From Psychrobacter faecalis (lineage in GTDB: Bacteria > Pseudomonadota > Gammaproteobacteria > Pseudomonadales > Moraxellaceae): a DNA stretch of 64,000 nt. How positions within the stretch are numbered: the first letter of the stretch is position 1; each line of letters begins with the position of its first letter. Below the pieces are notes generated by a model that was not told the DNA's origin, did no database searches, and saw only the letters and a list, made by a program, of their open reading frames with translations. Location: contig NZ_JABAST010000010.1 in NCBI RefSeq assembly GCF_016107575.1, forward strand, positions 1-64,000. The letters are read 5' to 3'. A program made the position numbers and the translations under genes. Shown here piece by piece: positions 1 through 64,000 of this stretch.

Positions 1-3000
1 TAACTTCGGTCTGTATGGCAGCCGTATTCCCATCAGTCTTAGTAATGACTGTGTCGATACGTTTGCCTAGTGCTTCGTCAGAGGCTTTGCGCTGTGTCGT
101 TTCTGTAGTAATACCTTCCTCAGCTGCCAACAACCCCTCGATACGCGCGTCACGCTCAGCAGTGATAGCATCGTTAGCATCTAGCATCGCATCAATACGG
201 GCTTGCGTTTCTGCATTTATTGCATTGTTCGTTGCTAAAATTTCGGCGACCCTAGCTTGTTGTTCTGTGCTAATAGCGTCGTTGGCAGCTAAAACATCGG
301 CGGTCCGCGCTTGCTGCTCTGCGGTAATTTTGTTATTTGCATCTAAAACATCGGCGATACGCGCGTCACGCTCAGCAGTGATAGCGTCATTAGCTGCTAG
401 TATTGCATCAATGCGAGCTTGCGTTTCTGCAGCGATAGCTTTGTTGGCGGCAATAATTGCAGTTTCATTGACTGCAATTTTATCAATCTGGCTAGTTAGT
501 GCTTGATCGAGGCTGCTACCGGTTATCTGACCTTGGATTAAGTCCAGCACTTTGTCAGCACTTTGGTCTGTTGTCGCGCTAACCCAAGCTGTCCAGTCGC
601 TGGTGTTGCCAAGCTTATCGACGATGCGACCACGATAGTGCTGTGTCAATCCGCCTTGCAGTCCGTTAATCGTGTGAGTATCGGTACTGTATGCAAACTG
701 ACCCAGGGTTGCGACATTAACATCAGGTGCAGAGGCGACTTGTATCTCTGTATAAGCCGTGTCGTCACTGCCTGGGCTAAATGTCCAATCAAGCTGCATA
801 CCAAAGAGCAAGCCAATTGCTTTTAGCGCTAGCAGCTTTGGTGGTTTACCAGTTTTGCCGGTGATGGCGGTAAGTATTGACGTGGTTTGCTTAGAAACTG
901 CATCAAATGCAGACACTGCGCTCACACGAGCAATGTAATTACCACTATACACACCATCAATCTCGACAGAGATGTTGCCAGTGCGAGGTACTTTAATCCA
1001 GTCGCCGTCATCCTTACGCCACTCAACATCGTATGCAACCGCGTCTTTAACTTGGTCCCACACAATAACAAATGTGGTGACGTTTTGTGCTTGCACCACG
1101 CGGTTACGTGATGACACTGTGACACTATCCGGTGCTTGGATGATATACGGATTAAACGCCGGTGCGGGTGGACGCGGCTCAATAATGGTGCCATTATCGA
1201 TTTGCGCATAGAGCCCTGCGTCATATTGCAGTGCGGTGTACGTGTATTGCGTTCTATCCTCGTTTTCTGTGATTGATAGCACGATAAATGACATGGTTGG
1301 TAGCTCATCGCTATCAACTGCCCAGACGTTTTCCGCAGCAACTGGGTCAAATGCTGCTTTTACGGTGATGTTGCGTCCTGATACGCTTAAGATTTCGCGA
1401 GTTTGGGCGCGACCAGACTCTAAGTTAACGCTTAATCTGTCGCCGGTGGTTGCAGGGATGTCATCACGATCAACAGTAATGACGGTACGGGTTGCATTGA
1501 CTGCTGATATACGCCCGCCGTTATTAACGCCAGTGAACATCATATCTGCAATATCAACACGATTGCCGACAGTTGGTAGTGAGCCATCTAGCCCCATAGT
1601 GAATGTGACGGTTTGCGTGCGGTTTTGCTCAGACAGTAATGCCGCCAGTCCTGCGCGGTATGCTTGCCCCTCGCTGGTACAGCCGACAACTGGCATCTCA
1701 AGTGGATTGATGCCATATTTTGCAATCGCACGCTCATTGCGCACCATTACATAGTCTGTCTCGTAGTTATTATCAGGATTTGACCATGCCACTTGCGCGA
1801 TGGTATGACGATCATCAATGGCGGTGCCGCTTTTGTTGAACTGGCCGTCGACTACGTTTGCGCGGGTGATGACATAGTCGACATCGCGCGGGGTATCGGC
1901 GTCAAGGACGATTTGTGCGCCGTCCCAAAACGACATACCACGAAAGATGGCGGCAATATGCTGCAAGACTTGGTACGCTTGCTCAGCGACTTGCAAGTAT
2001 AGGTTGCAAGTAAAGCGCGGCTCAGTGCCGCCTTTGCCATCGCTGACTGGCTCATCACAGATACGCGCGATATGAGCAATGGCCCATTTATTAATCATAA
2101 ATGGCTTTAAACGGTCGCCAAGGCCATAACGATCATTGGTGATGAGGTCGTAAAAAACCCAGCCTGGGTTATTACTATACGCAGTTTTAAACGTACCATT
2201 CCAAATACCTGTGCTGGTGCGGCTAATAGGGTCATAGTTGACGGGCACTTTGAGATAGCGACCGTACATATCAACCGTCATTTTAGGTATATTACTAAAA
2301 GCGCGGGCGTCAAACGATAGGTATAGCAATGCGGTATGCGGATAGCGTAGCTTTGCATCGATAATCTCAGCGATACTGTCAATTTGCATCTGATTGAACT
2401 TGCGCTCATTATCGCCATCAGCAGTGATTTTACGCACACGAATTTGCCAGCCTTGCTGCGCTTCTGGCAGTTTGATATTGTGCGTGCGCTGATAGCGCCC
2501 CGAAGTTTTGGCTTTGATGCTGGTATCAAGTACCGTTACATAGCCGTTGCCATCGGTTTGCACGTCAATTGCATAATCGACTTTGGTACCAATGACGTCA
2601 AACTTATCGGTGGTTTCGCTGAGCCGCGACCAAGATACATTGACGTTGGCGCTAGATAGCTGGGTATTTGTAATGGTGCGAATCCACGGCGTACCGCTAC
2701 GCAATATTGTGCCAATGCCAATCTCACTACTAAGGCTTGGCAGCCCTGCGATGTGTGTCTGGTCAACCGTACCGTTGCGTATTTCCCACTCTACGTTTTC
2801 AAAATTTGGCTGCCCATCGCTATCAAGTAATGGCGTACCGTCTAGCATAATACTGGCAGCGCCATTAGCTAGGCCCTTAACTTCGCCTTCAGAGAGTGCG
2901 TATAAGATTTTTACTTTGCTGATAGATGCGATATCGTCTTTGGCGATAGAGGGCTGGTGTGGTTTTTCTTGTCCGGCTTTTGCGCCTTTAATTGCTAATA

Positions 3001-3007
3001 ATGACAT
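1..3007 (-). CDS. Tail tip / host-specificity protein, gpJ-like (partial, C-terminus off window)
   Basis: About 1,000 codons are open on minus from an ATG at 3007 to the window edge, so the C-terminus is missing. The N-terminal part has the lambda gpJ pattern of tip-attachment region followed by fibronectin-like segments. The visible C-terminal part (positions 107-430) holds six tandem 18-residue units of the type AE..AR...L.AN.AI., a likely coiled-coil stalk. The start overlaps the stop of the upstream gpI-like gene by one base (TAATG), so the two are probably translationally coupled. In lambda this protein sits at the tail tip and contacts the receptor; here that job may be shared with the DGR target protein. 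Confidence 0.9.
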   Translation of the reverse strand, partial: MSLLAIKGAKAGQEKPHQPSIAKDDIASISKVKILYALSEGEVKGLANGAASIMLDGTPLLDSDGQPNFENVEWEIRNGTVDQTHIAGLPSLSSEIGIGTILRSGTPWIRTITNTQLSSANVNVSWSRLSETTDKFDVIGTKVDYAIDVQTDGNGYVTVLDTSIKAKTSGRYQRTHNIKLPEAQQGWQIRVRKITADGDNERKFNQMQIDSIAEIIDAKLRYPHTALLYLSFDARAFSNIPKMTVDMYGRYLKVPVNYDPISRTSTGIWNGTFKTAYSNNPGWVFYDLITNDRYGLGDRLKPFMINKWAIAHIARICDEPVSDGKGGTEPRFTCNLYLQVAEQAYQVLQHIAAIFRGMSFWDGAQIVLDADTPRDVDYVITRANVVDGQFNKSGTAIDDRHTIAQVAWSNPDNNYETDYVMVRNERAIAKYGINPLEMPVVGCTSEGQAYRAGLAALLSEQNRTQTVTFTMGLDGSLPTVGNRVDIADMMFTGVNNGGRISAVNATRTVITVDRDDIPATTGDRLSVNLESGRAQTREILSVSGRNITVKAAFDPVAAENVWAVDSDELPTMSFIVLSITENEDRTQYTYTALQYDAGLYAQIDNGTIIEPRPPAPAFNPYIIQAPDSVTVSSRNRVVQAQNVTTFVIVWDQVKDAVAYDVEWRKDDGDWIKVPRTGNISVEIDGVYSGNYIARVSAVSAFDAVSKQTTSILTAITGKTGKPPKLLALKAIGLLFGMQLDWTFSPGSDDTAYTEIQVASAPDVNVATLGQFAYSTDTHTINGLQGGLTQHYRGRIVDKLGNTSDWTAWVSATTDQSADKVLDLIQGQITGSSLDQALTSQIDKIAVNETAIIAANKAIAAETQARIDAILAANDAITAERDARIADVLDANNKITAEQQARTADVLAANDAISTEQQARVAEILATNNAINAETQARIDAMLDANDAITAERDARIEGLLAAEEGITTETTQRKASDEALGKRIDTVITKTDGNTAAIQTEV
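107..430 (-). repeat. Six tandem 54-bp units inside the gpJ-like gene
   Basis: Six ungapped 54-bp units (107-160, 161-214, 215-268, 269-322, 323-376, 377-430) each encode 18 residues. Cores such as ETQAR, ERDAR and EQQAR are each followed by a leucine and AN[DN].I. A seventh, degenerate unit follows towards the C-terminus. Spacing of charged and hydrophobic residues suggests an extended alpha-helical or trimeric coiled-coil stalk. Such repeats can change length by slippage or recombination. Confidence 0.85.
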
Positions 3008-3570
3008 TACGTATCCTCATTGACGATCATCGTACTAATAACAGCACCGCCCCAGTGGAAGCGGCCAAATCCAACGGCGACAGGATTGCCTTCAGCGACG
3101 GTAGTGACGGGTCCGCCAAACGCATAGCTTGGTTTGTTGCCATCCGGGTCTTGTGGGGTGATGGTAGGTCGAGGCATAAGTAAAGAGACAGCGCCCCCCA
3201 GCATAAGACCGGCGCCGGCGCTCATTAACGCTGGGTTGAAGCCCATAAAAGCGCCTAAACCAACCAACGCAGCGCCCGCAATGACTTGAATCCAACCCAT
3301 TGCGTCGCCGCCTGCGCCGGTGATTTTAGGTACGATACGAATGACTTTTGCGCCCGTTTTCATCTCAACCTCATCAGCGCCAATGTTGTTATCATCATTA
3401 AATACGGCGAAAAAAAGACCGCTCTCGTGTGCGGTCATCATAAATCTTCTAAAGCCATCGACTTGATAGCTCAGCGCCTCGCACGCTTCGCGGGGCGACG
3501 CCACATCAAACTCAAATGACTTGCCAAATTTTTCGGCTAAGATGCCGTGTAGCTCGATGCGTCGAAGCAT
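3007..3570 (-). CDS. Tail assembly protein, gpI-like
   Basis: This 187-residue protein resembles the lambda tail assembly protein I family. The N-terminal third (LRRIELHG.L...FG..FEFDV) has the ubiquitin-like beta-grasp pattern of that family. A glycine- and alanine-rich hydrophobic stretch (about residues 105-135) and a C-terminal segment with GG.V follow. It lies between the gpK-like and gpJ-like genes as in lambda and acts in assembling the tail tip; it is normally absent from the mature virion. One-base stop/start overlap with gpJ. Confidence 0.85.
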   Translation of the reverse strand: MLRRIELHGILAEKFGKSFEFDVASPREACEALSYQVDGFRRFMMTAHESGLFFAVFNDDNNIGADEVEMKTGAKVIRIVPKITGAGGDAMGWIQVIAGAALVGLGAFMGFNPALMSAGAGLMLGGAVSLLMPRPTITPQDPDGNKPSYAFGGPVTTVAEGNPVAVGFGRFHWGGAVISTMIVNEDT

Positions 3571-3577
3571 GATTACC

Positions 3578-4327
3578 TCACATTAATGATTTGTGGCGCA
3601 CGATGATCGCGCTGCGCTCTTGCCAGACATTGCCGTAAATCTCACGGCGCGAGCGGCGGCGGTATGGATGATGTAATACTAAGTGATCGCCAATCACTGC
3701 CTCTGACTTCTCTGAGGTTAATTGGCCATCGTCGCCAAGATAGATAAGAGCATGATTAACATGCGCGGTTGGTTGCACGCGGCACAAGATGACATCGTGG
3801 CGCTGCAAGTTATCGACTTGGACAAAGCCTTGTGAGGCAAAGTTATCGACATATAAATCCGCGTTAGCGGCGTTTTCCCACCAGCGGTCCAGTCGCTCAA
3901 AGTTATCAATCTCAATATCCAGCTCACGGGCATAGTAATCACGCACGATACTAAAGCAGTCCAGTACGCCGTGGATATACTCACGATTAATCAATGGTGC
4001 GCTATATGGTTTGGCCTTATGGACTTTGATGTCTACTTCAGGGTAGCTGGCAATCACCCATGGCAGCCCGTGTAGTGGCATCTGCAAAAGGTCAAACGTA
4101 CTGGGCTTGGTTGAGCCGTCAGGATGGCTATGTACAATCGCTTCTATTTTACCGAACGCCTCAGCGGCGACGATATCGCGCGGACTGATAACAAACTCAT
4201 TGTCACTATCAGCAATATTTTCGCATTCGATATAGGTGCGATTAACAATCACACCACAAGATTCCCTGGGATAACAAGCGGCAGCATGATTGATTATGGC
4301 TTCGCGTGCTTCTTTTAAAATATACAT
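3578..4327 (-). CDS. Tail assembly protein, gpK-like (JAMM + NlpC/P60 domains)
   Basis: This 249-residue protein has two peptidase-like domains, as in lambda gpK. The N-terminal JAB1/MPN part carries a JAMM metal-binding pattern, H66-S-H68-P with S76 and D79, plus E22 in RESCG. The C-terminal NlpC/P60 part has candidate catalytic C124 (LDCFS) and H192 (NHALIYLG). It is thought to act at the tail tip, possibly opening peptidoglycan during DNA injection. It lies between the gpL-like and gpI-like genes, matching lambda order. Confidence 0.9.
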   Translation of the reverse strand: MYILKEAREAIINHAAACYPRESCGVIVNRTYIECENIADSDNEFVISPRDIVAAEAFGKIEAIVHSHPDGSTKPSTFDLLQMPLHGLPWVIASYPEVDIKVHKAKPYSAPLINREYIHGVLDCFSIVRDYYARELDIEIDNFERLDRWWENAANADLYVDNFASQGFVQVDNLQRHDVILCRVQPTAHVNHALIYLGDDGQLTSEKSEAVIGDHLVLHHPYRRRSRREIYGNVWQERSAIIVRHKSLM

Positions 4328-4336
4328 ATTTATTCC

Positions 4337-5170
4337 TTATCTCCGACCTAGCATCGATGCGGCTGGGAATCCACCAAACGAGAGTGGCTCATGCTCACCA
4401 AATCGCAGCTTGCAATCGCTGAGACAACCGCCGCATTTATCTAGCGCGGGATTATCGGTTGGTTTGCCATCCTCAGTAAACATGGCGGCACCTGTGTAGC
4501 CGCATGATTCGCCGCGATACTTACCTTTAACCGCCCAGTCGCAATACTTAGTAATCGTGCGACTAGGTATCATCTTGCGCTGGGCGGTGAGCGGGGTTGA
4601 TAACTCAAACGCCACTGAGCTGTCTTGGTCGCTTAGCGATTCGTGGGTCTTTTGATTGATGGTCCAGTACTGGTCAGTATATTGCTGACTATCAGCTGTT
4701 GGGTTACCTGCGCCGAAGTTTGCGGCGTCGAGATATTTTGCTAGGACATGGATGACGCGGAGCTCTGCGCCAACAAAGTCACTGTAAAAAGCGCACAACG
4801 CCGTAACTGCGCCATTAATGCCATCGATGTTATTGCCAATGACAAGTGCCGGCGTAGATGGACTGCCATCGCCTCGAATCTCAAGCCCATCGGTTTGAAT
4901 GGCAACCGGAGTGTATTTTTGACCTTGCCAAATGATGTTTCTAAAAAAATCAGTATCTGTAGGACTTTGTGTATAGTCGGTACCAGCTAAGACTGTAGTG
5001 TCTCCCGCTAGTGTTTCAGTACTACCGGCCCACTCAAATAACTTGCGCCAGTCTTCAAAGCTCACATGCCCATGCCATCGCAATATGCCGCCGCCTTGCT
5101 TGGTAGCATCTAATTCATATAGTGTGACAAGCCCTGTGACACTGAGTTTTTGTAGGTCGGATGAAAGCAT
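4337..5170 (-). CDS. Minor tail protein, gpL-like (Fe-S tail tip protein)
   Basis: This 277-residue protein matches the lambda minor tail protein L family: N-terminal beta-rich domain, then a C-terminal domain rich in cysteines (C210, C223, C246, C249, C253). In lambda, four C-terminal cysteines hold an iron-sulfur cluster, and the spacing here (KYCDWA, ESCGY, KCGGCLSDC) suggests the same. It builds the tail tip under gpJ. The DGR and a 218-residue gene are inserted between it and the gpM-like gene, which would be its direct neighbour in lambda. Confidence 0.85.
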   Translation of the reverse strand: MLSSDLQKLSVTGLVTLYELDATKQGGGILRWHGHVSFEDWRKLFEWAGSTETLAGDTTVLAGTDYTQSPTDTDFFRNIIWQGQKYTPVAIQTDGLEIRGDGSPSTPALVIGNNIDGINGAVTALCAFYSDFVGAELRVIHVLAKYLDAANFGAGNPTADSQQYTDQYWTINQKTHESLSDQDSSVAFELSTPLTAQRKMIPSRTITKYCDWAVKGKYRGESCGYTGAAMFTEDGKPTDNPALDKCGGCLSDCKLRFGEHEPLSFGGFPAASMLGRR

Positions 5171-5186
5171 TTTACACCTCTGTTTG

Positions 5187-5843
5187 TTAGAGCGTCAGCG
5201 CTTGCGCCCACATAGCATCTAACTGCTCATCATTTAATCCGAGCAAAGCACTCATGTAAGCAACGCTTTCGCTCTCTCTTACAAAGCTAGTCGCCTCCCT
5301 GTATTCAACTTCGATACGGGCTTTTAGCGCCTCATCTTCGATGCCTGCGATAGCTGTCTCAATAGCTGCAAGCAAGTCGTTTTCGATCAAGACCAGTTTA
5401 AACTGTCTGCGAGTTAGCGCTCGTAGTTTCTTGCTAGTATCATCAGTTAGACCTAATTTGGCCTTTTGCTCACGACCCCATTGTCTACACTCCTCTACAT
5501 AATCTGCATAGACAGCAAAAGAGGGTGATGATGAATTTCGTATCTCTTTGAGTTCGTCAGACAAGCTGTAGCGCTCAGCAATCTTTGCTTTGACGCGATC
5601 ATCGATGAGCTGCACATGCGTTGATTGCGATTTAATTCGCGCTCGCAGCTCGTCAGTCATTACTACTGTTTGTACTGTATCTGCAATCTCATCCGGCTGA
5701 TTGATGGGCAAGTCCGCATCATCAGGCACGCTAACATACGTCACCCCATCGATTGTACATAACTCCACTGATCCCTCCGGAGCGTCCAACTGCTTGGTGG
5801 TGTCTTTGGTGATAAATTTTTGGTAGCTCACAATATAAGCCAT
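5187..5843 (-). CDS. Hypothetical phage protein between the DGR reverse transcriptase and gpL
   Basis: This 218-residue protein is of unrecognised function. It has an acidic N-terminal region (EGSVELCTIDG, VPDDADLPINQP), a helical middle (residues about 65-150) and a C-terminal segment containing RRQFKLVLIENDL, seen in phage tail-fibre-associated hypotheticals. A GGAG lies nine bases before the chosen ATG at 5843. The first 113 bases overlap the 3' end of the reverse transcriptase gene in another frame. By position it could be a tail-tip accessory or a chaperone for the DGR target; this is inference only. Confidence 0.6.
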   Translation of the reverse strand: MAYIVSYQKFITKDTTKQLDAPEGSVELCTIDGVTYVSVPDDADLPINQPDEIADTVQTVVMTDELRARIKSQSTHVQLIDDRVKAKIAERYSLSDELKEIRNSSSPSFAVYADYVEECRQWGREQKAKLGLTDDTSKKLRALTRRQFKLVLIENDLLAAIETAIAGIEDEALKARIEVEYREATSFVRESESVAYMSALLGLNDEQLDAMWAQALTL

Positions 5844-6798
5844 GGTTTTGTTGCTCCGTATAATTTAGTAGATGTTGCAGTGAATGGGTTTTTGAGGCGT
5901 GCGCAAGATGAGATACAACAGATTCCAGTTTATTGGTCCTTACAGCCTTTCTAGTCTTGTATAAGCTGTGCTTCCTAATAAACCTGCCGCTGCGCCAGGT
6001 TCTATAGCCACAGAAATTAACGCCGCGTTTGGTATTGGCTATCGTTGATCGTGATAGGGTCAATTTGAGCTCATGTTCTACAAAATCTGTCAGCAATTCT
6101 CTGTACTTCAGTGCTTGCGCGCGGGTCAAGCCAAACAATAAGAAGTCATCCACATAACGACAATACCCAGCTGCTGGCTTCAGCACTCTAGTGGCGTAGT
6201 GGTCTACAGGATTCATGTATATCAACGCAAACATTTGCGAGAGTAGGTTGCCAATTGGTATGCCTTTGGGTTCGGGATAGTCCGCAAACAACATCATCAA
6301 ATCGACCAATCGCTTATCCTTAATCTTCCTCTCTAATAATTTTCTAAGAGTCGGTCTGTCTATGCTGTAAAAGAACTTCTTTATGTCTAATTGTAGCGTG
6401 TAGGTATTGGGGCCGGCTCTTCTGAGCGCGTCTTGCGTATAGTCGGCAGCCTTGTGTGTGCCAAGCCCAACACGGCAAGCAAATGACTGGTCTATAAAGG
6501 TTTTATCAAATATTGGCATGACTCTTAAGTAGATTGCATATTGCACAACACAATCTCTAAATGCTGGGGCATATATCTCCCGCTTCTTTGGCTCATGTAC
6601 CACAAATCTAAAATAGGGTCTTGGCTTATAGGAGTTGTTTGCCAACTCTTCTTGTAATTCGTTTAGCTCGCGGCCTAGGCTTTTTTCAAACTGAAAACAC
6701 CCACGTCGACCACCTTTGCTTTTCTTTGCGCCCAAATAGCCGTCCCATAATGATTCGGCTGAGACTACGGATTCGTATAAATTACCAATCCTTTTCAT
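5731..6798 (-). CDS. DGR reverse transcriptase
   Basis: This 355-residue reverse transcriptase belongs to the DGR/retron/group II-like lineage. Visible motifs are LDIKKFF (137-143, first catalytic Asp), GIPIGNLLSQ (179-188, matching the DGR-type IGxxxSQ signature) and YVDD (215-218, catalytic centre). There is no maturase or endonuclease domain, and length is close to known DGR enzymes. It copies the template-repeat RNA with errors at adenines, and the cDNA replaces the variable repeat in the target gene. Its start has AAGGA seven bases upstream. It follows avd and the template repeat on minus, and its 3' end overlaps the next gene by 113 bp. Confidence 0.95.
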   Translation of the reverse strand: MKRIGNLYESVVSAESLWDGYLGAKKSKGGRRGCFQFEKSLGRELNELQEELANNSYKPRPYFRFVVHEPKKREIYAPAFRDCVVQYAIYLRVMPIFDKTFIDQSFACRVGLGTHKAADYTQDALRRAGPNTYTLQLDIKKFFYSIDRPTLRKLLERKIKDKRLVDLMMLFADYPEPKGIPIGNLLSQMFALIYMNPVDHYATRVLKPAAGYCRYVDDFLLFGLTRAQALKYRELLTDFVEHELKLTLSRSTIANTKRGVNFCGYRTWRSGRFIRKHSLYKTRKAVRTNKLESVVSHLAHASKTHSLQHLLNYTEQQNHGLYCELPKIYHQRHHQAVGRSGGISGVMYNRWGDVC

Positions 6799-6933
6799 AA
6801 CAATCCTTAAAAAAGAACCTGTCTGACTTTCGCTTGCGCTACTAGAAAGACGGGTTTAAACCGATTTCGCTTAAAGCAGGAAAACGTCTCCCTTGGCACC
6901 AGTCGGCAGCTTGCCGATTTAGGTGATGCCGAG
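6799..6933 (-). ncRNA. Spacer between template repeat and reverse transcriptase (part of DGR RNA)
   Basis: About 135 bases lie between the 3' end of the template repeat and the reverse transcriptase start, with no convincing reading frame. In the Bordetella phage DGR the equivalent segment is part of the structured RNA that binds Avd and the reverse transcriptase and primes cDNA synthesis. The same role is inferred from position; I did not resolve a secondary structure. Confidence 0.5.
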
Positions 6934-7046
6934 TCCGCCCGGACACCGATGTTGTTGTTGCTGTTCGTCCGAGAATTGTTGCAATTGACCATCCAGACAC
7001 CAGCATTCGTGCTGTTGTTCCAGTTGCCGCCCACAATCGGGCACAT
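6934..7046 (-). repeat. DGR template repeat (TR)
   Basis: This 113-base segment aligns without gaps with 7501-7613 (constant offset 567). They differ at 17 positions: 6934, 6950, 6952, 6953, 6956, 6962, 6965, 6977, 6986, 7006, 7007, 7010, 7016, 7018, 7036, 7037 and 7046. All but 7036 are adenines in the minus-strand template, which has about 31 adenines in total. The template is rich in AAC (Asn) codons placed where the target protein varies. It lies between avd and the reverse transcriptase, as is standard for DGRs. A short G/C-only run at 6935-6942 is the IMH*-like end. Confidence 0.95.
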
Positions 7047-7075
7047 ATTAAGACGCCTCCCTTTTTTGGAGCACC

Positions 7076-7459
7076 TTATTGTTTTAGTGATTTAATCCAA
7101 CCGCCGATTATCTTGCCGATCTCATCGATACTTGCTGATATCACAAGATAACGTTTGGCATTTAATTTTTGCACAGACATCTTTTCGGTCTTTGGATGAC
7201 CGAAATAGGACAGCTCGAACGCAAGCCTAACTTGCATTCTGAGCTGCTCATGCTTGATGTCTAAATTGGTAAGCGTCGTCTTTTTGTGATAACGCTTTTG
7301 CGCTTCGACGATGTAGTCATACATATCGTAAGCGGTTTGTCTTATTTTAAGCGCCAAGCCATGCTTCTCATGGCTTGGGAAATGATTAAGATAGATATTT
7401 AAAAGCTTCATCGTTTGAATGAACTTCTTATCTAAATTTGACTCGCTGTCTACTGCCAA
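7076..7459 (-). CDS. avd: DGR accessory variability determinant (Avd)
   Basis: This 127-residue basic, all-helical protein matches the Avd family, a four-helix-bundle pentamer that binds the reverse transcriptase and DGR RNA and is needed for retrohoming. Typical segments are LALKIRQTAYDMYDYIVEA, YHKKTTLTNLD, EQLRMQVRLAFEL and the C-terminal IGKIIGGWIKSL. The start is TTG at 7459, supported by AAGGAG (7466-7471) six bases upstream. The gene starts 25 bases after the target stop codon and ends 29 bases before the template repeat. Confidence 0.93.
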   Translation of the reverse strand: MAVDSESNLDKKFIQTMKLLNIYLNHFPSHEKHGLALKIRQTAYDMYDYIVEAQKRYHKKTTLTNLDIKHEQLRMQVRLAFELSYFGHPKTEKMSVQKLNAKRYLVISASIDEIGKIIGGWIKSLKQ

Positions 7460-7484
7460 CTCAAACTCCTTCGCTATCGCTCAG

Positions 7485-8951
7485 TCAAACAGGGTACAAG
7501 GCCGCCCGGACACCGACGCCGTAGTTGCCGTCCGTCCGAGAATAGTTGCAATAGACCATCCAGACACCAGCAAGCGCGCTGTGGCTCCAGTTGCCGCCCA
7601 CACGCGGGCACAGGTGCTCAATTCGGTTGTCATAAAAACGGTCATTGCCGAATATATTGGTGCCATCTGAGCCGCCAAGTTGCGGTATGCCTGCGCATGA
7701 GGCAGACCAAGCCAGACCACTGTTGGCGCTTGAGAATACCTGTTTGGTTGTAGAGCCGATTGCAAAGTTACGGCTCTCGCCGGTAAGCTCACCATAGCTT
7801 GCGCCAAGCGAGTCATAGCTTGCCGTCATTGCCGCAGTGCCCCAGGCATCGGTCGCAAGCGTTACTCCGCTGGTAAGTGCTGACGCTTTTGCACTGGTTT
7901 TTAATATGTAAAAATTACCGTCTGTTTGCGTCAACCCTAAAGCCACTTCGTACATATTGCCGTTCAGATCCGCAACTCCGCTGTGTTGGCCATTGTGTGT
8001 GGTCTTAGCGAATGGTTTTGCTGACCCTGTTTTGCCCGCTGTTAGGTAGCCGGTCTCTTCATAGATAACGCTCGTGTCGTTTGCGTCGCGCAGTGCGTTG
8101 TTATTGCAGCCTTTAGGGTAATTGGTTACACCAGCCGCATCGTACCAAGCGCATGCCGCCGTGCTCGTTGCTGCTTGGGCATGAGCCATGCTAAGCAACG
8201 ATAGCGCGCGCTGGATAAAGATGGTCGTTGGAAAGAAGCTTGCGCCACGGGTTTTGACAGCATCGATTGATCCGGCTAAGTTATTAGCGGGTGAGCCAGT
8301 TAGTGCGCTGAACGGGGAGTTAGCGGCGGCGGATGATAATGGGATGCCATTTTTGATAGAGCTTGCTTTGCCTGCGTTGTTACTCGCTTGATACTTATCA
8401 ACAAAGAAGCCGTCTTTTAATTGGCCATCGTCATAGAACGCGCGATGGACTGCGTAACCTGCACTTTGTGCCGCTGCGATGCTTGCGAATGCTTGTTTTG
8501 ACTTAACATCGCATGAATTAAGACCGTGAGTTGCATAATTAGGATTGCTTGCATGTCCCCAGCGGTAATAGAACATGGGGACATAGCACATCACCGAGCC
8601 GTCTGTGTATTGATAGTTGCCATAATTACTATGACCCTTGATGCGCGTGCCTTCCATCTCTGACATACCAGGCGGTAGGTTGGTTGTAATGCCAATACCA
8701 AATGATATCGATCCCGCAACGCCAATGTCCTCGAACGTCGGAATGACTGTATCGGTAAACAGCTTTTGTGATATCGCTGTCGTTGTCGATTGTCCAAGCT
8801 CAGAGGTCACTTTAGGTATCAAGGCTTTGACGTCTGTAAATTCAGCTGCTACCGCATCAAAATTGTCGTTAACCTTGCCATTACTGGTCCGTGCGCTGTC
8901 GCCGCCGATGCCTTTGGGCTCAGCACCAAGGTTTATTTTTTGTATTTGCAT
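7485..8951 (-). CDS. DGR target protein: tail-associated FGE/C-type-lectin-fold variable protein
   Basis: This 488-residue protein is probably a receptor-binding tail protein. The N-terminus (GGDSARTSNGKVNDNFDAV) looks like the virion-attachment segment of phage fibre proteins. The C-terminal half has the formylglycine-generating-enzyme/C-type-lectin fold pattern of DGR targets: a GFFVDKYQ entry strand, DLNGNMYEV (328-336; the NGN.wE motif) and a C-terminal GG.W...G...V. The variable repeat encodes about residues 447-484, with variable positions on the expected ligand face (S, H, L, Y, Y, D, G, Y, G where the template encodes mostly Asn). AAGGA lies upstream of the ATG. It sits between gpM-like and avd. 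Confidence 0.93.
   Translation of the reverse strand: MQIQKINLGAEPKGIGGDSARTSNGKVNDNFDAVAAEFTDVKALIPKVTSELGQSTTTAISQKLFTDTVIPTFEDIGVAGSISFGIGITTNLPPGMSEMEGTRIKGHSNYGNYQYTDGSVMCYVPMFYYRWGHASNPNYATHGLNSCDVKSKQAFASIAAAQSAGYAVHRAFYDDGQLKDGFFVDKYQASNNAGKASSIKNGIPLSSAAANSPFSALTGSPANNLAGSIDAVKTRGASFFPTTIFIQRALSLLSMAHAQAATSTAACAWYDAAGVTNYPKGCNNNALRDANDTSVIYEETGYLTAGKTGSAKPFAKTTHNGQHSGVADLNGNMYEVALGLTQTDGNFYILKTSAKASALTSGVTLATDAWGTAAMTASYDSLGASYGELTGESRNFAIGSTTKQVFSSANSGLAWSASCAGIPQLGGSDGTNIFGNDRFYDNRIEHLCPRVGGNWSHSALAGVWMVYCNYSRTDGNYGVGVRAALYPV
7501..7613 (-). repeat. DGR variable repeat (VR)
   Basis: This is the mutated counterpart of the template repeat, at the 3' end of the target gene. It differs from the template at 16 template adenines, replaced by C, G or T, and at one thymine. 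Invariant blocks include the G/C-only run 7500-7509, a candidate initiation-of-mutagenic-homology element. Codon changes turn template Asn codons into Ser, His, Leu, Tyr, Asp and Gly. The stop codon lies just past the repeat, so mutagenesis cannot affect downstream genes. Confidence 0.95.
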
Positions 8952-8959
8952 ACCAATCC

Positions 8960-9298
8960 TTAAGTATTATTAAACTGCTCAAAGTTGAGCGTGATTTGCC
9001 AATGATCGCCTTTGCGCTGCGGTATCGATACACCGGCGCAGGTATATTGTTTGGTGTTGCCGTGCGGGTCGGTCCACAGGAATGGTTTGGCGCCCGCATG
9101 TTCATCGATAAACGCTTCGATGGGCTTGATAACGGTATCAAGTGCGCCAGTCTTAGTGCCTGACCAGTTTTTGGTTGTGTTATTAATGCCAATAGATGAC
9201 AGCTGCGCATAGCCATCACCAAACTGTGTTTTGTTCACGCGATACTGTTTGTCAGCAACCGCGCCCATATCCATCTGCCAAGGAAATGTTTTTATCAT
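8960..9298 (-). CDS. Minor tail protein, gpM-like
   Basis: This protein of about 112 residues matches the lambda minor tail protein M family: MIKTFPW, then QFGDGYAQ, the W..D..G pattern (FLWTDPHG) and a beta-rich C-terminus. I chose the ATG at 9298 because the longer frame to 9322 begins inside a terminator hairpin. It lies just downstream of the tape measure gene as in lambda, and links the tape measure to the tail tip. Confidence 0.85.
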   Translation of the reverse strand: MIKTFPWQMDMGAVADKQYRVNKTQFGDGYAQLSSIGINNTTKNWSGTKTGALDTVIKPIEAFIDEHAGAKPFLWTDPHGNTKQYTCAGVSIPQRKGDHWQITLNFEQFNNT

Positions 9299-9312
9299 AG
9301 GTTTGCCCACTA

Positions 9313-9338
9313 AAAAGCCCACTGAGTAGTGGGCTTTT
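9313..9338. terminator. Hairpin terminator between tape measure and gpM-like genes
   Basis: An 11-bp perfect stem (AAAAGCCCACT / AGTGGGCTTTT) closes a 4-base loop (9324-9327). It has A and T tracts on both sides, so it could work in either direction. On minus it would attenuate transcription from the tape measure gene into the tip and DGR genes. Confidence 0.8.
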
Positions 9339-9358
9339 GGTTGATTGATATAGGTTGA

Positions 9359-12300
9359 TTACCGTTTTGCGTACAATCTATCGAGCGTGCCGTTTGGTCG
9401 GGTCATCTTATTGACTTCGCTGACGACGACAGCTGCTAGTCCTTGTCCGATTTGTTTGCCGTATGCGCTGTTTGATTCGACGTTTGAATTGCCGTCCATT
9501 GATACGGTTACGTTGACGTTGACGTTGATATTAGGTTTGCTGCCTTCGCTATTATCCAAAAAGCGACTTAACTTTTTGTTGTCATCAGCCTTTACTACGC
9601 GCTCATTTTTATCAAGCACCCAAGTGCCTTCGCGCGGTACGGATGCAATACCGTCATGCGCTTGACCAACAGGCATAGCAATTGACTTGATGTTACTAAC
9701 AATCTCAGCGCCCTGCATAACCGCTTGACCGATAATAGGTATGTTTTGCGGGAAGCCAACAGCCATTGCCTTGGCGACAGACTGCTGAATAGCCATTGCA
9801 GACTGCGCAATAGCAAAGCCTTTCTCCACTGCAAACAACGCACGATAGATACCTGATTGCTCCCCAGCAAAAGATTTGGCCATACCTGCCAAATCACCAA
9901 ACAGCGCCTCACCTTGCGTTAGCATGAGATTACGTTTAGCGTCTTGGTAACTTTGCTCGACTGCCATTCTCGCTTCTGACGCTCTTTGCACTTCGTCGGT
10001 ATGCAGCTGCTCAAATTGGCGCACTATCTCCAATCGCTGTTCGTAGTCAGATTGTATTTTACCCAACGGCGTTTCTTGCTCGATACCGCCAAGCATACCT
10101 TTTAGCGCTTCGCTAGATTTTTCTCTATCTTTTCCTAGTATTGCAAAGCGTGCCCTGATAGCGTCAGTCGCTTTCGCGGTCATGCCCAGTTGCTCGTAAG
10201 CCCGCGTTTGCTCTTTAAGCACTTCAAGCAATTCTTCATTGATGCCTTTGTATTTCTCGGTGTGCTCAATATCGTACATGAGCGCAGCAAGCGAGCTGCT
10301 ATTACCAAACAAGGCTTGCTGCTTGATAAGCCCATCAATACTGTCTTGCACTGATCTATTGGCATCAGCAAGCTTCTTAGTTAATTCTAACTGCTCCTTG
10401 GTTTGTGTTAATGCTATCAATTGGCTGGTATCAGCAGCGCCAAACTTGCCGACACTAATATCGTATTTAAGCGCCGCTAGCGCGCTGTCATTGCCAAACA
10501 ATGCAATCTCACGCTTTAGATTTGCAACACCATCTTGTACAGCTTTGACCGCATCGGCTACCATTTTTTGTGCGGCAGACACGACTGCCTTTCTTCCTTT
10601 CTTGATACCAACCGCCATACCTTCAGCAGTCTGCTCACCAACTTTCTTCATGACCCGTGATGGCGAACGAATATCCAGCACGCTCTTAGCTTTAGCAACT
10701 GCGCTTGATGCCATGCTGCCAATAGCTGTAGCAACACCGCTTGCGCCTTGCTTAATGCCATTAATCAAACCGTTGACTATATCTCTACCGACTTGCAGCA
10801 TACGACCGGGCAATTCTCTGAGCGTAGTCACGATGGTGTTTTTGATATTAATAATTGCGCCGCGGGTGTTAGCCACACCTCTATCCCAAGCCGCTTGCAT
10901 AGTCGCAACCGTGTTCAAGACATAGCTTTTTATCTTATTAAACTCAGCGTTAAGCCCGGCACTGATAGCAGCCCAGTTTTTAACGACTAGATAGCCACCG
11001 GCGGCAATCAATGCAATAGCTGCAACCACCGCAAGTATTGGACTGGTTAAGACAGCTAGCGCAGCATTGAAAGTCCAAGTCGCTGCGGCGCCTACGCCCG
11101 CCGCCACTGACCAACTTGCGGTTGCCACAGTCATCACACCTGCTTGCACCGCTGCCGCTGCTGCCTGTACTTTCAATAGTATCAATGGCGCATTTGCTGC
11201 AATCAAAGCCACTGTAAGCGCGCTTACTGCTACGCCTAGTGCAATAAAAGCAGGTTTATTCTCACTAACGACACGCTTTATTTCGTCCCAGTTTTGATAA
11301 ACCAAAGCTCCAGTCGCAAGCAATATGCCAAGCCCTAGTACTGTCAAGCCCATCGTAGTGCCTAATGCAGCGTATGCTAGCTTCAGGCCGTCAACAGTAG
11401 TCTTTGCTGCCGTAAATCCATCAACTGCTAGCTTTAGACCTAACACTGTGCCAATTAATGACCCGCCAATAAGAGTGATTTGCTGTATCAGCTCGGGATT
11501 TGCAGACACCCATGTGCCCACAATTGCGACCATAGGGGTCATCTTTAGCAGCAATTCATTTAATGCAGGTATAAAGGCATCGCCAAGACTTGCGACTACA
11601 CCATCTATATTGTTTTTGATTAGGACCATTTTATTAGCAGACGTTGCGCTGATTTTCTCAAACTCAACATCCATTGAACCAAAATAATCCTTGGTTGTAT
11701 TGACAGTCTCACCAAGCATTTCCCAGTTATTTTCTAGTACGCCGACACTGCCTGCGAGCATCGTTATATCATCGCCAAATTCTTTACCGATGATCAAGGC
11801 GTTCGTGCCGATACGTTTTGACTGCTCTAGCTTATTGATAGCCTCAAGATAAGTAATAATGGCCTGCTTACCATCGGTTGCGACTAGCTTACTAAAATCA
11901 TCAATATTTAACCCCAACTGCTCAAAGCCGATTAATTGAGACTTGGTGGCGTTATCCAGTGTAGAAAATGAAGTTAATAATGAATTGACCGCCGTAGAAG
12001 CAACCTCGGCAGGCTTACCCATGGCAATCAATGCGCCGGTCAAGCCTAACGTTGCGTCCTCTGACAAGCCAAAGACTTTAGCGACACCACCGACACGTTG
12101 CAGTGAATCAATGAGCTGGGCGGCGGTAGCAGGGGTGTTGTTTGATAGCGTATTAATCGCATCGCCCAGACGGTCGATATTTTCAATAGGTATCTGAAAC
12201 ACGTTAGCGATTTTCGCCATGCTATCAGCGGCTTGCTGCGCTGGTATATCAAAAGCAACGCCCATCTTTGCCATAACTTCGGTAAAGTGAACCAAATCTT

Positions 12301-12661
12301 TTTCTGCAATACCCAGCTGACCGCCGGTAGCGGTGACAGCTGCCAATTCTTCAAAGGTTTGCGGTATCTGTGTTGTCAGCGCCTGTAGCTCTTTACGCAT
12401 ATTTGCCAAGCCGTTGCTTGAGGCAAAGTCTACAGTCTTATCAATCTCAGCCATCGAGGTCTCAAACGACATCGCTGTCTTTAATGATAATGCGCCCATA
12501 CCGGCAAGCGCTGTGCCAACAACCGCTGCCGCTTTGGTAGCGCTCTTACCCATTTGCCCAAAACTGGTGCTAGAGTTTTCCCGTGCTCGCCTGAGCTCAT
12601 TGTTGTATCTGGCAGTGTTTGCCTCCATAATGATTTGGATTCTACTCAATACCGACGCCAT
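9359..12661 (-). CDS. Tail tape measure protein
   Basis: This 1,100-residue protein sets tail length and is ejected with the DNA. The N-terminal region carries the TP901-type tape-measure core (TGGQLGIAEKDLVHF, AQQAADSMAKI). Several hydrophobic helices follow around residues 410-560, then long helical segments with two related copies of the motif LFGN[DS]S[AS]LAALKYD / LMYD. The C-terminus (VPREGTWVLDKNERVV) is common in this family. It is the largest gene here, directly downstream of the frameshifted G/GT chaperone genes, as expected. Confidence 0.95.
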   Translation of the reverse strand: MASVLSRIQIIMEANTARYNNELRRARENSSTSFGQMGKSATKAAAVVGTALAGMGALSLKTAMSFETSMAEIDKTVDFASSNGLANMRKELQALTTQIPQTFEELAAVTATGGQLGIAEKDLVHFTEVMAKMGVAFDIPAQQAADSMAKIANVFQIPIENIDRLGDAINTLSNNTPATAAQLIDSLQRVGGVAKVFGLSEDATLGLTGALIAMGKPAEVASTAVNSLLTSFSTLDNATKSQLIGFEQLGLNIDDFSKLVATDGKQAIITYLEAINKLEQSKRIGTNALIIGKEFGDDITMLAGSVGVLENNWEMLGETVNTTKDYFGSMDVEFEKISATSANKMVLIKNNIDGVVASLGDAFIPALNELLLKMTPMVAIVGTWVSANPELIQQITLIGGSLIGTVLGLKLAVDGFTAAKTTVDGLKLAYAALGTTMGLTVLGLGILLATGALVYQNWDEIKRVVSENKPAFIALGVAVSALTVALIAANAPLILLKVQAAAAAVQAGVMTVATASWSVAAGVGAAATWTFNAALAVLTSPILAVVAAIALIAAGGYLVVKNWAAISAGLNAEFNKIKSYVLNTVATMQAAWDRGVANTRGAIINIKNTIVTTLRELPGRMLQVGRDIVNGLINGIKQGASGVATAIGSMASSAVAKAKSVLDIRSPSRVMKKVGEQTAEGMAVGIKKGRKAVVSAAQKMVADAVKAVQDGVANLKREIALFGNDSALAALKYDISVGKFGAADTSQLIALTQTKEQLELTKKLADANRSVQDSIDGLIKQQALFGNSSSLAALMYDIEHTEKYKGINEELLEVLKEQTRAYEQLGMTAKATDAIRARFAILGKDREKSSEALKGMLGGIEQETPLGKIQSDYEQRLEIVRQFEQLHTDEVQRASEARMAVEQSYQDAKRNLMLTQGEALFGDLAGMAKSFAGEQSGIYRALFAVEKGFAIAQSAMAIQQSVAKAMAVGFPQNIPIIGQAVMQGAEIVSNIKSIAMPVGQAHDGIASVPREGTWVLDKNERVVKADDNKKLSRFLDNSEGSKPNINVNVNVTVSMDGNSNVESNSAYGKQIGQGLAAVVVSEVNKMTRPNGTLDRLYAKR

Positions 12662-12676
12662 ATCGTCACCCTATGA

Positions 12677-12994
12677 TTAATTGTGATTGTTTTGCGGATT
12701 GACTTTTGATTTTAGGAAGTCTTTTAGCGCGGCTGCTTGAGCTTGTGCTTGCTGTTTGGCGACTTGTATTCGTTGCTGTTCTTTTTGCTCAGGCGTTTGC
12801 ATGCTATAGTCAAATAACATGAATTCTTTTAGCTCTGGCTTTTCCTCACTGCCATAATTCTGCTTGCGCAAAGTGGCAAACTGTATATCAAAAAACTTCC
12901 CACCGAACGGCTCTACGTACTCATAAAATGCTTGCCACTCGGTTAGCTCTTTTGATGTGATGTTGTCATCAATCCAAGCCACCGACTTGCTCAA
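12677..12994 (-). CDS. Tail assembly chaperone, gpT-like part (made by -1 frameshift)
   Basis: This is the downstream half of a G/GT chaperone pair. The frame from 12994 encodes about 105 residues (SKSVAWIDD, EWQAFYEYVEPFGG) like lambda gpT, and ends in a Gln/Ala-rich tail. There is only a weak TTG start. The frame is open upstream to the slippery site at 13042-13048, so the product is probably made only as a G-T fusion. In lambda, gpG and gpGT coat the tape measure during tail tube assembly. Confidence 0.85.
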   Translation of the reverse strand: MSKSVAWIDDNITSKELTEWQAFYEYVEPFGGKFFDIQFATLRKQNYGSEEKPELKEFMLFDYSMQTPEQKEQQRIQVAKQQAQAQAAALKDFLKSKVNPQNNHN

Positions 12995-13038
12995 ATGAGC
13001 GGCAAGCCGAAACTTAAATATACGTAGCGGGTGGGCTA

Positions 13039-13392
13039 TTAGTTTTTTGCAGCTTCTTCTTTTGCCTCTGGTTGCAGGGCGTTGATGTCGCTTGATGCGT
13101 CGAAGACTTTTGACACAATGGCAGATGGAAAACCTTTAACCATTTCCAAGTCGTCATCGTTAAACTCTAAAACGCCGTTTTCATCACAGACCGAGTAGAT
13201 AAATATCACTGCGCGTACGCCGTTATTTTTTGATTCTTTTTGCATATGACGCTCTAAGCCTTCACGCTCAGCAGCAGTCATTACCTTGATAAACACTTCA
13301 CCAAGGTCGGGAATCTCAATGGATTTGACGCTGGTTTTTAACTGCATAAAATCCGCTTTGCTCAATACTTTTTTGGCTACTTGTTTGGTCAT
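13039..13392 (-). CDS. Tail assembly chaperone, gpG-like
   Basis: This 117-residue protein has the size and position of lambda gpG. It has a basic N-terminus (TKQVAKKVLSKADF), a VFIKVMTAAEREGLE segment and acidic C-terminal residues. It ends in GCA-AAA-AAC-TAA, which contains a classic -1 slippery heptamer. Located between the major tail protein and the tape measure, as in most siphophages. Confidence 0.85.
   Translation of the reverse strand: MTKQVAKKVLSKADFMQLKTSVKSIEIPDLGEVFIKVMTAAEREGLERHMQKESKNNGVRAVIFIYSVCDENGVLEFNDDDLEMVKGFPSAIVSKVFDASSDINALQPEAKEEAAKN
13042..13048 (-). promoter_or_regulatory. -1 programmed frameshift site (A AAA AAC) at end of gpG-like gene
   Basis: On minus, codons GCA AAA AAC TAA contain the heptamer A_AAA_AAC in the phase needed for -1 slippage. 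A -1 shift reads GCA AAA AAA CTA ATA GCC and continues with no stop into the gpT-like frame, giving a G-T fusion. The stop is the next codon after the heptamer. Lambda uses GGGAAAG for the same purpose. Confidence 0.88.
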
Positions 13393-13496
13393 TTTGTTAC
13401 CTGCTTATTAGTTAGGGATAATAAAAAAGAAAAATAAAAAGGCGTAGAGCCGGTTAGACCACTACACCTATAAACTTATTGCGTAATAACCAACGA

Positions 13497-13925
13497 CTAG
13501 ACTGTTGGCGTGACTTCTGAGCTGATAACCAATACACCTTCGACTTTTAGCATGTCTTTTTGCTCAGCGACCAAGTTAAACTCTTTGATCATACCGTCAA
13601 AGGTAAAGCCTTCACCCGCAGCATCTACAAAGGTAATCTTATTTTTCAGCGTCGTATTGTTATTAAAAGCCGCTTTTAGCTCCATATGCTGAGGATCAGT
13701 CGGCATGTAGTACAAAGTAAACGCTATTTCTGACGTTTCTCGGAAGTTGGCCACTGCGTTCACAGTAGACGTGGCATCAGTAGGCGTCACATCCACCACT
13801 GTTTTGGGTAGATTAGGCATATCCATGCTGTTCAAAAACTGCACTTGGTTAAAAGTGGGCACATCATCGGTTGCAATACTCCAGGTGTACTGCGTGTTTA
13901 CCAGCTTATCGGTTGAAATAGCCAT
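13497..13925 (-). CDS. Major tail tube protein
   Basis: This protein of about 142 residues polymerises into the tail tube, judged by size, beta-rich sequence and position upstream of the G/GT pair. It contains the tube-protein features VVDVTPTDA, an EIAFTLYYMPTDPQH segment and a C-terminal domain (GEGFTFDGMIKEFNLVAEQ, LKVEGVLVISSEV). I chose the ATG at 13925, preceded by GAGAG; a GTG at 13934 is possible. Confidence 0.85.
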   Translation of the reverse strand: MAISTDKLVNTQYTWSIATDDVPTFNQVQFLNSMDMPNLPKTVVDVTPTDATSTVNAVANFRETSEIAFTLYYMPTDPQHMELKAAFNNNTTLKNKITFVDAAGEGFTFDGMIKEFNLVAEQKDMLKVEGVLVISSEVTPTV

Positions 13926-14003
13926 ATTTGTCACTCTCTCATTTGTGGGCGTTATATCCGAGGCTTATGCCTGAGATTGCATAATAGCGGTTGCTATATT
14001 TGT

Positions 14004-14354
14004 TTAATTGGTTTGCCAGATATGGCATTCGATACTTTGTCTAAATAGCTTGGCATCGTCCTCATACATATATCGGCGGCTGTCATAGTGAAACGGCTGC
14101 ACGTTATTTTTAAGTATCTCAAGCATCTCATTCGTTTTGTCTTCACAGCCATCATAATTGCTGTGATAGACATCCAACTGCAAGTAAGCCATCTCGCGAC
14201 CGGTATAGCCCATGATGACATTGGTCGCGTTGGTATTAAGCACGGTATAGACCAGATAAGGCAGTCCTTTCTCAGAGTCGGGTCTGACCAGTGGATAGAC
14301 CTTATTTTCAAACAGAGCCCTTAGGTTGCTGTATATCACCTCGCTAGCTTTCAT
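14004..14354 (-). CDS. Tail terminator / completion protein (DUF3168-like)
   Basis: This 116-residue protein has the pattern of the DUF3168/gpU-type tail-completion family: helical N-terminus, VYPLVRPDSEKGLPYLVY, and LQLDVYHSNYDGCEDKTNEML. It should cap the tail tube at the head-proximal end. It lies between the HK97 gp10-like gene and the major tail protein, the usual order. Confidence 0.8.
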   Translation of the reverse strand: MKASEVIYSNLRALFENKVYPLVRPDSEKGLPYLVYTVLNTNATNVIMGYTGREMAYLQLDVYHSNYDGCEDKTNEMLEILKNNVQPFHYDSRRYMYEDDAKLFRQSIECHIWQTN

Positions 14355-14366
14355 TGTTTATCCTTG

Positions 14367-14753
14367 TTAGCCAATCAGTACCTTATCGATCTCAACTTTC
14401 CATTTTTCTTTAAACTTATTCACACCTTCTTCATACTTGCTGTCTACGGCAGGTCGCAGGAAGGGCGCTGCCGCCATCTTGCTAGTGCCATTTTCTATAA
14501 AGTACCAATAGAATGCCTTGCCAGATATGTAGATGCCGACAGCGGGCTTTTCGGTATATCTCATTTGCTTGGAGCGTATATTCTTTTTGAGCAGACCTGT
14601 TCTCTCTGGGGCGCGGGCCTTTGCTTCTTTTTTGATAGGTTGGATGCCAGCATTAAGGGCTTTCATCATCACCTTTTTTTTGGATGTATCCGCGAGTCTG
14701 TCAAACTGACTTTCTAGATCATCCAAGCCTTCTATTCTAAAATCGACGCTCAT
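14367..14753 (-). CDS. HK97 gp10-like head-tail/tail component
   Basis: This 128-residue protein matches the HK97 gp10 family: IEGLDDLESQF near the N-terminus, KEAKARAPERTGLLKKNI in the middle and YWYFIENGTSKMAAAPFLRPA near the C-terminus. It acts at the head-tail junction or in tail completion. It is the first gene after the terminator-bounded Ltp moron and overlaps no neighbour. Confidence 0.85.
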   Translation of the reverse strand: MSVDFRIEGLDDLESQFDRLADTSKKKVMMKALNAGIQPIKKEAKARAPERTGLLKKNIRSKQMRYTEKPAVGIYISGKAFYWYFIENGTSKMAAAPFLRPAVDSKYEEGVNKFKEKWKVEIDKVLIG

Positions 14754-14772
14754 AATGGAATCCTAGATAATA

Positions 14773-14800
14773 AAAAGCCCTATCAGATGACAGGGCTTTT
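14773..14800. terminator. Hairpin terminator upstream of the HK97 gp10-like gene
   Basis: Stem AAAAGCCCT / AGGGCTTTT with an internal loop, flanked by A and T tracts. With the hairpin at 14917-14943 it separates the Ltp moron from the tail genes on minus. Confidence 0.7.
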
Positions 14801-14916
14801 TTGAGTAGGTTATCGGTTATTTAGTGGCTGGCTGACTAATCATATCGCGCACTGTATCCAGATTGAGGTTGATTAGATAATGCTGGTGATTAACGAATTA
14901 GTAAATGTTTGATAAT

Positions 14917-14943
14917 AAAAAACCCACCGATTGGTGGGTTTTT
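14917..14943. terminator. Hairpin terminator after the Ltp moron
   Basis: A strong stem (AAAACCCACC / GGTGGGTTTT) closes loop GATT, with A/T tracts on both sides. It lies about 25 bases past the stop codon of the Ltp-like gene on minus. Confidence 0.8.
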
Positions 14944-14966
14944 AGTTAATAAAATACTAATGGGTT

Positions 14967-15449
14967 TTAATCACAAGCGCCTGCTAGTTTAGCGCCATAT
15001 TCTGCTTGCTCTTTCGTGTATTTATCACCCGCTGAAGACGACAACTGAGTCACTAAGCCTTCACATGAAAACCCTGTAAATGATAGGTAGTTCTCAGCGG
15101 ACCTACCTGCTTGCTCATTGTAGTCAATATCCATGCTATCAACCGCAATAGTGGCGTCGTCAATATTGTAACCATCGCCAGCATCAGATGATAACTGGTT
15201 GATTAAACCATCTCGCGAAAAACCCTGAAAACTAATATAGTTTTTAGCCGATCTAACGGCATTTTTCTGCTGATTAGTCATACCATTGTCTTCTGCGACC
15301 ACCTCAGTTTCAGAAATCATGGGCTCAGCGACATCAGCCGATGTCGTCGTTTGTGCCACTGTTTTTTCTGCGTCATCTGAGCCAAAGATAAGCCCAATGA
15401 TAAACAGCGCAACAACAATAATAATTATCCACTTAATTATCTTTTTCAT
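14967..15449 (-). CDS. Ltp-family membrane-anchored protein, probable superinfection exclusion factor
   Basis: This 160-residue protein has an N-terminal membrane anchor (MKKIIKWIIIIVVALFIIG), a short acidic linker and two copies of the Ltp repeat: RSAKNYISFQGFSRDGLINQ...A..AVD and RSAENYLSFTGFSCEGLVTQ...QAEYGA. Phage Ltp proteins (known from Streptococcus thermophilus TP-J34) block DNA injection by superinfecting phages through the tape measure. The gene sits among head-tail genes with its own candidate promoter and terminators, which is moron architecture. A longer frame to 15521 exists; I chose the ATG beginning the membrane anchor. No lipobox is seen. Confidence 0.82.
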   Translation of the reverse strand: MKKIIKWIIIIVVALFIIGLIFGSDDAEKTVAQTTTSADVAEPMISETEVVAEDNGMTNQQKNAVRSAKNYISFQGFSRDGLINQLSSDAGDGYNIDDATIAVDSMDIDYNEQAGRSAENYLSFTGFSCEGLVTQLSSSAGDKYTKEQAEYGAKLAGACD

Positions 15450-15487
15450 ATCAAACATGCCCATAACAGTAAAATCAATAGACAAGT

Positions 15488-15517
15488 ATATTACGAGTGA
15501 CAACATTAATCTAGCAA
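15488..15517 (-). promoter_or_regulatory. Candidate promoter of the Ltp moron
   Basis: On minus, TTGCTA (15512-15517), 18 bases and TAATAT (15488-15493) make a plausible sigma-70 promoter 39 bases before the Ltp start codon. It would let the gene be expressed in the lysogen. Confidence 0.5.
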
Positions 15518-15539
15518 TCACAGAAATAAAGTAGAAATA

Positions 15540-15896
15540 TTAGATGCTTTTTAACATTAAGGTTAAATGCTCACGACCGCTTCTAGCATCTGCAAGTGGC
15601 TCTCCATTTATCTCATAGCGCTTGCCGTTATATTCCAGTTGCATAGTGCTATCGATGTCCGCACGGTAACGAATGATGCAGCGTGCGATAGTTTGACTAT
15701 TGGCGGCTTGAGCGGTCAGCACATCTTTGACGCTTAATGGCTCCATAGATGCCCACAATGTCAGATATGTCGTCCATGTTGGCGCCAGTATAGCGCCAGT
15801 AGGCGAGCGGCCACTGGTTTGTTTGAGTACAGTGATACGCTGCCGCAATCTACTCGCTTTTGTATTAGCTTGCTGTTGCGCTACGAGTGCTCTCAT
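15540..15896 (-). CDS. Head closure / head-tail joining protein
   Basis: This 118-residue protein matches the SPP1 gp16/HK97-type head-tail adaptor family: RLRQRITVLKQTSGRSPTGA, WTTYLTLWASMEPLSVKD, YNGKRYEINGEPLADARSG. It should close the head after packaging and bind the tail. It follows the gp6-like connector on minus. Confidence 0.85.
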   Translation of the reverse strand: MRALVAQQQANTKASRLRQRITVLKQTSGRSPTGAILAPTWTTYLTLWASMEPLSVKDVLTAQAANSQTIARCIIRYRADIDSTMQLEYNGKRYEINGEPLADARSGREHLTLMLKSI

Positions 15897-15904
15897 GATA
15901 GCTC

Positions 15905-16195
15905 CTAAGTAACCACAGGGGTACGATATGGATAGAGTAGGGCAACCACTGGCTGGGGTAGGTAATTACCATTGGTTGGGGCTGTGTTATCCACGTTGCG
16001 GTTATCATCGAAGTACCCAACCAACATCAGCGCAGCCACTTTGATATCGTCATGTCCCGTTGCTGGTGTGTCTTTATCGATATAGCGATTGATAGCAGAG
16101 TCGGCGGCAGCGATAAACATCGTCAGCGTGGCGTCATTGGCATCGTCGTCATAGCGCAGGTGATGTTTGACTTCCTCAAGTGTTACCCATGCCAT
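15905..16195 (-). CDS. Head-tail connector, gp6-like
   Basis: This protein of about 96 residues has the gp6-like connector pattern: WVTLEEVKHHLRYDDDANDATL...AA..AINRYI, and a C-terminal VVALLYPYRTPVV. I chose the ATG at 16195, with GGGG six bases upstream. It overlaps the end of the portal gene by 20 bp. It extends the portal towards the tail. Confidence 0.85.
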   Translation of the reverse strand: MAWVTLEEVKHHLRYDDDANDATLTMFIAAADSAINRYIDKDTPATGHDDIKVAALMLVGYFDDNRNVDNTAPTNGNYLPQPVVALLYPYRTPVVT

Positions 16196-17474
16196 CGTCA
16201 TCCCCTTTTGTGTCGTCGTTCGCTGCTGGTGTTTTAGTAAATGGATTGTCACTAGCGTCACGCTTAGCGATAGCAGCGAGGCTAAAGTTCTGCTGCTGAA
16301 TCATGGGGCTTTCACCACCAGACACAGCGGTATAGCCGATTTTGGCCCGCGCTTCATTCGGTGATAATATCGAGCCGCCGACCGCTTTGGTTAGATATTC
16401 CATTTGACTGGACGAGTCCATTCTTAACAGTCCATCAAGACAAAATTCGGTTTCAACGCCATTTTCTAAATCTAAGTGCTCATTAAGTAGGTTTTCGATA
16501 CTCTCAAGATAGTGCTGAAGGCAGTCGCTATAGTAGATATCGTTATAGTCGCTGACTTTACCAGAGGGCGGTGTTGCCAATCCGACTTTGAACGCCGGTA
16601 CACTAAACGCGGTACATATAATCTCACCTGACAGCTTGAGTTGCTCGACCAGCTGTGCGTCTTGTGCGGCGACCGATATCGCTTGGTACGTCACACCATC
16701 ACTAAGTACGGCGGTGCGCCCTGTGCCAGTGCCAGAGTAATTGGCGTTCCACTTATCACTCATCTCTTTTGATTTTTCTTTGGTTATTGCACCGGGCGTC
16801 ACTAATATGCCTGACGGCCGTGAGGCATTAGCAAAGAAAGCATGAGCATTGCGCTGAATACTGACGCCTTGGCTCGCTGATAGGGCGCAAGCCGTAATAG
16901 GAGACAAGCCGACTAATGGGTGATAAAAGCAGTTAAAGCGGTCATGGATGATCTCAGTAGCTGGGACAATAATATCCTCAGCTAAGTTAAACAATCTATC
17001 GCGGCGGACTTGATAAAATACATTGCCATTTGGGTCGACAAGTGGCTTCACGCGCTCAGAGTTTAAGATAAGCAGCTGCCATATATCGCCATATATGTCG
17101 CGTACTTTCCACACATAGGTATTGCCGTGTGCCGTTTTTTGTGAGGCCCAGCATTCAAAAAACTGCTGCGTGTTTTGGTAGTGGTTTGGTTTGGCCAATA
17201 GCTTATTGGCGCGGCTTTTTGTTTCTTGACTGACGCCTGAGACATTTTTTTTGGTCTTTATTTTGAGCTTGCCAATATCGCGAGTAATGAGTGACATACA
17301 GGCAAATACGGCATGATGGCGCATCTGGTCGTTTTTACTGACTTCAATTTCTTCATTTCGTTGCCATGCGCCAGTAAATGGTTCATGTATCGTGTGCCAA
17401 ACATCGCCATCATTGACAGCCTGGGCGGTGTTTGCTGATTTTTTGCCAGCTATCCAATCAATAAACTTGCCCAT
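16176..17474 (-). CDS. Portal protein (HK97 family)
   Basis: This 432-residue portal protein forms the DNA channel at the capsid vertex. Family features are WQRNEEIEVSKNDQMRHHAVFACMSLITRDIGKL, NTYVWKVRD, the IQRNAHAFFANASRPSGIL segment and AFSVPAFKVGLATPPSGK. Its 3' end overlaps the gp6-like gene. It lies after the capsid gene and a short hypothetical gene. Confidence 0.93.
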   Translation of the reverse strand: MGKFIDWIAGKKSANTAQAVNDGDVWHTIHEPFTGAWQRNEEIEVSKNDQMRHHAVFACMSLITRDIGKLKIKTKKNVSGVSQETKSRANKLLAKPNHYQNTQQFFECWASQKTAHGNTYVWKVRDIYGDIWQLLILNSERVKPLVDPNGNVFYQVRRDRLFNLAEDIIVPATEIIHDRFNCFYHPLVGLSPITACALSASQGVSIQRNAHAFFANASRPSGILVTPGAITKEKSKEMSDKWNANYSGTGTGRTAVLSDGVTYQAISVAAQDAQLVEQLKLSGEIICTAFSVPAFKVGLATPPSGKVSDYNDIYYSDCLQHYLESIENLLNEHLDLENGVETEFCLDGLLRMDSSSQMEYLTKAVGGSILSPNEARAKIGYTAVSGGESPMIQQQNFSLAAIAKRDASDNPFTKTPAANDDTKGDDDGMGNT

Positions 17475-17479
17475 AATGT

Positions 17480-17695
17480 CTACTCGTCGTCGGTTTTGGT
17501 GTCGGTTTTGGTGCCTTCATTGGTGAGGGTACCATCGTCAGTTTTATCTTTAGGTTTAGATTTTCGCTTGGGTTTAGCGGGTGGTACCGCTTTTGCAAAT
17601 CCAGTTACGATCAAAATATTACCTTCAAATTCAGTAACGTTATCGACCATACCTGCTGGGCCGTTGGGGGCGTCTTTGATGTATTCAATATCCAT
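17480..17695 (-). CDS. Small hypothetical protein between capsid and portal
   Basis: This 71-residue protein of unknown function has an acidic N-terminal part (MDIEYIKDAPNGPAGMVDNV) and a C-terminal Lys/Thr/Asp-rich tail that is probably disordered. It ends five bases before the portal start. Small proteins at this position occur in many HK97-like phages. Confidence 0.65.
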   Translation of the reverse strand: MDIEYIKDAPNGPAGMVDNVTEFEGNILIVTGFAKAVPPAKPKRKSKPKDKTDDGTLTNEGTKTDTKTDDE

Positions 17696-17763
17696 AATTA
17701 ACCTCGTTTTTTAAGAGTAGATACGGGTAGCGAAGGAATGGCACTACCAATACCTACTCGTAA

Positions 17764-17791
17764 AAAATCCCAGCGCTATGACTGGGATTTT
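17764..17791. terminator. Hairpin after the major capsid gene
   Basis: A 10-bp perfect stem (AAAATCCCAG / CTGGGATTTT) with an 8-base loop lies about 33 bases past the capsid stop on minus. It probably limits portal expression relative to capsid. Confidence 0.75.
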
Positions 17792-17824
17792 GGTTAGCTA
17801 TCATTTTGCATGGTTAGCTATTGT

Positions 17825-19177
17825 TTACGGGATAACGTTCGTGTAGTTAATATAAGCTGCAGCTGTGACACGGCGTTTTGCCCATGTCATGTGACGCTCA
17901 GCACGAATTGCGGTCATGTTTTGCTGCCACAAGTTAACGAGGGTCGATGCCCCCATATCAATGGTCGCTTGGTCACTAAATGCAATCTCAACCGCGCCAT
18001 CATCAGCCAAATAAAGCTCAGACGGTTTGATAAGTGCAATGACATCAGTGGCTGTCTCAGATTCGATGACTGGTAGACCTTTTAAAGTCTTTTGACCAAA
18101 TGGTGCATCCATGCCGCGATAATACGGATTGCCAAGCGCATCGCGCAGTTCACTCATGTCACTTGCGCGGGTTTCGCTCATCACATAGTACGCACCGTTT
18201 AGAGACAAGTTATTGCTAATAAATGTAGCGCGTAGGGCGGCAAGATCGGCATTATACTCAGCAACGCCAACGCCAGAGTGGTCAATCTTGGTGGCGCCAT
18301 TTAGCACACCGGCTGGACGCTTATCAGTCTGGGCTGCCGTATCAATAAATGTATTATCAATAAGTGTGGCACATGCTTCGATCATGTCATCGCGGAGCAT
18401 CTGATCAGTTCCGGGTGATGCTAGTTTAAGCAAGTCATCTGTGCGGACAACGATACCAGCGAGTTTGTGGTGGTCAATTTTGACAGATGTAAATGTTGGG
18501 TTCGTAGCTGGTTTTGCTTCGCCTTCGCCCACCCAAGCTGCCACACCGCCAGATGCAAGACCTGGGATTTTTGCGTTAAAAGGCGCTTTACGCATCATGG
18601 GCGCCAGTTTGTCGACGATGGTTTGAGCGCGTAGTAGCTCGATAAACTCACCGGCAAGCTGATTCTCAATGATTAAATCGCTGGAGTTGCTGGTATCAAG
18701 TACGACCGCCTTTTCTAGCGCGCGGATGACACGCGGGTCCATGCCTTGCGACTTAGCGATATCGATGGGGCTGACATAGTTGCCCTGCTTTTGTTGCAGT
18801 ACGGCCAAAGCTTTTGCTTTTGTTAGCTGCGCAAAGCCGATGCCTTTTTCGGCGTGATTTGGCTTAACTGTTATGCCTTTATCGGTTTGCGTAGGGTCTT
18901 TTGCACCTTCAGCGCTTGCATTCGCTTGCGCGGCGTTTTCACCGCCTGCGGGTGTGGCGTCTTTTTGCGCATCGGCGGCATCTTTGATGATTTCGTCGAC
19001 GCGGTCGAGATTCTTTTGTAGCTTTGCGATGTCATCATCAATCGCTTGTATCTGCGATTCTTCATCTTCATTAGTACTGCGATCTTCATCGAGTGATTTT
19101 TTGAGGATGCCAGTCTTAAGTCCTTTTTTAGACTTAATCGTGGCAAGAATCTGTGCGCGGCGTTGTTCCCAGGTCAT
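17825..19177 (-). CDS. Major capsid protein (HK97 fold, with N-terminal delta domain)
   Basis: This 450-residue capsid protein has a charged coiled-coil N-terminal region (about residues 1-110) typical of the scaffolding delta domain removed by the prohead protease. The HK97-fold part follows: VVLDTSNSSDLIIENQ, FNAKIPGLASGGVAAWVGEG, DDLLKLASPGTDQMLRDDM and the C-terminal DMGASTLVNLWQQNMTAIRA. The start overlaps the protease stop by four bases (ATGA type). Confidence 0.95.
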   Translation of the reverse strand: MTWEQRRAQILATIKSKKGLKTGILKKSLDEDRSTNEDEESQIQAIDDDIAKLQKNLDRVDEIIKDAADAQKDATPAGGENAAQANASAEGAKDPTQTDKGITVKPNHAEKGIGFAQLTKAKALAVLQQKQGNYVSPIDIAKSQGMDPRVIRALEKAVVLDTSNSSDLIIENQLAGEFIELLRAQTIVDKLAPMMRKAPFNAKIPGLASGGVAAWVGEGEAKPATNPTFTSVKIDHHKLAGIVVRTDDLLKLASPGTDQMLRDDMIEACATLIDNTFIDTAAQTDKRPAGVLNGATKIDHSGVGVAEYNADLAALRATFISNNLSLNGAYYVMSETRASDMSELRDALGNPYYRGMDAPFGQKTLKGLPVIESETATDVIALIKPSELYLADDGAVEIAFSDQATIDMGASTLVNLWQQNMTAIRAERHMTWAKRRVTAAAYINYTNVIP

Positions 19178-19833
19178 AGGGGTTCTCCAATTTTAATTAA
19201 CGGTATGCTGCCCCGATTTGGGTCAACTAAGGTGATGGTTTTGGGTTTTTGCGCTGCTGGCTCATGATTAGCCAATGGCGCGGTTTTAACGCTTTTAGGT
19301 GTGGTTGTATCGGCCATAGATTTTGGCGGCGTATCAATAGGGTTTTGAGCGTCCAAAAAAGCTTGCTTGATATTTTTTACGCTGGTTATCTTTCCATCAG
19401 GGTTTGCAGGGATAGTAACGGCTGATAACTCGTACCATTCCCACTCTTTGATGTGTAGGCCGTAGCTGTCATCAAGGTATTGGTACTCAAGCAGGCGAAA
19501 GCCAATAGACAAGCCCTTGACCAGCCCAGACTTGATAGACTGCCATGCCTCATCAATGCGATTTTTAAGCGGTCCGTCGTCCTCAATTTTGACGATGGTA
19601 GCGGTGATCTCAATGCCATCACTGGTGACCGTAGCGGCGGTGACTTCGCCAATCGGCTCATTGTGCTTGTGCTGCCACAATAACGGCATGGGCAGGGCAA
19701 ACTGTGCGCCTTCCATATCCATGATGTCGTTGTCACGGTCCTGTTTGGGAGTGGAGGCGATGCCAGTGATGGTGCGTGTGTCGCCATCCTCGCTAATCTC
19801 TTTGACTTTTAAGGTGCTGTAGGCTTTGGTCAT
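19174..19833 (-). CDS. Prohead protease (HK97 family)
   Basis: This 219-residue serine protease cleaves the capsid delta domain during head maturation. Candidate catalytic residues are H55 or H57 (LLWQHKH), S109 (GLSIGF) and an acidic residue before the YELSAVTIPANP strand. The C-terminal 60 residues are Pro/Thr/Lys-rich and probably removed. It is directly coupled to the capsid gene. Confidence 0.93.
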   Translation of the reverse strand: MTKAYSTLKVKEISEDGDTRTITGIASTPKQDRDNDIMDMEGAQFALPMPLLWQHKHNEPIGEVTAATVTSDGIEITATIVKIEDDGPLKNRIDEAWQSIKSGLVKGLSIGFRLLEYQYLDDSYGLHIKEWEWYELSAVTIPANPDGKITSVKNIKQAFLDAQNPIDTPPKSMADTTTPKSVKTAPLANHEPAAQKPKTITLVDPNRGSIPLIKIGEPL

Positions 19834-19865
19834 AGTGAGTCTCGTTATAAAATTTGGGCAAAATA

Positions 19866-19883
19866 AAACCGCCTAATTTGGCG
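19866..19883. terminator. Small hairpin upstream of prohead protease
   Basis: Stem ACCGCC / GGCGGT with a short A/T loop, followed on minus by TTTATTTT. It lies between the 84-residue hypothetical gene and the protease gene. Confidence 0.5.
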
Positions 19884-19888
19884 GTGTA

Positions 19889-20143
19889 TTATAGATTTGG
19901 ATTATGCTGCGGCTTTGGTAGTGGCAGCGGTGCTCTATAAGTACCGTTGCATTTCTGGGTAAACTCTTTAAGTTTGATTATTGCGCCCTCAAAACTATCG
20001 GTTTTTTGCAGAAATATTACGTGCCCAGTAAGTAGATGAGCATAAACACCCATCTCGCCTTTATCTAAATTACGATTGATATTTAAATGTGATAATTGAC
20101 CGATATTAATAGCGGTGGTGTTTAGTAAAACGACTCTACACAT
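19889..20143 (-). CDS. Small hypothetical protein downstream of large terminase
   Basis: This 84-residue protein of unknown function is mildly basic with a Pro-rich C-terminus (PLPLPKPQHNP). The ATG at 20143 has AAGGA seven bases upstream; the longer frame overlaps the terminase and lacks such support. It lies between large terminase and prohead protease. Confidence 0.6.
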   Translation of the reverse strand: MCRVVLLNTTAINIGQLSHLNINRNLDKGEMGVYAHLLTGHVIFLQKTDSFEGAIIKLKEFTQKCNGTYRAPLPLPKPQHNPNL

Positions 20144-20153
20144 AATCAAATCC

Positions 20154-21872
20154 TTAAATGAAAAACAGTGCCGGTCCATCAGTATTGGGTGCTTCTGGGT
20201 TAAGGCTCATAAGTGCGACTCCATTCAGCATGCCAATGACAGGGTCAATTTTGGCGGTACCAGACTCGGCCTTGCTAATCATCGTGCCACTACCGCGAAC
20301 CACAGTGCGAGAGTTGCCCACGCACCACGCCATCATATCTTGGTCGGCATGAATGAGGTGTTTACGTGCGATTTTGTTTTCTGAAGTTTTGATATAGCCT
20401 GCCATCTTAAAGCCTTGGCTGACTCCGATAAGCTTGTCTTCAGGTATTTCTACAGCCGTCAGCTCTTCAATCAGTGTGCCAATACCGAGCGGGTCAAGCC
20501 CGATACTGTCAAGCTTGCCGCTATCATCTATTTGCTTGCATAACTGAGCAACTTGCTCAGACTCATCACCGATGTTTTTTACAATGATAAGGTCGCCGTC
20601 TTTCTCGAATCCTTTTAGCATTGGGGCGATAGACATGCGCCGCTCTAAAGCAATTGTATGACACCAAGCGCGGGTCCATACCCACCAAGGCTTAACTTGT
20701 ACCTTTTGATTGGTGATATTGTCAGTGTATTCGCGTAGCACAGTGGGCAGGCGACCGATGGCAGCAAATCCGAGTAAGTCATCAAGGCCACCGCCATCGA
20801 TGCCGACAGTGATTACCTCAGAAGCCTCAATCAGCTCATCAAGCGTAAATGGCTTAGGTGCTTTAGCAGCTTCCCAGAACTCAGCAGCTGCCCAACGATT
20901 GGCGCGTAGTGAGATACCGATTTGTACGTTTAAATGCTTAGCGGTAAAGTCTTGCAGCTCTTCTTTGCCCTCATCTTCTGCTTTTTTAAATTCACGCTCT
21001 AAGAACTTAACACTGACAGACGCCCCAAGATTGGGGTTAGTGATATACCAGTTATCAGGGTCGAGATATAACTCATCGTCGATGTATTTTTGTGGGAACT
21101 CATAGAGCAGGCCCAAGAACTGTGGGTCAACGACTTTGCCGTCGCGTACTGCGCGAGCATAGTCTAGTTTTTGCTTAAAGATACCGGCAGGCTGTTCATC
21201 GGGCATTGTACTTAGATATACGACGAACCCTTCAGGGCGTGATGCCAATCCGCCAGTTGCTTCACGCAACATTGATGCAGCATTGGCGCGTTTACCAAAC
21301 AACCAAAGCTCATCGATGAGCACATAACTGAATTTACTGCCACCTAACGTGTCAGATTCAGCTGCATATACCTTTAGGGTGGCGTTGGTACCTAAATGCG
21401 TAATAGTACGCGTGTGCGGCGATACGTTGAACATGGCAGCCAGTTCGGGGTCAGCACTGATCATGTCACTTGCTGGGCCATAACTGGCATTGGCAACTTC
21501 TTTTGTTGGTGCAATGATAGCTAAGCTTGCACTAAAGCGCTCATTGAGCACTAGCGCGATCATCATAATGCCAGCGGCAAGCGTAGACTTGGTATTCTTT
21601 TTACTGATAAGCAAAAAGAACTCAGTAATTAGTCGCTCTTTACTCTCAGTGTTATAAGCGCCAAAAATAGCAGCGATAAACTCACGAGCCCATTCGCGGG
21701 TAACATCACCGGCGGGTGGGCTGCCAATCATATCGACTAGTATTAGGCTATCGAATATCTTGAGTGCAATATCAGCCACGTCCTGATTGAGCGGCTTGCA
21801 GGGCATTAGAGACTCACCATCGACGATGCGCTTTTCCCAGTCGGGCAAGGCTGTCGACCAGGTTGTTATCAT
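20154..21872 (-). CDS. Terminase large subunit
   Basis: This 572-residue DNA-packaging motor has an N-terminal ATPase with a terminase-type Walker A (SKKNTKST, 90-97) and Walker B (VLIDELW, D187-E188), and a C-terminal nuclease with acidic clusters (VGIDGGGLDDLLG and others). It cuts concatemeric DNA and pumps it into the prohead. It follows the small subunit on minus with a nine-base gap. Confidence 0.93.
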   Translation of the reverse strand: MITTWSTALPDWEKRIVDGESLMPCKPLNQDVADIALKIFDSLILVDMIGSPPAGDVTREWAREFIAAIFGAYNTESKERLITEFFLLISKKNTKSTLAAGIMMIALVLNERFSASLAIIAPTKEVANASYGPASDMISADPELAAMFNVSPHTRTITHLGTNATLKVYAAESDTLGGSKFSYVLIDELWLFGKRANAASMLREATGGLASRPEGFVVYLSTMPDEQPAGIFKQKLDYARAVRDGKVVDPQFLGLLYEFPQKYIDDELYLDPDNWYITNPNLGASVSVKFLEREFKKAEDEGKEELQDFTAKHLNVQIGISLRANRWAAAEFWEAAKAPKPFTLDELIEASEVITVGIDGGGLDDLLGFAAIGRLPTVLREYTDNITNQKVQVKPWWVWTRAWCHTIALERRMSIAPMLKGFEKDGDLIIVKNIGDESEQVAQLCKQIDDSGKLDSIGLDPLGIGTLIEELTAVEIPEDKLIGVSQGFKMAGYIKTSENKIARKHLIHADQDMMAWCVGNSRTVVRGSGTMISKAESGTAKIDPVIGMLNGVALMSLNPEAPNTDGPALFFI

Positions 21873-21881
21873 GATGAGCTC

Positions 21882-22343
21882 TTATTGCGTTGTCTTAGAT
21901 GTGAGTAAATCCTGCTGATTACCTAACGTCGCAAACCTACCGGTGTTAGTAGCAGTTTTAGCATCTAGCTTGCCTTGCTCTTTTTTACCAATCGGGGCAG
22001 GTTTCGGCTCTTCGTATTGGATTGCAATAGTGGCGCAGCTGATGCGGTCTTTCATTGATTTTTTAGAGTCTTTATATACCGTTTGAAAGAAGTGTAGGGC
22101 ATTGACGAGCTCAACGACTTCAGCGGTTTCGCCTTCAGTAGTTTCACCAGTCTTTAAAAGTTTAATGGCGCGTAATTCAGTGATGCGATCTTGAACCAAC
22201 TCATCATCATCAAGATTTTTGAGTTGCCGTTTTGCATTAGCTTCGTTTTTAGCTTTATAGCCAGCGGCTGCCATCGCCTCTAATTCATCAAGGCCGTCAG
22301 CGACGTTTTGGCAGTACGCTTCCTTTCTTTTAGTTAGTGACAT
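21882..22343 (-). CDS. Terminase small subunit
   Basis: This 153-residue protein has the small-terminase pattern: N-terminal DNA-binding helices (SLTKRKEAYCQNVADGLDELEAMAAAGY), a helical middle (LLKTGETTEGETAEVVEL) and a basic C-terminal region that may contact the large subunit. I chose the ATG at 22343, with AAAGG upstream. It recognises the packaging start site. Confidence 0.8.
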   Translation of the reverse strand: MSLTKRKEAYCQNVADGLDELEAMAAAGYKAKNEANAKRQLKNLDDDELVQDRITELRAIKLLKTGETTEGETAEVVELVNALHFFQTVYKDSKKSMKDRISCATIAIQYEEPKPAPIGKKEQGKLDAKTATNTGRFATLGNQQDLLTSKTTQ

Positions 22344-22361
22344 AATGAGAACCTTTCTCAA

Positions 22362-22494
22362 TTAAATGTAATCGGAAAAATGGAAAAATAATTTCAATTT
22401 AGGATTTTTTTTGCGCGTGGGAGGGGGAGTGGTGTCCGCTGGGTTTGCCCAGAAATAAAAACACCTCCCCCCGGGTTATTTCCAAGAAAATATC
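22362..22494. other. G-rich noncoding segment between HNH and small terminase; candidate cos region
   Basis: About 130 noncoding bases contain an unusual purine run (GGGAGGGGGAG, around 22420-22431), a 14-base near-palindrome CTGGGTTTGCCCAG (about 22439-22452) and a C-rich stretch near 22466-22475. HK97-like phages with an HNH gene beside terminase often have cos here. No end sequence can be proved from the window. Confidence 0.3.
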
Positions 22495-22797
22495 TTAAAT
22501 TTCTTGGCTTTCTGCATGCGTTTTCGGTTTATGACAAGCAGTGCAGATGGTTTGGAGGTTGCTGTCATCGTCAGTACCACCACGAGCGACGTTGAGAATA
22601 TGATCTAGCTCAAGCTCACCGCCAACACGACCGCAAACTTGGCAGGTATATTTGTCGCGCTTGAATATCTCATCGCGCTTGCGTCGCCAAGGTCGACCGC
22701 CGCGTCCATGACCCCATCTTGATTTAGGTTGATGGGTGTCATTGACTGCTTTGGTACTGATGGTTGCGAGGCGTGGGCGTAGGGTTTTGAGCGCCAT
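22495..22797 (-). CDS. HNH endonuclease
   Basis: This 100-residue protein has a basic N-terminus and an HNH domain: CQVCG, ELDHI, a glycine-containing loop (ARGGTDDDSNLQTIC) and CTACHKPKT. The two CxxC pairs bind zinc. In HK97-like phages the HNH protein beside the terminase is needed for specific cos cleavage and packaging. Confidence 0.9.
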   Translation of the reverse strand: MALKTLRPRLATISTKAVNDTHQPKSRWGHGRGGRPWRRKRDEIFKRDKYTCQVCGRVGGELELDHILNVARGGTDDDSNLQTICTACHKPKTHAESQEI

Positions 22798-22818
22798 GCT
22801 TTATTACCTCCAAAAAGA

Positions 22819-22844
22819 AAGCCCGCTGCGGGGGCAACGGGCTT
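22819..22844 (-). terminator. Terminator upstream of the HNH gene
   Basis: Stem AAGCCCG / CGGGCTT, followed on minus by TTCTTTTTG. It lies downstream of the 130-residue hypothetical gene and before the HNH gene, marking the boundary between early and packaging transcription. Confidence 0.7.
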
Positions 22845-22940
22845 AACTGGTGATGTTTGTTTACGTCTGCTTTATGATTAGGCAGGAACTTCGAATATGA
22901 GAAATATTAGGTCAAACTGTTCCATTAATCAATATGGCTT

Positions 22941-23333
22941 TTATTCATTGATGAGCTGTTCATCTATCTTACGCCTTACTCTGCGAGCGGTAGAGCGGAT
23001 ATCTTTTATTATAAATTCGATATGTTCTGAGTAATTGTTGCGCGACCAGGTCGCTTTAGATATCCCTGCAAATGCAGCTCTCTCATTACCTGACCAAGCA
23101 AAGCCAGTGGCTTCGTTCACTGGGTATTGTAATTCCGCAAGGGCTGTAGCACTAAGTACTGCACTATGCTTATGAGGCTTGTCTTCATAGTTCCATCTGA
23201 GACCGTATCTAGCAGCGATGCGCTTCTGAAGGACTGGGTCAAACCCGCTATAGATATAATGATAGCAATCAGACTCTATCTCATGAATGTTTGCATAAGC
23301 TTCAGCAGCTGCTCTTAAGTATTCTTGACGCAT
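22941..23333 (-). CDS. Hypothetical phage protein with basic C-terminus
   Basis: This 130-residue protein is of unrecognised function. It opens with MRQEYLRAAAEAYANIHEIE and has an Arg/Lys-rich C-terminus (IRSTARRVRRKIDEQL). The segment FAGISKATWSRNNYSEHIEFI resembles a helix-turn-helix found in late-gene regulators, but I cannot assign it. I chose the ATG at 23333 with GGAG upstream. It overlaps the preceding gene by 19 bp. Confidence 0.55.
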   Translation of the reverse strand: MRQEYLRAAAEAYANIHEIESDCYHYIYSGFDPVLQKRIAARYGLRWNYEDKPHKHSAVLSATALAELQYPVNEATGFAWSGNERAAFAGISKATWSRNNYSEHIEFIIKDIRSTARRVRRKIDEQLINE

Positions 23334-23602
23334 GCTTTTAGCTCCGCTTTTTGGTGGTCTAAAAGATATGACAGCTGTCCGATTATTGCACCTGGTTGCT
23401 GAATGTCTAATATATTGATTTCGTGGTAGACAGTTACCATCTGCCATTTGTCGCCAACAAATACCATATCATCAATGCGTATCTGTGTTAGGTGCGGCGA
23501 TGATGGCGCTACGTCTCTGAAGTATATAGCTTTGCCGCTAAACTTCTTGAGTAGTGATTCTTTTAATTCATTTACTTGATTAGCAGTTGTTTTTTTGCTC
23601 AT
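23315..23602 (-). CDS. Hypothetical phage protein
   Basis: This 95-residue protein is of unknown function, with a charged N-terminal helix (NQVNELKESLLKKF) and a compact alpha/beta body. GGGGG lies before the ATG. It follows the iteron-like region on minus. Confidence 0.55.
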   Translation of the reverse strand: MSKKTTANQVNELKESLLKKFSGKAIYFRDVAPSSPHLTQIRIDDMVFVGDKWQMVTVYHEINILDIQQPGAIIGQLSYLLDHQKAELKACVKNT

Positions 23603-23641
23603 GATAAATATCCCCCGTTATTTATAGCCAATATATAAGCG

Positions 23642-23948
23642 TGTGCATAGTTACGTCAAGATGTGCAGGGTTAGGTTTTAAACTATGCACGTCTACAGCC
23701 CTTGTTATTACTGGCTTATAAGACTGATGTTCATAGTGTGCATAGTGTGCATAGTTATTTTTACGCACGGGATTAAAAAAATATAGCTGTCATAATATCA
23801 GTATATTAAATAAATAATTATTTCCCGCGCGCGCATACGAAAAAACCCTGCACACTATGCACAGGGTTGCTATAAGCTATATGGGGTAAGGGTTGTAGAC
23901 GTGCATAGTTTGTTTTTATACTATGCACATGGGGTGCACACTATGCAC
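23642..23948. repeat. Iteron-like cluster: eight GTGCATAGT sites in both orientations
   Basis: The 354-bp gap 23603-23956 has no gene. It carries GTGCATAGT at 23643, 23738, 23747 and 23901 (plus), and its complement ACTATGCAC at 23682, 23854, 23920 and 23940. The 23738 and 23747 copies are direct 9-bp repeats with a third partial copy before them. A 23-bp inverted pair (23681-23703 and 23888-23910, one mismatch) frames an A/T-rich stretch with a GCGCGCGC run (23827-23834). It is directly downstream of the primase/helicase genes, so it could be the phage replication origin or a multi-site operator. Confidence 0.75.
23842..23868 (-). terminator. Candidate terminator after the replication genes
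   Basis: On minus, AACCCTG pairs with CAGGGTT, and TTTTTT follows. The loop contains one of the GTGCATAGT repeats, so protein binding there could also affect termination. Confidence 0.5.
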
Positions 23949-23956
23949 ATGGTTGG

Positions 23957-25657
23957 CTATTTTGGGTCAAGTTTGTGACCGATAGCGTTCTTCATAAGCT
24001 TGATTTGCTGCCCAAGCCATACTTGTTGGTTGGCAGCTTCAGCTGTTGGATAGTTGGTTGGCATATTAACAGCAATTACTGTCGCTTGGACGACTCGCAT
24101 CCCGCCAGGAAGTTGATATCTTAACCGCTCCTTGTGTTCACGTCTACCAATATATGTCATTAATTTGGTTTTAGTGGTACCGCGTTCGCCGCCTTTACGA
24201 CACCAATGCTGATAGTAATCATATAAATCGTCAGTAAGGGCGCTGCAATAAGGTATTCCAGCCTCACCAGCCACCCAGTCATCATAAAACACTTCCCAGT
24301 TTGGTTGGCTTAAACGGATGAGCTGACGTTTGCTACTGGTCATGAGTGCTGGTGTATGTGCTGTCTGGCCTTTTAAATCAGTCATCATGAGCAAAGTGTA
24401 GAAAGCGCGTAGCATCTTGTCGTCAGTGTCAGATAATGCTGCCGCGACGTCATTTAAAATGGGTGCGGGAATCTTTTGTTGTGGATAGCAGACAACATGA
24501 CGTCTATCGTTTTGTTCTAATGACAGTGGCATCATATTGTTTGATAAGAATATCGCATTAACAAAGTTATCTTGCTGCCAACCGCTCATAAACTTTTTAC
24601 TGATATAGATTGTATTTCCAGTGATGAGCTGCTTAACCATGCCCATCTGTGAATAGCGGTCACTTCCGCTAAATATCTCTTCAAATAATGCATAAAGCTT
24701 GTTTGATACCCAATCATTATATTGAGACTCAAGCTGACCTTGACCAAGTGTGACAGCATAATCGCCGTAGATACGTGACATGATGCGGTCAAAGAATAGC
24801 GACTTACCTGCACCTTGCACTTCGCCGTGAAAGATAAGAGCCGTATCAAGCTTGGTACCAGGTTGCTGTAATGGAATGGCTAGCCATCTAAGCACCCATT
24901 CATAGACTTCTTGTTTGCCTTCGCACAAATGTAATAGCAGGTCAGTGATCGGCTTGCACATCTTGGCAGCGTCTTTGATATCTGTCTCAATAGGCTTTAG
25001 TGGTAGGCCATCAAACGTATTGATAGCAATATCTTTTTCATGCTTGGGTGTTTTGGTGCGAGTAGGGTCAAACCAGATGTTATCCGCTTTAATAGTAATA
25101 CGCGCCTCTGACTTAAGCCAGATCTCATACTCATTAGGGCGTGCTAGTTTGATGGTATCAACGGGCAGACGAACGCGCTCAACGTCATCCCAAACTTCTT
25201 TGGTGCCATAGATAAGGAAGTAGCGCTGGAACATCGATTGAGCTTCGACAGCCATCATTACATCAAGGTCTTTTGCAACTTCTGACTTTGCAATCTTACG
25301 ATGCTTCGTTTCCCACCAACGTGCTGCTAATTTCTTATTACCAATTTCATTAGCAAACTGCGTCTTTGTATACTCAATCTTTTGCTCTGTGTCATAGACT
25401 TTATTGGTTACTTTGCCGATATCAGTGATTTGAGCGTAACGCTTGAGCATTGCCGCCAGTCGCATTTCTTGTTCAATATCAGCCGGTACATTGCCGTTAT
25501 GTTGAGTGGTAGGCGCAGTATTATTAGACTGATCGTCATTGGCCGCTTGCGTCACGATTGACTGATTGGCTAGCGCATGCTTGATTTGACGTGCTACTTC
25601 ATTAAGTCCAGATGCAGCGGCGAGGTCGTTAAAGTCTGTATGTTGTTTGCCTTGCAT
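23957..25657 (-). CDS. Replicative helicase (SF3/D5-like) carrying the end of a Toprim domain
   Basis: This 566-residue protein has a Walker A (HGEVQGAGKS, 277-286), a downstream acidic Walker B-like stretch (LYALFEEIF) and the VNAIFLSNN sensor region, typical of DUF5906/D5-like phage helicases. Its first residues (QHTDFNDLAAASGL) are the DFND element that normally ends a Toprim primase domain, although the rest of that domain is in the upstream gene. Stop and start overlap by one base (TAATG). Together the pair replaces one primase-helicase polypeptide. Confidence 0.88.
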   Translation of the reverse strand: MQGKQHTDFNDLAAASGLNEVARQIKHALANQSIVTQAANDDQSNNTAPTTQHNGNVPADIEQEMRLAAMLKRYAQITDIGKVTNKVYDTEQKIEYTKTQFANEIGNKKLAARWWETKHRKIAKSEVAKDLDVMMAVEAQSMFQRYFLIYGTKEVWDDVERVRLPVDTIKLARPNEYEIWLKSEARITIKADNIWFDPTRTKTPKHEKDIAINTFDGLPLKPIETDIKDAAKMCKPITDLLLHLCEGKQEVYEWVLRWLAIPLQQPGTKLDTALIFHGEVQGAGKSLFFDRIMSRIYGDYAVTLGQGQLESQYNDWVSNKLYALFEEIFSGSDRYSQMGMVKQLITGNTIYISKKFMSGWQQDNFVNAIFLSNNMMPLSLEQNDRRHVVCYPQQKIPAPILNDVAAALSDTDDKMLRAFYTLLMMTDLKGQTAHTPALMTSSKRQLIRLSQPNWEVFYDDWVAGEAGIPYCSALTDDLYDYYQHWCRKGGERGTTKTKLMTYIGRREHKERLRYQLPGGMRVVQATVIAVNMPTNYPTAEAANQQVWLGQQIKLMKNAIGHKLDPK

Positions 25658-26667
25658 TACGCCGCATCCTTATCTAGTAAATCAAAACTTGGTACTACCA
25701 TCTCACCATTAATAGCGATGGCGGCGTTACGTGCCTCACGAATACCCGTATTGTACTCAATCAAAGGCTTGGGCTCTTTACCCTCTGCAATGGCTTTATC
25801 GCGCATCTTAATAGCTGTGGCAGTATCGTCATCGGCGATAATAATAATACGATGATCAGGATATTGAGCGCGTATAGATTGGGCGACCGGTATTAGATTG
25901 TTTGCGTTAAATGCCACAATCACAGGCAAGCTATAGCTCATTGCGTCAAACACAGTAGCGCCAGTTGCGTAACCTTCACAGATGAGTATCACGCCGCCGC
26001 CAAACATAGCAGGGCTGCCAATCGTAAAGTAAGCGCCGCTTACCAAGCCGCCTTTTAAAAACAACTTTTCGCTGTCAGGTGCAATGGTTTGCACGTTGAC
26101 CAGTGTTATTTGTTGTTTGTCAGCATTGTGGTAATACATCGGGATGATTAAGTTATCATTAGCGTCTTGGCTCAACCCAATTGCTGAGACGTTTTTGCGT
26201 AGTAAGTAAGGGTGATCGTCAGCTGCTGGCTTTGAGTTATCCCAAATGATTTGGGCACGACTGGCAGCATCAATGCGAGCCTGGCGCTTTTCAGCTTTCT
26301 CAACGGCTTCACGCTCGACTTGCTGTGATTGCCAGTGTGCGCGTTGCTCATCTGTGACCATGCTAGTCGCATCAATCCCTATTGCGCCTGCAATCAGCTT
26401 GTTAGTCTCATAAACATCAAGACCAGTGTATTGCTGTACGAGCATGAAGCCATTGCCAGCGCCGCACTGTGAGCATATCCAAGTCCCTTCACCGCGCTTA
26501 TCATCACAACGAAATCTATTAGAGCCGCCGCACATAGGACATGACTGATGCTGATGGGCAGCTTTACTGAAGCTAATGCCTGCCGCAGGGAATATGGTCG
26601 AGACATAATTACCGACAGCTGCTGCGCGTATGGCGTCAAAGTCTAAAGGGGTGCGTTTATCTGTCAT
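25657..26667 (-). CDS. Phage DNA primase (zinc finger + Toprim domain)
   Basis: This 336-residue primase has a zinc-binding domain (C43-PMC46-GG, C65-SQC68-G) and a Toprim domain: CEGYATGATVFDA, VIVAFNANNL, and HRIIIIADDDTATA with the metal-binding acidic cluster. It makes RNA primers at the phage fork. The domain's last element, DFND, lies in the next gene. I chose the ATG at 26667 (GGAGAG upstream); it overlaps the CII-like gene by 11 bp. Confidence 0.9.
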   Translation of the reverse strand: MTDKRTPLDFDAIRAAAVGNYVSTIFPAAGISFSKAAHQHQSCPMCGGSNRFRCDDKRGEGTWICSQCGAGNGFMLVQQYTGLDVYETNKLIAGAIGIDATSMVTDEQRAHWQSQQVEREAVEKAEKRQARIDAASRAQIIWDNSKPAADDHPYLLRKNVSAIGLSQDANDNLIIPMYYHNADKQQITLVNVQTIAPDSEKLFLKGGLVSGAYFTIGSPAMFGGGVILICEGYATGATVFDAMSYSLPVIVAFNANNLIPVAQSIRAQYPDHRIIIIADDDTATAIKMRDKAIAEGKEPKPLIEYNTGIREARNAAIAINGEMVVPSFDLLDKDAA

Positions 26668-27157
26668 TGTGTCTCTCCATATTGCGTTTGGAACTTTCTG
26701 AAATCCCATGAATATGACGAATTAATGCTTGGCAATCTCTTTGAATACGGGCATTTTCGTCAGGTTCGATAATCTTGTCAGCATAAGCGTCAATAGCAGT
26801 GCTATTGAGGTCTGCAAACTTTTGACCTAACAAAGCAAGGTCCATCATTTCATCACACTGAGTATCGGGGGCAGGCAGTAAAAACCATCCGGCGCTGCCA
26901 TGAGCGCAGCAGATAGCATCCATGATTAACGACGACTGGGTATGTTCGAGTACTAGTTCAATCGTTTCAGGCGCAAGCGTGTGGCTGCTACGGTTTGGAT
27001 TCACTTGTAAAGCAAGCGTGTTGTAGTTAACGCCATAAATATCAGCAATCTTGCCCAGTGTGCCACGTTCTTTTTTGCAAGCGTGGTAGACGGCTTGTTC
27101 AAGTGATAATACGCAATGTTCTGCGCGCTGAGCTGATGTAAATATTGTGGTCGACAT
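26657..27157 (-). CDS. CII-like phage regulatory protein (P2 CII/CP76 family)
   Basis: This 166-residue protein resembles the Phage_CP76 regulators: LEQAVYHACKKERGTLGKIADIYGVNYNTLALQVNPNR is a DNA-binding region, followed by helices including SSLIMDAICCAHGSAGWFLLP. It probably controls early or lysogenic transcription. It lies between the Cro-like gene and the primase gene, all leftward from the CI-controlled promoter. Confidence 0.8.
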   Translation of the reverse strand: MSTTIFTSAQRAEHCVLSLEQAVYHACKKERGTLGKIADIYGVNYNTLALQVNPNRSSHTLAPETIELVLEHTQSSLIMDAICCAHGSAGWFLLPAPDTQCDEMMDLALLGQKFADLNSTAIDAYADKIIEPDENARIQRDCQALIRHIHGISESSKRNMERHNDR

Positions 27158-27198
27158 ATTGCCCCCGTTATTGTCGTTCTTTTATTTTTGCTTAAGCG

Positions 27199-27459
27199 TT
27201 AAGCTAGTTGTTGTTGATTACTTGGATCGTTGGCTGGAGCGGGAGTTGGAAATATATCTGGACGTAACTCGTGATATGGGACGCCAGTTGCTTCGCTAAT
27301 TTTTACAACATACTTAGCAGAGGCTTTACCATCTCTATTTAGCCATTGCCAAACGTTTTGTTGTTTGGTGTTAATTAGGTTTGCAAGCTCAGTTTGACCG
27401 CCCGCTGCTTTAACTGCTTTGGCAAGTGCTTGTTTAGGTGTAATAGGTTTAAGATTCAT
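27199..27459 (-). CDS. Cro/YdaS-like transcriptional regulator
   Basis: This 86-residue helix-turn-helix protein has the YdaS/Cro pattern: ALAKAVKAAGGQTELANLI...QNVWQWLNRDG, and a Pro/Asn-rich tail. It is transcribed divergently from the repressor, the position of cro. AAGGA lies eight bases before the ATG. It should compete with the repressor for the shared operators. Confidence 0.85.
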   Translation of the reverse strand: MNLKPITPKQALAKAVKAAGGQTELANLINTKQQNVWQWLNRDGKASAKYVVKISEATGVPYHELRPDIFPTPAPANDPSNQQQLA

Positions 27460-27466
27460 GATGTAA

Positions 27467-27532
27467 ATCCTTTGTTGTTAATTTTATTGTATTTAATCAT
27501 TTGTTGTTAATACTGTCAAATCTTTTGTTGTT
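27467..27532 (-). promoter_or_regulatory. Left operator/promoter module (leftward early promoter)
   Basis: Three copies of AT(C)[ACT]TTTGTTGTT lie at 27467-27479, 27496-27508 and 27520-27532, the last two starts 24 bp apart. Between them on minus, TTGACA (27514-27519) and an A/T-rich -10 about 17 bases on make a strong promoter towards the Cro-like gene. Repressor binding would cover it. An inverted near copy lies at 28454-28490. Confidence 0.8.
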
Positions 27533-27585
27533 AGCTTTGTAACTTCATTTGTTTTAAATTACTGATAATTATGGAGGCAATAGTT

Positions 27586-28269
27586 ATGGCACTTGGACAG
27601 CGAGTTAAAGAGGCAAGAGAGTTTAGAGGTCTCAAACAAGGTGAGCTTGCTGATCTAATCGGTTGGACACAGCAAGCATTATCTACATTAGAAAAAAGAG
27701 ATAGTAAGAAGAGCTCTTATTCTGCTCAAATAGCGAAAGCACTGGACATTGACATTGATTGGTTGATGAGCGGTATGGGCGAAATGATTAAAAAGGAAAA
27801 AGAGAAGGGAGACGGTATAGTTAAAAACCCTATTAAGTACGTTCCAGTTAAAGGTTCAGCTCAGATGGGTGATAATGGATATTGGCTGGAGCTAGATTAC
27901 ATGGGGAATGGTGGGGATGGATACTTAGAAGTAAATAATGCTAGTGATTCAGCGTATGTCATACGTGCCGTAGGTGACAGCATGTTCCCTGCATTGCGTT
28001 CAGGCTGGTATATAGTATTTGACCCTAAAAGAGAGCCATGCGCAGGAGAATACGTACATATCGTATTAAGAGATGGGCGCAACATGATAAAAGAATTTGT
28101 CAGTTGCCAACATGGCATTATTACTGTCATTTCTGTTAATGGCATGGAGCGTATGTCTTTTAATTGCGAAGATGTGAATGTTTTAAATCCATTCGTAGAG
28201 ATACAGCCGCCTAGCAGACTACGCGACGAGCTGCACCTATTAGATAATGAATGCACAGGAATATTATAA
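27586..28269 (+). CDS. CI-type phage repressor (HTH + S24 autocleavage domain)
   Basis: This 227-residue repressor keeps the prophage silent. The N-terminal helix-turn-helix (about residues 6-60: KEAREFRGLKQGELADLIGWTQQALSTLE) binds operators. The C-terminal LexA-like S24 domain has S132 (GDSMFP) and K169 (NMIKEF) as the expected Ser-Lys pair, with a likely cleavage region around SAQMGDNG (91-98), so SOS induction is expected. I chose the ATG at 27586 because GGAGG precedes it; a start at 27571 is possible. It is coupled by TAATG to a 41-codon ORF. Confidence 0.93.
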   Translation: MALGQRVKEAREFRGLKQGELADLIGWTQQALSTLEKRDSKKSSYSAQIAKALDIDIDWLMSGMGEMIKKEKEKGDGIVKNPIKYVPVKGSAQMGDNGYWLELDYMGNGGDGYLEVNNASDSAYVIRAVGDSMFPALRSGWYIVFDPKREPCAGEYVHIVLRDGRNMIKEFVSCQHGIITVISVNGMERMSFNCEDVNVLNPFVEIQPPSRLRDELHLLDNECTGIL

Positions 28270-28394
28270 TGACTAGTAGGCCATGGGTAGAATATTGGAT
28301 TGAGCATTACTTTGCGCATGCTAAGCCAGTCTCAAAAGACAATCCTTTAGCTCATGGTTGGTGTGTCTATATAGAAGTTTATGAGTTTGATTAA
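28269..28394 (+). CDS. Small ORF coupled to the repressor
   Basis: This 41-codon ORF begins in the repressor stop codon (TAATG). It encodes MTSRPWVEYWIEHYFA and ends in IEVYEFD, rich in aromatic and charged residues. It is conserved in nothing I can recognise. Translational coupling suggests co-expression with the repressor in the lysogen. Confidence 0.5.
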   Translation: MTSRPWVEYWIEHYFAHAKPVSKDNPLAHGWCVYIEVYEFD

Positions 28395-28453
28395 CTAAAC
28401 CCCGCTAATTTTATAACGTGTTTTGTTGTTCAATTTTAACTATTTTAAATATA

Positions 28454-28496
28454 AACAACAAAAGATTTGACATTATTAACAACAAATGATTAATAT
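28454..28496 (+). promoter_or_regulatory. Right operator/promoter module (rightward early promoter)
   Basis: Two copies of AACAACAAA[AT]GAT (28454-28466 and 28478-28490, starts 24 bp apart) overlap a promoter with -35 TTGACA (28467-28472), 18 bases and -10 TAATAT (28491-28496). This drives the rightward early operon that begins at 28529. It is a near-perfect inverted copy of the left module at 27496-27532, so one repressor controls both arms. Confidence 0.82.
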
Positions 28497-28528
28497 ATAC
28501 CCGTAATCAACAAAACGGGTATAACGTC

Positions 28529-28753
28529 ATGTCTCAATATCAAACCAACGGAACGGTCCCACCAACGCGCGCTCAACAACAGATTGAGCGCCTACAACTA
28601 ATCCTAGCTGAACGTAACCAGCAACTCCAAGCCGCTGAGCAGAAACTTACTCAAACCGAAATAACCAACAAATTAGCGCGTAGAAATACACGCTGGTTTA
28701 TGGCGCTTTGCACCCTATTGATTGTCGCTATGACGATGGGGGGTGTGGCATGA
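28529..28753 (+). CDS. Small membrane protein with coiled coil
   Basis: This 74-residue protein is the first gene of the rightward early operon. It has a Gln-rich coiled coil (about residues 15-45: QQQIERLQLILAERNQQLQ) followed by a C-terminal transmembrane helix (WFMALCTLLIVAMTMGG). The function is unknown. Confidence 0.65.
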   Translation: MSQYQTNGTVPPTRAQQQIERLQLILAERNQQLQAAEQKLTQTEITNKLARRNTRWFMALCTLLIVAMTMGGVA

Positions 28754-29469
28754 GCACTCAAAACAAGCTAGGCAAGCTAATCACACGCTTTGAAATCGGT
28801 TTTGATAACGAAACCAAAGCTGATATTGATGCTTTAAAAGCGAAAATCGACGCTGTGACACTTGCACTGTCAGTTAAAAATGACAGTCACGGCGACCGCT
28901 TACTTGCAGCCATGCAAGCTGAAGCAGCTAATGATGCGCCTGTAACGCACTCTCCTTGGGAAAATGATCTTAACCGCGAAACCGTCAACGATGTCGATTA
29001 TCTAAGCAGTGATTTAGACGAATGCGTCCCACATATCGATGATGTATTAGACCAACCTAATTGGCTATCTGAATCAGTACCACAAATCACCCAAGCTGAT
29101 ATGCAGCTTATCTTTATCAAAAACCTATCCGAAACACTTATCCAGCGCATGCATAGCATGGACCGTTTTAGCGAAGACGACTATGCGATTGGTGGTGATA
29201 AATTGATGGCGTGGGACATCGTGATTGGTAAAAATTCCTTTAATGTTAAGCGTCCTAATTTTGCGATTGTCATAGCAACATCAAATATAGAGCATAGTGA
29301 TAAATCAAGCTTTGGCATAGCCGATCTTACTAGCCGTTTTTCAATGAATCAGTTTATTCATACAGGTCAGTACGTAAAGATATCGGTTTGGCACAACGAA
29401 ACTTATCGCACCATAACCGAAGCCGAACTGCCAGCCTTCCGTGCGGCGTTGGAGGCTTGCTATGCGTAA
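28750..29469 (+). CDS. Hypothetical phage early protein
   Basis: This 239-residue acidic protein is of unknown function. The start at 28750 overlaps the preceding stop (ATGA). The N-terminal half is charged and probably helical; the C-terminal part (about residues 110-239) looks globular with alternating strands. The C-terminus (ELPAFRAALEACYA) resembles phage early proteins of unassigned role. Confidence 0.6.
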   Translation: MSTQNKLGKLITRFEIGFDNETKADIDALKAKIDAVTLALSVKNDSHGDRLLAAMQAEAANDAPVTHSPWENDLNRETVNDVDYLSSDLDECVPHIDDVLDQPNWLSESVPQITQADMQLIFIKNLSETLIQRMHSMDRFSEDDYAIGGDKLMAWDIVIGKNSFNVKRPNFAIVIATSNIEHSDKSSFGIADLTSRFSMNQFIHTGQYVKISVWHNETYRTITEAELPAFRAALEACYA

Positions 29470-29815
29470 TATCGCCAATATCAAGCCGAGTACTATCTTA
29501 GTATCGCTCATGCACAACGCCAAACTTAGCAACGCTGTCAGCCGTACCGCTTTACGCGATGCCGAAAACCAGTGGTGCAAGCATATTGCCAAGCCAATCG
29601 AACTACGCGACCAGCACACTATGCTTGATGTCGCTGAGCAACTGCGCCTAGTAATCGTGCAAGTGTCACAGCGTCGTTGCCGTATCAATCCAATGTACTG
29701 GGCGGTATTGGTGCATTTAGAAGCTGACTTACGCAAGGCGTTTGCTCATAACATCAACCTTGAGCCGCTACTTGACGTCGTAGCTGCCAATAGCGAACAC
29801 AGTGAGGTGGCGTAA
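29462..29815 (+). CDS. Hypothetical phage early protein
   Basis: This 117-residue, mainly helical protein is of unknown function. I chose the ATG at 29462 because GGAGG lies seven bases upstream; it overlaps the preceding gene by eight bases and the next by one (TAATG). The segment QLRLVIVQVSQRRCRINPMYWAVL is distinctive but unassigned. Confidence 0.6.
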   Translation: MRNIANIKPSTILVSLMHNAKLSNAVSRTALRDAENQWCKHIAKPIELRDQHTMLDVAEQLRLVIVQVSQRRCRINPMYWAVLVHLEADLRKAFAHNINLEPLLDVVAANSEHSEVA

Positions 29816-30336
29816 TGTCTATCAATACCCAAAAACGTAAAGGGCCTTTGCTAATTAATATCAGTGGCGCACCACACATCGGTGTCACTACAGCCTGCGA
29901 ACGCGTGCAGCGGTGCTTAAATGCGCAAGGCATTATCACTGACGTTATCGTACTTGAGCGCGGTATCGATGTAGTCAACTTTGATGATGACTATTTGCTT
30001 GGCAACTATAGCCACTTGGATGTCATCTTGTTTGATAAGCATCGCAATGCTGACTCTGCTGTCAAACGTCGTATGATTCAGCCGCTTTGGGACACTGAGG
30101 GCGTCGTACCCGATATCAGCGTCTTACTCAGCTGCACACCTGATAATTATAAGTGTCAAATACGCAATCGTATCGACAAGCGCAAGAAGTTTGAACATCA
30201 CGGCTATTACCTGGCAATCGATAGGGAGCATTACGGTACGCGCAATCATCATGTCGTCAATATCGATGGTAAAAACGGGCAGTTATACGCAGCCGGTACG
30301 ATTAAAAGTCTGATATTACGGGAGCTAAAGCGATGA
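29815..30336 (+). CDS. P-loop kinase-like protein with altered Walker A
   Basis: This 173-residue protein resembles nucleotide kinases in layout: strand, glycine-rich loop (GAPHIGVTT, 18-26), helix, an acidic FDDDYL segment, a later Arg/Lys-rich lid (RIDKRKKFEHHG) and a terminal helix. The Walker A lysine is replaced by Val24, so normal phosphate binding is doubtful. It may be an inactive kinase relative with a binding role. It is coupled to its neighbours by short overlaps. Confidence 0.55.
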   Translation: MSINTQKRKGPLLINISGAPHIGVTTACERVQRCLNAQGIITDVIVLERGIDVVNFDDDYLLGNYSHLDVILFDKHRNADSAVKRRMIQPLWDTEGVVPDISVLLSCTPDNYKCQIRNRIDKRKKFEHHGYYLAIDREHYGTRNHHVVNIDGKNGQLYAAGTIKSLILRELKR

Positions 30337-30545
30337 GTAAAACATTATCCCTTAACCGCCGTGCTCATTTATTTGTCAGAGATGACGCACTATTTATCAA
30401 GCTGCAAACGCCGCATAACAAAATGCCAGACAAAGCAGATATTTATATCCTTAAAAAATTCAGCATCGACCGCTTAAAAGACATACGTGACTGGGCAGAT
30501 GCAATGATCCAAGCAAGTGAGAGTAGTAATGTCAAAAAAGATTAA
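30333..30545 (+). CDS. Small hypothetical phage protein
   Basis: This 70-residue basic protein overlaps the previous stop by four bases. It has an N-terminal beta-like part and a helix (SIDRLKDIRDWADAMIQA). Function unknown. Confidence 0.55.
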   Translation: MSKTLSLNRRAHLFVRDDALFIKLQTPHNKMPDKADIYILKKFSIDRLKDIRDWADAMIQASESSNVKKD

Positions 30546-30747
30546 AAGAATCACGTTTGCAGCAAATAATTATGGCCTGAGTTGGCTAGAAGTAGACACA
30601 AGCTGCTGGGAAATTGTAGACGCATGCAGTGCTGGTCGTCACCTGGTTGGTCGGGCATGTCGCTTGGCTGACCGTGGGATGAAAATAGAATATCGCTACG
30701 GTATCGGCTATAAGCGTATCGAAGCGAATGTTGAGAAGATGGGGTAA
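30529..30747 (+). CDS. Small hypothetical phage protein
   Basis: This 72-residue protein (ATG at 30529, GAGAG upstream) overlaps the previous gene by 17 bp. It is basic with KKIKRITFAANNYGLSWLEVD at the N-terminus. Function unknown. Confidence 0.55.
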   Translation: MSKKIKRITFAANNYGLSWLEVDTSCWEIVDACSAGRHLVGRACRLADRGMKIEYRYGIGYKRIEANVEKMG

Positions 30748-30750
30748 GTA

Positions 30751-30951
30751 ATGGCTGATGATGCTGATCGCGCAAACGACTATGTTGATTTAACACTGGC
30801 TCACTGTCTAAGTCGCGCACCAAAATTTGATAAACCGTCACTGACAGAATGTTTGGAATGTGGCGAAGATATACCGGCTAGACGCCAAGCCGTGGGCGGG
30901 GTAACGCTCTGTGTAGACTGCCAAAGCGTATTTGAGAGAAGGGGACGGTGA
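30751..30951 (+). CDS. DksA/TraR-type zinc finger protein
   Basis: This 66-residue protein has the C4 zinc finger of the DksA/TraR family: C34-LEC37-GEDIP...C54-VDC57. Such short phage forms bind RNA polymerase through the secondary channel or are of unknown role. The N-terminal acidic helix (DDADRANDYVDL) fits the family. The stop overlaps the next start by one base. Confidence 0.85.
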   Translation: MADDADRANDYVDLTLAHCLSRAPKFDKPSLTECLECGEDIPARRQAVGGVTLCVDCQSVFERRGR

Positions 30952-31064
30952 TGCTAACCAATAATGAGCAATTATTAGTAATTACCGGCATGGCTATCTT
31001 GCTTGGCATGTTGGTAGTCGCCATGATTTGGTTGTTGTCGATTGAGATGAATAAAGGGGAATGA
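30951..31064 (+). CDS. Very small single-pass membrane protein
   Basis: A 37-codon ORF starts within the stop of the zinc-finger gene (TGATG) and ends four bases into the next gene. It encodes one transmembrane helix (LLVITGMAILLGMLVVAMIW) with a short charged end. Stop-start overlaps on both sides support real translation. Confidence 0.6.
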   Translation: MLTNNEQLLVITGMAILLGMLVVAMIWLLSIEMNKGE

Positions 31065-31684
31065 CTGTGAGTAATACAAAAGAACGCCCAATAATCTTGA
31101 CCACGCAAGAAGTTAACGCAGTGCTAGCAGGTAATAAGACGCAGCATAGAGTGCCTGTATTAACCGCGAAGGAGATTGACGAAGGTTTTGAATGGGATTT
31201 TAGTGCAGAGGGTGATAGCGCTGTCTGTATAAAAGAAATAGATGACGAACGGCAAGAGGTTTTGCTTAAACCTTGTCCTTTTGGAGCTATCGGTGATCGA
31301 TTGTGGGTGCAGGAGCCAACACATACAGCTAATAGTTGGGACTGGTTTTATGATGCGACGCACTCGTTAGTTAAATGCAAAGACCCTTATACGCCAAGTG
31401 ATTTGTACTTACCATGGGATGATGATCATCAAGAATATACTGGACCTATTGACGCTGAACACATGCCATATTGGGCAAGCCGTCTAATCTTGGAAATAAC
31501 CGATATTAGCATTGAGCGTGTGCAAGACATAACGCTTGGCGATTCACTAAAAGAGGCGCGCGATGGGTTGATGGATTTTGCTGCTGACTACTGGATGGTA
31601 AAGCATGGCGAGGCTGCATGGTTTACAAACCCTTGGGTATGGGTGATTGAGTTTAAAGTAATAGATGGGGTGACAGATGACTAA
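31061..31684 (+). CDS. ASCH-like phage protein
   Basis: This 207-residue protein resembles phage 'morphogenetic' proteins with an ASCH-like fold: ERPIILTTQEVNAVLAGNKTQHR at the N-terminus, CPFGAIGDRLWVQEPT, MPYWASRLILEITDISIERVQDI and the C-terminal NPWVWVIEFKVI. ASCH domains are predicted RNA- or modified-base-binding. It is coupled to both neighbours by overlaps. Confidence 0.8.
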   Translation: MTVSNTKERPIILTTQEVNAVLAGNKTQHRVPVLTAKEIDEGFEWDFSAEGDSAVCIKEIDDERQEVLLKPCPFGAIGDRLWVQEPTHTANSWDWFYDATHSLVKCKDPYTPSDLYLPWDDDHQEYTGPIDAEHMPYWASRLILEITDISIERVQDITLGDSLKEARDGLMDFAADYWMVKHGEAAWFTNPWVWVIEFKVIDGVTDD

Positions 31685-32057
31685 TATTCCGCAAATTATT
31701 GACCAGCTTATTGAAGTAATACAAAATGGAGGCGGGTTGATTGACTGGGTACAGGCTGAGCGCTTTGAGCAAATCACTGGTATCAAGCAATCATCGTTAC
31801 GCGGCAAACATGAGATGTGGCCAGAAGGTATTGTCTGGGCTAAGTTTGATGACGGTCGCCTCTATTATAGTATTGCGGGGTATAACAATTGGGCAAGTCA
31901 GCAAGCAGCAAATCGCTGCCCACAGGCGTCACCGACAGAAATGGCACCATCCGTATCTGGTGGATGTGGCACAAAAAGAGACACTGGCAAACGCTTGAAA
32001 AGCTCCCCGCGACAGAACGTGGCTACACCGCCGCGTCTGTTATCAGAAATCGCTTAG
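31677..32057 (+). CDS. Excisionase-like DNA-binding protein
   Basis: This 126-residue protein has a winged-helix excisionase-like domain in its first 73 residues: WVQAERFEQITGIKQSSLRG...WPEGIVWAKFDDGRLYYSIAGYNNWA. The remaining 50 residues are low-complexity and encoded where the gene overlaps the integrase (168 bp). It is positioned to direct excision by the adjacent integrase. Confidence 0.65.
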   Translation: MTNIPQIIDQLIEVIQNGGGLIDWVQAERFEQITGIKQSSLRGKHEMWPEGIVWAKFDDGRLYYSIAGYNNWASQQAANRCPQASPTEMAPSVSGGCGTKRDTGKRLKSSPRQNVATPPRLLSEIA

Positions 32058-33037
32058 CTGAACATGCCAAATGGGGCACACTTACTGACGATATCATCAA
32101 TGAATTGTGCGGTAATGATGATGCCCCAAAAACCACTCCTACCTTTTTAGACTATGCCAGGCTTTATCTAAAGCAAGCAGACGTCAGCAAAGCCACCTTG
32201 CGCGAATACGCAAAATCTCTTGATAGATACTGGATACCGCCCTGGTACCAACGTGAAATCCATACCATTACCGCAAAAGAGGTCCGCACATTGATAGCGG
32301 ACATTATTTGGTCTAGTGAAAAGACACGTAATAATAACCTAATCCCCTTACGCGGCGTTTTTGGCATTGCATTAGATGATAGCGTCATACATACCAACCC
32401 AGTCGATAAAATAAAGAACACTAAGCATCAAACACTACCGCCTGACCCGTTTAGCCGCGATGAAATGGAGCGCCTGCTTACCTGGTTGCATGACAAACAT
32501 GGTAAAGATGAAGCTGTATATTGGTTATATTTTGAATTGGCGTTTTGGACAGGTATGCGCACGGGTGAGCTGCTCGCGCTGACTTGGGATGATATCGATT
32601 GGGACGCGGGACTGATTAAAGTAAGCAAAGTCATGAGTGATGGGGAGCTGGTTAATCGCACCAAGACGGCTGAATATCGTGATGTCTTCTTTAATGCGCG
32701 CAGTGAAGATGCGCTGAAGCGATTAAAACGTATCAAATCACCAGTCAGTGATCGGCTGTTTATGTCGCCGCGATTCATTAATAGTGCTTGGCAAACAGAT
32801 AAGACGCCAAGACGAGCGCTTACCGCCGCGATGAAAGCGACTGGCATACGACATCGAGCTACTTACACGACACGACATACTTTTATAACAAACTGTTTAA
32901 CAGATGGATTGAATATTTACTTTGTGGCCAAACAAACGGGCCATAGCGTGAGAACGCTTGAGACTAGATATGCGCGCTGGATCGACGTGTCGAAAGCACG
33001 TAGTGAGATTGCTAAATTAGATACGGGGAGTAGGTGA
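31889..33037 (+). CDS. int: Phage integrase (tyrosine recombinase)
   Basis: This 382-residue recombinase has an N-terminal arm-binding domain (LPTGVTDRNGTIRIWWMW), a core-binding domain (about 84-180) and a catalytic domain with R224 (TGMRTGE), K259, R329 (YTTRHTF), H352 (TGHSVRTL) and nucleophile Y361 (ETRYARW). The first His of the HxxR box is Tyr, as in many phage integrases. The best start is TTG at 31889 with GGGG upstream. It ends 70 bp from the tRNA-Pro gene, its presumed target. Confidence 0.93.
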   Translation: MGKSASSKSLPTGVTDRNGTIRIWWMWHKKRHWQTLEKLPATERGYTAASVIRNRLAEHAKWGTLTDDIINELCGNDDAPKTTPTFLDYARLYLKQADVSKATLREYAKSLDRYWIPPWYQREIHTITAKEVRTLIADIIWSSEKTRNNNLIPLRGVFGIALDDSVIHTNPVDKIKNTKHQTLPPDPFSRDEMERLLTWLHDKHGKDEAVYWLYFELAFWTGMRTGELLALTWDDIDWDAGLIKVSKVMSDGELVNRTKTAEYRDVFFNARSEDALKRLKRIKSPVSDRLFMSPRFINSAWQTDKTPRRALTAAMKATGIRHRATYTTRHTFITNCLTDGLNIYFVAKQTGHSVRTLETRYARWIDVSKARSEIAKLDTGSR

Positions 33038-33066
33038 GAATCTGTGCCAAATTTGTGCCAAAAAAA

Positions 33067-33094
33067 TAACTCAACGACCTAAGCCGTTGAGTTA
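33067..33094. terminator. Terminator-like hairpin between integrase and tRNA-Pro
   Basis: A roughly 10-bp stem (TAACTCAACG / CGTTGAGTTA) with an 8-base loop. It lies 30 bp after the integrase stop and just downstream of the tRNA on minus, so it could end either transcript. Confidence 0.65.
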
Positions 33095-33106
33095 TATAGT
33101 ATTTCT

Positions 33107-33183
33107 TGGTCGGAACGGCAGGATTTGAACCTGCGACCACTACACCCCCAGTGTAGTGCGCTACCAGACTGCGCTACGCCCCG
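33107..33183 (-). tRNA. tRNA-Pro (anticodon GGG)
   Basis: A 77-nt tRNA folds with acceptor CGGGGCG / CGTTCCG, discriminator A and encoded CCA (33107-33109). The T loop is GGTTCAAATCC and the anticodon loop CTGGGGG sits on a CTACA/TGTAG stem, giving anticodon GGG. The phage integrase abuts its 3' end, so the 3' part is probably the attR core. Confidence 0.95.
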
Positions 33184-33297
33184 AATGACTGACTATTTTA
33201 CGCAAAATTATGCATATTGCAAGGGCTATTTATTTTAGCCAAAATCTACAATGGCATTTTACTTATCACAGTCAGTTGCATACATAGTTATTCAACC

Positions 33298-34824
33298 TTA
33301 ACCTAGTAATTCTTTTAGGATTTGGTTGACTTGTTGCGGGTTAGCACTGCCGCGGCTGGCTTTCATCACTTGCCCAACCAAACCGTTAAAGGCTTTTTCT
33401 TTACCGCCGCGATACTCATCGACCATCGCTTGGTTTTTGGCAATAACGTCTTCAACGATGGCTTTAATTGCGCCCGTATCGGTTTCTTGCTTAAGCCCTT
33501 TTTCTTCGATGATTTTATCAGCAGCGTCATCAGCATCGCCGCCTTCGCGCTCATAAAGCGCACTAAAGACTTTCTTCGCTAATTTACCCGATAAAGTGTC
33601 ATCTTTGATACGTGCCAGCATGCCAGCCAATTGCTTGGCGCTGATAGGCGAGTCGGCGATGTCTTTATCATCTTTGTTAAGGGCACCGAGTAGATCACCC
33701 ATGACCCAGTTAGCCGCCATTTTGGCGTCTTGTTGTCCGACCTCAGCGACGACATTTTCAAAATAATCGGCGAGCGGACGGCTACCGGTCAAGATACGAG
33801 CGTCGTATTCTGATAGTCCAAGCGCTTCTTCAAAGCGTGCACGGCGAGCAACAGGTAGTTCAGGCATCGCAGCCTTGATGGCATCGACCGTATGCTGCTC
33901 GATACGTACGGGCAGTAAGTCAGGGTCAGGGAAGTAGCGATAGTCGTTGGCGTCTTCTTTGGTACGCATGGTACGGGTTTCATCGCGCTCAGGGTCGTAT
34001 AGCATCGTCGCTTGGATGACTTTACCGCCGTCCTCGATGATGTCGATTTGACGCTCGATTTCACGATTGATGGCGCGTTCGATAAAGCGGAATGAGTTGA
34101 GGTTTTTCAACTCCGTACGTGTTCCCAAATCTGCGCCCGGTTTACGCACAGAGACGTTACAGTCGCAGCGGAATGAGCCTTCTGCCATAATCGCATCTGA
34201 GATACCAAGCCATGTGACCAGCTGGTGAATGGCTTTGATATAAGCAATCGCTTCGGCAGCTGAGCGCATATCAGGCTCAGAGACGATTTCGATAAGTGGC
34301 GTACCTGCGCGGTTAAGGTCAACGCCTGTCATACCATCGACGGCATCGTGTACGGATTTACCCGCATCTTCTTCTAGGTGCGCGCGGGTGATACCCATAC
34401 GTTTTGGGTATTCGTTTTTCTCGCCTTCATTGACCACCACATCGATGTAACCTTTGCCAACGATAGGATTGGCCATTTGGGTGATTTGATAGCCTTTTGG
34501 CAAATCTGGATAGAAGTAGTTTTTGCGGTCAAAGGTATTAAATAACCCCAGCTCAGCATTGACACCGATACCAAACTTTAAGGCACGATCGACCACGCCC
34601 GTATTCAATACAGGCAATACGCCAGGCAGCCCTAAATCAACGATACTGGCTTGGGTATTTGGCTCATGACCAAAGTCAGTCGGCGCGCTGGAAAATATTT
34701 TACTTTCAGTATTAAGTTGGCAATGGATCTCAATCCCGATGACCACTTCATAGCCATCAACGAACAGCTCTTTGCGGACGATTTCTTGCTGAGCGGCATT
34801 ATCAGTAGTAGTTGCTGTGTTCAT
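33298..34824 (-). CDS. gatB: Asp-tRNA(Asn)/Glu-tRNA(Gln) amidotransferase subunit B
   Basis: This 508-residue GatB uses ammonia from GatA to amidate Glu-tRNA(Gln) and/or Asp-tRNA(Asn). Visible features are [11 protein letters not shown], the cradle domain with [34 protein letters not shown], and the C-terminal YqeY-like tail ([20 protein letters not shown]). Starts in the gatA stop codon with GAAGGAG upstream. Confidence 0.97.
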
Positions 34825-36326
34825 TATACCGTCTCCTTCGCGATGGTAGAGTGTTGTAAATGGTGGCCGGTATGCTGCTGAAATAAATGCGCGGTAGAGA
34901 GCAGTTTGCTTTCTTGCCAGTACTGACCAATCAATTGCAGCCCAATTGGTAAGCCGTTTGAGGTTAAACCAACCGGCTGACTAAGGGCAGGTAAACCCGC
35001 TAAGTTAACACCGATGGTATATACGTCACCCAAATACATGGTTGCAGGATCAAGGTCTTCAGCAAGTTTATAAGCTGCTGTTGGCGCGGTAGGACTGGCG
35101 ATGACATCACAATTGTTAAAGGCGTCTTCAAAATCTTGCACGATAAGGCGGCGTACTTTTTGAGCTTTAGTGTAATAGGCATCAAAGTAACCCGCGGATA
35201 GCGCATAAGTACCGGTCAAAATACGACGTTGTACTTCAGGGCCAAAGCCTTCTGAGCGTGAGCGCGTATATAAGTCAAGCAGGTCAGTTGGATTCTCACA
35301 GCGATAGCCAAAACGCACGCCATCGAAACGCGATAAGTTCGATGATGCTTCAGCAGGGGCGAGCATATAATAAGTCGCAAGGGTAATTTCAGGGTCAGTG
35401 ATGTTGACTTCTACAATCTTCGCACCAAGCGCTTCGTATTGCTTTAGCGCTGCCCGTACGGCTTGCTCGACTTCGGTATCTAGACCTTTGGTAAAGTACT
35501 CTTTTGCCACGCCAATACGTAAGCCTTCTAATGGCTTGGCGGTGTCGCCAGCAGTTGTGACTGCATTGTTTAAGTCTTGCACGTAATCTGGTATATCATG
35601 CTTGATAGAAGTGGCGTCGCGCGGGTCATGACCAATCATCGGTTGTAGCAGATACGCACAGTCCATAGCACTGCGGCCCATGCTACCCGCTTGGTCAAGG
35701 CTTGACGCATAAGCAATCATACCAAAGCGCGAGATACGACCATAAGTTGGTTTGATACCGGTTAAACCACAAAATGAAGCAGGCTGACGGATAGAACCAC
35801 CAGTATCGCTGGCAGTAGCAACCGGAACAAACCCTGCGGCAACGGCAGCGGCACTACCACCTGATGAGCCACCTGGGACGCGCTCAAGATTCCAAGGATT
35901 GTGTACCGCGCCATAATGCGAGCTCTCATTATCCGAGCCCATCGCAAACTCATCCATATTGAGCTTACCAAGGCTAATCATGCCGGCTTTATTGATATTG
36001 GTGACGACAGTGGCATCATAAGGTGACACAAAGTTATGCAGCATTTTTGAGCCACAAGTCGTTAAGACACCTTGGGTACAAAAGATATCTTTATGCGCCA
36101 TCGGCACACCAAGCAGGGGACGCTTGTCACCTTGGGCACGCATCTCATCAGCGGCTTGTGCTTGCGCGCGCGCGGTTTCGGAGGTGTGGGTGATAAAGCT
36201 GTTGATCTTACTGTCGAGCGCGTCGATACGCTTGATATAGTGCTCAGTTAATTCTGCACTGCTAAATTGCTTGTCTTGCAAGCCCGTAATCAGCTGCTGG
36301 GTACTTAAAAGGTGAAGTTCAGACAT
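34824..36326 (-). CDS. gatA: Asp-tRNA(Asn)/Glu-tRNA(Gln) amidotransferase subunit A
   Basis: This 500-residue amidase hydrolyses glutamine to feed ammonia to GatB. The Ser-cisSer-Lys triad is visible: Lys in VPMAHKDIF, Ser in [12 protein letters not shown] and the nucleophile Ser in [14 protein letters not shown]. It lies between gatC and gatB with one-base overlap to gatB. Confidence 0.97.
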
Positions 36327-36394
36327 AAGGTGTCGTCCGTCAAAATGTGAATAACATTAAATAAAGTGAAATACGGTAAAAATTATTGGGGCAA

Positions 36395-36709
36395 TTATTC
36401 AATCACTTGTGGCACAAGGTATAAACCTGCTTCTACGGCAGGCGCGACCGATTGATTGCGCTCGCGATTGATATCGTGTTTGGCGACATCGGCGCGCAAA
36501 TCTTGGCAAACTTCATGAATGTTTGATAAAGGTTTGATACCAGTGGTGTCGACACTGCCAAGCGTTTGCATCAATTTTAATACGTCGCTGATGTCGTCGG
36601 CGTAGCTGCTGGCGGTGTCTTCATCAACACCGAGGCGTGCAAGGCGGGCAACTTCTAAGATTTCTTTGCGGCTGACATTGCTTTCAGCGGCGAGGGTTTG
36701 CTGTGACAT
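36395..36709 (-). CDS. gatC: Asp-tRNA(Asn)/Glu-tRNA(Gln) amidotransferase subunit C
   Basis: This 104-residue GatC stabilises the GatA-GatB interface. Family features are VARLARLGVDEDTASSYADDISDVLKLMQTLGSVDTTGI and a VPQVIE C-terminus. GGAG precedes the ATG. It is first in the gatCAB operon. Confidence 0.95.
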   Translation of the reverse strand: MSQQTLAAESNVSRKEILEVARLARLGVDEDTASSYADDISDVLKLMQTLGSVDTTGIKPLSNIHEVCQDLRADVAKHDINRERNQSVAPAVEAGLYLVPQVIE

Positions 36710-37407
36710 AGTTTCTCCAGTGAAGGATAGTTTTTATTAGAGTAGGGATAAAAATAGGTAATGACTAATAACTGAATAAAGTAATAATGTTTAAAATACA
36801 CGCAAATAAACAATCTACCTGAGTATTTTATAAAGAGTGCCTTTATTATAAAGCATCTCACCGAAGATTACAGAGCAGGGCATCGATTGCTGCTGTATCT
36901 TTACTAACTTTGTTCAAATAAAGAGCATTACAAAATTGACCCAATAGTTATGGATTGATTGTCAATTGCTCAGCATTGCGTTCAGAAATACGTTACAGTA
37001 TGCAGCCACTGCTCAGCGAAACGTTAAGTAAATGCCTTTAAATGCTTTAGCAAGACCCGCCGCAGCAATAATACTTGGTGATCGCGCCTTGTTAGTGTTT
37101 GAATTAAATGATGTTTCATTAAATGCCATGCTCTGCTCTGTCATTTCAAACTTTGTAACATCTTTTCGCGTTTAATGGCAAAATCCTAGCGTACTGATGC
37201 AAATTTCTGTGTTTTTTTTGAGCTAAATCGGTATAATTTAGCTCAGTTTTTTCATTTCATCATTATTGCTTCGGTTTGACTTGCTGCGATGATAAACTCG
37301 CGCCATCGGTCACGTCTTACGACGACCTGCTCAACACTGACGAGTAACCCTCAGTCAATTTCGTTCGCCTCATTCGCCTCATTTGTAATACGCTGGATAT
37401 ATTAGCC
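36710..37407. other. Divergent intergenic region gatC-mreB
   Basis: About 700 bases between divergent genes must carry the gatC promoter (minus, around 36720-36800) and mreB promoter (plus). No convincing ORF or known RNA family is seen. A terminator-like hairpin (37220-37252, plus) lies about 155 bases before mreB. Confidence 0.6.
37220..37252 (+). terminator. Orphan terminator-like hairpin upstream of mreB
   Basis: Perfect 9-bp stem GAGCTAAAT / ATTTAGCTC with a 7-base loop, followed by AG and TTTTTT on plus. No gene on plus lies upstream of it back to the tRNA region, so it may end a small RNA or attenuate an mreB leader. TATAAT occurs within it (37232-37237). Confidence 0.6.
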
Positions 37408-38436
37408 ATGAACCCGTTTGGATTTTTATCAAATAATATCGCAATCGACCTCGGTACTGCGAACACCCTTATCTTTATTCCTGGTAAAGGGGTGGTGCTC
37501 GACGAGCCTACAGTGGTCGCGCTACGTAGTAATCGTACCCAAAACCCTACCGTCGCCGCCGTTGGTATTGATGCCAAACAGATGCTAGGTCGTACGCCTG
37601 CCAACATCACGGCTATTCGCCCATTAAAAGATGGCGTGATTGCAGACTTTGAAGTGACACAAAAAATGCTCAAGCATTTTATCACTAAAGTAAAAGCCAA
37701 GCGTTTTATGGCACAGCCCAACGTGGTGGTTTGTGTGCCATGCAAATCGACGTTGGTTGAGCGTAAAGCGATTCGTGAAGCGGTTTCGTCGGCTGGCGCG
37801 AGCAAAGTATTGTTGCTAGAAGAACCTATGGCCGCCGCAATCGGTGCGGGTATGCCCGTGCATGAAGCCAGTGGTTCAATGGTCGTTGATATCGGTGGTG
37901 GCACGACTGAGATTGCTGTTATCGCGCTGTCAGGCTGCGTCTATGCCGAGTCGATTCGTATCGGCGGCGATATGTTTGATGAAGCGATTATTACTCATGT
38001 GCGCCGTACGCATGGCTGCGTGATTGGTGAAACCACCGCTGAGCGTATCAAGCAAGAGGTGGGTTCGGCATTAAATGAAGACAGCCAGTTAGAAGTTGAA
38101 GTTCGCGGTCGCAGCATGGCAGAAGGCGTACCAAAGACCTTTACGGTCAATTCAGAAGAAGTACAAAAAGCCCTCAGCGACCCATTAAGCGGTATCGTCA
38201 GCGCGGTAAAAGCAGCACTTGAACAGACGCCACCTGAGTTGTCATCAGACATCGCTGAGCGTGGTATTGTCTTAACTGGCGGCGGCGCATTGCTGCGTGA
38301 TTTAGACAAGCTTATCTCTAAAGAAACCGGTCTGCCTGTGACGGTCGCTGAAGAGCCATTGACTTGTGTCAGCCGTGGCGGCGGTATTGCGCTTGATTTT
38401 ATCAACAACAAAAGCCTAAATATGATTTTTGTTTAA
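37408..38436 (+). CDS. mreB: Rod-shape-determining actin homologue MreB
   Basis: This 342-residue actin-fold ATPase forms membrane-bound filaments that direct cell-wall elongation. Features: [13 protein letters not shown] (phosphate 1), [13 protein letters not shown] (phosphate 2), and the adenosine region LTGGGALL. Full family length. First of mreBCD. Confidence 0.97.
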
Positions 38437-38679
38437 ATTGTGAATATTAAAGCGCTATAAAAATTGTTTGATTCTATTTGTTTTTTCCTATTAAAGGTAG
38501 CCAATAAGGTTGCCTTTAATGACATTTAGCCATACCAAAATGCAATAGAAGTACGATAAGTCACGCGTGGTTATTAACGTATCGACATTATTTTGAACTG
38601 ACGCTATATGCTGATATTTGCTGCTGTTATGGCGAGTCGCAACTATTGCTCACATTAAAACCTCTAGATTAGACCAATT

Positions 38680-39540
38680 ATGATTCCAAGTATTTTTGCT
38701 CGTCAGCCGCTCGCGCTTCGTAAGACTGCTATCGTATTGATAGTGGCGCTGGTATTGATGTGGTTTGATAGCAAAAATCCAGAATGGTTTAAGCCGATGC
38801 GCTCGACTACCCATGCCGCCATGCAGCCTATTTATGAGCTGTCGTTATTACCGAGTTATGCAAAACACTGGTCGAGCGGTAGCTTGCAGTCGAAAGAGGC
38901 GCTACGCCGCGAAAACATGCAGCTAAAGTCGCAACTCATCCATGCCCAAGCCAAGCTGCAGCAGCAGGATTATATCTTGGCACAAAACGCGCGCTTGCAA
39001 GGTATCTTATCGACCACACGCCCTGAGCAATTTGATTTAAATCTCGCGCAAGTGATCGGCACTGATACCAATCTTCTCAGACAAATCGTGGTGCTCAATA
39101 AAGGCGAACAAGATGGCGTGCAAGTCGGTCAAACGGTCATCGATGAAGTGGGTATTTTAGGTCAGATTATTAATGTCTATCCTAATACCAGTCGCTTATT
39201 GCTAATTACCGATGAGCAGCAATCGGTTGCTGTGACCGTCAAACGCACCGGACAGCGCGCTATCGTCACGGGCGAGGGCATACCGACCTCATTACGTCTC
39301 AACTACGTCTTTAAGACCTCAGATGTGCGCGTCGGTGATGAGCTGGTGTCTTCAGGCTTGGGCGGACGTATTCCGGCGGGCTATCGCGTTGGTCGTATCG
39401 CCCATGTCGAAGACACGCAAGAGGATAACTTTAGAAGTATTGAAGTTACGCCGGCAGCAAATTTTATTGATAACGCTTATGTGTTGGTGCTGCAAGATAA
39501 ACTGGTTAATAGAAGAAATGCCGGTATTAAAGAAAACTAA
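38680..39540 (+). CDS. mreC: Rod-shape-determining protein MreC
   Basis: This 286-residue protein has one N-terminal transmembrane helix (AIVLIVALVLMWF), a coiled coil (about 65-105) and a periplasmic double beta-barrel (QDGVQVGQTVIDEVGILGQI, DELVSSGLGGRIPAGYRVG). It links MreB to the elongasome. It is shorter at the C-terminus than the 367-residue E. coli protein. Confidence 0.95.
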   Translation: MIPSIFARQPLALRKTAIVLIVALVLMWFDSKNPEWFKPMRSTTHAAMQPIYELSLLPSYAKHWSSGSLQSKEALRRENMQLKSQLIHAQAKLQQQDYILAQNARLQGILSTTRPEQFDLNLAQVIGTDTNLLRQIVVLNKGEQDGVQVGQTVIDEVGILGQIINVYPNTSRLLLITDEQQSVAVTVKRTGQRAIVTGEGIPTSLRLNYVFKTSDVRVGDELVSSGLGGRIPAGYRVGRIAHVEDTQEDNFRSIEVTPAANFIDNAYVLVLQDKLVNRRNAGIKEN

Positions 39541-39742
39541 GGGCTTGTCAGCTTACTCATAAGCCCGCATTGCGTGTCCTCATTGATACCCTAGACATTT
39601 GCACAGACATTTATATAGACGTCTAGATAGACAGATAAGATAAATAGTATTCAGAATTGTTTGGTCAACTAGCGCTGCTACTTTTTTCAATATTAACTGA
39701 ACGATTAAATAGCTGCTAAACTCTCGCTAAAGGTAAGTATTC

Positions 39743-40228
39743 ATGGCATACGCGGATTTTGATGATGCAACTGGGGTACTCCCAGCCTTGATTATACTGA
39801 GTTTTATTATTGCCTCATCGCTGAGCGTCTATCCTTTAAGCCCAAGTATGGCTGCACTGCGTCCGATGGTGATGGTGATGGTGCTGATTTTTTGGTTACT
39901 GTTTCAGCCGCGCTACGTCGGGATTTTTAGCGCCTTTGCTATTGGCATTATCGCCGATTTATTAATGGATACCCACCTAGGTCAGCAAGCCTTCGCCGCC
40001 GTTATGGTCGCCATGGTCATAAAAATTACCAGTATCTATATCAGACAGCTTAATACCATTAGCGCTTGGCTTATTGCAAGCCTAGGATTGGTTGTTTTCC
40101 AAGTCAGCTTATGGATATTGCAGCTGTTTATCCAAAATACCTTTGTTGCCCAATCTGCTCTATCGTTATTCATGAGTATCATCAGCTGGCCATTGGTGCT
40201 ATTGGCCTTACGGAGATTTGCCCGCTAG
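39743..40228 (+). CDS. mreD: Rod-shape-determining protein MreD
   Basis: This 161-residue inner-membrane protein has about five transmembrane helices, with GIFSAFAIGIIADLLMDTHLGQQAF as the family signature region. It completes the MreBCD complex. AAAGG precedes the start. Confidence 0.93.
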   Translation: MAYADFDDATGVLPALIILSFIIASSLSVYPLSPSMAALRPMVMVMVLIFWLLFQPRYVGIFSAFAIGIIADLLMDTHLGQQAFAAVMVAMVIKITSIYIRQLNTISAWLIASLGLVVFQVSLWILQLFIQNTFVAQSALSLFMSIISWPLVLLALRRFAR

Positions 40229-40300
40229 CTTTTTTGCTTACTCGGTCTATATTATCAATTTTCCTGCAAAACCATAATTTTATAAAATAAGAGTATCACG

Positions 40301-40987
40301 ATGAACCTCATTTTAGCGTCTGGCTCACCGCGTCGTCATGAGCTACTAACCAGAGCGCAACTAAACTTTACGGTCATGAGCGTCGATATTGATGAAACGC
40401 CGCATGTGAATGAATCTCCTAAAGATTACATTGAACGTATGGTTGCTAGCAAAGCAGAAGCGGCGCTAGAGCAATTGAATAAAGAACTAAATAAAAAGCT
40501 AAACGACAGTCAAACTGATCTATCTGTATTTCTAATTATTTTAACCGCTGATACCATTGGCGTCTTAGCCGATGGTAAAACGGTATTGGTCAAGCCCGAC
40601 AGCCGAGCAGACGCTTATCGTATGTGGCAGCAGATGTCCGATAATACTCACCAAGTATGGACAGCGGTGCAAGCAACTCAAGTATTGTTATCTGCTAAGT
40701 CTTCAAGCTCTCCAACCTCCGGCAGAGCATTTCAAATCGTGAATCAACAACAAATTACTGAGCGCACCGATGTCACCTTTATTCCTTTAACCGAAGAGAT
40801 GATGGAAAACTATTGGGACAGCGGCGAGCCTGCTGATAAAGCTGGTGGCTACGGTATTCAGGGTTTGGGCGCCGCCTGGGTAAGCCGCATTAATGGCAGC
40901 TATACCAATGTGGTTGGTTTACCGCTGGCACAAACCGTGGCGTTGATTAAAAATATCACGGCTATCAGCGCCAACGATAGAGCCTAA
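40301..40987 (+). CDS. maf: Maf-like nucleoside triphosphate pyrophosphatase
   Basis: This 228-residue protein has Maf motifs ASGSPRRHELL (7-17), ADTIGVL with the catalytic Asp, and GGYGIQGLGAAW. Maf proteins hydrolyse non-canonical or specific NTPs (dTTP/UTP for YhdE-type). Two short inserts (near residues 60-75 and 128-140) make it longer than the roughly 197-residue E. coli protein. Confidence 0.93.
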   Translation: MNLILASGSPRRHELLTRAQLNFTVMSVDIDETPHVNESPKDYIERMVASKAEAALEQLNKELNKKLNDSQTDLSVFLIILTADTIGVLADGKTVLVKPDSRADAYRMWQQMSDNTHQVWTAVQATQVLLSAKSSSSPTSGRAFQIVNQQQITERTDVTFIPLTEEMMENYWDSGEPADKAGGYGIQGLGAAWVSRINGSYTNVVGLPLAQTVALIKNITAISANDRA

Positions 40988-41213
40988 GCATTGAGCAAAT
41001 AAGCTGAGTAAACAGGTAGGTGAGAGTAGCGCGTATTTGATGTAGGATAATTAAATGGTTGGTCTTACATGAGATGGCAAATGGCTATCACTCAATTATC
41101 TGCACATAATGACACGCTAGGATAATGGGCAAACCCAAGGTGCATTTGGTACACTGTGAGGCTACCAAACGATGAACGCTTCACAAGAAAGCTGAGTGCT
41201 AAGAGAAAATATT

Positions 41214-42806
41214 ATGTCCGAAGAGCTGCTGATTAATATTAGTCCCATGGAATCGCGCGTCGCCGTGTTAGATAACGGGGTGTTGGGCGAGATTTATATC
41301 GAGCGTCATCATAAACTGGGCTTGGTCGGCAATATTTATTTGGGCACGGTAGTACGCGTGCTTCCGGGTATGCAGGCAGCTTTTGTCGACATCGGCCAGT
41401 CACGCACAGCGTTTTTACATGTCAATGACATGCAGCGCGAACCGCGTCCTGTTAGCGAGAGCAAAAATAAGACCTCAGAAAACACCAATAACCAACGTCC
41501 TGTTATCGAAGCTACCGCTGATGATTTGGCGGTCACGCCGCCTGTGGTCAGTGCGCACAGCACCGAGGTTGTAGCCGTTACAAAATCTCTTATCCAGCAT
41601 CGACTGCACGAAGGCCAACGTATCTTAGTACAAGTGACCAAAGACCAGCTTGGTAGCAAGGGCGCGCGTTTAACTACCAATATATCGCTACCATCACGTT
41701 ACTTGGTCTATCTGCCATCGAGTGACCATATCGGTATCTCGCAGCGTATTGATGGCGAAGAAGAACGTACTCGTCTCAAAACTGAACTGGCGAGCCTGAT
41801 GCAAACGGTCAATCTACAAGGTGGGCTGATTGCGCGCACCGCTGCTGAGCGCGTGCCAGTCGATAAACTCGAAGAAGATATCTACTATCTATTGCAGCTC
41901 TGGCGCACCATTTGTGCCCGTCGCCAAGAAACAAAACCAAATCAAAGCTCTGAGCTTATTTATCAAGAATTATCACTGCCGCTGCGCTCCATTCGTGACT
42001 TGGTGCATGCCGATACCGAAAAAGTGGTGATTGATAACGCGCAAATCTACGAGCAAGTCCGTTATTTTGCTAAAGAGTTTGTGCCTTTCGTCTACGACCG
42101 TATTGTGCATTATACCGCCGAGCCTTCCTTGTTTGATGTCCACCGTGTCGAGGATGATTTGCGTGATGCCCTAAAACGTCGTGTCGATTTAAAGTCTGGC
42201 GGTTATCTGATTATCGATCAAACCGAAGCCATGACCACCATCGATGTCAATACTGGCTCTTTTGTCGGTGGGCGCTCGTTAGAAGATACCGTTTATAAAA
42301 CCAATTTAGAGGCCACCCACGCTATTGCACGGCAATTACGCCTAAGAAACCTTGGCGGCATTATTATCTTAGATTTTATTGATATGCTTGAGCAGCAGCA
42401 TAAAGACGATATTTTAGAGAGCCTGCAAGCGCAGCTAGCGCAAGACTACGCCAAAACCAAAATTACCCAAGTCAGTGAGCTTGGGCTGGTTGAAATGACG
42501 CGTAAACGTACCCGTGAGTCGCTTGGACAGCAGCTATGTGAACCTTGCTCAACCTGTCAGGGTCGCGGCTTTGTTAAAACGGCCGAAACCGTTTGCTTTG
42601 AGATATTTCGCGAGATTATGCGCTGTGCGCGAACTTATAACTCGCCCAAGAAATTCACTGTGGTTGCCCATGCTGCCGTCATTGACTTACTATTGACCAC
42701 CGAATCAGACACCGTCGCAGATTTAGAGTATCTATTAGGTAGAGTGATTACCTTTGAGGTCGAAAATCTCTATACCCAAGAGCAATATGACATCGTTTTA
42801 GATTAA
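41214..42806 (+). CDS. rng: Ribonuclease G
   Basis: This 530-residue endoribonuclease of the RNase E/G family matures 16S rRNA 5' ends. It has an S1 domain (interrupted by a roughly 55-residue Ser/Thr/Asn-rich insert), the catalytic DVNTGSF and IILDFIDM aspartates and the zinc-link CSTCQGRGF. There is no RNase E-type C-terminal scaffold. I chose the ATG at 41214 (MSEELLINISP). Confidence 0.96.
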   Translation: MSEELLINISPMESRVAVLDNGVLGEIYIERHHKLGLVGNIYLGTVVRVLPGMQAAFVDIGQSRTAFLHVNDMQREPRPVSESKNKTSENTNNQRPVIEATADDLAVTPPVVSAHSTEVVAVTKSLIQHRLHEGQRILVQVTKDQLGSKGARLTTNISLPSRYLVYLPSSDHIGISQRIDGEEERTRLKTELASLMQTVNLQGGLIARTAAERVPVDKLEEDIYYLLQLWRTICARRQETKPNQSSELIYQELSLPLRSIRDLVHADTEKVVIDNAQIYEQVRYFAKEFVPFVYDRIVHYTAEPSLFDVHRVEDDLRDALKRRVDLKSGGYLIIDQTEAMTTIDVNTGSFVGGRSLEDTVYKTNLEATHAIARQLRLRNLGGIIILDFIDMLEQQHKDDILESLQAQLAQDYAKTKITQVSELGLVEMTRKRTRESLGQQLCEPCSTCQGRGFVKTAETVCFEIFREIMRCARTYNSPKKFTVVAHAAVIDLLLTTESDTVADLEYLLGRVITFEVENLYTQEQYDIVLD

Positions 42807-43234
42807 TGATAGAGTAAATTTATACCATTATAAAGTATCTTAATTGAGGTTTTGATAAGAAAATTATTGATAAAAGCGCTTGTTTATAAAGGGGGATATC
42901 TCAAAACACCGCCGATATTACTCTTGCAATGAGCGAAATACTATGTATAATACACACCACTGAATTATATATGCGCAGCCAATTAAACAGCTGGCGCTAT
43001 GACAGCTAGAGCATCGTTTCTAGCACTATTTCATTATGCCTTTGCTGACATCCTATAATGGAAGGGTCGGCGGGGCTTTAAACTATTTTGCTTTTGGCAC
43101 GCTATAAGTTCCGGTAACGAACTCATTCTGGTTAAGAACAGAAGGCCGCTTAAAGTGAATATTTAACCAAACGGCTTTTGCTCATATCTTTGCAAAGCAA
43201 GAATGACAAAAGCACATATTAGGAGCTTGCTGGC
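42807..43234 (+). promoter_or_regulatory. S10 operon promoter and leader
   Basis: This 428-bp gap holds a strong promoter, TTGCAA (42924-42929), 16 bases, TATAAT (42946-42951). It leaves a leader of about 280 bases before rpsJ. A long imperfect hairpin (about 43142-43179, with GGCCGC-TTAAA and TTTAA...ACGGC arms) lies near its end. In enterobacteria L4 represses this operon through its leader; whether that applies here is unknown. Confidence 0.75.
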
Positions 43235-43546
43235 ATGGCTAACCAGAGAATCCGTATCCGTCTTAAGTCTTTTGATCATCGTCTGATTGATCAATCTGCA
43301 CAAGAGATCGTTGATACTGCAAAGCGCACCGGTGCGCAAGTTTGTGGTCCTGTACCGTTGCCGACTCGCATTGAGCGCTTCAACGTTCTAACCTCACCAC
43401 ACGTTAATAAAGACGCTCGTGACCAGTACGAAATCCGTACTCACAAGCGTATGGTTGATATCGTTCAGCCTACCGACAAAACTGTGGATGCGCTAATGAA
43501 GTTAGACTTAGCGGCGGGTGTTGACGTTCAAATTGCTTTGGGTTAA
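43235..43546 (+). CDS. rpsJ: 30S ribosomal protein S10
   Basis: This 103-residue S10 ([36 protein letters not shown]) is full length and first in the S10-spc-alpha cluster. It also acts as NusE in antitermination. AGGAG precedes the ATG. Confidence 0.98.
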
Positions 43547-43593
43547 TGCAAAACACACCCAACCCATTAATATAAGATATAAAGAGGTCTAAA

Positions 43594-44232
43594 ATGGCGA
43601 TCGGTTTAGTCGGTAAAAAATGCGGCATGACCCGTATCTTCACTGAAGCAGGCGAATCTATTCCTGTTACAGTGGTTGAGGTCCATGCTAACCGCATTAC
43701 TCAAGTAAAAAATACTGATGTAGATGGCTATCAAGCCATTCAAGTTACCACAGGTACTCGTCGTGACAGCCGCGTAACTGCTGCACAGAAAGGTCACTTC
43801 GCTAAAGCTGGCGTTGCAGCTGGCCGTGGTGTATGGGAATTTCGTGCCAATGACAGCGATCTTGAAGGTCGTGAAATTGGTGGTGAGATCCTAGCTGACT
43901 TGTTCGAACAAGGTCAGATTGTAGATGTCACAGGACAGAGTAAAGGTAAAGGCTTTCAAGGCGGCGTAAAGCGTCACAACTTTAGCATGCAAGATGCCAC
44001 TCATGGTAACTCAGTGTCTCACCGTGTCCTTGGTTCAACTGGTCAAAACCAGTCACCAGGTAAAGTCTTCAAAGGCAAAAAAATGCCAGGTCAAATGGGT
44101 AACAAACGCGTTACCGTTCAGGGCCTAGAAGTGATATCGGTTGATGTTGAAAAAGGGTTACTTGTCATCAAGGGTGCTATCCCAGGTGCCACCGGTGGCG
44201 ATGTCATCGTACGTCCGTCAGTCAAAGCCTAA
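43594..44232 (+). CDS. rplC: 50S ribosomal protein L3
   Basis: This 212-residue L3 ([42 protein letters not shown]) contains the extended loop that reaches the peptidyl transferase centre. GAGG lies before the ATG. Confidence 0.98.
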
Positions 44233-44246
44233 GCAAGGGGATTAAC

Positions 44247-44849
44247 GTGGATTTAAAAACAGTTACAGGGGCGGCAGTTGAGCTTTCTGATACGGCTTTC
44301 GGTCGTGAATTCAACGAAGCATTAGTGCATCAGGTCGTCACCGCATATCTTGCTGGTGCTCGTCAAGGTACACGCGCTCAGAAAACCCGTGCCGAAGTTT
44401 CTGGTGGTGGCATCAAGCCATGGCGCCAAAAAGGTACTGGTCGCGCTCGTGCAGGTTCTATTCGTAGCCCAATCTGGCGTTCAGGTGGTCGTGCATTCGC
44501 AGCCAAACCACAAGATTGGTCACAGAAAGTTAACCGCAAAATGTATCGCGGTGCGATGCAGTGCATCCTAGCCGAATTGATTCGCCAAGAGCGTTTGATT
44601 TTGGTTGAAGAGCTAAGCGTTTCTGGTCCTAAGACCAAAGAGCTGATTGCAAAGTTAAATGATTTGGGCGCACCTCGTGCACTCATCGTCACCAAAGAAG
44701 TTGACGAAAATCTATACTTAGCTGCGCGCAACATCCCACACGTCAATGTACTTGGTACAAACGAAGTGGATCCAGTGAGCTTGATTGCTTTTGATAAAGT
44801 AATCATGTCAGTTGAAGCTGCGAAACAATTTGAGGAAGCACTAGCATGA
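44247..44849 (+). CDS. rplD: 50S ribosomal protein L4
   Basis: This 200-residue L4 has the exit-tunnel loop ([18 protein letters not shown]). In enterobacteria it also represses the S10 operon. The start is GTG, with AAGGGG six bases upstream. The stop overlaps rplW by four bases. Confidence 0.98.
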
Positions 44850-45196
44850 ATAACGCAAGACTTTATCAGGTCTTAAGAGGGCCTGTATTCTCAGAAAAAT
44901 CTCAAATGCTTGGCGACTCACTTGGTGTACAGGTATTTAAAGTTGACTCTAATGCTACTAAGCTTGAAGTCAAAAAAGCGGTTGAGATGATGTTCGAAGG
45001 CGTTGAAGTTTTAAAAGTAAACACTTTGAATGTTAAAGGTAAGACAAAGCGTTTTGGTAAAAATATCGGCCGTCGTAATGACTATAAAAAAGCCTACGTT
45101 ACCTTAAAAGCTGGTCAAGATGTACAAATGGCTGATGCTGGTGAAGAAGTCGCAAACACGACTGCTTCTACTAGTGAAACAGCGAACAACGAATAA
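44846..45196 (+). CDS. rplW: 50S ribosomal protein L23
   Basis: This 116-residue L23 sits at the tunnel exit, where SRP and trigger factor dock. It carries a C-terminal extension of about 15 residues rich in Ala/Thr/Glu ([17 protein letters not shown]) beyond the usual 100-residue form. Confidence 0.97.
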
Positions 45197-45207
45197 GGAT
45201 TACACTC

Positions 45208-46035
45208 ATGCCTATCGTAAAAGCAAAGCCAACATCACCAGGCCGTCGTTTTGTTGAAAAAGTGGTGCATCCACACCTTTACAAAGGTCGTCCTTTTGCA
45301 GCGCTTCTCGAATCAAAAAGTAAGTCAGGTGGTCGTAACAATAATGGTCGCATCACGACTCGTCACGTTGGTGGTGGTCATAAGCAGCATTATCGTATTA
45401 TCGATTTTAAACGTACTAAAGACAATATCCCAGCTGTGGTTGAGCGTATCGAATACGATCCTAACCGTACTGCACACATTGCTTTACTTAAGTACGCTGA
45501 CGGCGAACGTCGCTATATCATTGCTGCTAAAAAACAAGCAGTTGGCGATACCGTCATGTCAGGAGAGAACTCTCCAATCCGTCCAGGTAACTGCTTACCA
45601 CTGAAAAACATCCCATTGGGTACTGTGATACACAATATCGAACTTAAAATCGGTAAAGGTGCACAGCTAGCTCGTTCTGCGGGTGCCAGCGTTCAGCTAC
45701 TAGGTCGTGACGGTATTTATGCTATTCTACGTCTACGCTCAGGTGAAACTCGCCGCGTACACGTGAATTGCCGTGCTGTTATTGGTGAAGTTTCTAACAC
45801 TGAAAATAACTTGAAATCACTTGGTAAAGCCGGTGCTTCACGTTGGCGCGGTGTTCGTCCTTCTGTTCGTGGTGTCGCTATGAACCCGGTTGATCACCCA
45901 CACGGTGGTGGTGAAGGTCGTAACAAAGGTCGCCATCCAACCAGCCCTTGGGGTCAGAAGTCTAAAGGACTTAAAACGCGTCATAATAAGCGTACTGACA
46001 GTATGATCATCCGCCGCCGCGCCAAGAAGAAATAA
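45208..46035 (+). CDS. rplB: 50S ribosomal protein L2
   Basis: This 275-residue L2 ([37 protein letters not shown]) is full length. The conserved HPHGGG loop with the functionally important histidine is intact. Confidence 0.98.
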
Positions 46036-46047
46036 AGGAAGAATTTC

Positions 46048-46323
46048 ATGCCTCGTTCATTGAAAAAAGGTCCATTCATAGACGCGCACTTATTTGCTAA
46101 AGTTGAGAATGCATTAGACACCAACTCACGCAAACCAATTAAAACTTGGTCGCGCCGCTCGATGATTTTGCCACAAATGGTTGGCCTAACCTTATCTGTT
46201 CACAACGGCCGTACTCACGTACCGGTTATCGTAAGCGAGCAGATGGTTGGTCATAAACTAGGTGAATTTGCCCCGACTCGTACATATCGTGGTCATGGCA
46301 TTGACAAGAAAGCTAAGAGATAA
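46048..46323 (+). CDS. rpsS: 30S ribosomal protein S19
   Basis: This 91-residue S19 ([28 protein letters not shown]) binds the 16S head with S13. AAGGAA precedes the ATG. Confidence 0.98.
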
Positions 46324-46333
46324 GGTGCTTACC

Positions 46334-46663
46334 ATGGAAGTAACTGCAAAATTACGCGGTGCCGCCATATCGGCACAAAAAGTTAGACTCGTTGCTGATG
46401 AAGTTCGTGGCAAATCTATCGAGCGTGCTTTGGATATCCTAACGTATAGTAATAAAAAAGGCGCTGTTTTCGTTAAGAAATGTCTTGACTCAGCCATCGC
46501 CAATGCCGAACACAACAACGGTTTAGATATCGATACTCTTAAAGTATCAACCATCTACGTTGATGAAGGCATTACGCTAAAACGTATCCTACCACGTGCT
46601 AAAGGTCGCGCTGATCGTATCAGTAAGCGTACTTGTCACATCACTATAAAGGTAGGAGAATAA
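46334..46663 (+). CDS. rplV: 50S ribosomal protein L22
   Basis: This 109-residue L22 begins at the ATG at 46334 ([19 protein letters not shown]), with AAGGTG upstream; an in-frame extension to 46262 overlaps rpsS and is not typical. Its hairpin ([15 protein letters not shown]) lines the tunnel and is a macrolide-resistance site. Confidence 0.97.
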
Positions 46664-46666
46664 GTT

Positions 46667-47395
46667 ATGGGTCAAAAAGTACATCCAATCGGAATTCGTC
46701 TTGGTGTTGTCAAAAAGCATAACGCAAACTGGTATGCTAACCCTAAACAATACTCAGAATACCTCATCAACGACATTCAAGTTCGTGAGTATCTACGCAA
46801 AAAACTAGACAACGCTATGATCAGCAACATTATGATTGAGCGTCCTACTGGTGCTGCTAAGATTACCATCGCCACTGCGCGTCCTGGTATTGTTATCGGT
46901 AAAAAAGGCGAAGATATCGAAAGACTTCAAAAAGAATTGACCAAAATTATGGGCGTACCTGCTCAGGTCAACATTGAAGAAATCACATCACCTGATCTTG
47001 ATGCACGTTTGGTAGCAGACGGTATCGGCAGCCAGCTTGAGCGCCGTGTTATGTTCCGTCGTGCGATGAAACGCGCCGTACAGAACAGCATGCGTTCTGG
47101 TGCTAAAGGTATTAAAGTTGAGCTGTCTGGCCGTCTTGGCGGTGCTGAGATTGCTCGTACTGAATGGTACCGTGAAGGTCGTGTGCCATTGCATACACTC
47201 CGCGCTGATATTGACTACGCGTCAATTCGTGCAGAAACCACATACGGCACTATCGGTGTAAAAGTTTGGATTTTCCGTGGCGAAATCCTTGACGGTATGA
47301 ACAGCGTATATAATCCCGTCAAAGAAGAGCAGACTCGTGCGCCAAAACGCCGTGGTCGTGGAAACGGAAACCGTCGAAACACAGACAGAGGTTAA
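46667..47395 (+). CDS. rpsC: 30S ribosomal protein S3
   Basis: This 242-residue S3 has the KH domain ([16 protein letters not shown]) and C-terminal S3 domain, with a short Arg/Asn-rich tail. Full length; AGGAGA upstream. Confidence 0.98.
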
Positions 47396-47398
47396 ACT

Positions 47399-47812
47399 AT
47401 GTTACAGCCAAAACGTACCAAGTTTCGTAAAATGCACAAAGGTCGTAACACAGGTCTTGCTCACCGTGGAAGCACCGTTGCATTCGGACAAATTGGTCTA
47501 AAATCGTTGACTCGTGGTCGTATGACTGCCCGTCAAATTGAAGCAGCACGTCGTACCATCACTCGTAAAATCAAGCGTGGCGGTAAGATTTGGATTCGTG
47601 TATTCCCAGACAAACCTATTACCAACAAACCACTAGAAGTACGTATGGGTAAAGGTAAAGGTCCAGTCGAGTATTGGGTATGCGAAATCAAACCTGGTAA
47701 AGTGCTATATGAACTCGAAGGGGTTTCAGAAGAACTTGCTCGCGAAGCGTTAACGCTTGCTGCAGCAAAACTGCCCTTTAAAACTACCATTGTTAAGCGG
47801 ACGATAATGTAA
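47399..47812 (+). CDS. rplP: 50S ribosomal protein L16
   Basis: This 137-residue L16 ([34 protein letters not shown]) contacts the A-site tRNA. Its stop overlaps the rpmC start. Confidence 0.98.
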
Positions 47813-48009
47813 TGAAGATCAGTGAATTACGTGATAAATCATTAGAAGAACTGACTCAGTTACTTGATGAAAAGCAACTTGATGCTTTCCGTATTCGTAT
47901 GGCTAAAGCAACGGGTCAGTTGGGTAACACCCATGAAGTCAGAAGCAATCGTCGCACGATTGCTCAGATTCAGACTTTGATTAACGAGAAACAACGAGGC
48001 GACTCATGA
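47812..48009 (+). CDS. rpmC: 50S ribosomal protein L29
   Basis: This 65-residue L29 ([32 protein letters not shown]) is a two-helix protein near the tunnel exit. It overlaps rplP by one base and rpsQ by four. Confidence 0.97.
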
Positions 48010-48278
48010 GCGATAACAATCAAACAGCTAATGCTAGCGTATTGACAGGACGAGTTGTCAGCGACAAGATGGACAAATCCATCACAGTTTTGATTGAGCG
48101 TCTGGTTCGTCATCCTTTGTATGGCAAACAGCTTCGTCGTTCTACAAAAATCAAAGCTCATGATGAAGATAACGTTTGTCAACAAGGCGACCTTGTCCGC
48201 ATCAAAGAAACGCGTCCAATCTCAAAAACCAAGTCTTGGACTTTGGTTGAAGTGGTTGAAAAAGTAGAAAAAATCTAA
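48006..48278 (+). CDS. rpsQ: 30S ribosomal protein S17
   Basis: This 90-residue S17 ([38 protein letters not shown]) ends the first translationally linked run. A 181-bp gap with a candidate promoter follows. Confidence 0.98.
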
Positions 48279-48283
48279 GTAAA

Positions 48284-48312
48284 TTGCATTAAAAGCCAGA
48301 AGCTGTTAAAAT
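48284..48312 (+). promoter_or_regulatory. Candidate internal promoter for rplN (spc genes)
   Basis: TTGCAT (48284-48289), 17 bases and TAAAAT (48307-48312) lie in the unusually long rpsQ-rplN gap. It would start a separate spc transcript, giving a leader of about 140 bases before rplN. Confidence 0.65.
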
Positions 48313-48459
48313 AGCCGCCTTTTTAAGGATGCTGATTGCGCCGAGCGTATATCACTCACATTAAGAGTAGCAGCGGTTATTAATATTAAAATGCCGACTA
48401 CTCATTCTGTGCTAGCGGCAGCAACTGGTTTTTATTGCTCATACGTGTGGAGTAACGCT

Positions 48460-48828
48460 ATGATTCAGGTTGAATCGATGCTGGAAGTTGCAGACAATAG
48501 CGGTGCAAGACGAGTTCAGTGCATTAAAGTACTGGGTGGCTCTCATCGTCGTTATGCATCAGTTGGCGACATTATTAAAGTAACGGTTAAAGAAGCCATT
48601 CCGCGTGGTCGTGTTAAAAAAGGCGACGTGATGAATGCTGTAGTTGTACGTACCAAAAAAGGCGTTCGTCGTCCTGATGGTTCAGTTCTGCGTTTTGATG
48701 ACAATGCTGCGGTATTGTTGAACCAAAACAAAGCACCGATAGCAACTCGTATTTTTGGACCGGTAACTCGTGAACTACGTGGTGATCAGTTTATGAAAAT
48801 TGTATCACTAGCACCAGAAGTATTGTGA
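48460..48828 (+). CDS. rplN: 50S ribosomal protein L14
   Basis: This 122-residue L14 begins at the ATG at 48460 ([19 protein letters not shown]), with GGAG nearby; a longer frame to 48391 is an artefact. L14 contacts L19 and the small-subunit bridge B8. Confidence 0.98.
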
Positions 48829-48836
48829 GGTAATCC

Positions 48837-49154
48837 ATGTCAAAATTACGTAAAGGCGATACAGTTATCGTGATTGCTGGGAAAGACAAAGGCAAGCAAG
48901 GTACTGTACAAGCTGTAAAAAACGATCGTATTAAAGTTGAAGGCATCAACATTGTCACCAAACATCAGAAGCCAAATCAGGCAACTGGTACTGAAGGTGG
49001 CATCGTTAAGCAAGAAGCTTTTTTGCATATCTCAAATGTCGCAATTTTAAATGCGCAAACCCAAAAAGCTGATCGTATTACTTATCAGTTCGGTGAAGAC
49101 GGCAAGAAACAACGCGTCTATCGTTCGAACGGTGAAGTAGTGGCGACTGCGTAA
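48837..49154 (+). CDS. rplX: 50S ribosomal protein L24
   Basis: This 105-residue L24 has the KOW motif (KGDTVIVIAGKDKGKQGTV). It starts 50S assembly and lies near the tunnel exit. Confidence 0.98.
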   Translation: MSKLRKGDTVIVIAGKDKGKQGTVQAVKNDRIKVEGINIVTKHQKPNQATGTEGGIVKQEAFLHISNVAILNAQTQKADRITYQFGEDGKKQRVYRSNGEVVATA

Positions 49155-49169
49155 GACACTAAGGGTGTA

Positions 49170-49712
49170 ATGGTAATGGCAAGATTAAAATCTTTATATA
49201 ACGAAGAATTAAAGCAACAAATCAAAGAAGAGCTTGGTTTGGCGAACGTGATGCAAGTGCCTAAAATCACTAAAATCACGCTTAATATGGGTGTAGGCGG
49301 CGCGTCTCAAGACAAAAAATTGCTTGAAGGTGCTGTAGCTGACATGACCGCTATCGCTGGTCAAAAGCCTGTCGTCACCAAAGCGCGCAAATCAGTTGCT
49401 GGCTTTAAAATTCGTGAAGAATGGCCAATTGGCTGTAAAGTAACGCTACGCGGTGAGCAAATGTACGAATTTTTAGATCGTCTCATTGCCATTGCAATTC
49501 CTCGTATTCGTGATTTCCGCGGTTTTTCACCTAAAGCCTTTGACGGACGTGGTAACTACTCATTGGGTATCAAAGAACAAATCGTATTCCCAGAAGTAGA
49601 CTTTGACAAGATTGATCGTATCCGCGGTATGGATGTGACCATCACCACGTCAGCTGGTAATGATGAAGAAGGTCGTGCGTTGCTTAAAGCATTCGGCTTC
49701 CCATTTAAATAA
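49170..49712 (+). CDS. rplE: 50S ribosomal protein L5
   Basis: This 180-residue L5 ([35 protein letters not shown]) binds 5S rRNA and P-site tRNA. The ATG at 49176 (MARLKSLY) is an equally good start. Confidence 0.98.
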
Positions 49713-49724
49713 GGTAAAGACGTT

Positions 49725-50030
49725 ATGGCAAAGAAGAGCATGATTAACCGCGAATTGAAACGCGAAAAAATGGTTGCTAAATATGCTGAAAAGCGTATTA
49801 AGCTAAAAGAAACTATCAGTGATATCAACGCATCAGACGAAGAGCGTATGGAAGCGATGCTAGAGCTACAAGCCCTACCACGCAACGCATCACCAGTACG
49901 TCTACGCAACCGTTGTGCTATCACTGGTCGTCCTCACGGTTACTTCCGCAAGTTTGGCTTATCACGCAATATGCTGCGTGAGCGTGTCATGCAAGGCGAT
50001 GTGCCTGGTGTTCGTAAAGCAAGCTGGTAA
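49725..50030 (+). CDS. rpsN: 30S ribosomal protein S14
   Basis: This 101-residue S14 is the zinc-independent form (no CxxC pairs): [36 protein letters not shown]. Confidence 0.98.
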
Positions 50031-50041
50031 GGAGTAACGAT

Positions 50042-50440
50042 ATGAGTATGCAAGATACCGTTGGGGATATGCTAACCCGTATTCGTAACGCACAAATGGC
50101 TAATAAAGTATCGGTAGCAATGCCGAGCTCTAAACTACGTAAATCAATCGCTGACTTATTAGTAAGCGAAGGTTATGTAGCCAGCGCTGTTGTGACTGAG
50201 CAAGAAAATAACAAAGCAACTTTGACCATCGAGTTAAAATACTTCGAAGGCAAAGCGGTTATTGAAACGATCCAACGTTATAGCCGTCCTGGCCTACGCC
50301 AGCATCGCGGTAAAGACGCTATCCCTACTGTTAAACAAGGTATGGGTGTTGCTATCGTATCAACCAGCCAAGGTATCATGAGCGATCGTGCTGCACGCGC
50401 TGCTGGTATCGGTGGTGAAATCGTTGCATTCGTTGCTTAA
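50042..50440 (+). CDS. rpsH: 30S ribosomal protein S8
   Basis: This 132-residue S8 ([38 protein letters not shown]) binds 16S helix 21. In E. coli it represses spc-operon translation near rplE. A 194-bp gap with a hairpin follows it. Confidence 0.98.
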
Positions 50441-50494
50441 TTAGCAATCATTGCTATCGGTAACGAGACGATAAAGTCTACTTGATCTTCGTTG

Positions 50495-50542
50495 GGCACT
50501 TATCAATTTTATCATAGATATTTTTTAACATTGATAGGTGCC
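50495..50542 (+). promoter_or_regulatory. Hairpin in the rpsH-rplF gap
   Basis: Arms GGCACTTATCAA and TTGATAGGTGCC (50531-50542) pair over 12 bases with one G-T wobble and enclose an A/T-rich loop of about 24 bases. There is no U tract after it, so it is not a simple terminator. TATGCT (50556-50561) just downstream could be a promoter -10. Confidence 0.55.
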
Positions 50543-50634
50543 TAATGCAGTCAATTATGCTAAACTAACACGCTTTTTAGCCTGTTAGTTTTTTCGCTAA
50601 TAAAAGTAAGTTAATTTTTTTAAGGAATATTCCT

Positions 50635-51168
50635 ATGTCTCGTGTGGCTAAAGCCCCAGTAGCACTGCCTAGCGGCGTAAGTGTTACTTTGAACGATCGG
50701 CAGGTCGAAGTTAAAGGCAAAAATGGCAATATGTCTTTACGCCTGCATGAATTGGTCGAGCTAAAACAGGAAGATGATGCAATTCTTCTCTCACCTGCAG
50801 CCGATTCAAAAGAAGCCATGATGCATACTGGCACCATGCGCTCTTTACTAAACAATTTAGTAATAGGCGTAAACGAAGGTTTTGAAAGACGCCTTCAACT
50901 TATTGGTGTTGGTTATCGCGCTCAAGCTACTGGTAATAAAGTAACGCTAAACGTTGGTTACTCACATCCAGTAGAATATACGCTACCTGAAGGTGTATCA
51001 GCTGAAACCCCAACGCAAACTGAAATCGTTTTAAAATCAAACGATAAGCAGCAGCTTGGTCAAGCAGCGGCTAATATCCGCGGTTTCCGCCCACCAGAGC
51101 CTTATAAAGGTAAAGGTATTCGTTATAGTGACGAGCATGTGATTCGCAAAGAAGCCAAGAAAAAATAA
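50635..51168 (+). CDS. rplF: 50S ribosomal protein L6
   Basis: This 177-residue L6 has two RNA-binding repeats and the conserved [13 protein letters not shown] near the C-terminus. AAGGAA precedes the ATG. Confidence 0.98.
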
Positions 51169-51179
51169 GGTGAGTTGAA

Positions 51180-51530
51180 ATGTTTGATAAAAAAGCAGCT
51201 CGTCTACGTCGAGCAAAGAAAACCCGTGCACATATCCGTTTTTTAGGCGTAAATCGCTTAACGGTTAACCGCACCCCAAGACATATTTATGCCCAAATTA
51301 TCTCTCCAAACGGTGGTGAAGTGATTGCTCAGGCATCTACCTTAGACAGCAGCTTACGTTCAGGTGCAACTGGTAACGTTGATGCAGCGACGTCTGTGGG
51401 CCAATTGATCGCAGAACGCGCAAAAGCAGCTGGTATTACTAAAGTTGCCTTTGACCGTAGTGGTTTTAAATATCATGGTCGAGTAAAAGCTTTAGCTGAA
51501 GCTGCTCGCGAAAACGGATTGGAGTTTTAA
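51180..51530 (+). CDS. rplR: 50S ribosomal protein L18
   Basis: This 116-residue L18 ([47 protein letters not shown]) binds 5S rRNA with L5. Confidence 0.98.
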
Positions 51531-51532
51531 TC

Positions 51533-52048
51533 ATGGCTAGAAATGATAAAAATGATAAAAATGAACAGACTGACGGTCTAGTAGAACGCTTAGTTACCGT
51601 TGATCGCGTTGCAAAAGTGGTTAAAGGTGGTCGTATTTTCTCATTCACTGCGCTAACTGTAGTGGGTGATGGCAATGGCCGTGTTGGTTTTGGTCGTGGT
51701 AAAGCACGTGAAGTACCAGCCGCTATTCAAAAAGCACTTGAAGCTGCTAAGCGCAACATGATTACTGTTGAGCTTGATGGTGCAACATTGTTCCATCCGA
51801 TCAAAGCACGTCATGGTGCTAGTAAAGTCTACATGCAGCCTGCATCTGAAGGTACTGGTGTAATCGCTGGTGGCGCAATGCGTGCAGTATTAGAAGTTGC
51901 TGGTGTTAAAGACGTTTTAACGAAATCTCATGGTTCTACCAACACGGCAAACGTTGTACGTGCAACATTTAACGGTTTACGTGATATGTCAACTCCAGAA
52001 AAGATGGCAGCAAAACGTGGTAAATCTGTAGACGAAATCTTGGGTTAA
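51533..52048 (+). CDS. rpsE: 30S ribosomal protein S5
   Basis: This 171-residue S5 ([41 protein letters not shown]) acts in decoding accuracy. A Lys/Asn/Asp-rich tail of 13 residues precedes the domain. Confidence 0.98.
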
Positions 52049-52070
52049 CTTAGAAACTAGGTGAGTTACG

Positions 52071-52250
52071 ATGAAAAAAATGAAAGTCACTCAATTTAAA
52101 TCGGGTGCCCATCGCCTCAAGAGCCACAAAGCGAGCTTGAAAGGATTGGGTTTACGCCGTATTGGTCATACTGTTGAAGTAGAAGATACTCCTTCAACCC
52201 GTGGTATGGTCAATCGCGTCAACTACATGGTAAAAGTGGAGGAAGCGTAA
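52071..52250 (+). CDS. rpmD: 50S ribosomal protein L30
   Basis: This 59-residue L30 ([39 protein letters not shown]) has the normal bacterial length. It overlaps rplO by one base (TAATG). Confidence 0.97.
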
Positions 52251-52690
52251 TGGGACTTAGATTAAATGAATTATCACCAGGTGTTGGCGCGAAAAAAACT
52301 GCCCAACGTCGTGGTCGTGGTATCGGTTCAGGTCTTGGCAAAACTGGTGGTCGCGGTGTAAAAGGTCAGAAATCTCGTTCAGGTTCTAGCATCCGCTCAG
52401 GATTTGAAGGTGGTCAAATGCCTTTATATCGTCGCCTACCAAAATTTGGCTTTACCAGTAAAATGGCAATGACGACTGCTGAAGTTCGTCTGTCTGAATT
52501 AAACAAAGTCGAAGGCGATGTGGTTAGCATTGAAACACTAAAAGCTGCTAACGTTATCCGTCATGACATGAAACGCGTTCGTATTATGTTGTCAGGCGAA
52601 GTCACTAAAGCTTATACTTTTAAAGGTATCAAAGTGACTAAAGGCGCCAAGCAAGCAATCGAAGCTGCTGGTGGTAGCATCGAGGAGTAG
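52250..52690 (+). CDS. rplO: 50S ribosomal protein L15
   Basis: This 146-residue L15 has the Gly-rich N-terminal extension ([20 protein letters not shown]) that penetrates 23S rRNA. It is followed directly by secY. Confidence 0.98.
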
Positions 52691-52694
52691 TAAC

Positions 52695-54041
52695 GTGTCA
52701 AAACAATCAATGTCATCGACTGGTATACCGCTCAATCCATTTGCCTTTATACGTAAGTATGATGAATTATGGACGCGTTTATTATTCTTAATCGGCGCAT
52801 TGATTGTTTATCGTTTAGGGTCACATATTCCAGTACCGGGTATCAATCCGGTTAACTTGGCTGATCTGTTTTCGCGCAACGAAAATACCATTTTGAGCAT
52901 GTTTAACATGTTCTCAGGTGGTGCACTAGAACGTATGTCCATCATGGCACTTGGCATCATGCCATATATTTCAGCGTCTATTATCGTTCAGATGATGTCG
53001 GCGGTATTGCCATCGCTTGAAGCCCTCAAAAAAGAAGGCGAAGCGGGACGACGTAAGCTAAACAAGTACACCCGTCAAGGGACACTTGGATTAGCACTAG
53101 TACAGTCATTAGGAATGTGTGCTGGCCTTATCAGTCAGAATCTTACCTTATCTACTGGTTTGACTTTTTATATTCCAGCGGTTACCTCATTGGTAGCTGG
53201 CGCTATGTTCCTAATGTGGCTTGGTGAGCAAATTACAGAACGCGGCGTGGGTAATGGTATCTCAATGCTCATCTTTGCGAGTATTGTGGCTGGTACGCCA
53301 GGTATGATTTCGCAGTCTATCGAACAGGTCAATCAAGGGCAGATGAACTTGATTGTACTTTTTATCTTTGTATTGCTAGGCATCGCGGTGACTGCCGGTA
53401 TCGTTTATATTGAACGAGCGCAGCGCCGTGTCCCAGTAAACTATGCGCAGAAGCAACAACAAGGTCGCAAAATTTATGCTCAGCAGCAGTCGCATTTGCC
53501 GCTTAAGCTAAATATGGCAGGGGTTATTCCCGCTATTTTTGCCAGCTCGTTATTGTTGTTTCCAGCAAGTTTAGGACAATGGGTTGGTCAATCGGCTGAT
53601 CCTACTTTTACACAAAAGATATTACAAAATATGGCATTGGTGTTGTCTCCAGGGCAGCCGCTGTATTTGGTTCTGTTTGGCGCAATGATTATTTTCTTCT
53701 GTTACTTTTACACGGCATTGGTATTTAGTCCGCGTGAAGTTGCTGAAAACCTTAAACGTAGTGGTGCGTATATCCCAGGTATTCGCCCCGGACAACAAAC
53801 TCAGCGTTACCTTGATCATGTATTAAACCGACTGACCTTTATTGGCGCGATGTATATGACGGTTATTTGTTTAATGCCAATGGTCGTGCAGTCATCGTTT
53901 GGTGTGCCGTTTCAACTTGGTGGTACGTCATTACTGATTATGGTGGTTGTGGTAATGGACTTCATTTCGCAAATCCAAGCGCATTTGATGACCCATCAAT
54001 ATCATGATCAGACGTTAATTCAATCGCCCACTCAACCTTAA
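52695..54041 (+). CDS. secY: Protein translocase subunit SecY
   Basis: This 448-residue SecY forms the Sec channel with about ten transmembrane helices. Plug and motif regions include [26 protein letters not shown] and the C5 loop [17 protein letters not shown]. The start is GTG at 52695 with GAGGAG seven bases upstream; an upstream in-frame extension is in rplO. Confidence 0.97.
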
Positions 54042-54073
54042 ATGAGCGGTACGATATCTCAAAGGAGTATGCT

Positions 54074-54190
54074 ATGAAAGTTCAAGCATCAGTTAAGAAG
54101 ATTTGTGGTAGCTGTAAAGTTGTGCGCCGTAAAGGCCGTGTACATGTTATTTGTACCGCAGAACCTCGCCACAAGCAACGTCAAGGTTAA
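54074..54190 (+). CDS. rpmJ: 50S ribosomal protein L36
   Basis: This 38-residue L36 is the zinc-binding form: C11, C14, C27 and H33 (CGSCK...[14 protein letters not shown]). GGAG precedes the ATG. Confidence 0.97.
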
Positions 54191-54370
54191 TGTTTTAAAG
54201 ACATAAAGCGTCACGCTTATTGGTTTTATAAAATTAATACTTGAAAAATAACGGCGGATGCGATATCATCCGCCACTTGCCGTAGTTTATGCAAAATCTT
54301 TTATAAAATGGTCAATGAAGAGACTTGTTATCAAGTTGAAGCAGCGATAATAATTATAAAAGCTTTAGTA

Positions 54371-54399
54371 TTGACAGCAACAAATCTGAAAAATAACGC
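54371..54399 (+). promoter_or_regulatory. Candidate promoter before rpsM (alpha genes)
   Basis: The 254-bp gap after rpmJ contains TTGACA (54371-54376) and a weak -10 TAACGC (54394-54399) at 17-base spacing. It could drive a separate rpsM-rpsK-rpsD-rpoA-rplQ transcript. No other gene is in the gap. Confidence 0.4.
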
Positions 54400-54444
54400 T
54401 TTATTAATGAATAAAGCTTATTTTTCTTTAATGGAGAGAAATCA

Positions 54445-54801
54445 ATGGCTCGTATTGCCGGCGTAAACATTCCGGATAATAAGCATGCTGTTATTTCACT
54501 AACTTATATCTTTGGTATAGGTCGTACCACTGCTCAGAAAATCTTAGAAGCAGTTGGCATTGCCCCTACTACTAAAGTTAGCCAGTTAGATGATACACAG
54601 TTAGATGCTATCCGTGCACAAGTTGCAAATTACATGACTGAAGGTGATCTTCGTCGTGAAGTGTCAATGAATATCAAGCGCTTGGTTGATCTTGGTTGTT
54701 ACCGTGGCATCCGCCATCGCCGTAACCTACCAGTTAGAGGTCAGAACACCAAGAACAACGCTCGTACTCGTAAGGGTCCGACACGCCCTCTCAAAAGATA
54801 A
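54445..54801 (+). CDS. rpsM: 30S ribosomal protein S13
   Basis: This 118-residue S13 ([41 protein letters not shown]) forms intersubunit bridges B1a/b. Confidence 0.98.
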
Positions 54802-54821
54802 TTAACTTAGGAAGCTAAAAG

Positions 54822-55211
54822 ATGGCTAAAGACACTCGTAGTCGCAAAAAAGTGACTCGTCGTTCAGTATCGGAGGGCGTTGCCCATATCCATGCGTCTT
54901 TTAATAACACCATTGTTACGATTACCGATCGTCAAGGTAATGCACTGGCTTGGGCCACTTCAGGTGGACAAGGCTTCCGTGGTTCACGTAAATCTACACC
55001 ATTTGCAGCTCAGGTTGCAGCTGAAGTCGCTGGTAAAGCGGCTCAAGAATACGGTGTTAAGAATATCGACGTTTTGGTCAAAGGACCAGGACCGGGTCGT
55101 GAGTCTGCGGTAAGAGCACTTGGTGCATTGGGTTATAAAGTTAACAGCATCTCTGATGTGACCCCAATCCCACACAATGGTTGCCGTGCGCCGAAAAAGC
55201 GCCGCGTCTAA
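54822..55211 (+). CDS. rpsK: 30S ribosomal protein S11
   Basis: This 129-residue S11 ([38 protein letters not shown]) lies on the platform near the E-site mRNA. Confidence 0.98.
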
Positions 55212-55259
55212 TATTAAAGACGAAGCTTTTTATCATAAGAGCTTATAGGAGACATAACA

Positions 55260-55901
55260 ATGGCCCGTTATATTGGACCAAAACTCAAATTATCACGTCG
55301 TGAAGGTACAGACTTAGGCCTTAAGTCTGGTGTTAAACCATATGACGTAAAAACGAAAAAAGCGGCTCGTCCACCTGGTCAACATGGTGTCAGCCGTAAT
55401 AAGAGCTCAGAGTACTCTCTACAGTTACGTGAAAAACAAAAAGTTAAGCGTATCTACGGTGTACTAGAGCGTCAGTTTGCTAACTACTATAAAGAAGCTG
55501 CTCGTAAGCGTGGCGCTACTGGTGAAAACCTACTAGCAATGCTTGAGAGTCGCCTTGATAACGTCGTTTATCGCATGGGCTTTGGCTCAACTCGTGCTGA
55601 AGCACGTCAGCTAGTTAGCCATCGCACTGTGATGGTAAAAAAAGCTGGCCGCGATGAGTTTGTTCGTGTGAACATTCCATCAATTCAGTTGCAAGATGGT
55701 GATGTCGTCGCTATCCGTGAGAAGTCTCGCGAACAACTACGTATTAAAAACGCTATTGAACTAGCGACACAACGTGGTATTCCAGAATGGCTAGATGTTG
55801 ACCACAGCAAGCTACAGGGCACGTTTAAACAAGCGCCTGATCGCATTGATCTACCTGCTGAAATCAACGAAAGCTTGATCGTTGAGCTATACTCTAAGTA
55901 A
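55260..55901 (+). CDS. rpsD: 30S ribosomal protein S4
   Basis: This 213-residue S4 begins [20 protein letters not shown] and has the S4 RNA-binding domain ([14 protein letters not shown]). In enterobacteria it represses the alpha operon through the rpsM leader. Confidence 0.98.
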
Positions 55902-55982
55902 GTAACGTACTGCTCGATGTTATAATAATAGCATTGAGCAATTGACGTTAATTAAACCAGTTTAATAAATCGAGGTGACATC

Positions 55983-56990
55983 ATGATGCTAAGTGCAACT
56001 GAGTTTCTAACGCCGAACGCCATTAACGTGGATACGGTTAATGAAACAATTGCGAAAGTCACGCTCGAACCGTTAGAACGCGGCTTTGGGCATACTTTAG
56101 GTAATGCCTTACGTCGCATCTTGTTATCTTCATTACCTGGTGCTGCAGTCATTGAAGCTGAGATTGATGGTGTTGACCATGAATATTCAACGCTTGAAGG
56201 ACTACAAGAAGACGTGCTTGACTTGCTTTTGAACTTAAAAGGCTTGGCAATCACCCTTCATGACCAAAATGAAGTATTCTTGACCTTGGATAAACAAGGT
56301 CCAGGCACTATTACTGCTGCAGACATCACGTTGCCGCATAATGTCGACATTATCAATCCAGAATTGGTATTAGGTACATTAAGCGACCGTGGTCATCTTA
56401 AGATGCGTTTGCGTGTGGTAATGGGTCGTGGATATGAGCCAGCAAACCAGCGCCGTGAAGATGGTGACACTAAAGCGATTGGACGCTTAAAGCTTGATGC
56501 AAGTTTTAGTCCAGTACTGCGTGTTGCTTATCAGGTTGAGAACGCACGTGTAGAACAACGTACCGATCTTGATCGTCTTATCATCGAGCTTGAAACTAAT
56601 GGCACTATCGATCCAGAAGAAGCAATTCGTAAAGCAGCCACTATTTTACAACAGCAGATTTCTATCTTTGTTGACCTAGAAGCTGAAGAAGCGCCTGAGC
56701 CTGTGAAAGAAAAAGAAGAGGTTGATCCGGTGCTATTACGCCCTGTGGACGATCTTGAACTAACGGTTCGCTCAGCCAACTGCTTGAAAGCTGAAAACAT
56801 TTACTATATCGGTGATTTGGTACAGCGTTCAGAGACTGAACTACTAAAAACCCCAAATCTTGGTAAGAAATCATTGACCGAAATCAAAGACGTATTAGCG
56901 TCTAAAGATTTAGAGCTCGGTATGCGCCTAGACAATTGGCCACCAGCTGACCTTCGTGTCGATGATCGCTTTTCTTATCGTAGCCGTTAA
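55983..56990 (+). CDS. rpoA: RNA polymerase alpha subunit
   Basis: This 335-residue alpha subunit has the dimerisation domain ([22 protein letters not shown]) and the C-terminal domain that binds UP elements and activators ([29 protein letters not shown]). Two adjacent ATGs (55983 and 55986) are possible starts. Confidence 0.98.
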
Positions 56991-57009
56991 ACTTTAAGGA
57001 TTTTTGACT

Positions 57010-57369
57010 ATGCGCCATCGTAAGAGTGGAGTCAAGCTGGGTCGTACCGGCAGTCATCGTAAGGCAATGTTTCAGAACATGACCAACTCATTATTTGAGC
57101 ATGAACTGATCAAAACAACTTTACCAAAAGCAAAAGAATTGCGCCGTGTTGCTGAGCCATTAATCACTTTGGCTAAAGAAGACAGCGTTGCTAATCGCCG
57201 TTTGGCATTTAGCCGTATGCGTAGCAAAACTATGGTAGGTAAATTATTTGGCACGTTAGGTCCTCGTTACCAAACTCGTCCAGGTGGTTATTTGCGTATC
57301 GTAAAATGCGGTTACCGTGATGGTGACAATGCGCCAATGGCTTATGTAGAATTGGTTGATCGTGACTAA
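57010..57369 (+). CDS. rplQ: 50S ribosomal protein L17
   Basis: This 119-residue L17 ([20 protein letters not shown]) ends the ribosomal cluster. The ATG at 57010 has AAGGA upstream. A strong terminator follows. Confidence 0.97.
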
Positions 57370-57391
57370 TTTTATACGCTCATTGTATAAT

Positions 57392-57423
57392 AAAAAAAGC
57401 TCCAATAATTTGGAGCTTTTTTT
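57392..57423. terminator. Terminator after rplQ
   Basis: A 13-bp stem (AAAAAAGCTCCAA / TTGGAGCTTTTTT) ends the alpha operon on plus and, by symmetry, the yciO-like gene on minus. Confidence 0.9.
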
Positions 57424-57450
57424 ATGCCTTTTATTTATAAAAGCTATTAT

Positions 57451-58071
57451 TTATGGCACTAGTGAGCTGACATCAGCCGCGCCTTGTCTGATGATTTCAG
57501 GCTGATTGCTGGTCATATCAACGATGGTGGTCAATTTTGTGGTTTTAATACCCGCATTAATAAGACCATCTATTTGATTACCGAGTAGCTCTTCAATTTC
57601 AAAGGGATCGTCCAATATGCCATCGCGGTGCGGCAATATGAGTGAACTGGTTAATATAGGCTCGTCCATCGCTGCTAGCAATGCTTGCGCGATGGGGTTA
57701 CTTGGCACGCGAATACCAATGGTTTTTTTCTTAGGATGCGCCAACTTCTTAGGTACATCTTTGGTGGCGTTTAAGATAAAGGTAATCGGTGCCGGTGTAT
57801 GGGCTTTTAGCTGTTTAAATTGCACATTGTCTACCGTGGCATAGTTGGCAATTTCACTTAAATCGCGACATAACAAGGTAAATTGATGCTTATCATCAAG
57901 CTCACGGATATGTTTTAATTTTTCTAGCGCGTCTTTAGCGCCTAAGCGGCAGCCAAACGCATAACTGGTATCGGTAGGATAGATAACTAATTGATCATTA
58001 CGTAATAAATCCGCTGCTTGTTCGATAAGCCGCGGTTGTGGGTTGTCCGGATGAATGTAAAATACTTGCAT
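57451..58071 (-). CDS. Sua5/YciO/YrdC family protein (YciO-like)
   Basis: This 206-residue protein has the YrdC fold: LVIYPTDTSYAFGCRL, FTLLCRDLSEIANYA, KTIGIRVPSNPIAQALL and ILTSSLILPHRDG. TsaC/Sua5 relatives make threonylcarbamoyl-AMP for tRNA t6A; YciO forms are paralogues with weaker, less clear activity. Length and the SSLILP variant favour YciO. Confidence 0.88.
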   Translation of the reverse strand: MQVFYIHPDNPQPRLIEQAADLLRNDQLVIYPTDTSYAFGCRLGAKDALEKLKHIRELDDKHQFTLLCRDLSEIANYATVDNVQFKQLKAHTPAPITFILNATKDVPKKLAHPKKKTIGIRVPSNPIAQALLAAMDEPILTSSLILPHRDGILDDPFEIEELLGNQIDGLINAGIKTTKLTTIVDMTSNQPEIIRQGAADVSSLVP

Positions 58072-58312
58072 GATTTTTCCTTATTTTTTAATTATAGAGT
58101 GCTTCGTAGGTAGTTTTTAAAAAATGAAATTTTTTTGTTTTTTAGCATATCTCTCTGACAGCATCAAAAGATGGAACTACTATTCAATCAGTATAACGCA
58201 AAGTAAATATAAGTTTATTAGCAAGGCGTTACGGTGGGTAGGGAAACGTTAACACTATAGTTGTGGACCGCTTTCGACAGGAAATACATATATAGAGCGC
58301 AGTTTTTCATCG

Positions 58313-59017
58313 CTAATTAGCAGTACAAATCGTTAATAATGCTTGCAATAATATTTTGGCATCACGTGGTATGACGTGAGGTTCAGCGATATATGCTTTG
58401 GCCTGCTGATAGACGTCCTGCGCAAAGGTGCTGGTACTGGTATCAAAGGTGGCAAACAGATTGTCTTGCGAGACTTGAAAAGGACGTCTGCACGCTAAAG
58501 TAAATAAACACTCTAACGCTTGGGGCTTGATTTCTACACGCTCAAACGCTTGTTGTTGAGCCTCTGTGCGCCCATCGGGAGCATACCAGTAGCCAAAGTC
58601 AGAGAGCTGTCTACGACGCTCACCTGCAATAAAAAAATGGCTTAGCTCATGCAATGCGCTTTGAAAGAAACCATGGGCAAATTCAATACGTGCTGGCTGA
58701 TTGTCTTTGGCAGGAAAGTACTCTGGTTCGCCAGCGCCACGTACTAGGATAACGTGCTGGTGGGCAAATAACGTATTAAAGAGACTTATCAGCCAATCGG
58801 TCGCTGTTTTTTCATTCTCATCAACAGTGTTGATATTTTCAGCATGGATAATTTTCTGCCATTGTTCTGACAGTGCGTTTAACTGCATCTTTGAAATAGC
58901 GCTCAAAGACTCAGGTGGCTTTTTGGTTTCTAAAGTATTTAAACGATGTAGCAAGCGTTTTGCGTCAGAAACAGAAAGCAAAACAGAAAAGTCAGGATCC
59001 ACAGCAGGCGATATCAT
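58313..59017 (-). CDS. epmC: Elongation factor P hydroxylase
   Basis: This 234-residue protein matches EpmC (YfcM), which hydroxylates the beta-lysyl-lysine of EF-P. Conserved blocks are IEFAHGFFQSALHELSHFFIAGERRR, DFGYWYAPDGR and VEIKPQALECLF, with candidate metal ligands in HELSH. The N-terminus has about 60-70 extra residues compared with the 182-residue E. coli protein. Confidence 0.93.
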   Translation of the reverse strand: MISPAVDPDFSVLLSVSDAKRLLHRLNTLETKKPPESLSAISKMQLNALSEQWQKIIHAENINTVDENEKTATDWLISLFNTLFAHQHVILVRGAGEPEYFPAKDNQPARIEFAHGFFQSALHELSHFFIAGERRRQLSDFGYWYAPDGRTEAQQQAFERVEIKPQALECLFTLACRRPFQVSQDNLFATFDTSTSTFAQDVYQQAKAYIAEPHVIPRDAKILLQALLTICTAN

Positions 59018-59203
59018 ATGAATATATTAACCAAATAAAAAGGTAGAGCGCGTGATTTGCAACGCGAGCAAGCCAAGGTAAATGCAAACTTAATACGAAA
59101 GCACTTACCAAAAATCTTAACATACTAGCCCTAGCGCTCATCAGCGCTTTCCGTTAGTATGGCAGGCAATATTATACACCGTTTTTGATGAATGAGGCCG
59201 CGC

Positions 59204-59797
59204 ATGTCAAGCACTCCAATAAACAAGCCGTCAGCGCTTCAGGCTGACAAAACAGCAGCTACGATGTCGAGCAACTTGCCAGAGGATATCTCTTTAAGCA
59301 AATGGGAAGACAGTGGCTTTGAATGGTCAGGGCAAGTTGCGCCGCGTTCGTTTGAGCGCCTAAATGCCATCTTGTCAACTGAGCACGAGCAATCAAACCT
59401 TGAGCTTAAAGCCAATCTATATCGCCATAATAATGTGTTGCATTTGTCTTTTACTTTCACAGGTGAGATATGGTTGACTTGTCAGCGTTGTTTGCAACCG
59501 ATTGCTATTGATTTGACTGATGACTATGATATTGCATTATTAGATAACGAAAGCCAAGTGCGTTTGGTCGGTGAAGAGCAGGATTACTTGCTGCTCGATG
59601 AAATTATCACTGAGCCTGCGCCTGAGCGTTTATTGCCGTTTAAAAAATTGATCGAAGATGAAATTTTGCTAAAAGCGCCTATGGCACCAAAGCACGATGA
59701 TTGCGAGATGAGCGTTGAGCAGTTTGGTGACATTCCAGAAGAAGAGGAAAATGAGAATCCTTTTGCAGCGTTAGCATCGTTAAAGGGCAAGTTATAG
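59204..59797 (+). CDS. yceD: YceD family protein (DUF177)
   Basis: This 197-residue protein has the DUF177 core: LELKANLYRHNNVLHLSFTFTGEIWLTCQRCLQPI with the CxxC pair, and acidic C-terminal segments (LLDEIITEPAPERLLPFKKLIEDEI, LASLKGKL). YceD is linked to 23S rRNA accumulation and is found next to rpmF, as here. The ATG at 59204 has GAGG six bases upstream. Confidence 0.93.
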   Translation: MSSTPINKPSALQADKTAATMSSNLPEDISLSKWEDSGFEWSGQVAPRSFERLNAILSTEHEQSNLELKANLYRHNNVLHLSFTFTGEIWLTCQRCLQPIAIDLTDDYDIALLDNESQVRLVGEEQDYLLLDEIITEPAPERLLPFKKLIEDEILLKAPMAPKHDDCEMSVEQFGDIPEEEENENPFAALASLKGKL

Positions 59798-60125
59798 CCG
59801 CGTAACTGGCAGTATAACGTCGATAAATCATTACTTTCTACCTTTTATCAGCTTTTTGCCCAAGAGTGAAAAGCAAGGCTTTATTAATTGGCGAAACATG
59901 CGTATAATGTCCCGTTTATTGCATTCTAGCAACCTGCCGCTGGCAGAGAGAAGCTGGCTTCGCAAACGAACTATAGATTTTAGACGTAGTCAGCACTTTA
60001 ATACGTGTGGCAATCTATTTAACTAATGATGCGTAAGACTTAGGTTGTTGTGATTATATAGCCTCTGTCGGTATCGATTAAAGCTGAATTTCAAGCTTAA
60101 CCCTTTTAAGTATAGGAGCTATATC
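59798..60125 (+). promoter_or_regulatory. yceD-rpmF intergenic region with candidate promoter
   Basis: This 328-bp gap has no gene. TATAAT (59903-59908) with a weak T-rich -35 about 17 bases upstream could start rpmF transcription, leaving a leader of about 210 bases with a GC-rich hairpin-forming stretch near 59930-59960. Confidence 0.5.
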
Positions 60126-60308
60126 ATGGCTGTTCAAAAAAGTCGTAAAAGTCGTTCTCGTCGTGACATGCGCCGTTCACATCATCGTATGGAAGTGGCT
60201 GAATTAAGCATCGACGCTACTACTGGTGAAAAACATCGTCGTCATCACATGACTAAAGATGGTTTCTATCGTGGTCGCCAGCTTTTCAAAGTTAGTCAAG
60301 ACGCTTAA
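60126..60308 (+). CDS. rpmF: 50S ribosomal protein L32
   Basis: This 60-residue L32 ([40 protein letters not shown]) lacks zinc-binding cysteines. It is separated from fabD, without plsX and fabH between. Confidence 0.97.
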
Positions 60309-60689
60309 TTTATTTGCGCGCTGATGGTTGATGCAAAATGCTGGTAGTTCTAATGACTATCGATGATTTTACACAGTTGTTATGGTGCAAGCAGTTTAAG
60401 CAAATAAGAGCCAAGTTATCTCGCTATCATATATTATGAAGTCAGATATCTTGGCTTTTTGTTATCTATTTTTTATCAAGTAGTGATTATAGAGATATTA
60501 CATTTTAAGCGTTCAGTCTTTGATAGCTATGCTTATTGTCTGCGTCAGTGTATAGTTTAATAGCAGTCAGCTGTCTTAAAGGAATAATGATAGCGGTGCT
60601 TTGTACAGCGAATCTTTTTATTAGTCTCTAATTCTATAATAAACCCCATTCATTTAGGGGTATTTCCAATTAAATAAGGAATATTGGTT
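60309..60689 (+). other. rpmF-fabD intergenic region
   Basis: About 380 bases hold the rpmF terminator (60410-60460) and presumably the fabD promoter. No ORF or RNA gene is apparent. plsX and fabH, usual here in enterobacteria, are absent. Confidence 0.6.
60410..60460 (+). terminator. Terminator after rpmF
   Basis: Arms GCCAAGTTATCT (60410-60421) and AGATATCTTGGC (60444-60455) pair with one mismatch and are followed by TTTTT. Confidence 0.75.
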
Positions 60690-61658
60690 ATGGCCTCTGT
60701 ACCCGATATGGTAAAAAAACAACCCACCCGTATAGCTGTGCTATTCCCTGGACAAGGTTCACAAGTGGTCGGTATGCTGAGCGAGCTTGCTGAAACCTAT
60801 CCTGAAATTCGTGATACCTTTACCGAAGCCAGTACAGCGCTTGGTGAAGACTTATGGGTAATTTGTCAGGACGAAGACAAACTGAACCAAACCCAATATA
60901 CTCAGCCGGCTTTATTGACTGCTAGTATCGCTATTTGGCGCATCTTACAACAAAAAATAGAAGATAAGCCTTGTTACCTAGCGGGCCATTCCTTGGGTGA
61001 ATATAGCGCCTTATGTGCTGCTGGCGTAATATCCTTAGCTGATGCGGTCAAACTGGTGCATAAACGCGGTCAATTGATGCAAGAGGCGGTGGCAGGGGTC
61101 GATACAGCGATGGCAGCGGTACTGGGTCTTGAAGACCACCGCGTCGAAAACTTATGCGAACAAGCGACCGAGCACGTTGATGATGCCATTGTTGGCGCCG
61201 CAAACTTTAATAGTCCAGGTCAAGTGGTGGTTTCAGGTAACGCCGCTGGTGTCAATGCCGTGATTGATAAAGTTCAAAATACCGGTAAAAAAGCCATCCC
61301 ATTAAAGGTTAGTGTGCCGTCGCATTGTGCGCTTATGGAGCCTGCGACTAGCGCTTTGGCGCAAGAGTTGGCAGCCATTCAATTTGATCAAGCGGCCATT
61401 CCAGTGATTCAAAACCGCCATGCGCGCGTTGAAAGCAATGCAGTCGCTATCAAGCAAGCATTGACCGAGCAGCTCAGTGAACCAGTCTTATGGTCAAAAA
61501 CCATGCAGGAATTGGCCGACAAGCAAATTAATATTTTAATCGAATGTGGCAGTGGTAATGTTTTAAGTAATTTGGCCAAGCGTCAAGCACATCCTATTGT
61601 GAGTTATCCTACCGACAAGCCTGCCCGTTTAGATAAGTTGATGGAGGTATTATCATGA
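60690..61658 (+). CDS. fabD: Malonyl-CoA:ACP transacylase
   Basis: This 322-residue FabD loads malonate on ACP. It has the QPALLTASIAIW region, the nucleophile motif GHSLGEYSALCAAG and the VPSHCALM His motif. The ATG at 60690 has AAGGA upstream. The stop overlaps fabG by four bases. Confidence 0.97.
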   Translation: MASVPDMVKKQPTRIAVLFPGQGSQVVGMLSELAETYPEIRDTFTEASTALGEDLWVICQDEDKLNQTQYTQPALLTASIAIWRILQQKIEDKPCYLAGHSLGEYSALCAAGVISLADAVKLVHKRGQLMQEAVAGVDTAMAAVLGLEDHRVENLCEQATEHVDDAIVGAANFNSPGQVVVSGNAAGVNAVIDKVQNTGKKAIPLKVSVPSHCALMEPATSALAQELAAIQFDQAAIPVIQNRHARVESNAVAIKQALTEQLSEPVLWSKTMQELADKQINILIECGSGNVLSNLAKRQAHPIVSYPTDKPARLDKLMEVLS

Positions 61659-62383
61659 GCCGTACGATTACATTAGTGACAGGCGCAAGCCGCGGTATCG
61701 GTAAAGCCGTTGCCAAACGTTTTGCCAAAGAAGGACACTTTGTCATTGGCACCGCGACCACCGAAAAAGGCGCAGCACTTATCGAAGAATACTTAAACGA
61801 TAGTGGCGGTATCGGGCGCGTGCTAGACGTGCGCGATACGGCGCAGATTGATAAGTTATTTGAAGAAATCGAAAGTGTTTACGGTGCCGTACAAGTGCTG
61901 GTTAATAATGCCGGTATTACTCAAGATGGTTTATTGATGCGTATGAAAGATGAAGATTGGGACAATGTTGTCGATACCAATCTGACTTCGGTTTATCGTA
62001 TGAGTAAGCGGGCAGTACGCGGAATGATGAAAGCGCGTCGTGGTCGTATCATCAATATTACTTCTGTGGTTGCACAAATGGGCAATGCGGGTCAATCTAA
62101 CTATGCGGCCACTAAAGCCGGCGTCGAAGGCTTTAGCCGAACGCTAGCGCGCGAAATCGGCTCACGCCAAGTGACGATTAACTGTGTGGCACCGGGTCTT
62201 ATTGAAACCGATATGACCGATGAGCTTGACGAGCGCCTACTTAACTCAATGCTTGATGCGGTTCCAATCAGCCGTCTTGGTCAGCCAGAAGATATTGCCG
62301 CCGCCGTATTTTTCTTAGCAGGTGATGAAGCCAGCTATATTACTGGCGCGGTTATTCCTGTCAATGGCGGTATGTACATGTAG
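61655..62383 (+). CDS. fabG: 3-oxoacyl-ACP reductase
   Basis: This 242-residue short-chain dehydrogenase reduces beta-ketoacyl-ACP with NADPH. It has TGASRGIG (cofactor), NNAGIT, the catalytic YAATK and preceding Ser (INITSVV), and a C-terminal ITGAVIPVNGGMYM. Confidence 0.97.
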   Translation: MSRTITLVTGASRGIGKAVAKRFAKEGHFVIGTATTEKGAALIEEYLNDSGGIGRVLDVRDTAQIDKLFEEIESVYGAVQVLVNNAGITQDGLLMRMKDEDWDNVVDTNLTSVYRMSKRAVRGMMKARRGRIINITSVVAQMGNAGQSNYAATKAGVEGFSRTLAREIGSRQVTINCVAPGLIETDMTDELDERLLNSMLDAVPISRLGQPEDIAAAVFFLAGDEASYITGAVIPVNGGMYM

Positions 62384-62690
62384 GGTTAGAAGTTATTATT
62401 CTAATTTAGCGTTATTTATTATTATAACGGTGCGTTACATAGTTATAATAAAAAACTCTGTGAACGAGTGTAAACTATAATAAAGGGTGCTATAATAGCG
62501 GATACTTTTTTGTCAAAGCCCTGTATGATAGCTAGGTTTTAGCAGACATTAGTCAAAACGTATAATTGGTTATCTGTCTTCCAGACAGCCGTGATAATTT
62601 GACCAGCCCATTTTATATATACTGCCATAGCGCTTTATCATAAGACTATGGCAATTTGTCGAAATAATAGATCAAAAAGGAGAAATCTAC
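62384..62690 (+). promoter_or_regulatory. acpP promoter and leader
   Basis: This 307-bp gap has an extended -10 promoter, TGC-TATAAT (62491-62496), giving a leader of about 190 bases before acpP. This fits the need for very high ACP expression. No gene is seen in it. Confidence 0.65.
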
Positions 62691-62927
62691 ATGAGTAATG
62701 ATACCGAGCTAAGAGTTAAATCTGCGGTAGCGGAACAATTAGGTATGAACGTTGAAGATATCAATAATGATGCTTCATTCATGGAAGACTTAGGCGCTGA
62801 TTCATTAGACCTAGTTGAATTGGTTATGTCATTCGAAAGCGATTTCGGCATCACTATTCCTGATGAAGATTCAGCAGAATTAACGACTGTTCAAAAAGCC
62901 ATTGATTACGTACAAGCGCAATTGTAA
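62691..62927 (+). CDS. acpP: Acyl carrier protein
   Basis: This 78-residue acidic ACP carries the phosphopantetheine attachment motif [17 protein letters not shown] precedes the ATG. fabF does not follow, unlike in E. coli. Confidence 0.97.
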
Positions 62928-63330
62928 TTAATTATTCGCTTAATAAGTGTGCTATGACCGTTTATCTTTATTGATAAGCGGTTTTTTTTAACGCTATTTT
63001 TTAGAGGTAGTGATTATTTCTCTGTTTTACTGCTTATATTTGCTCAATTCACTGCCATATTTGAATGGTAGCTATTAATGATAAAGTTACATAAGCTACG
63101 CCAAATCAACATTACTCAACATACTATTACTAGAGACGGTATTTGCCATTGTCTATACTAAGAATGGTAAGCAGTAATAAGGTGATATTTGTTATATCGA
63201 TTAAAACCACTGTTTAGAGATAAAAGTTATGTTCATATGTAGGCGATGCGAGAGTGACAAACGTTAAATACATTGCCTATTAAAACAATAATGATAAATA
63301 ATAGATAACAATATTTTAAGGAGCAATTTT
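62928..63330 (+). other. acpP-kbp intergenic region
   Basis: About 400 bases with the acpP terminator at the start and the presumed promoter for the LysM gene near the end. No ORF or RNA gene is seen. Confidence 0.6.
62959..62992 (+). terminator. Terminator after acpP
   Basis: Arms CCGTTTATC and GATAAGCGG pair with one G-T wobble around a 6-base loop, followed by eight T. Confidence 0.85.
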
Positions 63331-63840
63331 ATGGGTATGTTCAGTTTCGCAAAAGACATCGGTGAAAAGATTTTTAACCGTGACGATGCCAAGCATGACG
63401 CTAAAGCAGAAACCAAAGCGGATGCTAATACTCCAGTTCAAAGCACAGAGCCTTCTGCTCAGTCAGTTGCCAATATTTTACTACGCCGTATTCAGCAGCA
63501 AAATCTGAATATCAGTAATCTAAAAGTGAAATATAACGGTTCTACAGATACTGCAGAAATCAGTGGTAAGGCCAAAACCCAAGCGGATCGCGAAAAAGCT
63601 ATTATCGCTATCGGTAACGTGCAAAACGTCGCTAAAGTTATTGATAATATCGATATTGAAGAAGATGCGCCTGAATCTACCATGTACACAGTAAAATCTG
63701 GCGATAGCTTATCTAAAATTGCCAAGGAAGTGTATGGTTCAACGGGTGATTATATGAAAATATTTGAAGCCAACAAACCAATGCTTTCTGATCCCGATAA
63801 GATTTATCCAGGTCAAGTTCTACGTATTCCTAAGCCGTAA
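63331..63840 (+). CDS. BON-LysM domain protein (Kbp/YgaU-like)
   Basis: This 169-residue protein has a BON domain (about 45-112: LKVKYNGSTDTAEISGKAKTQADREKA) and a C-terminal LysM domain (118-167: YTVKSGDSLSKIAKEVYG, IYPGQVLRIPKP). E. coli Kbp has the same pair and is a cytoplasmic potassium sensor. There is no signal peptide; the N-terminus is charged with an extra Ala/Lys/Asp linker. AAGGAG precedes the ATG. Confidence 0.9.
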   Translation: MGMFSFAKDIGEKIFNRDDAKHDAKAETKADANTPVQSTEPSAQSVANILLRRIQQQNLNISNLKVKYNGSTDTAEISGKAKTQADREKAIIAIGNVQNVAKVIDNIDIEEDAPESTMYTVKSGDSLSKIAKEVYGSTGDYMKIFEANKPMLSDPDKIYPGQVLRIPKP

Positions 63841-63853
63841 TAGGCTGTTAAGT

Positions 63854-63923
63854 GCTTAAAGCTAAGCGTTTAAATATAAGTATTTAAACATAAGCGCTTA
63901 AACACAGATATTTAAAGTTATGT
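63854..63923 (+). repeat. Five degenerate 14-bp tandem units
   Basis: Units at 63854, 63868, 63882, 63896 and 63910 share [AG][CT]TTAAA followed by seven variable bases often ending in AAG[CT]. They lie between the LysM gene stop and its terminator. Confidence 0.65.
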
Positions 63924-63929
63924 GCTAAT

Positions 63930-63963
63930 AAAAATGCCTCTTAATATAATTAGAGGCATTTTT
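63930..63963 (+). terminator. Terminator after the BON-LysM gene
   Basis: A 12-bp stem (AAAAATGCCTCT / AGAGGCATTTTT) with a 10-base A/T loop and a T tract. Confidence 0.88.
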
Positions 63964-64000
63964 TTGGTCTTTATTTTCCATAGCATTTACGGTTTTAAAT

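Follow-up and report, generated by a model that had tools for sequence, protein, structure and literature searches.

The locus described here raises the question of whether a gene cluster in the tail module of a Psychrobacter faecalis prophage is a diversity-generating retroelement (DGR) with all its parts, and whether the cluster or the signals around it depart from what is known of such elements. It is established for DGRs that a reverse transcriptase (RT) and the accessory protein Avd copy a template repeat (TR) with errors opposite adenines. According to a large catalogue, the DGR RTs form one clade with an adenine bias, 31,007 DGRs were collected from metagenomes, and those of phages lie mostly in tail proteins (PMC8144416). 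The DNA analysed, called the window below, is a stretch of 64,000 nucleotides of contig NZ_JABAST010000010.1. Its positions 5731-8951 carry on the minus strand, in transcription order, a target gene, avd, TR, and an RT gene (open reading frames and repeat search; Table 1), and all four parts of the DGR announced in the preliminary description are present in that order. The main reading, to which a probability of about 0.9 is given, is that a temperate lambda-like Psychrobacter prophage has a complete DGR among its tail genes, in which transfer from TR to the variable repeat (VR) would rewrite a tail-fibre-like protein.

Table 1. Position and character of the cassette parts and of the flanking genes in the window.
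Feature	Position	Strand	Remarks
gpM-like minor tail protein	8960-9322	-	Pfam; upstream neighbour of cassette
Target gene, 488 aa	7485-8951	-	Tail-fibre-like, VR at C-terminus; FGE-type C-type-lectin fold, about residues 95-487
VR	7499-7612	-	3' end GTCCGGGCGGCCT, IMH-like part
Target-site hairpin candidate	7469-7484	-	CT-GA-GC-[GATA]-GC-GA-AG
avd, 127 aa, TTG start	7076-7459	-	bAvd Pfam, PHROG Avd
Helix P1, 5' strand (13-bp helix closing the TR RNA, predicted)	7050-7062	-	
TR	6932-7045	-	3' end GGACT, IMH*-like
Helix P1, 3' strand (predicted)	6878-6890	-	
TR-RT spacer RNA (predicted), model R1, helices P2-P5	6799-6936	-	Conserved structure
DGR RT, 355 aa	5731-6798	-	Motifs GIPIGNLLSQ and YVDD
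orf218, 218 aa, conserved partner gene	5187-5843	-	Overlaps RT by 113 nt
gpL-like minor tail protein	4337-5170	-	Pfam; downstream neighbour of cassette

Both protein components of the mutagenic machinery, an Avd and a DGR-type RT, were recognized. Avd belongs to the bAvd family of Pfam (4.3e-18) and to the Avd family of PHROG (3.1e-22), with an NCBIfam DivGenRetAVD score of 79.2 bits, just below the cut-off of 80, and with a direct BLASTP match to the Avd of Bordetella phage BPP-1 over 12 residues only. The RT contains the IGNLLSQ and YVDD motifs ascribed to it earlier; among PDB entries it matches the RT of BPP-1 best (8ub7, 1.6e-67; next best 5.6e-31), so that by closest match it falls nearest to a DGR RT, a result that did not refute the DGR assignment. 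In PHROG it matches family 1423, which covers reverse transcriptases in general (5e-92), and the top NCBIfam model is a group II intron maturase (119.9 bits, far under the cut-off of 300). The lectin-fold target also stood: VR occupies the 3' end of a gene whose product has a C-type-lectin fold and shares 20% identity with TaqVP, the variable protein of the Thermus aquaticus prophage DGR (5VF4), from which it differs by an additional N-terminal part with a predicted helix at residues 20-44 before the matched region. Pfam (E 0.01) and NCBIfam gave no match for either the target or orf218, and the PDB sequence search at E 1 gave nothing for orf218. Residues 3-35 of the target weakly match tail fibre family PHROG 12499 (5.5e-4), and together with the position in the tail module this suggests a receptor-binding protein.

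The cassette does lie between gpM-like and gpL-like genes, as first described, except that orf218 also stands between RT and gpL. The order of the tail genes resembles that of lambda, namely, H, M, [DGR], L, K, I, where M, L, K, and I are supported by Pfam and PHROG and the letters are in part presumed. The placement in the tail module of a Psychrobacter prophage was confirmed: the prophage extends from window position 1, the end of the contig, which cuts it and hides the central fibre region, to approximately tRNA-Pro at 33107-33183, adjoined by an integrase gene (31889-33037), and includes terminase, portal, capsid, protease, primase, and CI-like repressor genes, while beyond it follow the host genes gatB, gatA-kind amidase, mreB, and mreC. 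Another RT in the host genome (L002, 24% identity) was considered and is not part of this DGR.

TR and VR form a 114-nt pair with 86% identity, detected by a plain repeat search that used no adenine criterion and that also gave three further repeat families of 20-23 nt; VR, formerly placed at 7501-7613, is hereby corrected to 7499-7612. The mismatches lie at TR adenines as in DGRs, 15 of 16 of them, with adenine making up 30 of 114 TR bases (hypergeometric p = 1e-9). No further TR/VR copies were found elsewhere in the host genome. The repeats end in IMH*-like (TR) and IMH-like (VR) sequences, identified by sequence resemblance; the TR end is GGACT and the VR end is GGCCT in all eight Psychrobacter-type loci compared, the window included. 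This last A/C mismatch recurs in all eight and probably reflects a fixed difference between IMH* and IMH more than mutagenesis, and 14 mutagenic mismatches are a fairer count than 15. Such fixed differences are reported for BPP-1 and for archaeal DGRs (PMC3240598, PMC4372165). Among 51 loci the GC-rich shared end was present in both forms in 31 and in the VR form alone in five, the pattern not being found in 15. The mutable TR codons number 18, including 11 AAC or AAT; none of them can become a stop, and about 1e17 protein variants are reachable.

The claim that the system is undescribed found no support: DGRs are a large catalogued class and relatives occur in Psychrobacter arcticus 273-4, in Psychrobacter sp. 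72-O-c (a close RT relative), and among IMG/VR phages. In the library searched no publication on a Psychrobacter DGR was found, though the supplementary tables of the catalogues may well list the locus or its P. arcticus relative. A relative was present in 3 of 105 genomes of the genus at E <= 1e-30 and in 11 of 390 genomes drawn evenly from the order at E <= 1e-40, the window's own genome included in both counts. The RT also matches 120 named phage records, all at less than 60% identity, the best being the contractile-tail Pseudomonas phage Bise (OR683401; RT 55.8%, Avd 57%).

The prophage DGR of P. arcticus 273-4 (G005, target Psyc_0449) occupies the same place between M and L, with identities of 100% for Avd, 93% for RT, and 80% for the target. 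Over the 19 kb compared, the two DNAs are alike only at 5566-9361 (84%) and in 28 nt at the tRNA-Pro end, while the other tail genes show 32-89% at the protein level; such a distribution would be expected if phages exchange the cassette or if the other regions change faster. Of 114 sites, 4 differ between the two TRs and 19 between the two VRs, 15 of the latter being adenine in both TRs, so that VRs of two related prophages do vary at template adenines; three of the remaining four are exactly the non-adenine differences between the TRs. Each VR thus bears the markers of its own TR, a pattern left by repeated TR-to-VR transfer. This is a footprint over evolutionary time, and homing at the present day is putative.

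A rival reading is a DGR that was formerly active and is now decayed, or fixed in the lysogen; in-frame RT stops in relatives (two in L007, one in L103), apparent scars of DGR loss at loci in other phages, and the weak hairpin of the window described below would fit it. It is nevertheless judged very improbable: in the window the frames of the target, avd, and RT are all open, the RT motifs and TR codons are intact, and, with TRs still nearly alike, the VRs of the two prophages have come to differ at adenines. The DGR is an ordinary and complete one and, as judged from its sequence, probably functional.

The signals around the cassette are less ordinary. In BPP-1 (mtd-avd-TR-brt) a GC-rich hairpin with a GRNA loop after VR is needed for efficient homing, and stems of 7-10 bp are described for other phages (PMC3240598). 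A search for such a canonical GC-rich stem of 7-10 bp after the window VR found none. Directly after the target stop codon there is a candidate hairpin with a four-nucleotide GRNA loop, as in the BPP-1 type (GATA at 7475-7478), a 2-bp inner stem, a tandem G-A/A-G, and a 2-bp outer stem, whereas the BPP-1 hairpin is contiguous with a GAAA loop and that of Bise is contiguous as well (GGGTGC-GGTA-GCACCC). By the DNA energy model the window hairpin has a predicted -0.8 kcal/mol, no better than shuffles (z +0.56), and a stretch of L003 gives no fold. In the accessible portions of the DGR papers on hairpin, cruciform, or tetraloop no description of a GA-interrupted hairpin was found.

Relatives for comparison were gathered by RT (the best 80 of 421 IMG/VR relatives, 11 genomes of the order, and earlier loci), and a TR/VR pair, with at least 70% of mismatches at A required, was detected in 97 of 110 loci, the other 13 being dropped from later counts. 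Removal of twelve named duplicates and then of loci more than 95% alike downstream of VR left 58 loci, still including those drawn from the best 80 of 421, of which 35 had a GA-type hairpin, 10 a contiguous one of at least 6 bp, and 13 neither, at chance rates per locus in shuffles of 0.44% and 0.05% for the two types; six control phages, including BPP-1, were contiguous under a looser rule allowing one mismatch. The RT tree of these 64 rows, rooted at the midpoint, places the window on a side of 52 rows, taken as its clade, with 35 GA-type, 13 contiguous, and 4 other hairpins. The GA type was at first defined by pattern and later re-tested without requiring GA, the longest stem being taken where several loops were present. 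The GRNA loop with two flanking pairs occurs in all 52 clade rows, and at the next two stem positions 34 rows have A-G,G-A and 14 have Watson-Crick pairs, while one row has a wobble and three show other combinations; in the Psychrobacter group the outer stems have two clear pairs only, and L026 deviates from the pattern. The types are interleaved on the tree, with 10 changes needed, so the GA type is not a marker of single origin.

A second conserved feature concerns the predicted TR RNA. In 11 related loci a 13-bp helix closes TR, and more helices come after it; over 32 chosen pairs, pairing is kept in 97.7% of cells and 17 pairs change on both sides, none of 500 shuffles reaches that pairing, and slid versions drop to 41-55%, the structure having been derived from the same alignment, which favours it. 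At E <= 0.0025 the spacer model R1 found a match in 47 of the 60 sources, three of them (the window, L025, and L026) being rows of the model itself: 43 of the 44 clade rows given (L018 was missed) and the relatives L006, L028, L037, and L064. It matched none of the 12 rows outside the clade and did not match BPP-1 at E up to 1, while the Bise spacer scored 41.7 bits. The closing helix has 13 bp or more in 42 of the 52 clade rows and is 9 bp or shorter in 10 of the 12 rows outside it (null mean 8.1); BPP-1 has no long helix, its best of 8 pairs being set against the same null mean. The window TR/spacer folded singly is no better than shuffles (z -0.49), and a search of Rfam with the region found nothing, either at gathering score or with E values up to 1. 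Comparison across loci supports a conserved fold, in an RNA that is itself predicted.

Downstream of RT, residues 1-132 of orf218 represent a family found after target genes, whether or not an RT intervenes, and this part is conserved in phages with no match to other tail genes of the window, several of these loci being short. Two family scans gave 92 loci, of which 16 were duplicates, 4 had too little upstream sequence, 51 had a DGR RT upstream, and 21 had none. A target homologue stands upstream of the family in 19 of the 21 RT-less loci (at a gap of 691 nt in L125); six of the 19 retain all or part of avd, and a seventh, L181, retains the RT 3' end. On the simplest reading avd-TR-RT would have been inserted between a fibre gene and its partner and would sometimes be deleted. 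Since these loci keep fibre and family and lack RT, the most likely role of orf218 is that of a partner in fibre assembly and not of a mutator component. That it is instead a new accessory factor of the DGR appears improbable, even though the family overlaps RT in 49 of the 51 loci having both (median about 80 nt; the largest overlaps, 938 and 404 nt, may reflect reading on to the next stop) and the 5' part of orf218 falls in the stretch common to the window and P. arcticus; apart from the RT-less loci, no orf218 match at E 1e-6 accompanies the target, avd, and RT of the G092 C12 cassette. In Bise the family was not found at E 1e-6.

For the hairpin the competing explanation is a conserved translation-initiation region of avd and not a DNA target structure. 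Of the 23 resolvable GA-type rows, 18 have the start of avd 3 nt past the loop (12 of the 35 rows being unresolved and two showing implausible negative distances), which keeps a translational role as a live rival or a second role; moreover, the 3' arm in the window continues into AAGGAG, a likely ribosome-binding site of avd, and the predicted stability is poor. An initiation region by itself is rather unlikely, however, for the contiguous hairpins have the same GRNA loop and place with avd starting 16-39 nt past the loop (11 of 13 resolvable), positions 3-4 of the stem are either Watson-Crick or wobble (15) or A-G,G-A (34) in 49 of 52 rows, and the inner pairs covary (GC/GC, AC/GT, GT/AC). 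Strict hairpins follow VR in 44 of 52 clade rows and TR in 2 of 52. Among the 19 RT-less loci with a target the hairpin is kept in 7 of 7 with a trace of avd or RT and in 1 of 12 without, which argues that it belongs to the DGR. Decayed look-alikes of the hairpin are seen in two of the 12 trace-less loci, L161 and L204.

According to the main reading, transcription would produce an RNA with TR between the strands of the 13-bp helix and the folded spacer after it, RT and Avd would copy TR with errors opposite adenines, and the cDNA would replace VR at the target gene's 3' end, presumably guided by the GC-rich TR/VR end and the hairpin past the stop; lectin-domain residues of the tail-fibre-like protein would change, and progeny phages may then differ in binding. 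The cis-signals, common to a clade of phage DGRs, resemble a variant of the BPP-1 type. It can be proposed tentatively, as a possibility that is still doubtful, that this clade has a second type of target-site signal, a GRNA-loop hairpin with tandem sheared G-A pairs in its stem, whose 3' arm also serves as the ribosome-binding or start region of avd, in addition to a TR RNA closed by 13 bp. In that case a single element would serve both the recognition of the target and the synthesis of Avd, and the DGR would be an insert that can be removed from between fibre gene and partner gene.

In summary, the cassette is one more phage DGR, in a genus already having a close relative in P. arcticus, and the cis-signals around it are the part worth following. 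If they hold, DGR searches would gain two new handles, a spacer RNA model and a GA-type hairpin, the finding would bear on how a DGR without a long GC-rich hairpin finds its target, and the RT-less loci, some with apparent scars, would provide natural controls for the contribution of the DGR.

The prophage that carries the diversity-generating retroelement (DGR) probably has its attachment site at tRNA-Pro(GGG), because the integrase gene lies next to this tRNA gene and the tRNA 3' end shares 28 identical nt with the region of the P. arcticus prophage. The orf218 gene looks modular by sequence comparison, since the C-terminal part of its product (residues 133-218) is absent in many family members and matches PHROGs 14311 and 6034, both families of unknown function.

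Coordinates of the features in the window and of the second reverse transcriptase (RT)
Feature	Location	Remark
orf218	window 5187-5843 (-)
Integrase	window 31889-33037	adjoins tRNA-Pro(GGG)
Shared 28 nt	window 33106-33133	tRNA-Pro 3' end
Second RT of host genome	G000:C10:750-1571	distant, 24% identity; outside DGR

Three relatives of the DGR were found in Psychrobacter sp. 72-O-c (G092), and two of them (L122 and L123) are located on the same contig, G092:C12, about 34.8 kb apart with surroundings identical over at least 18,796 bases, which represents either tandem prophages or an assembly artefact. The RT frames of two relatives, L007 and L103, are interrupted by in-frame stops. At six loci (L133, L155, L166, L181, L192, and L210) the fibre gene, the hairpin, and an avd or RT fragment are present, while the full RT is absent, and these loci appear to be scars of DGR deletion.
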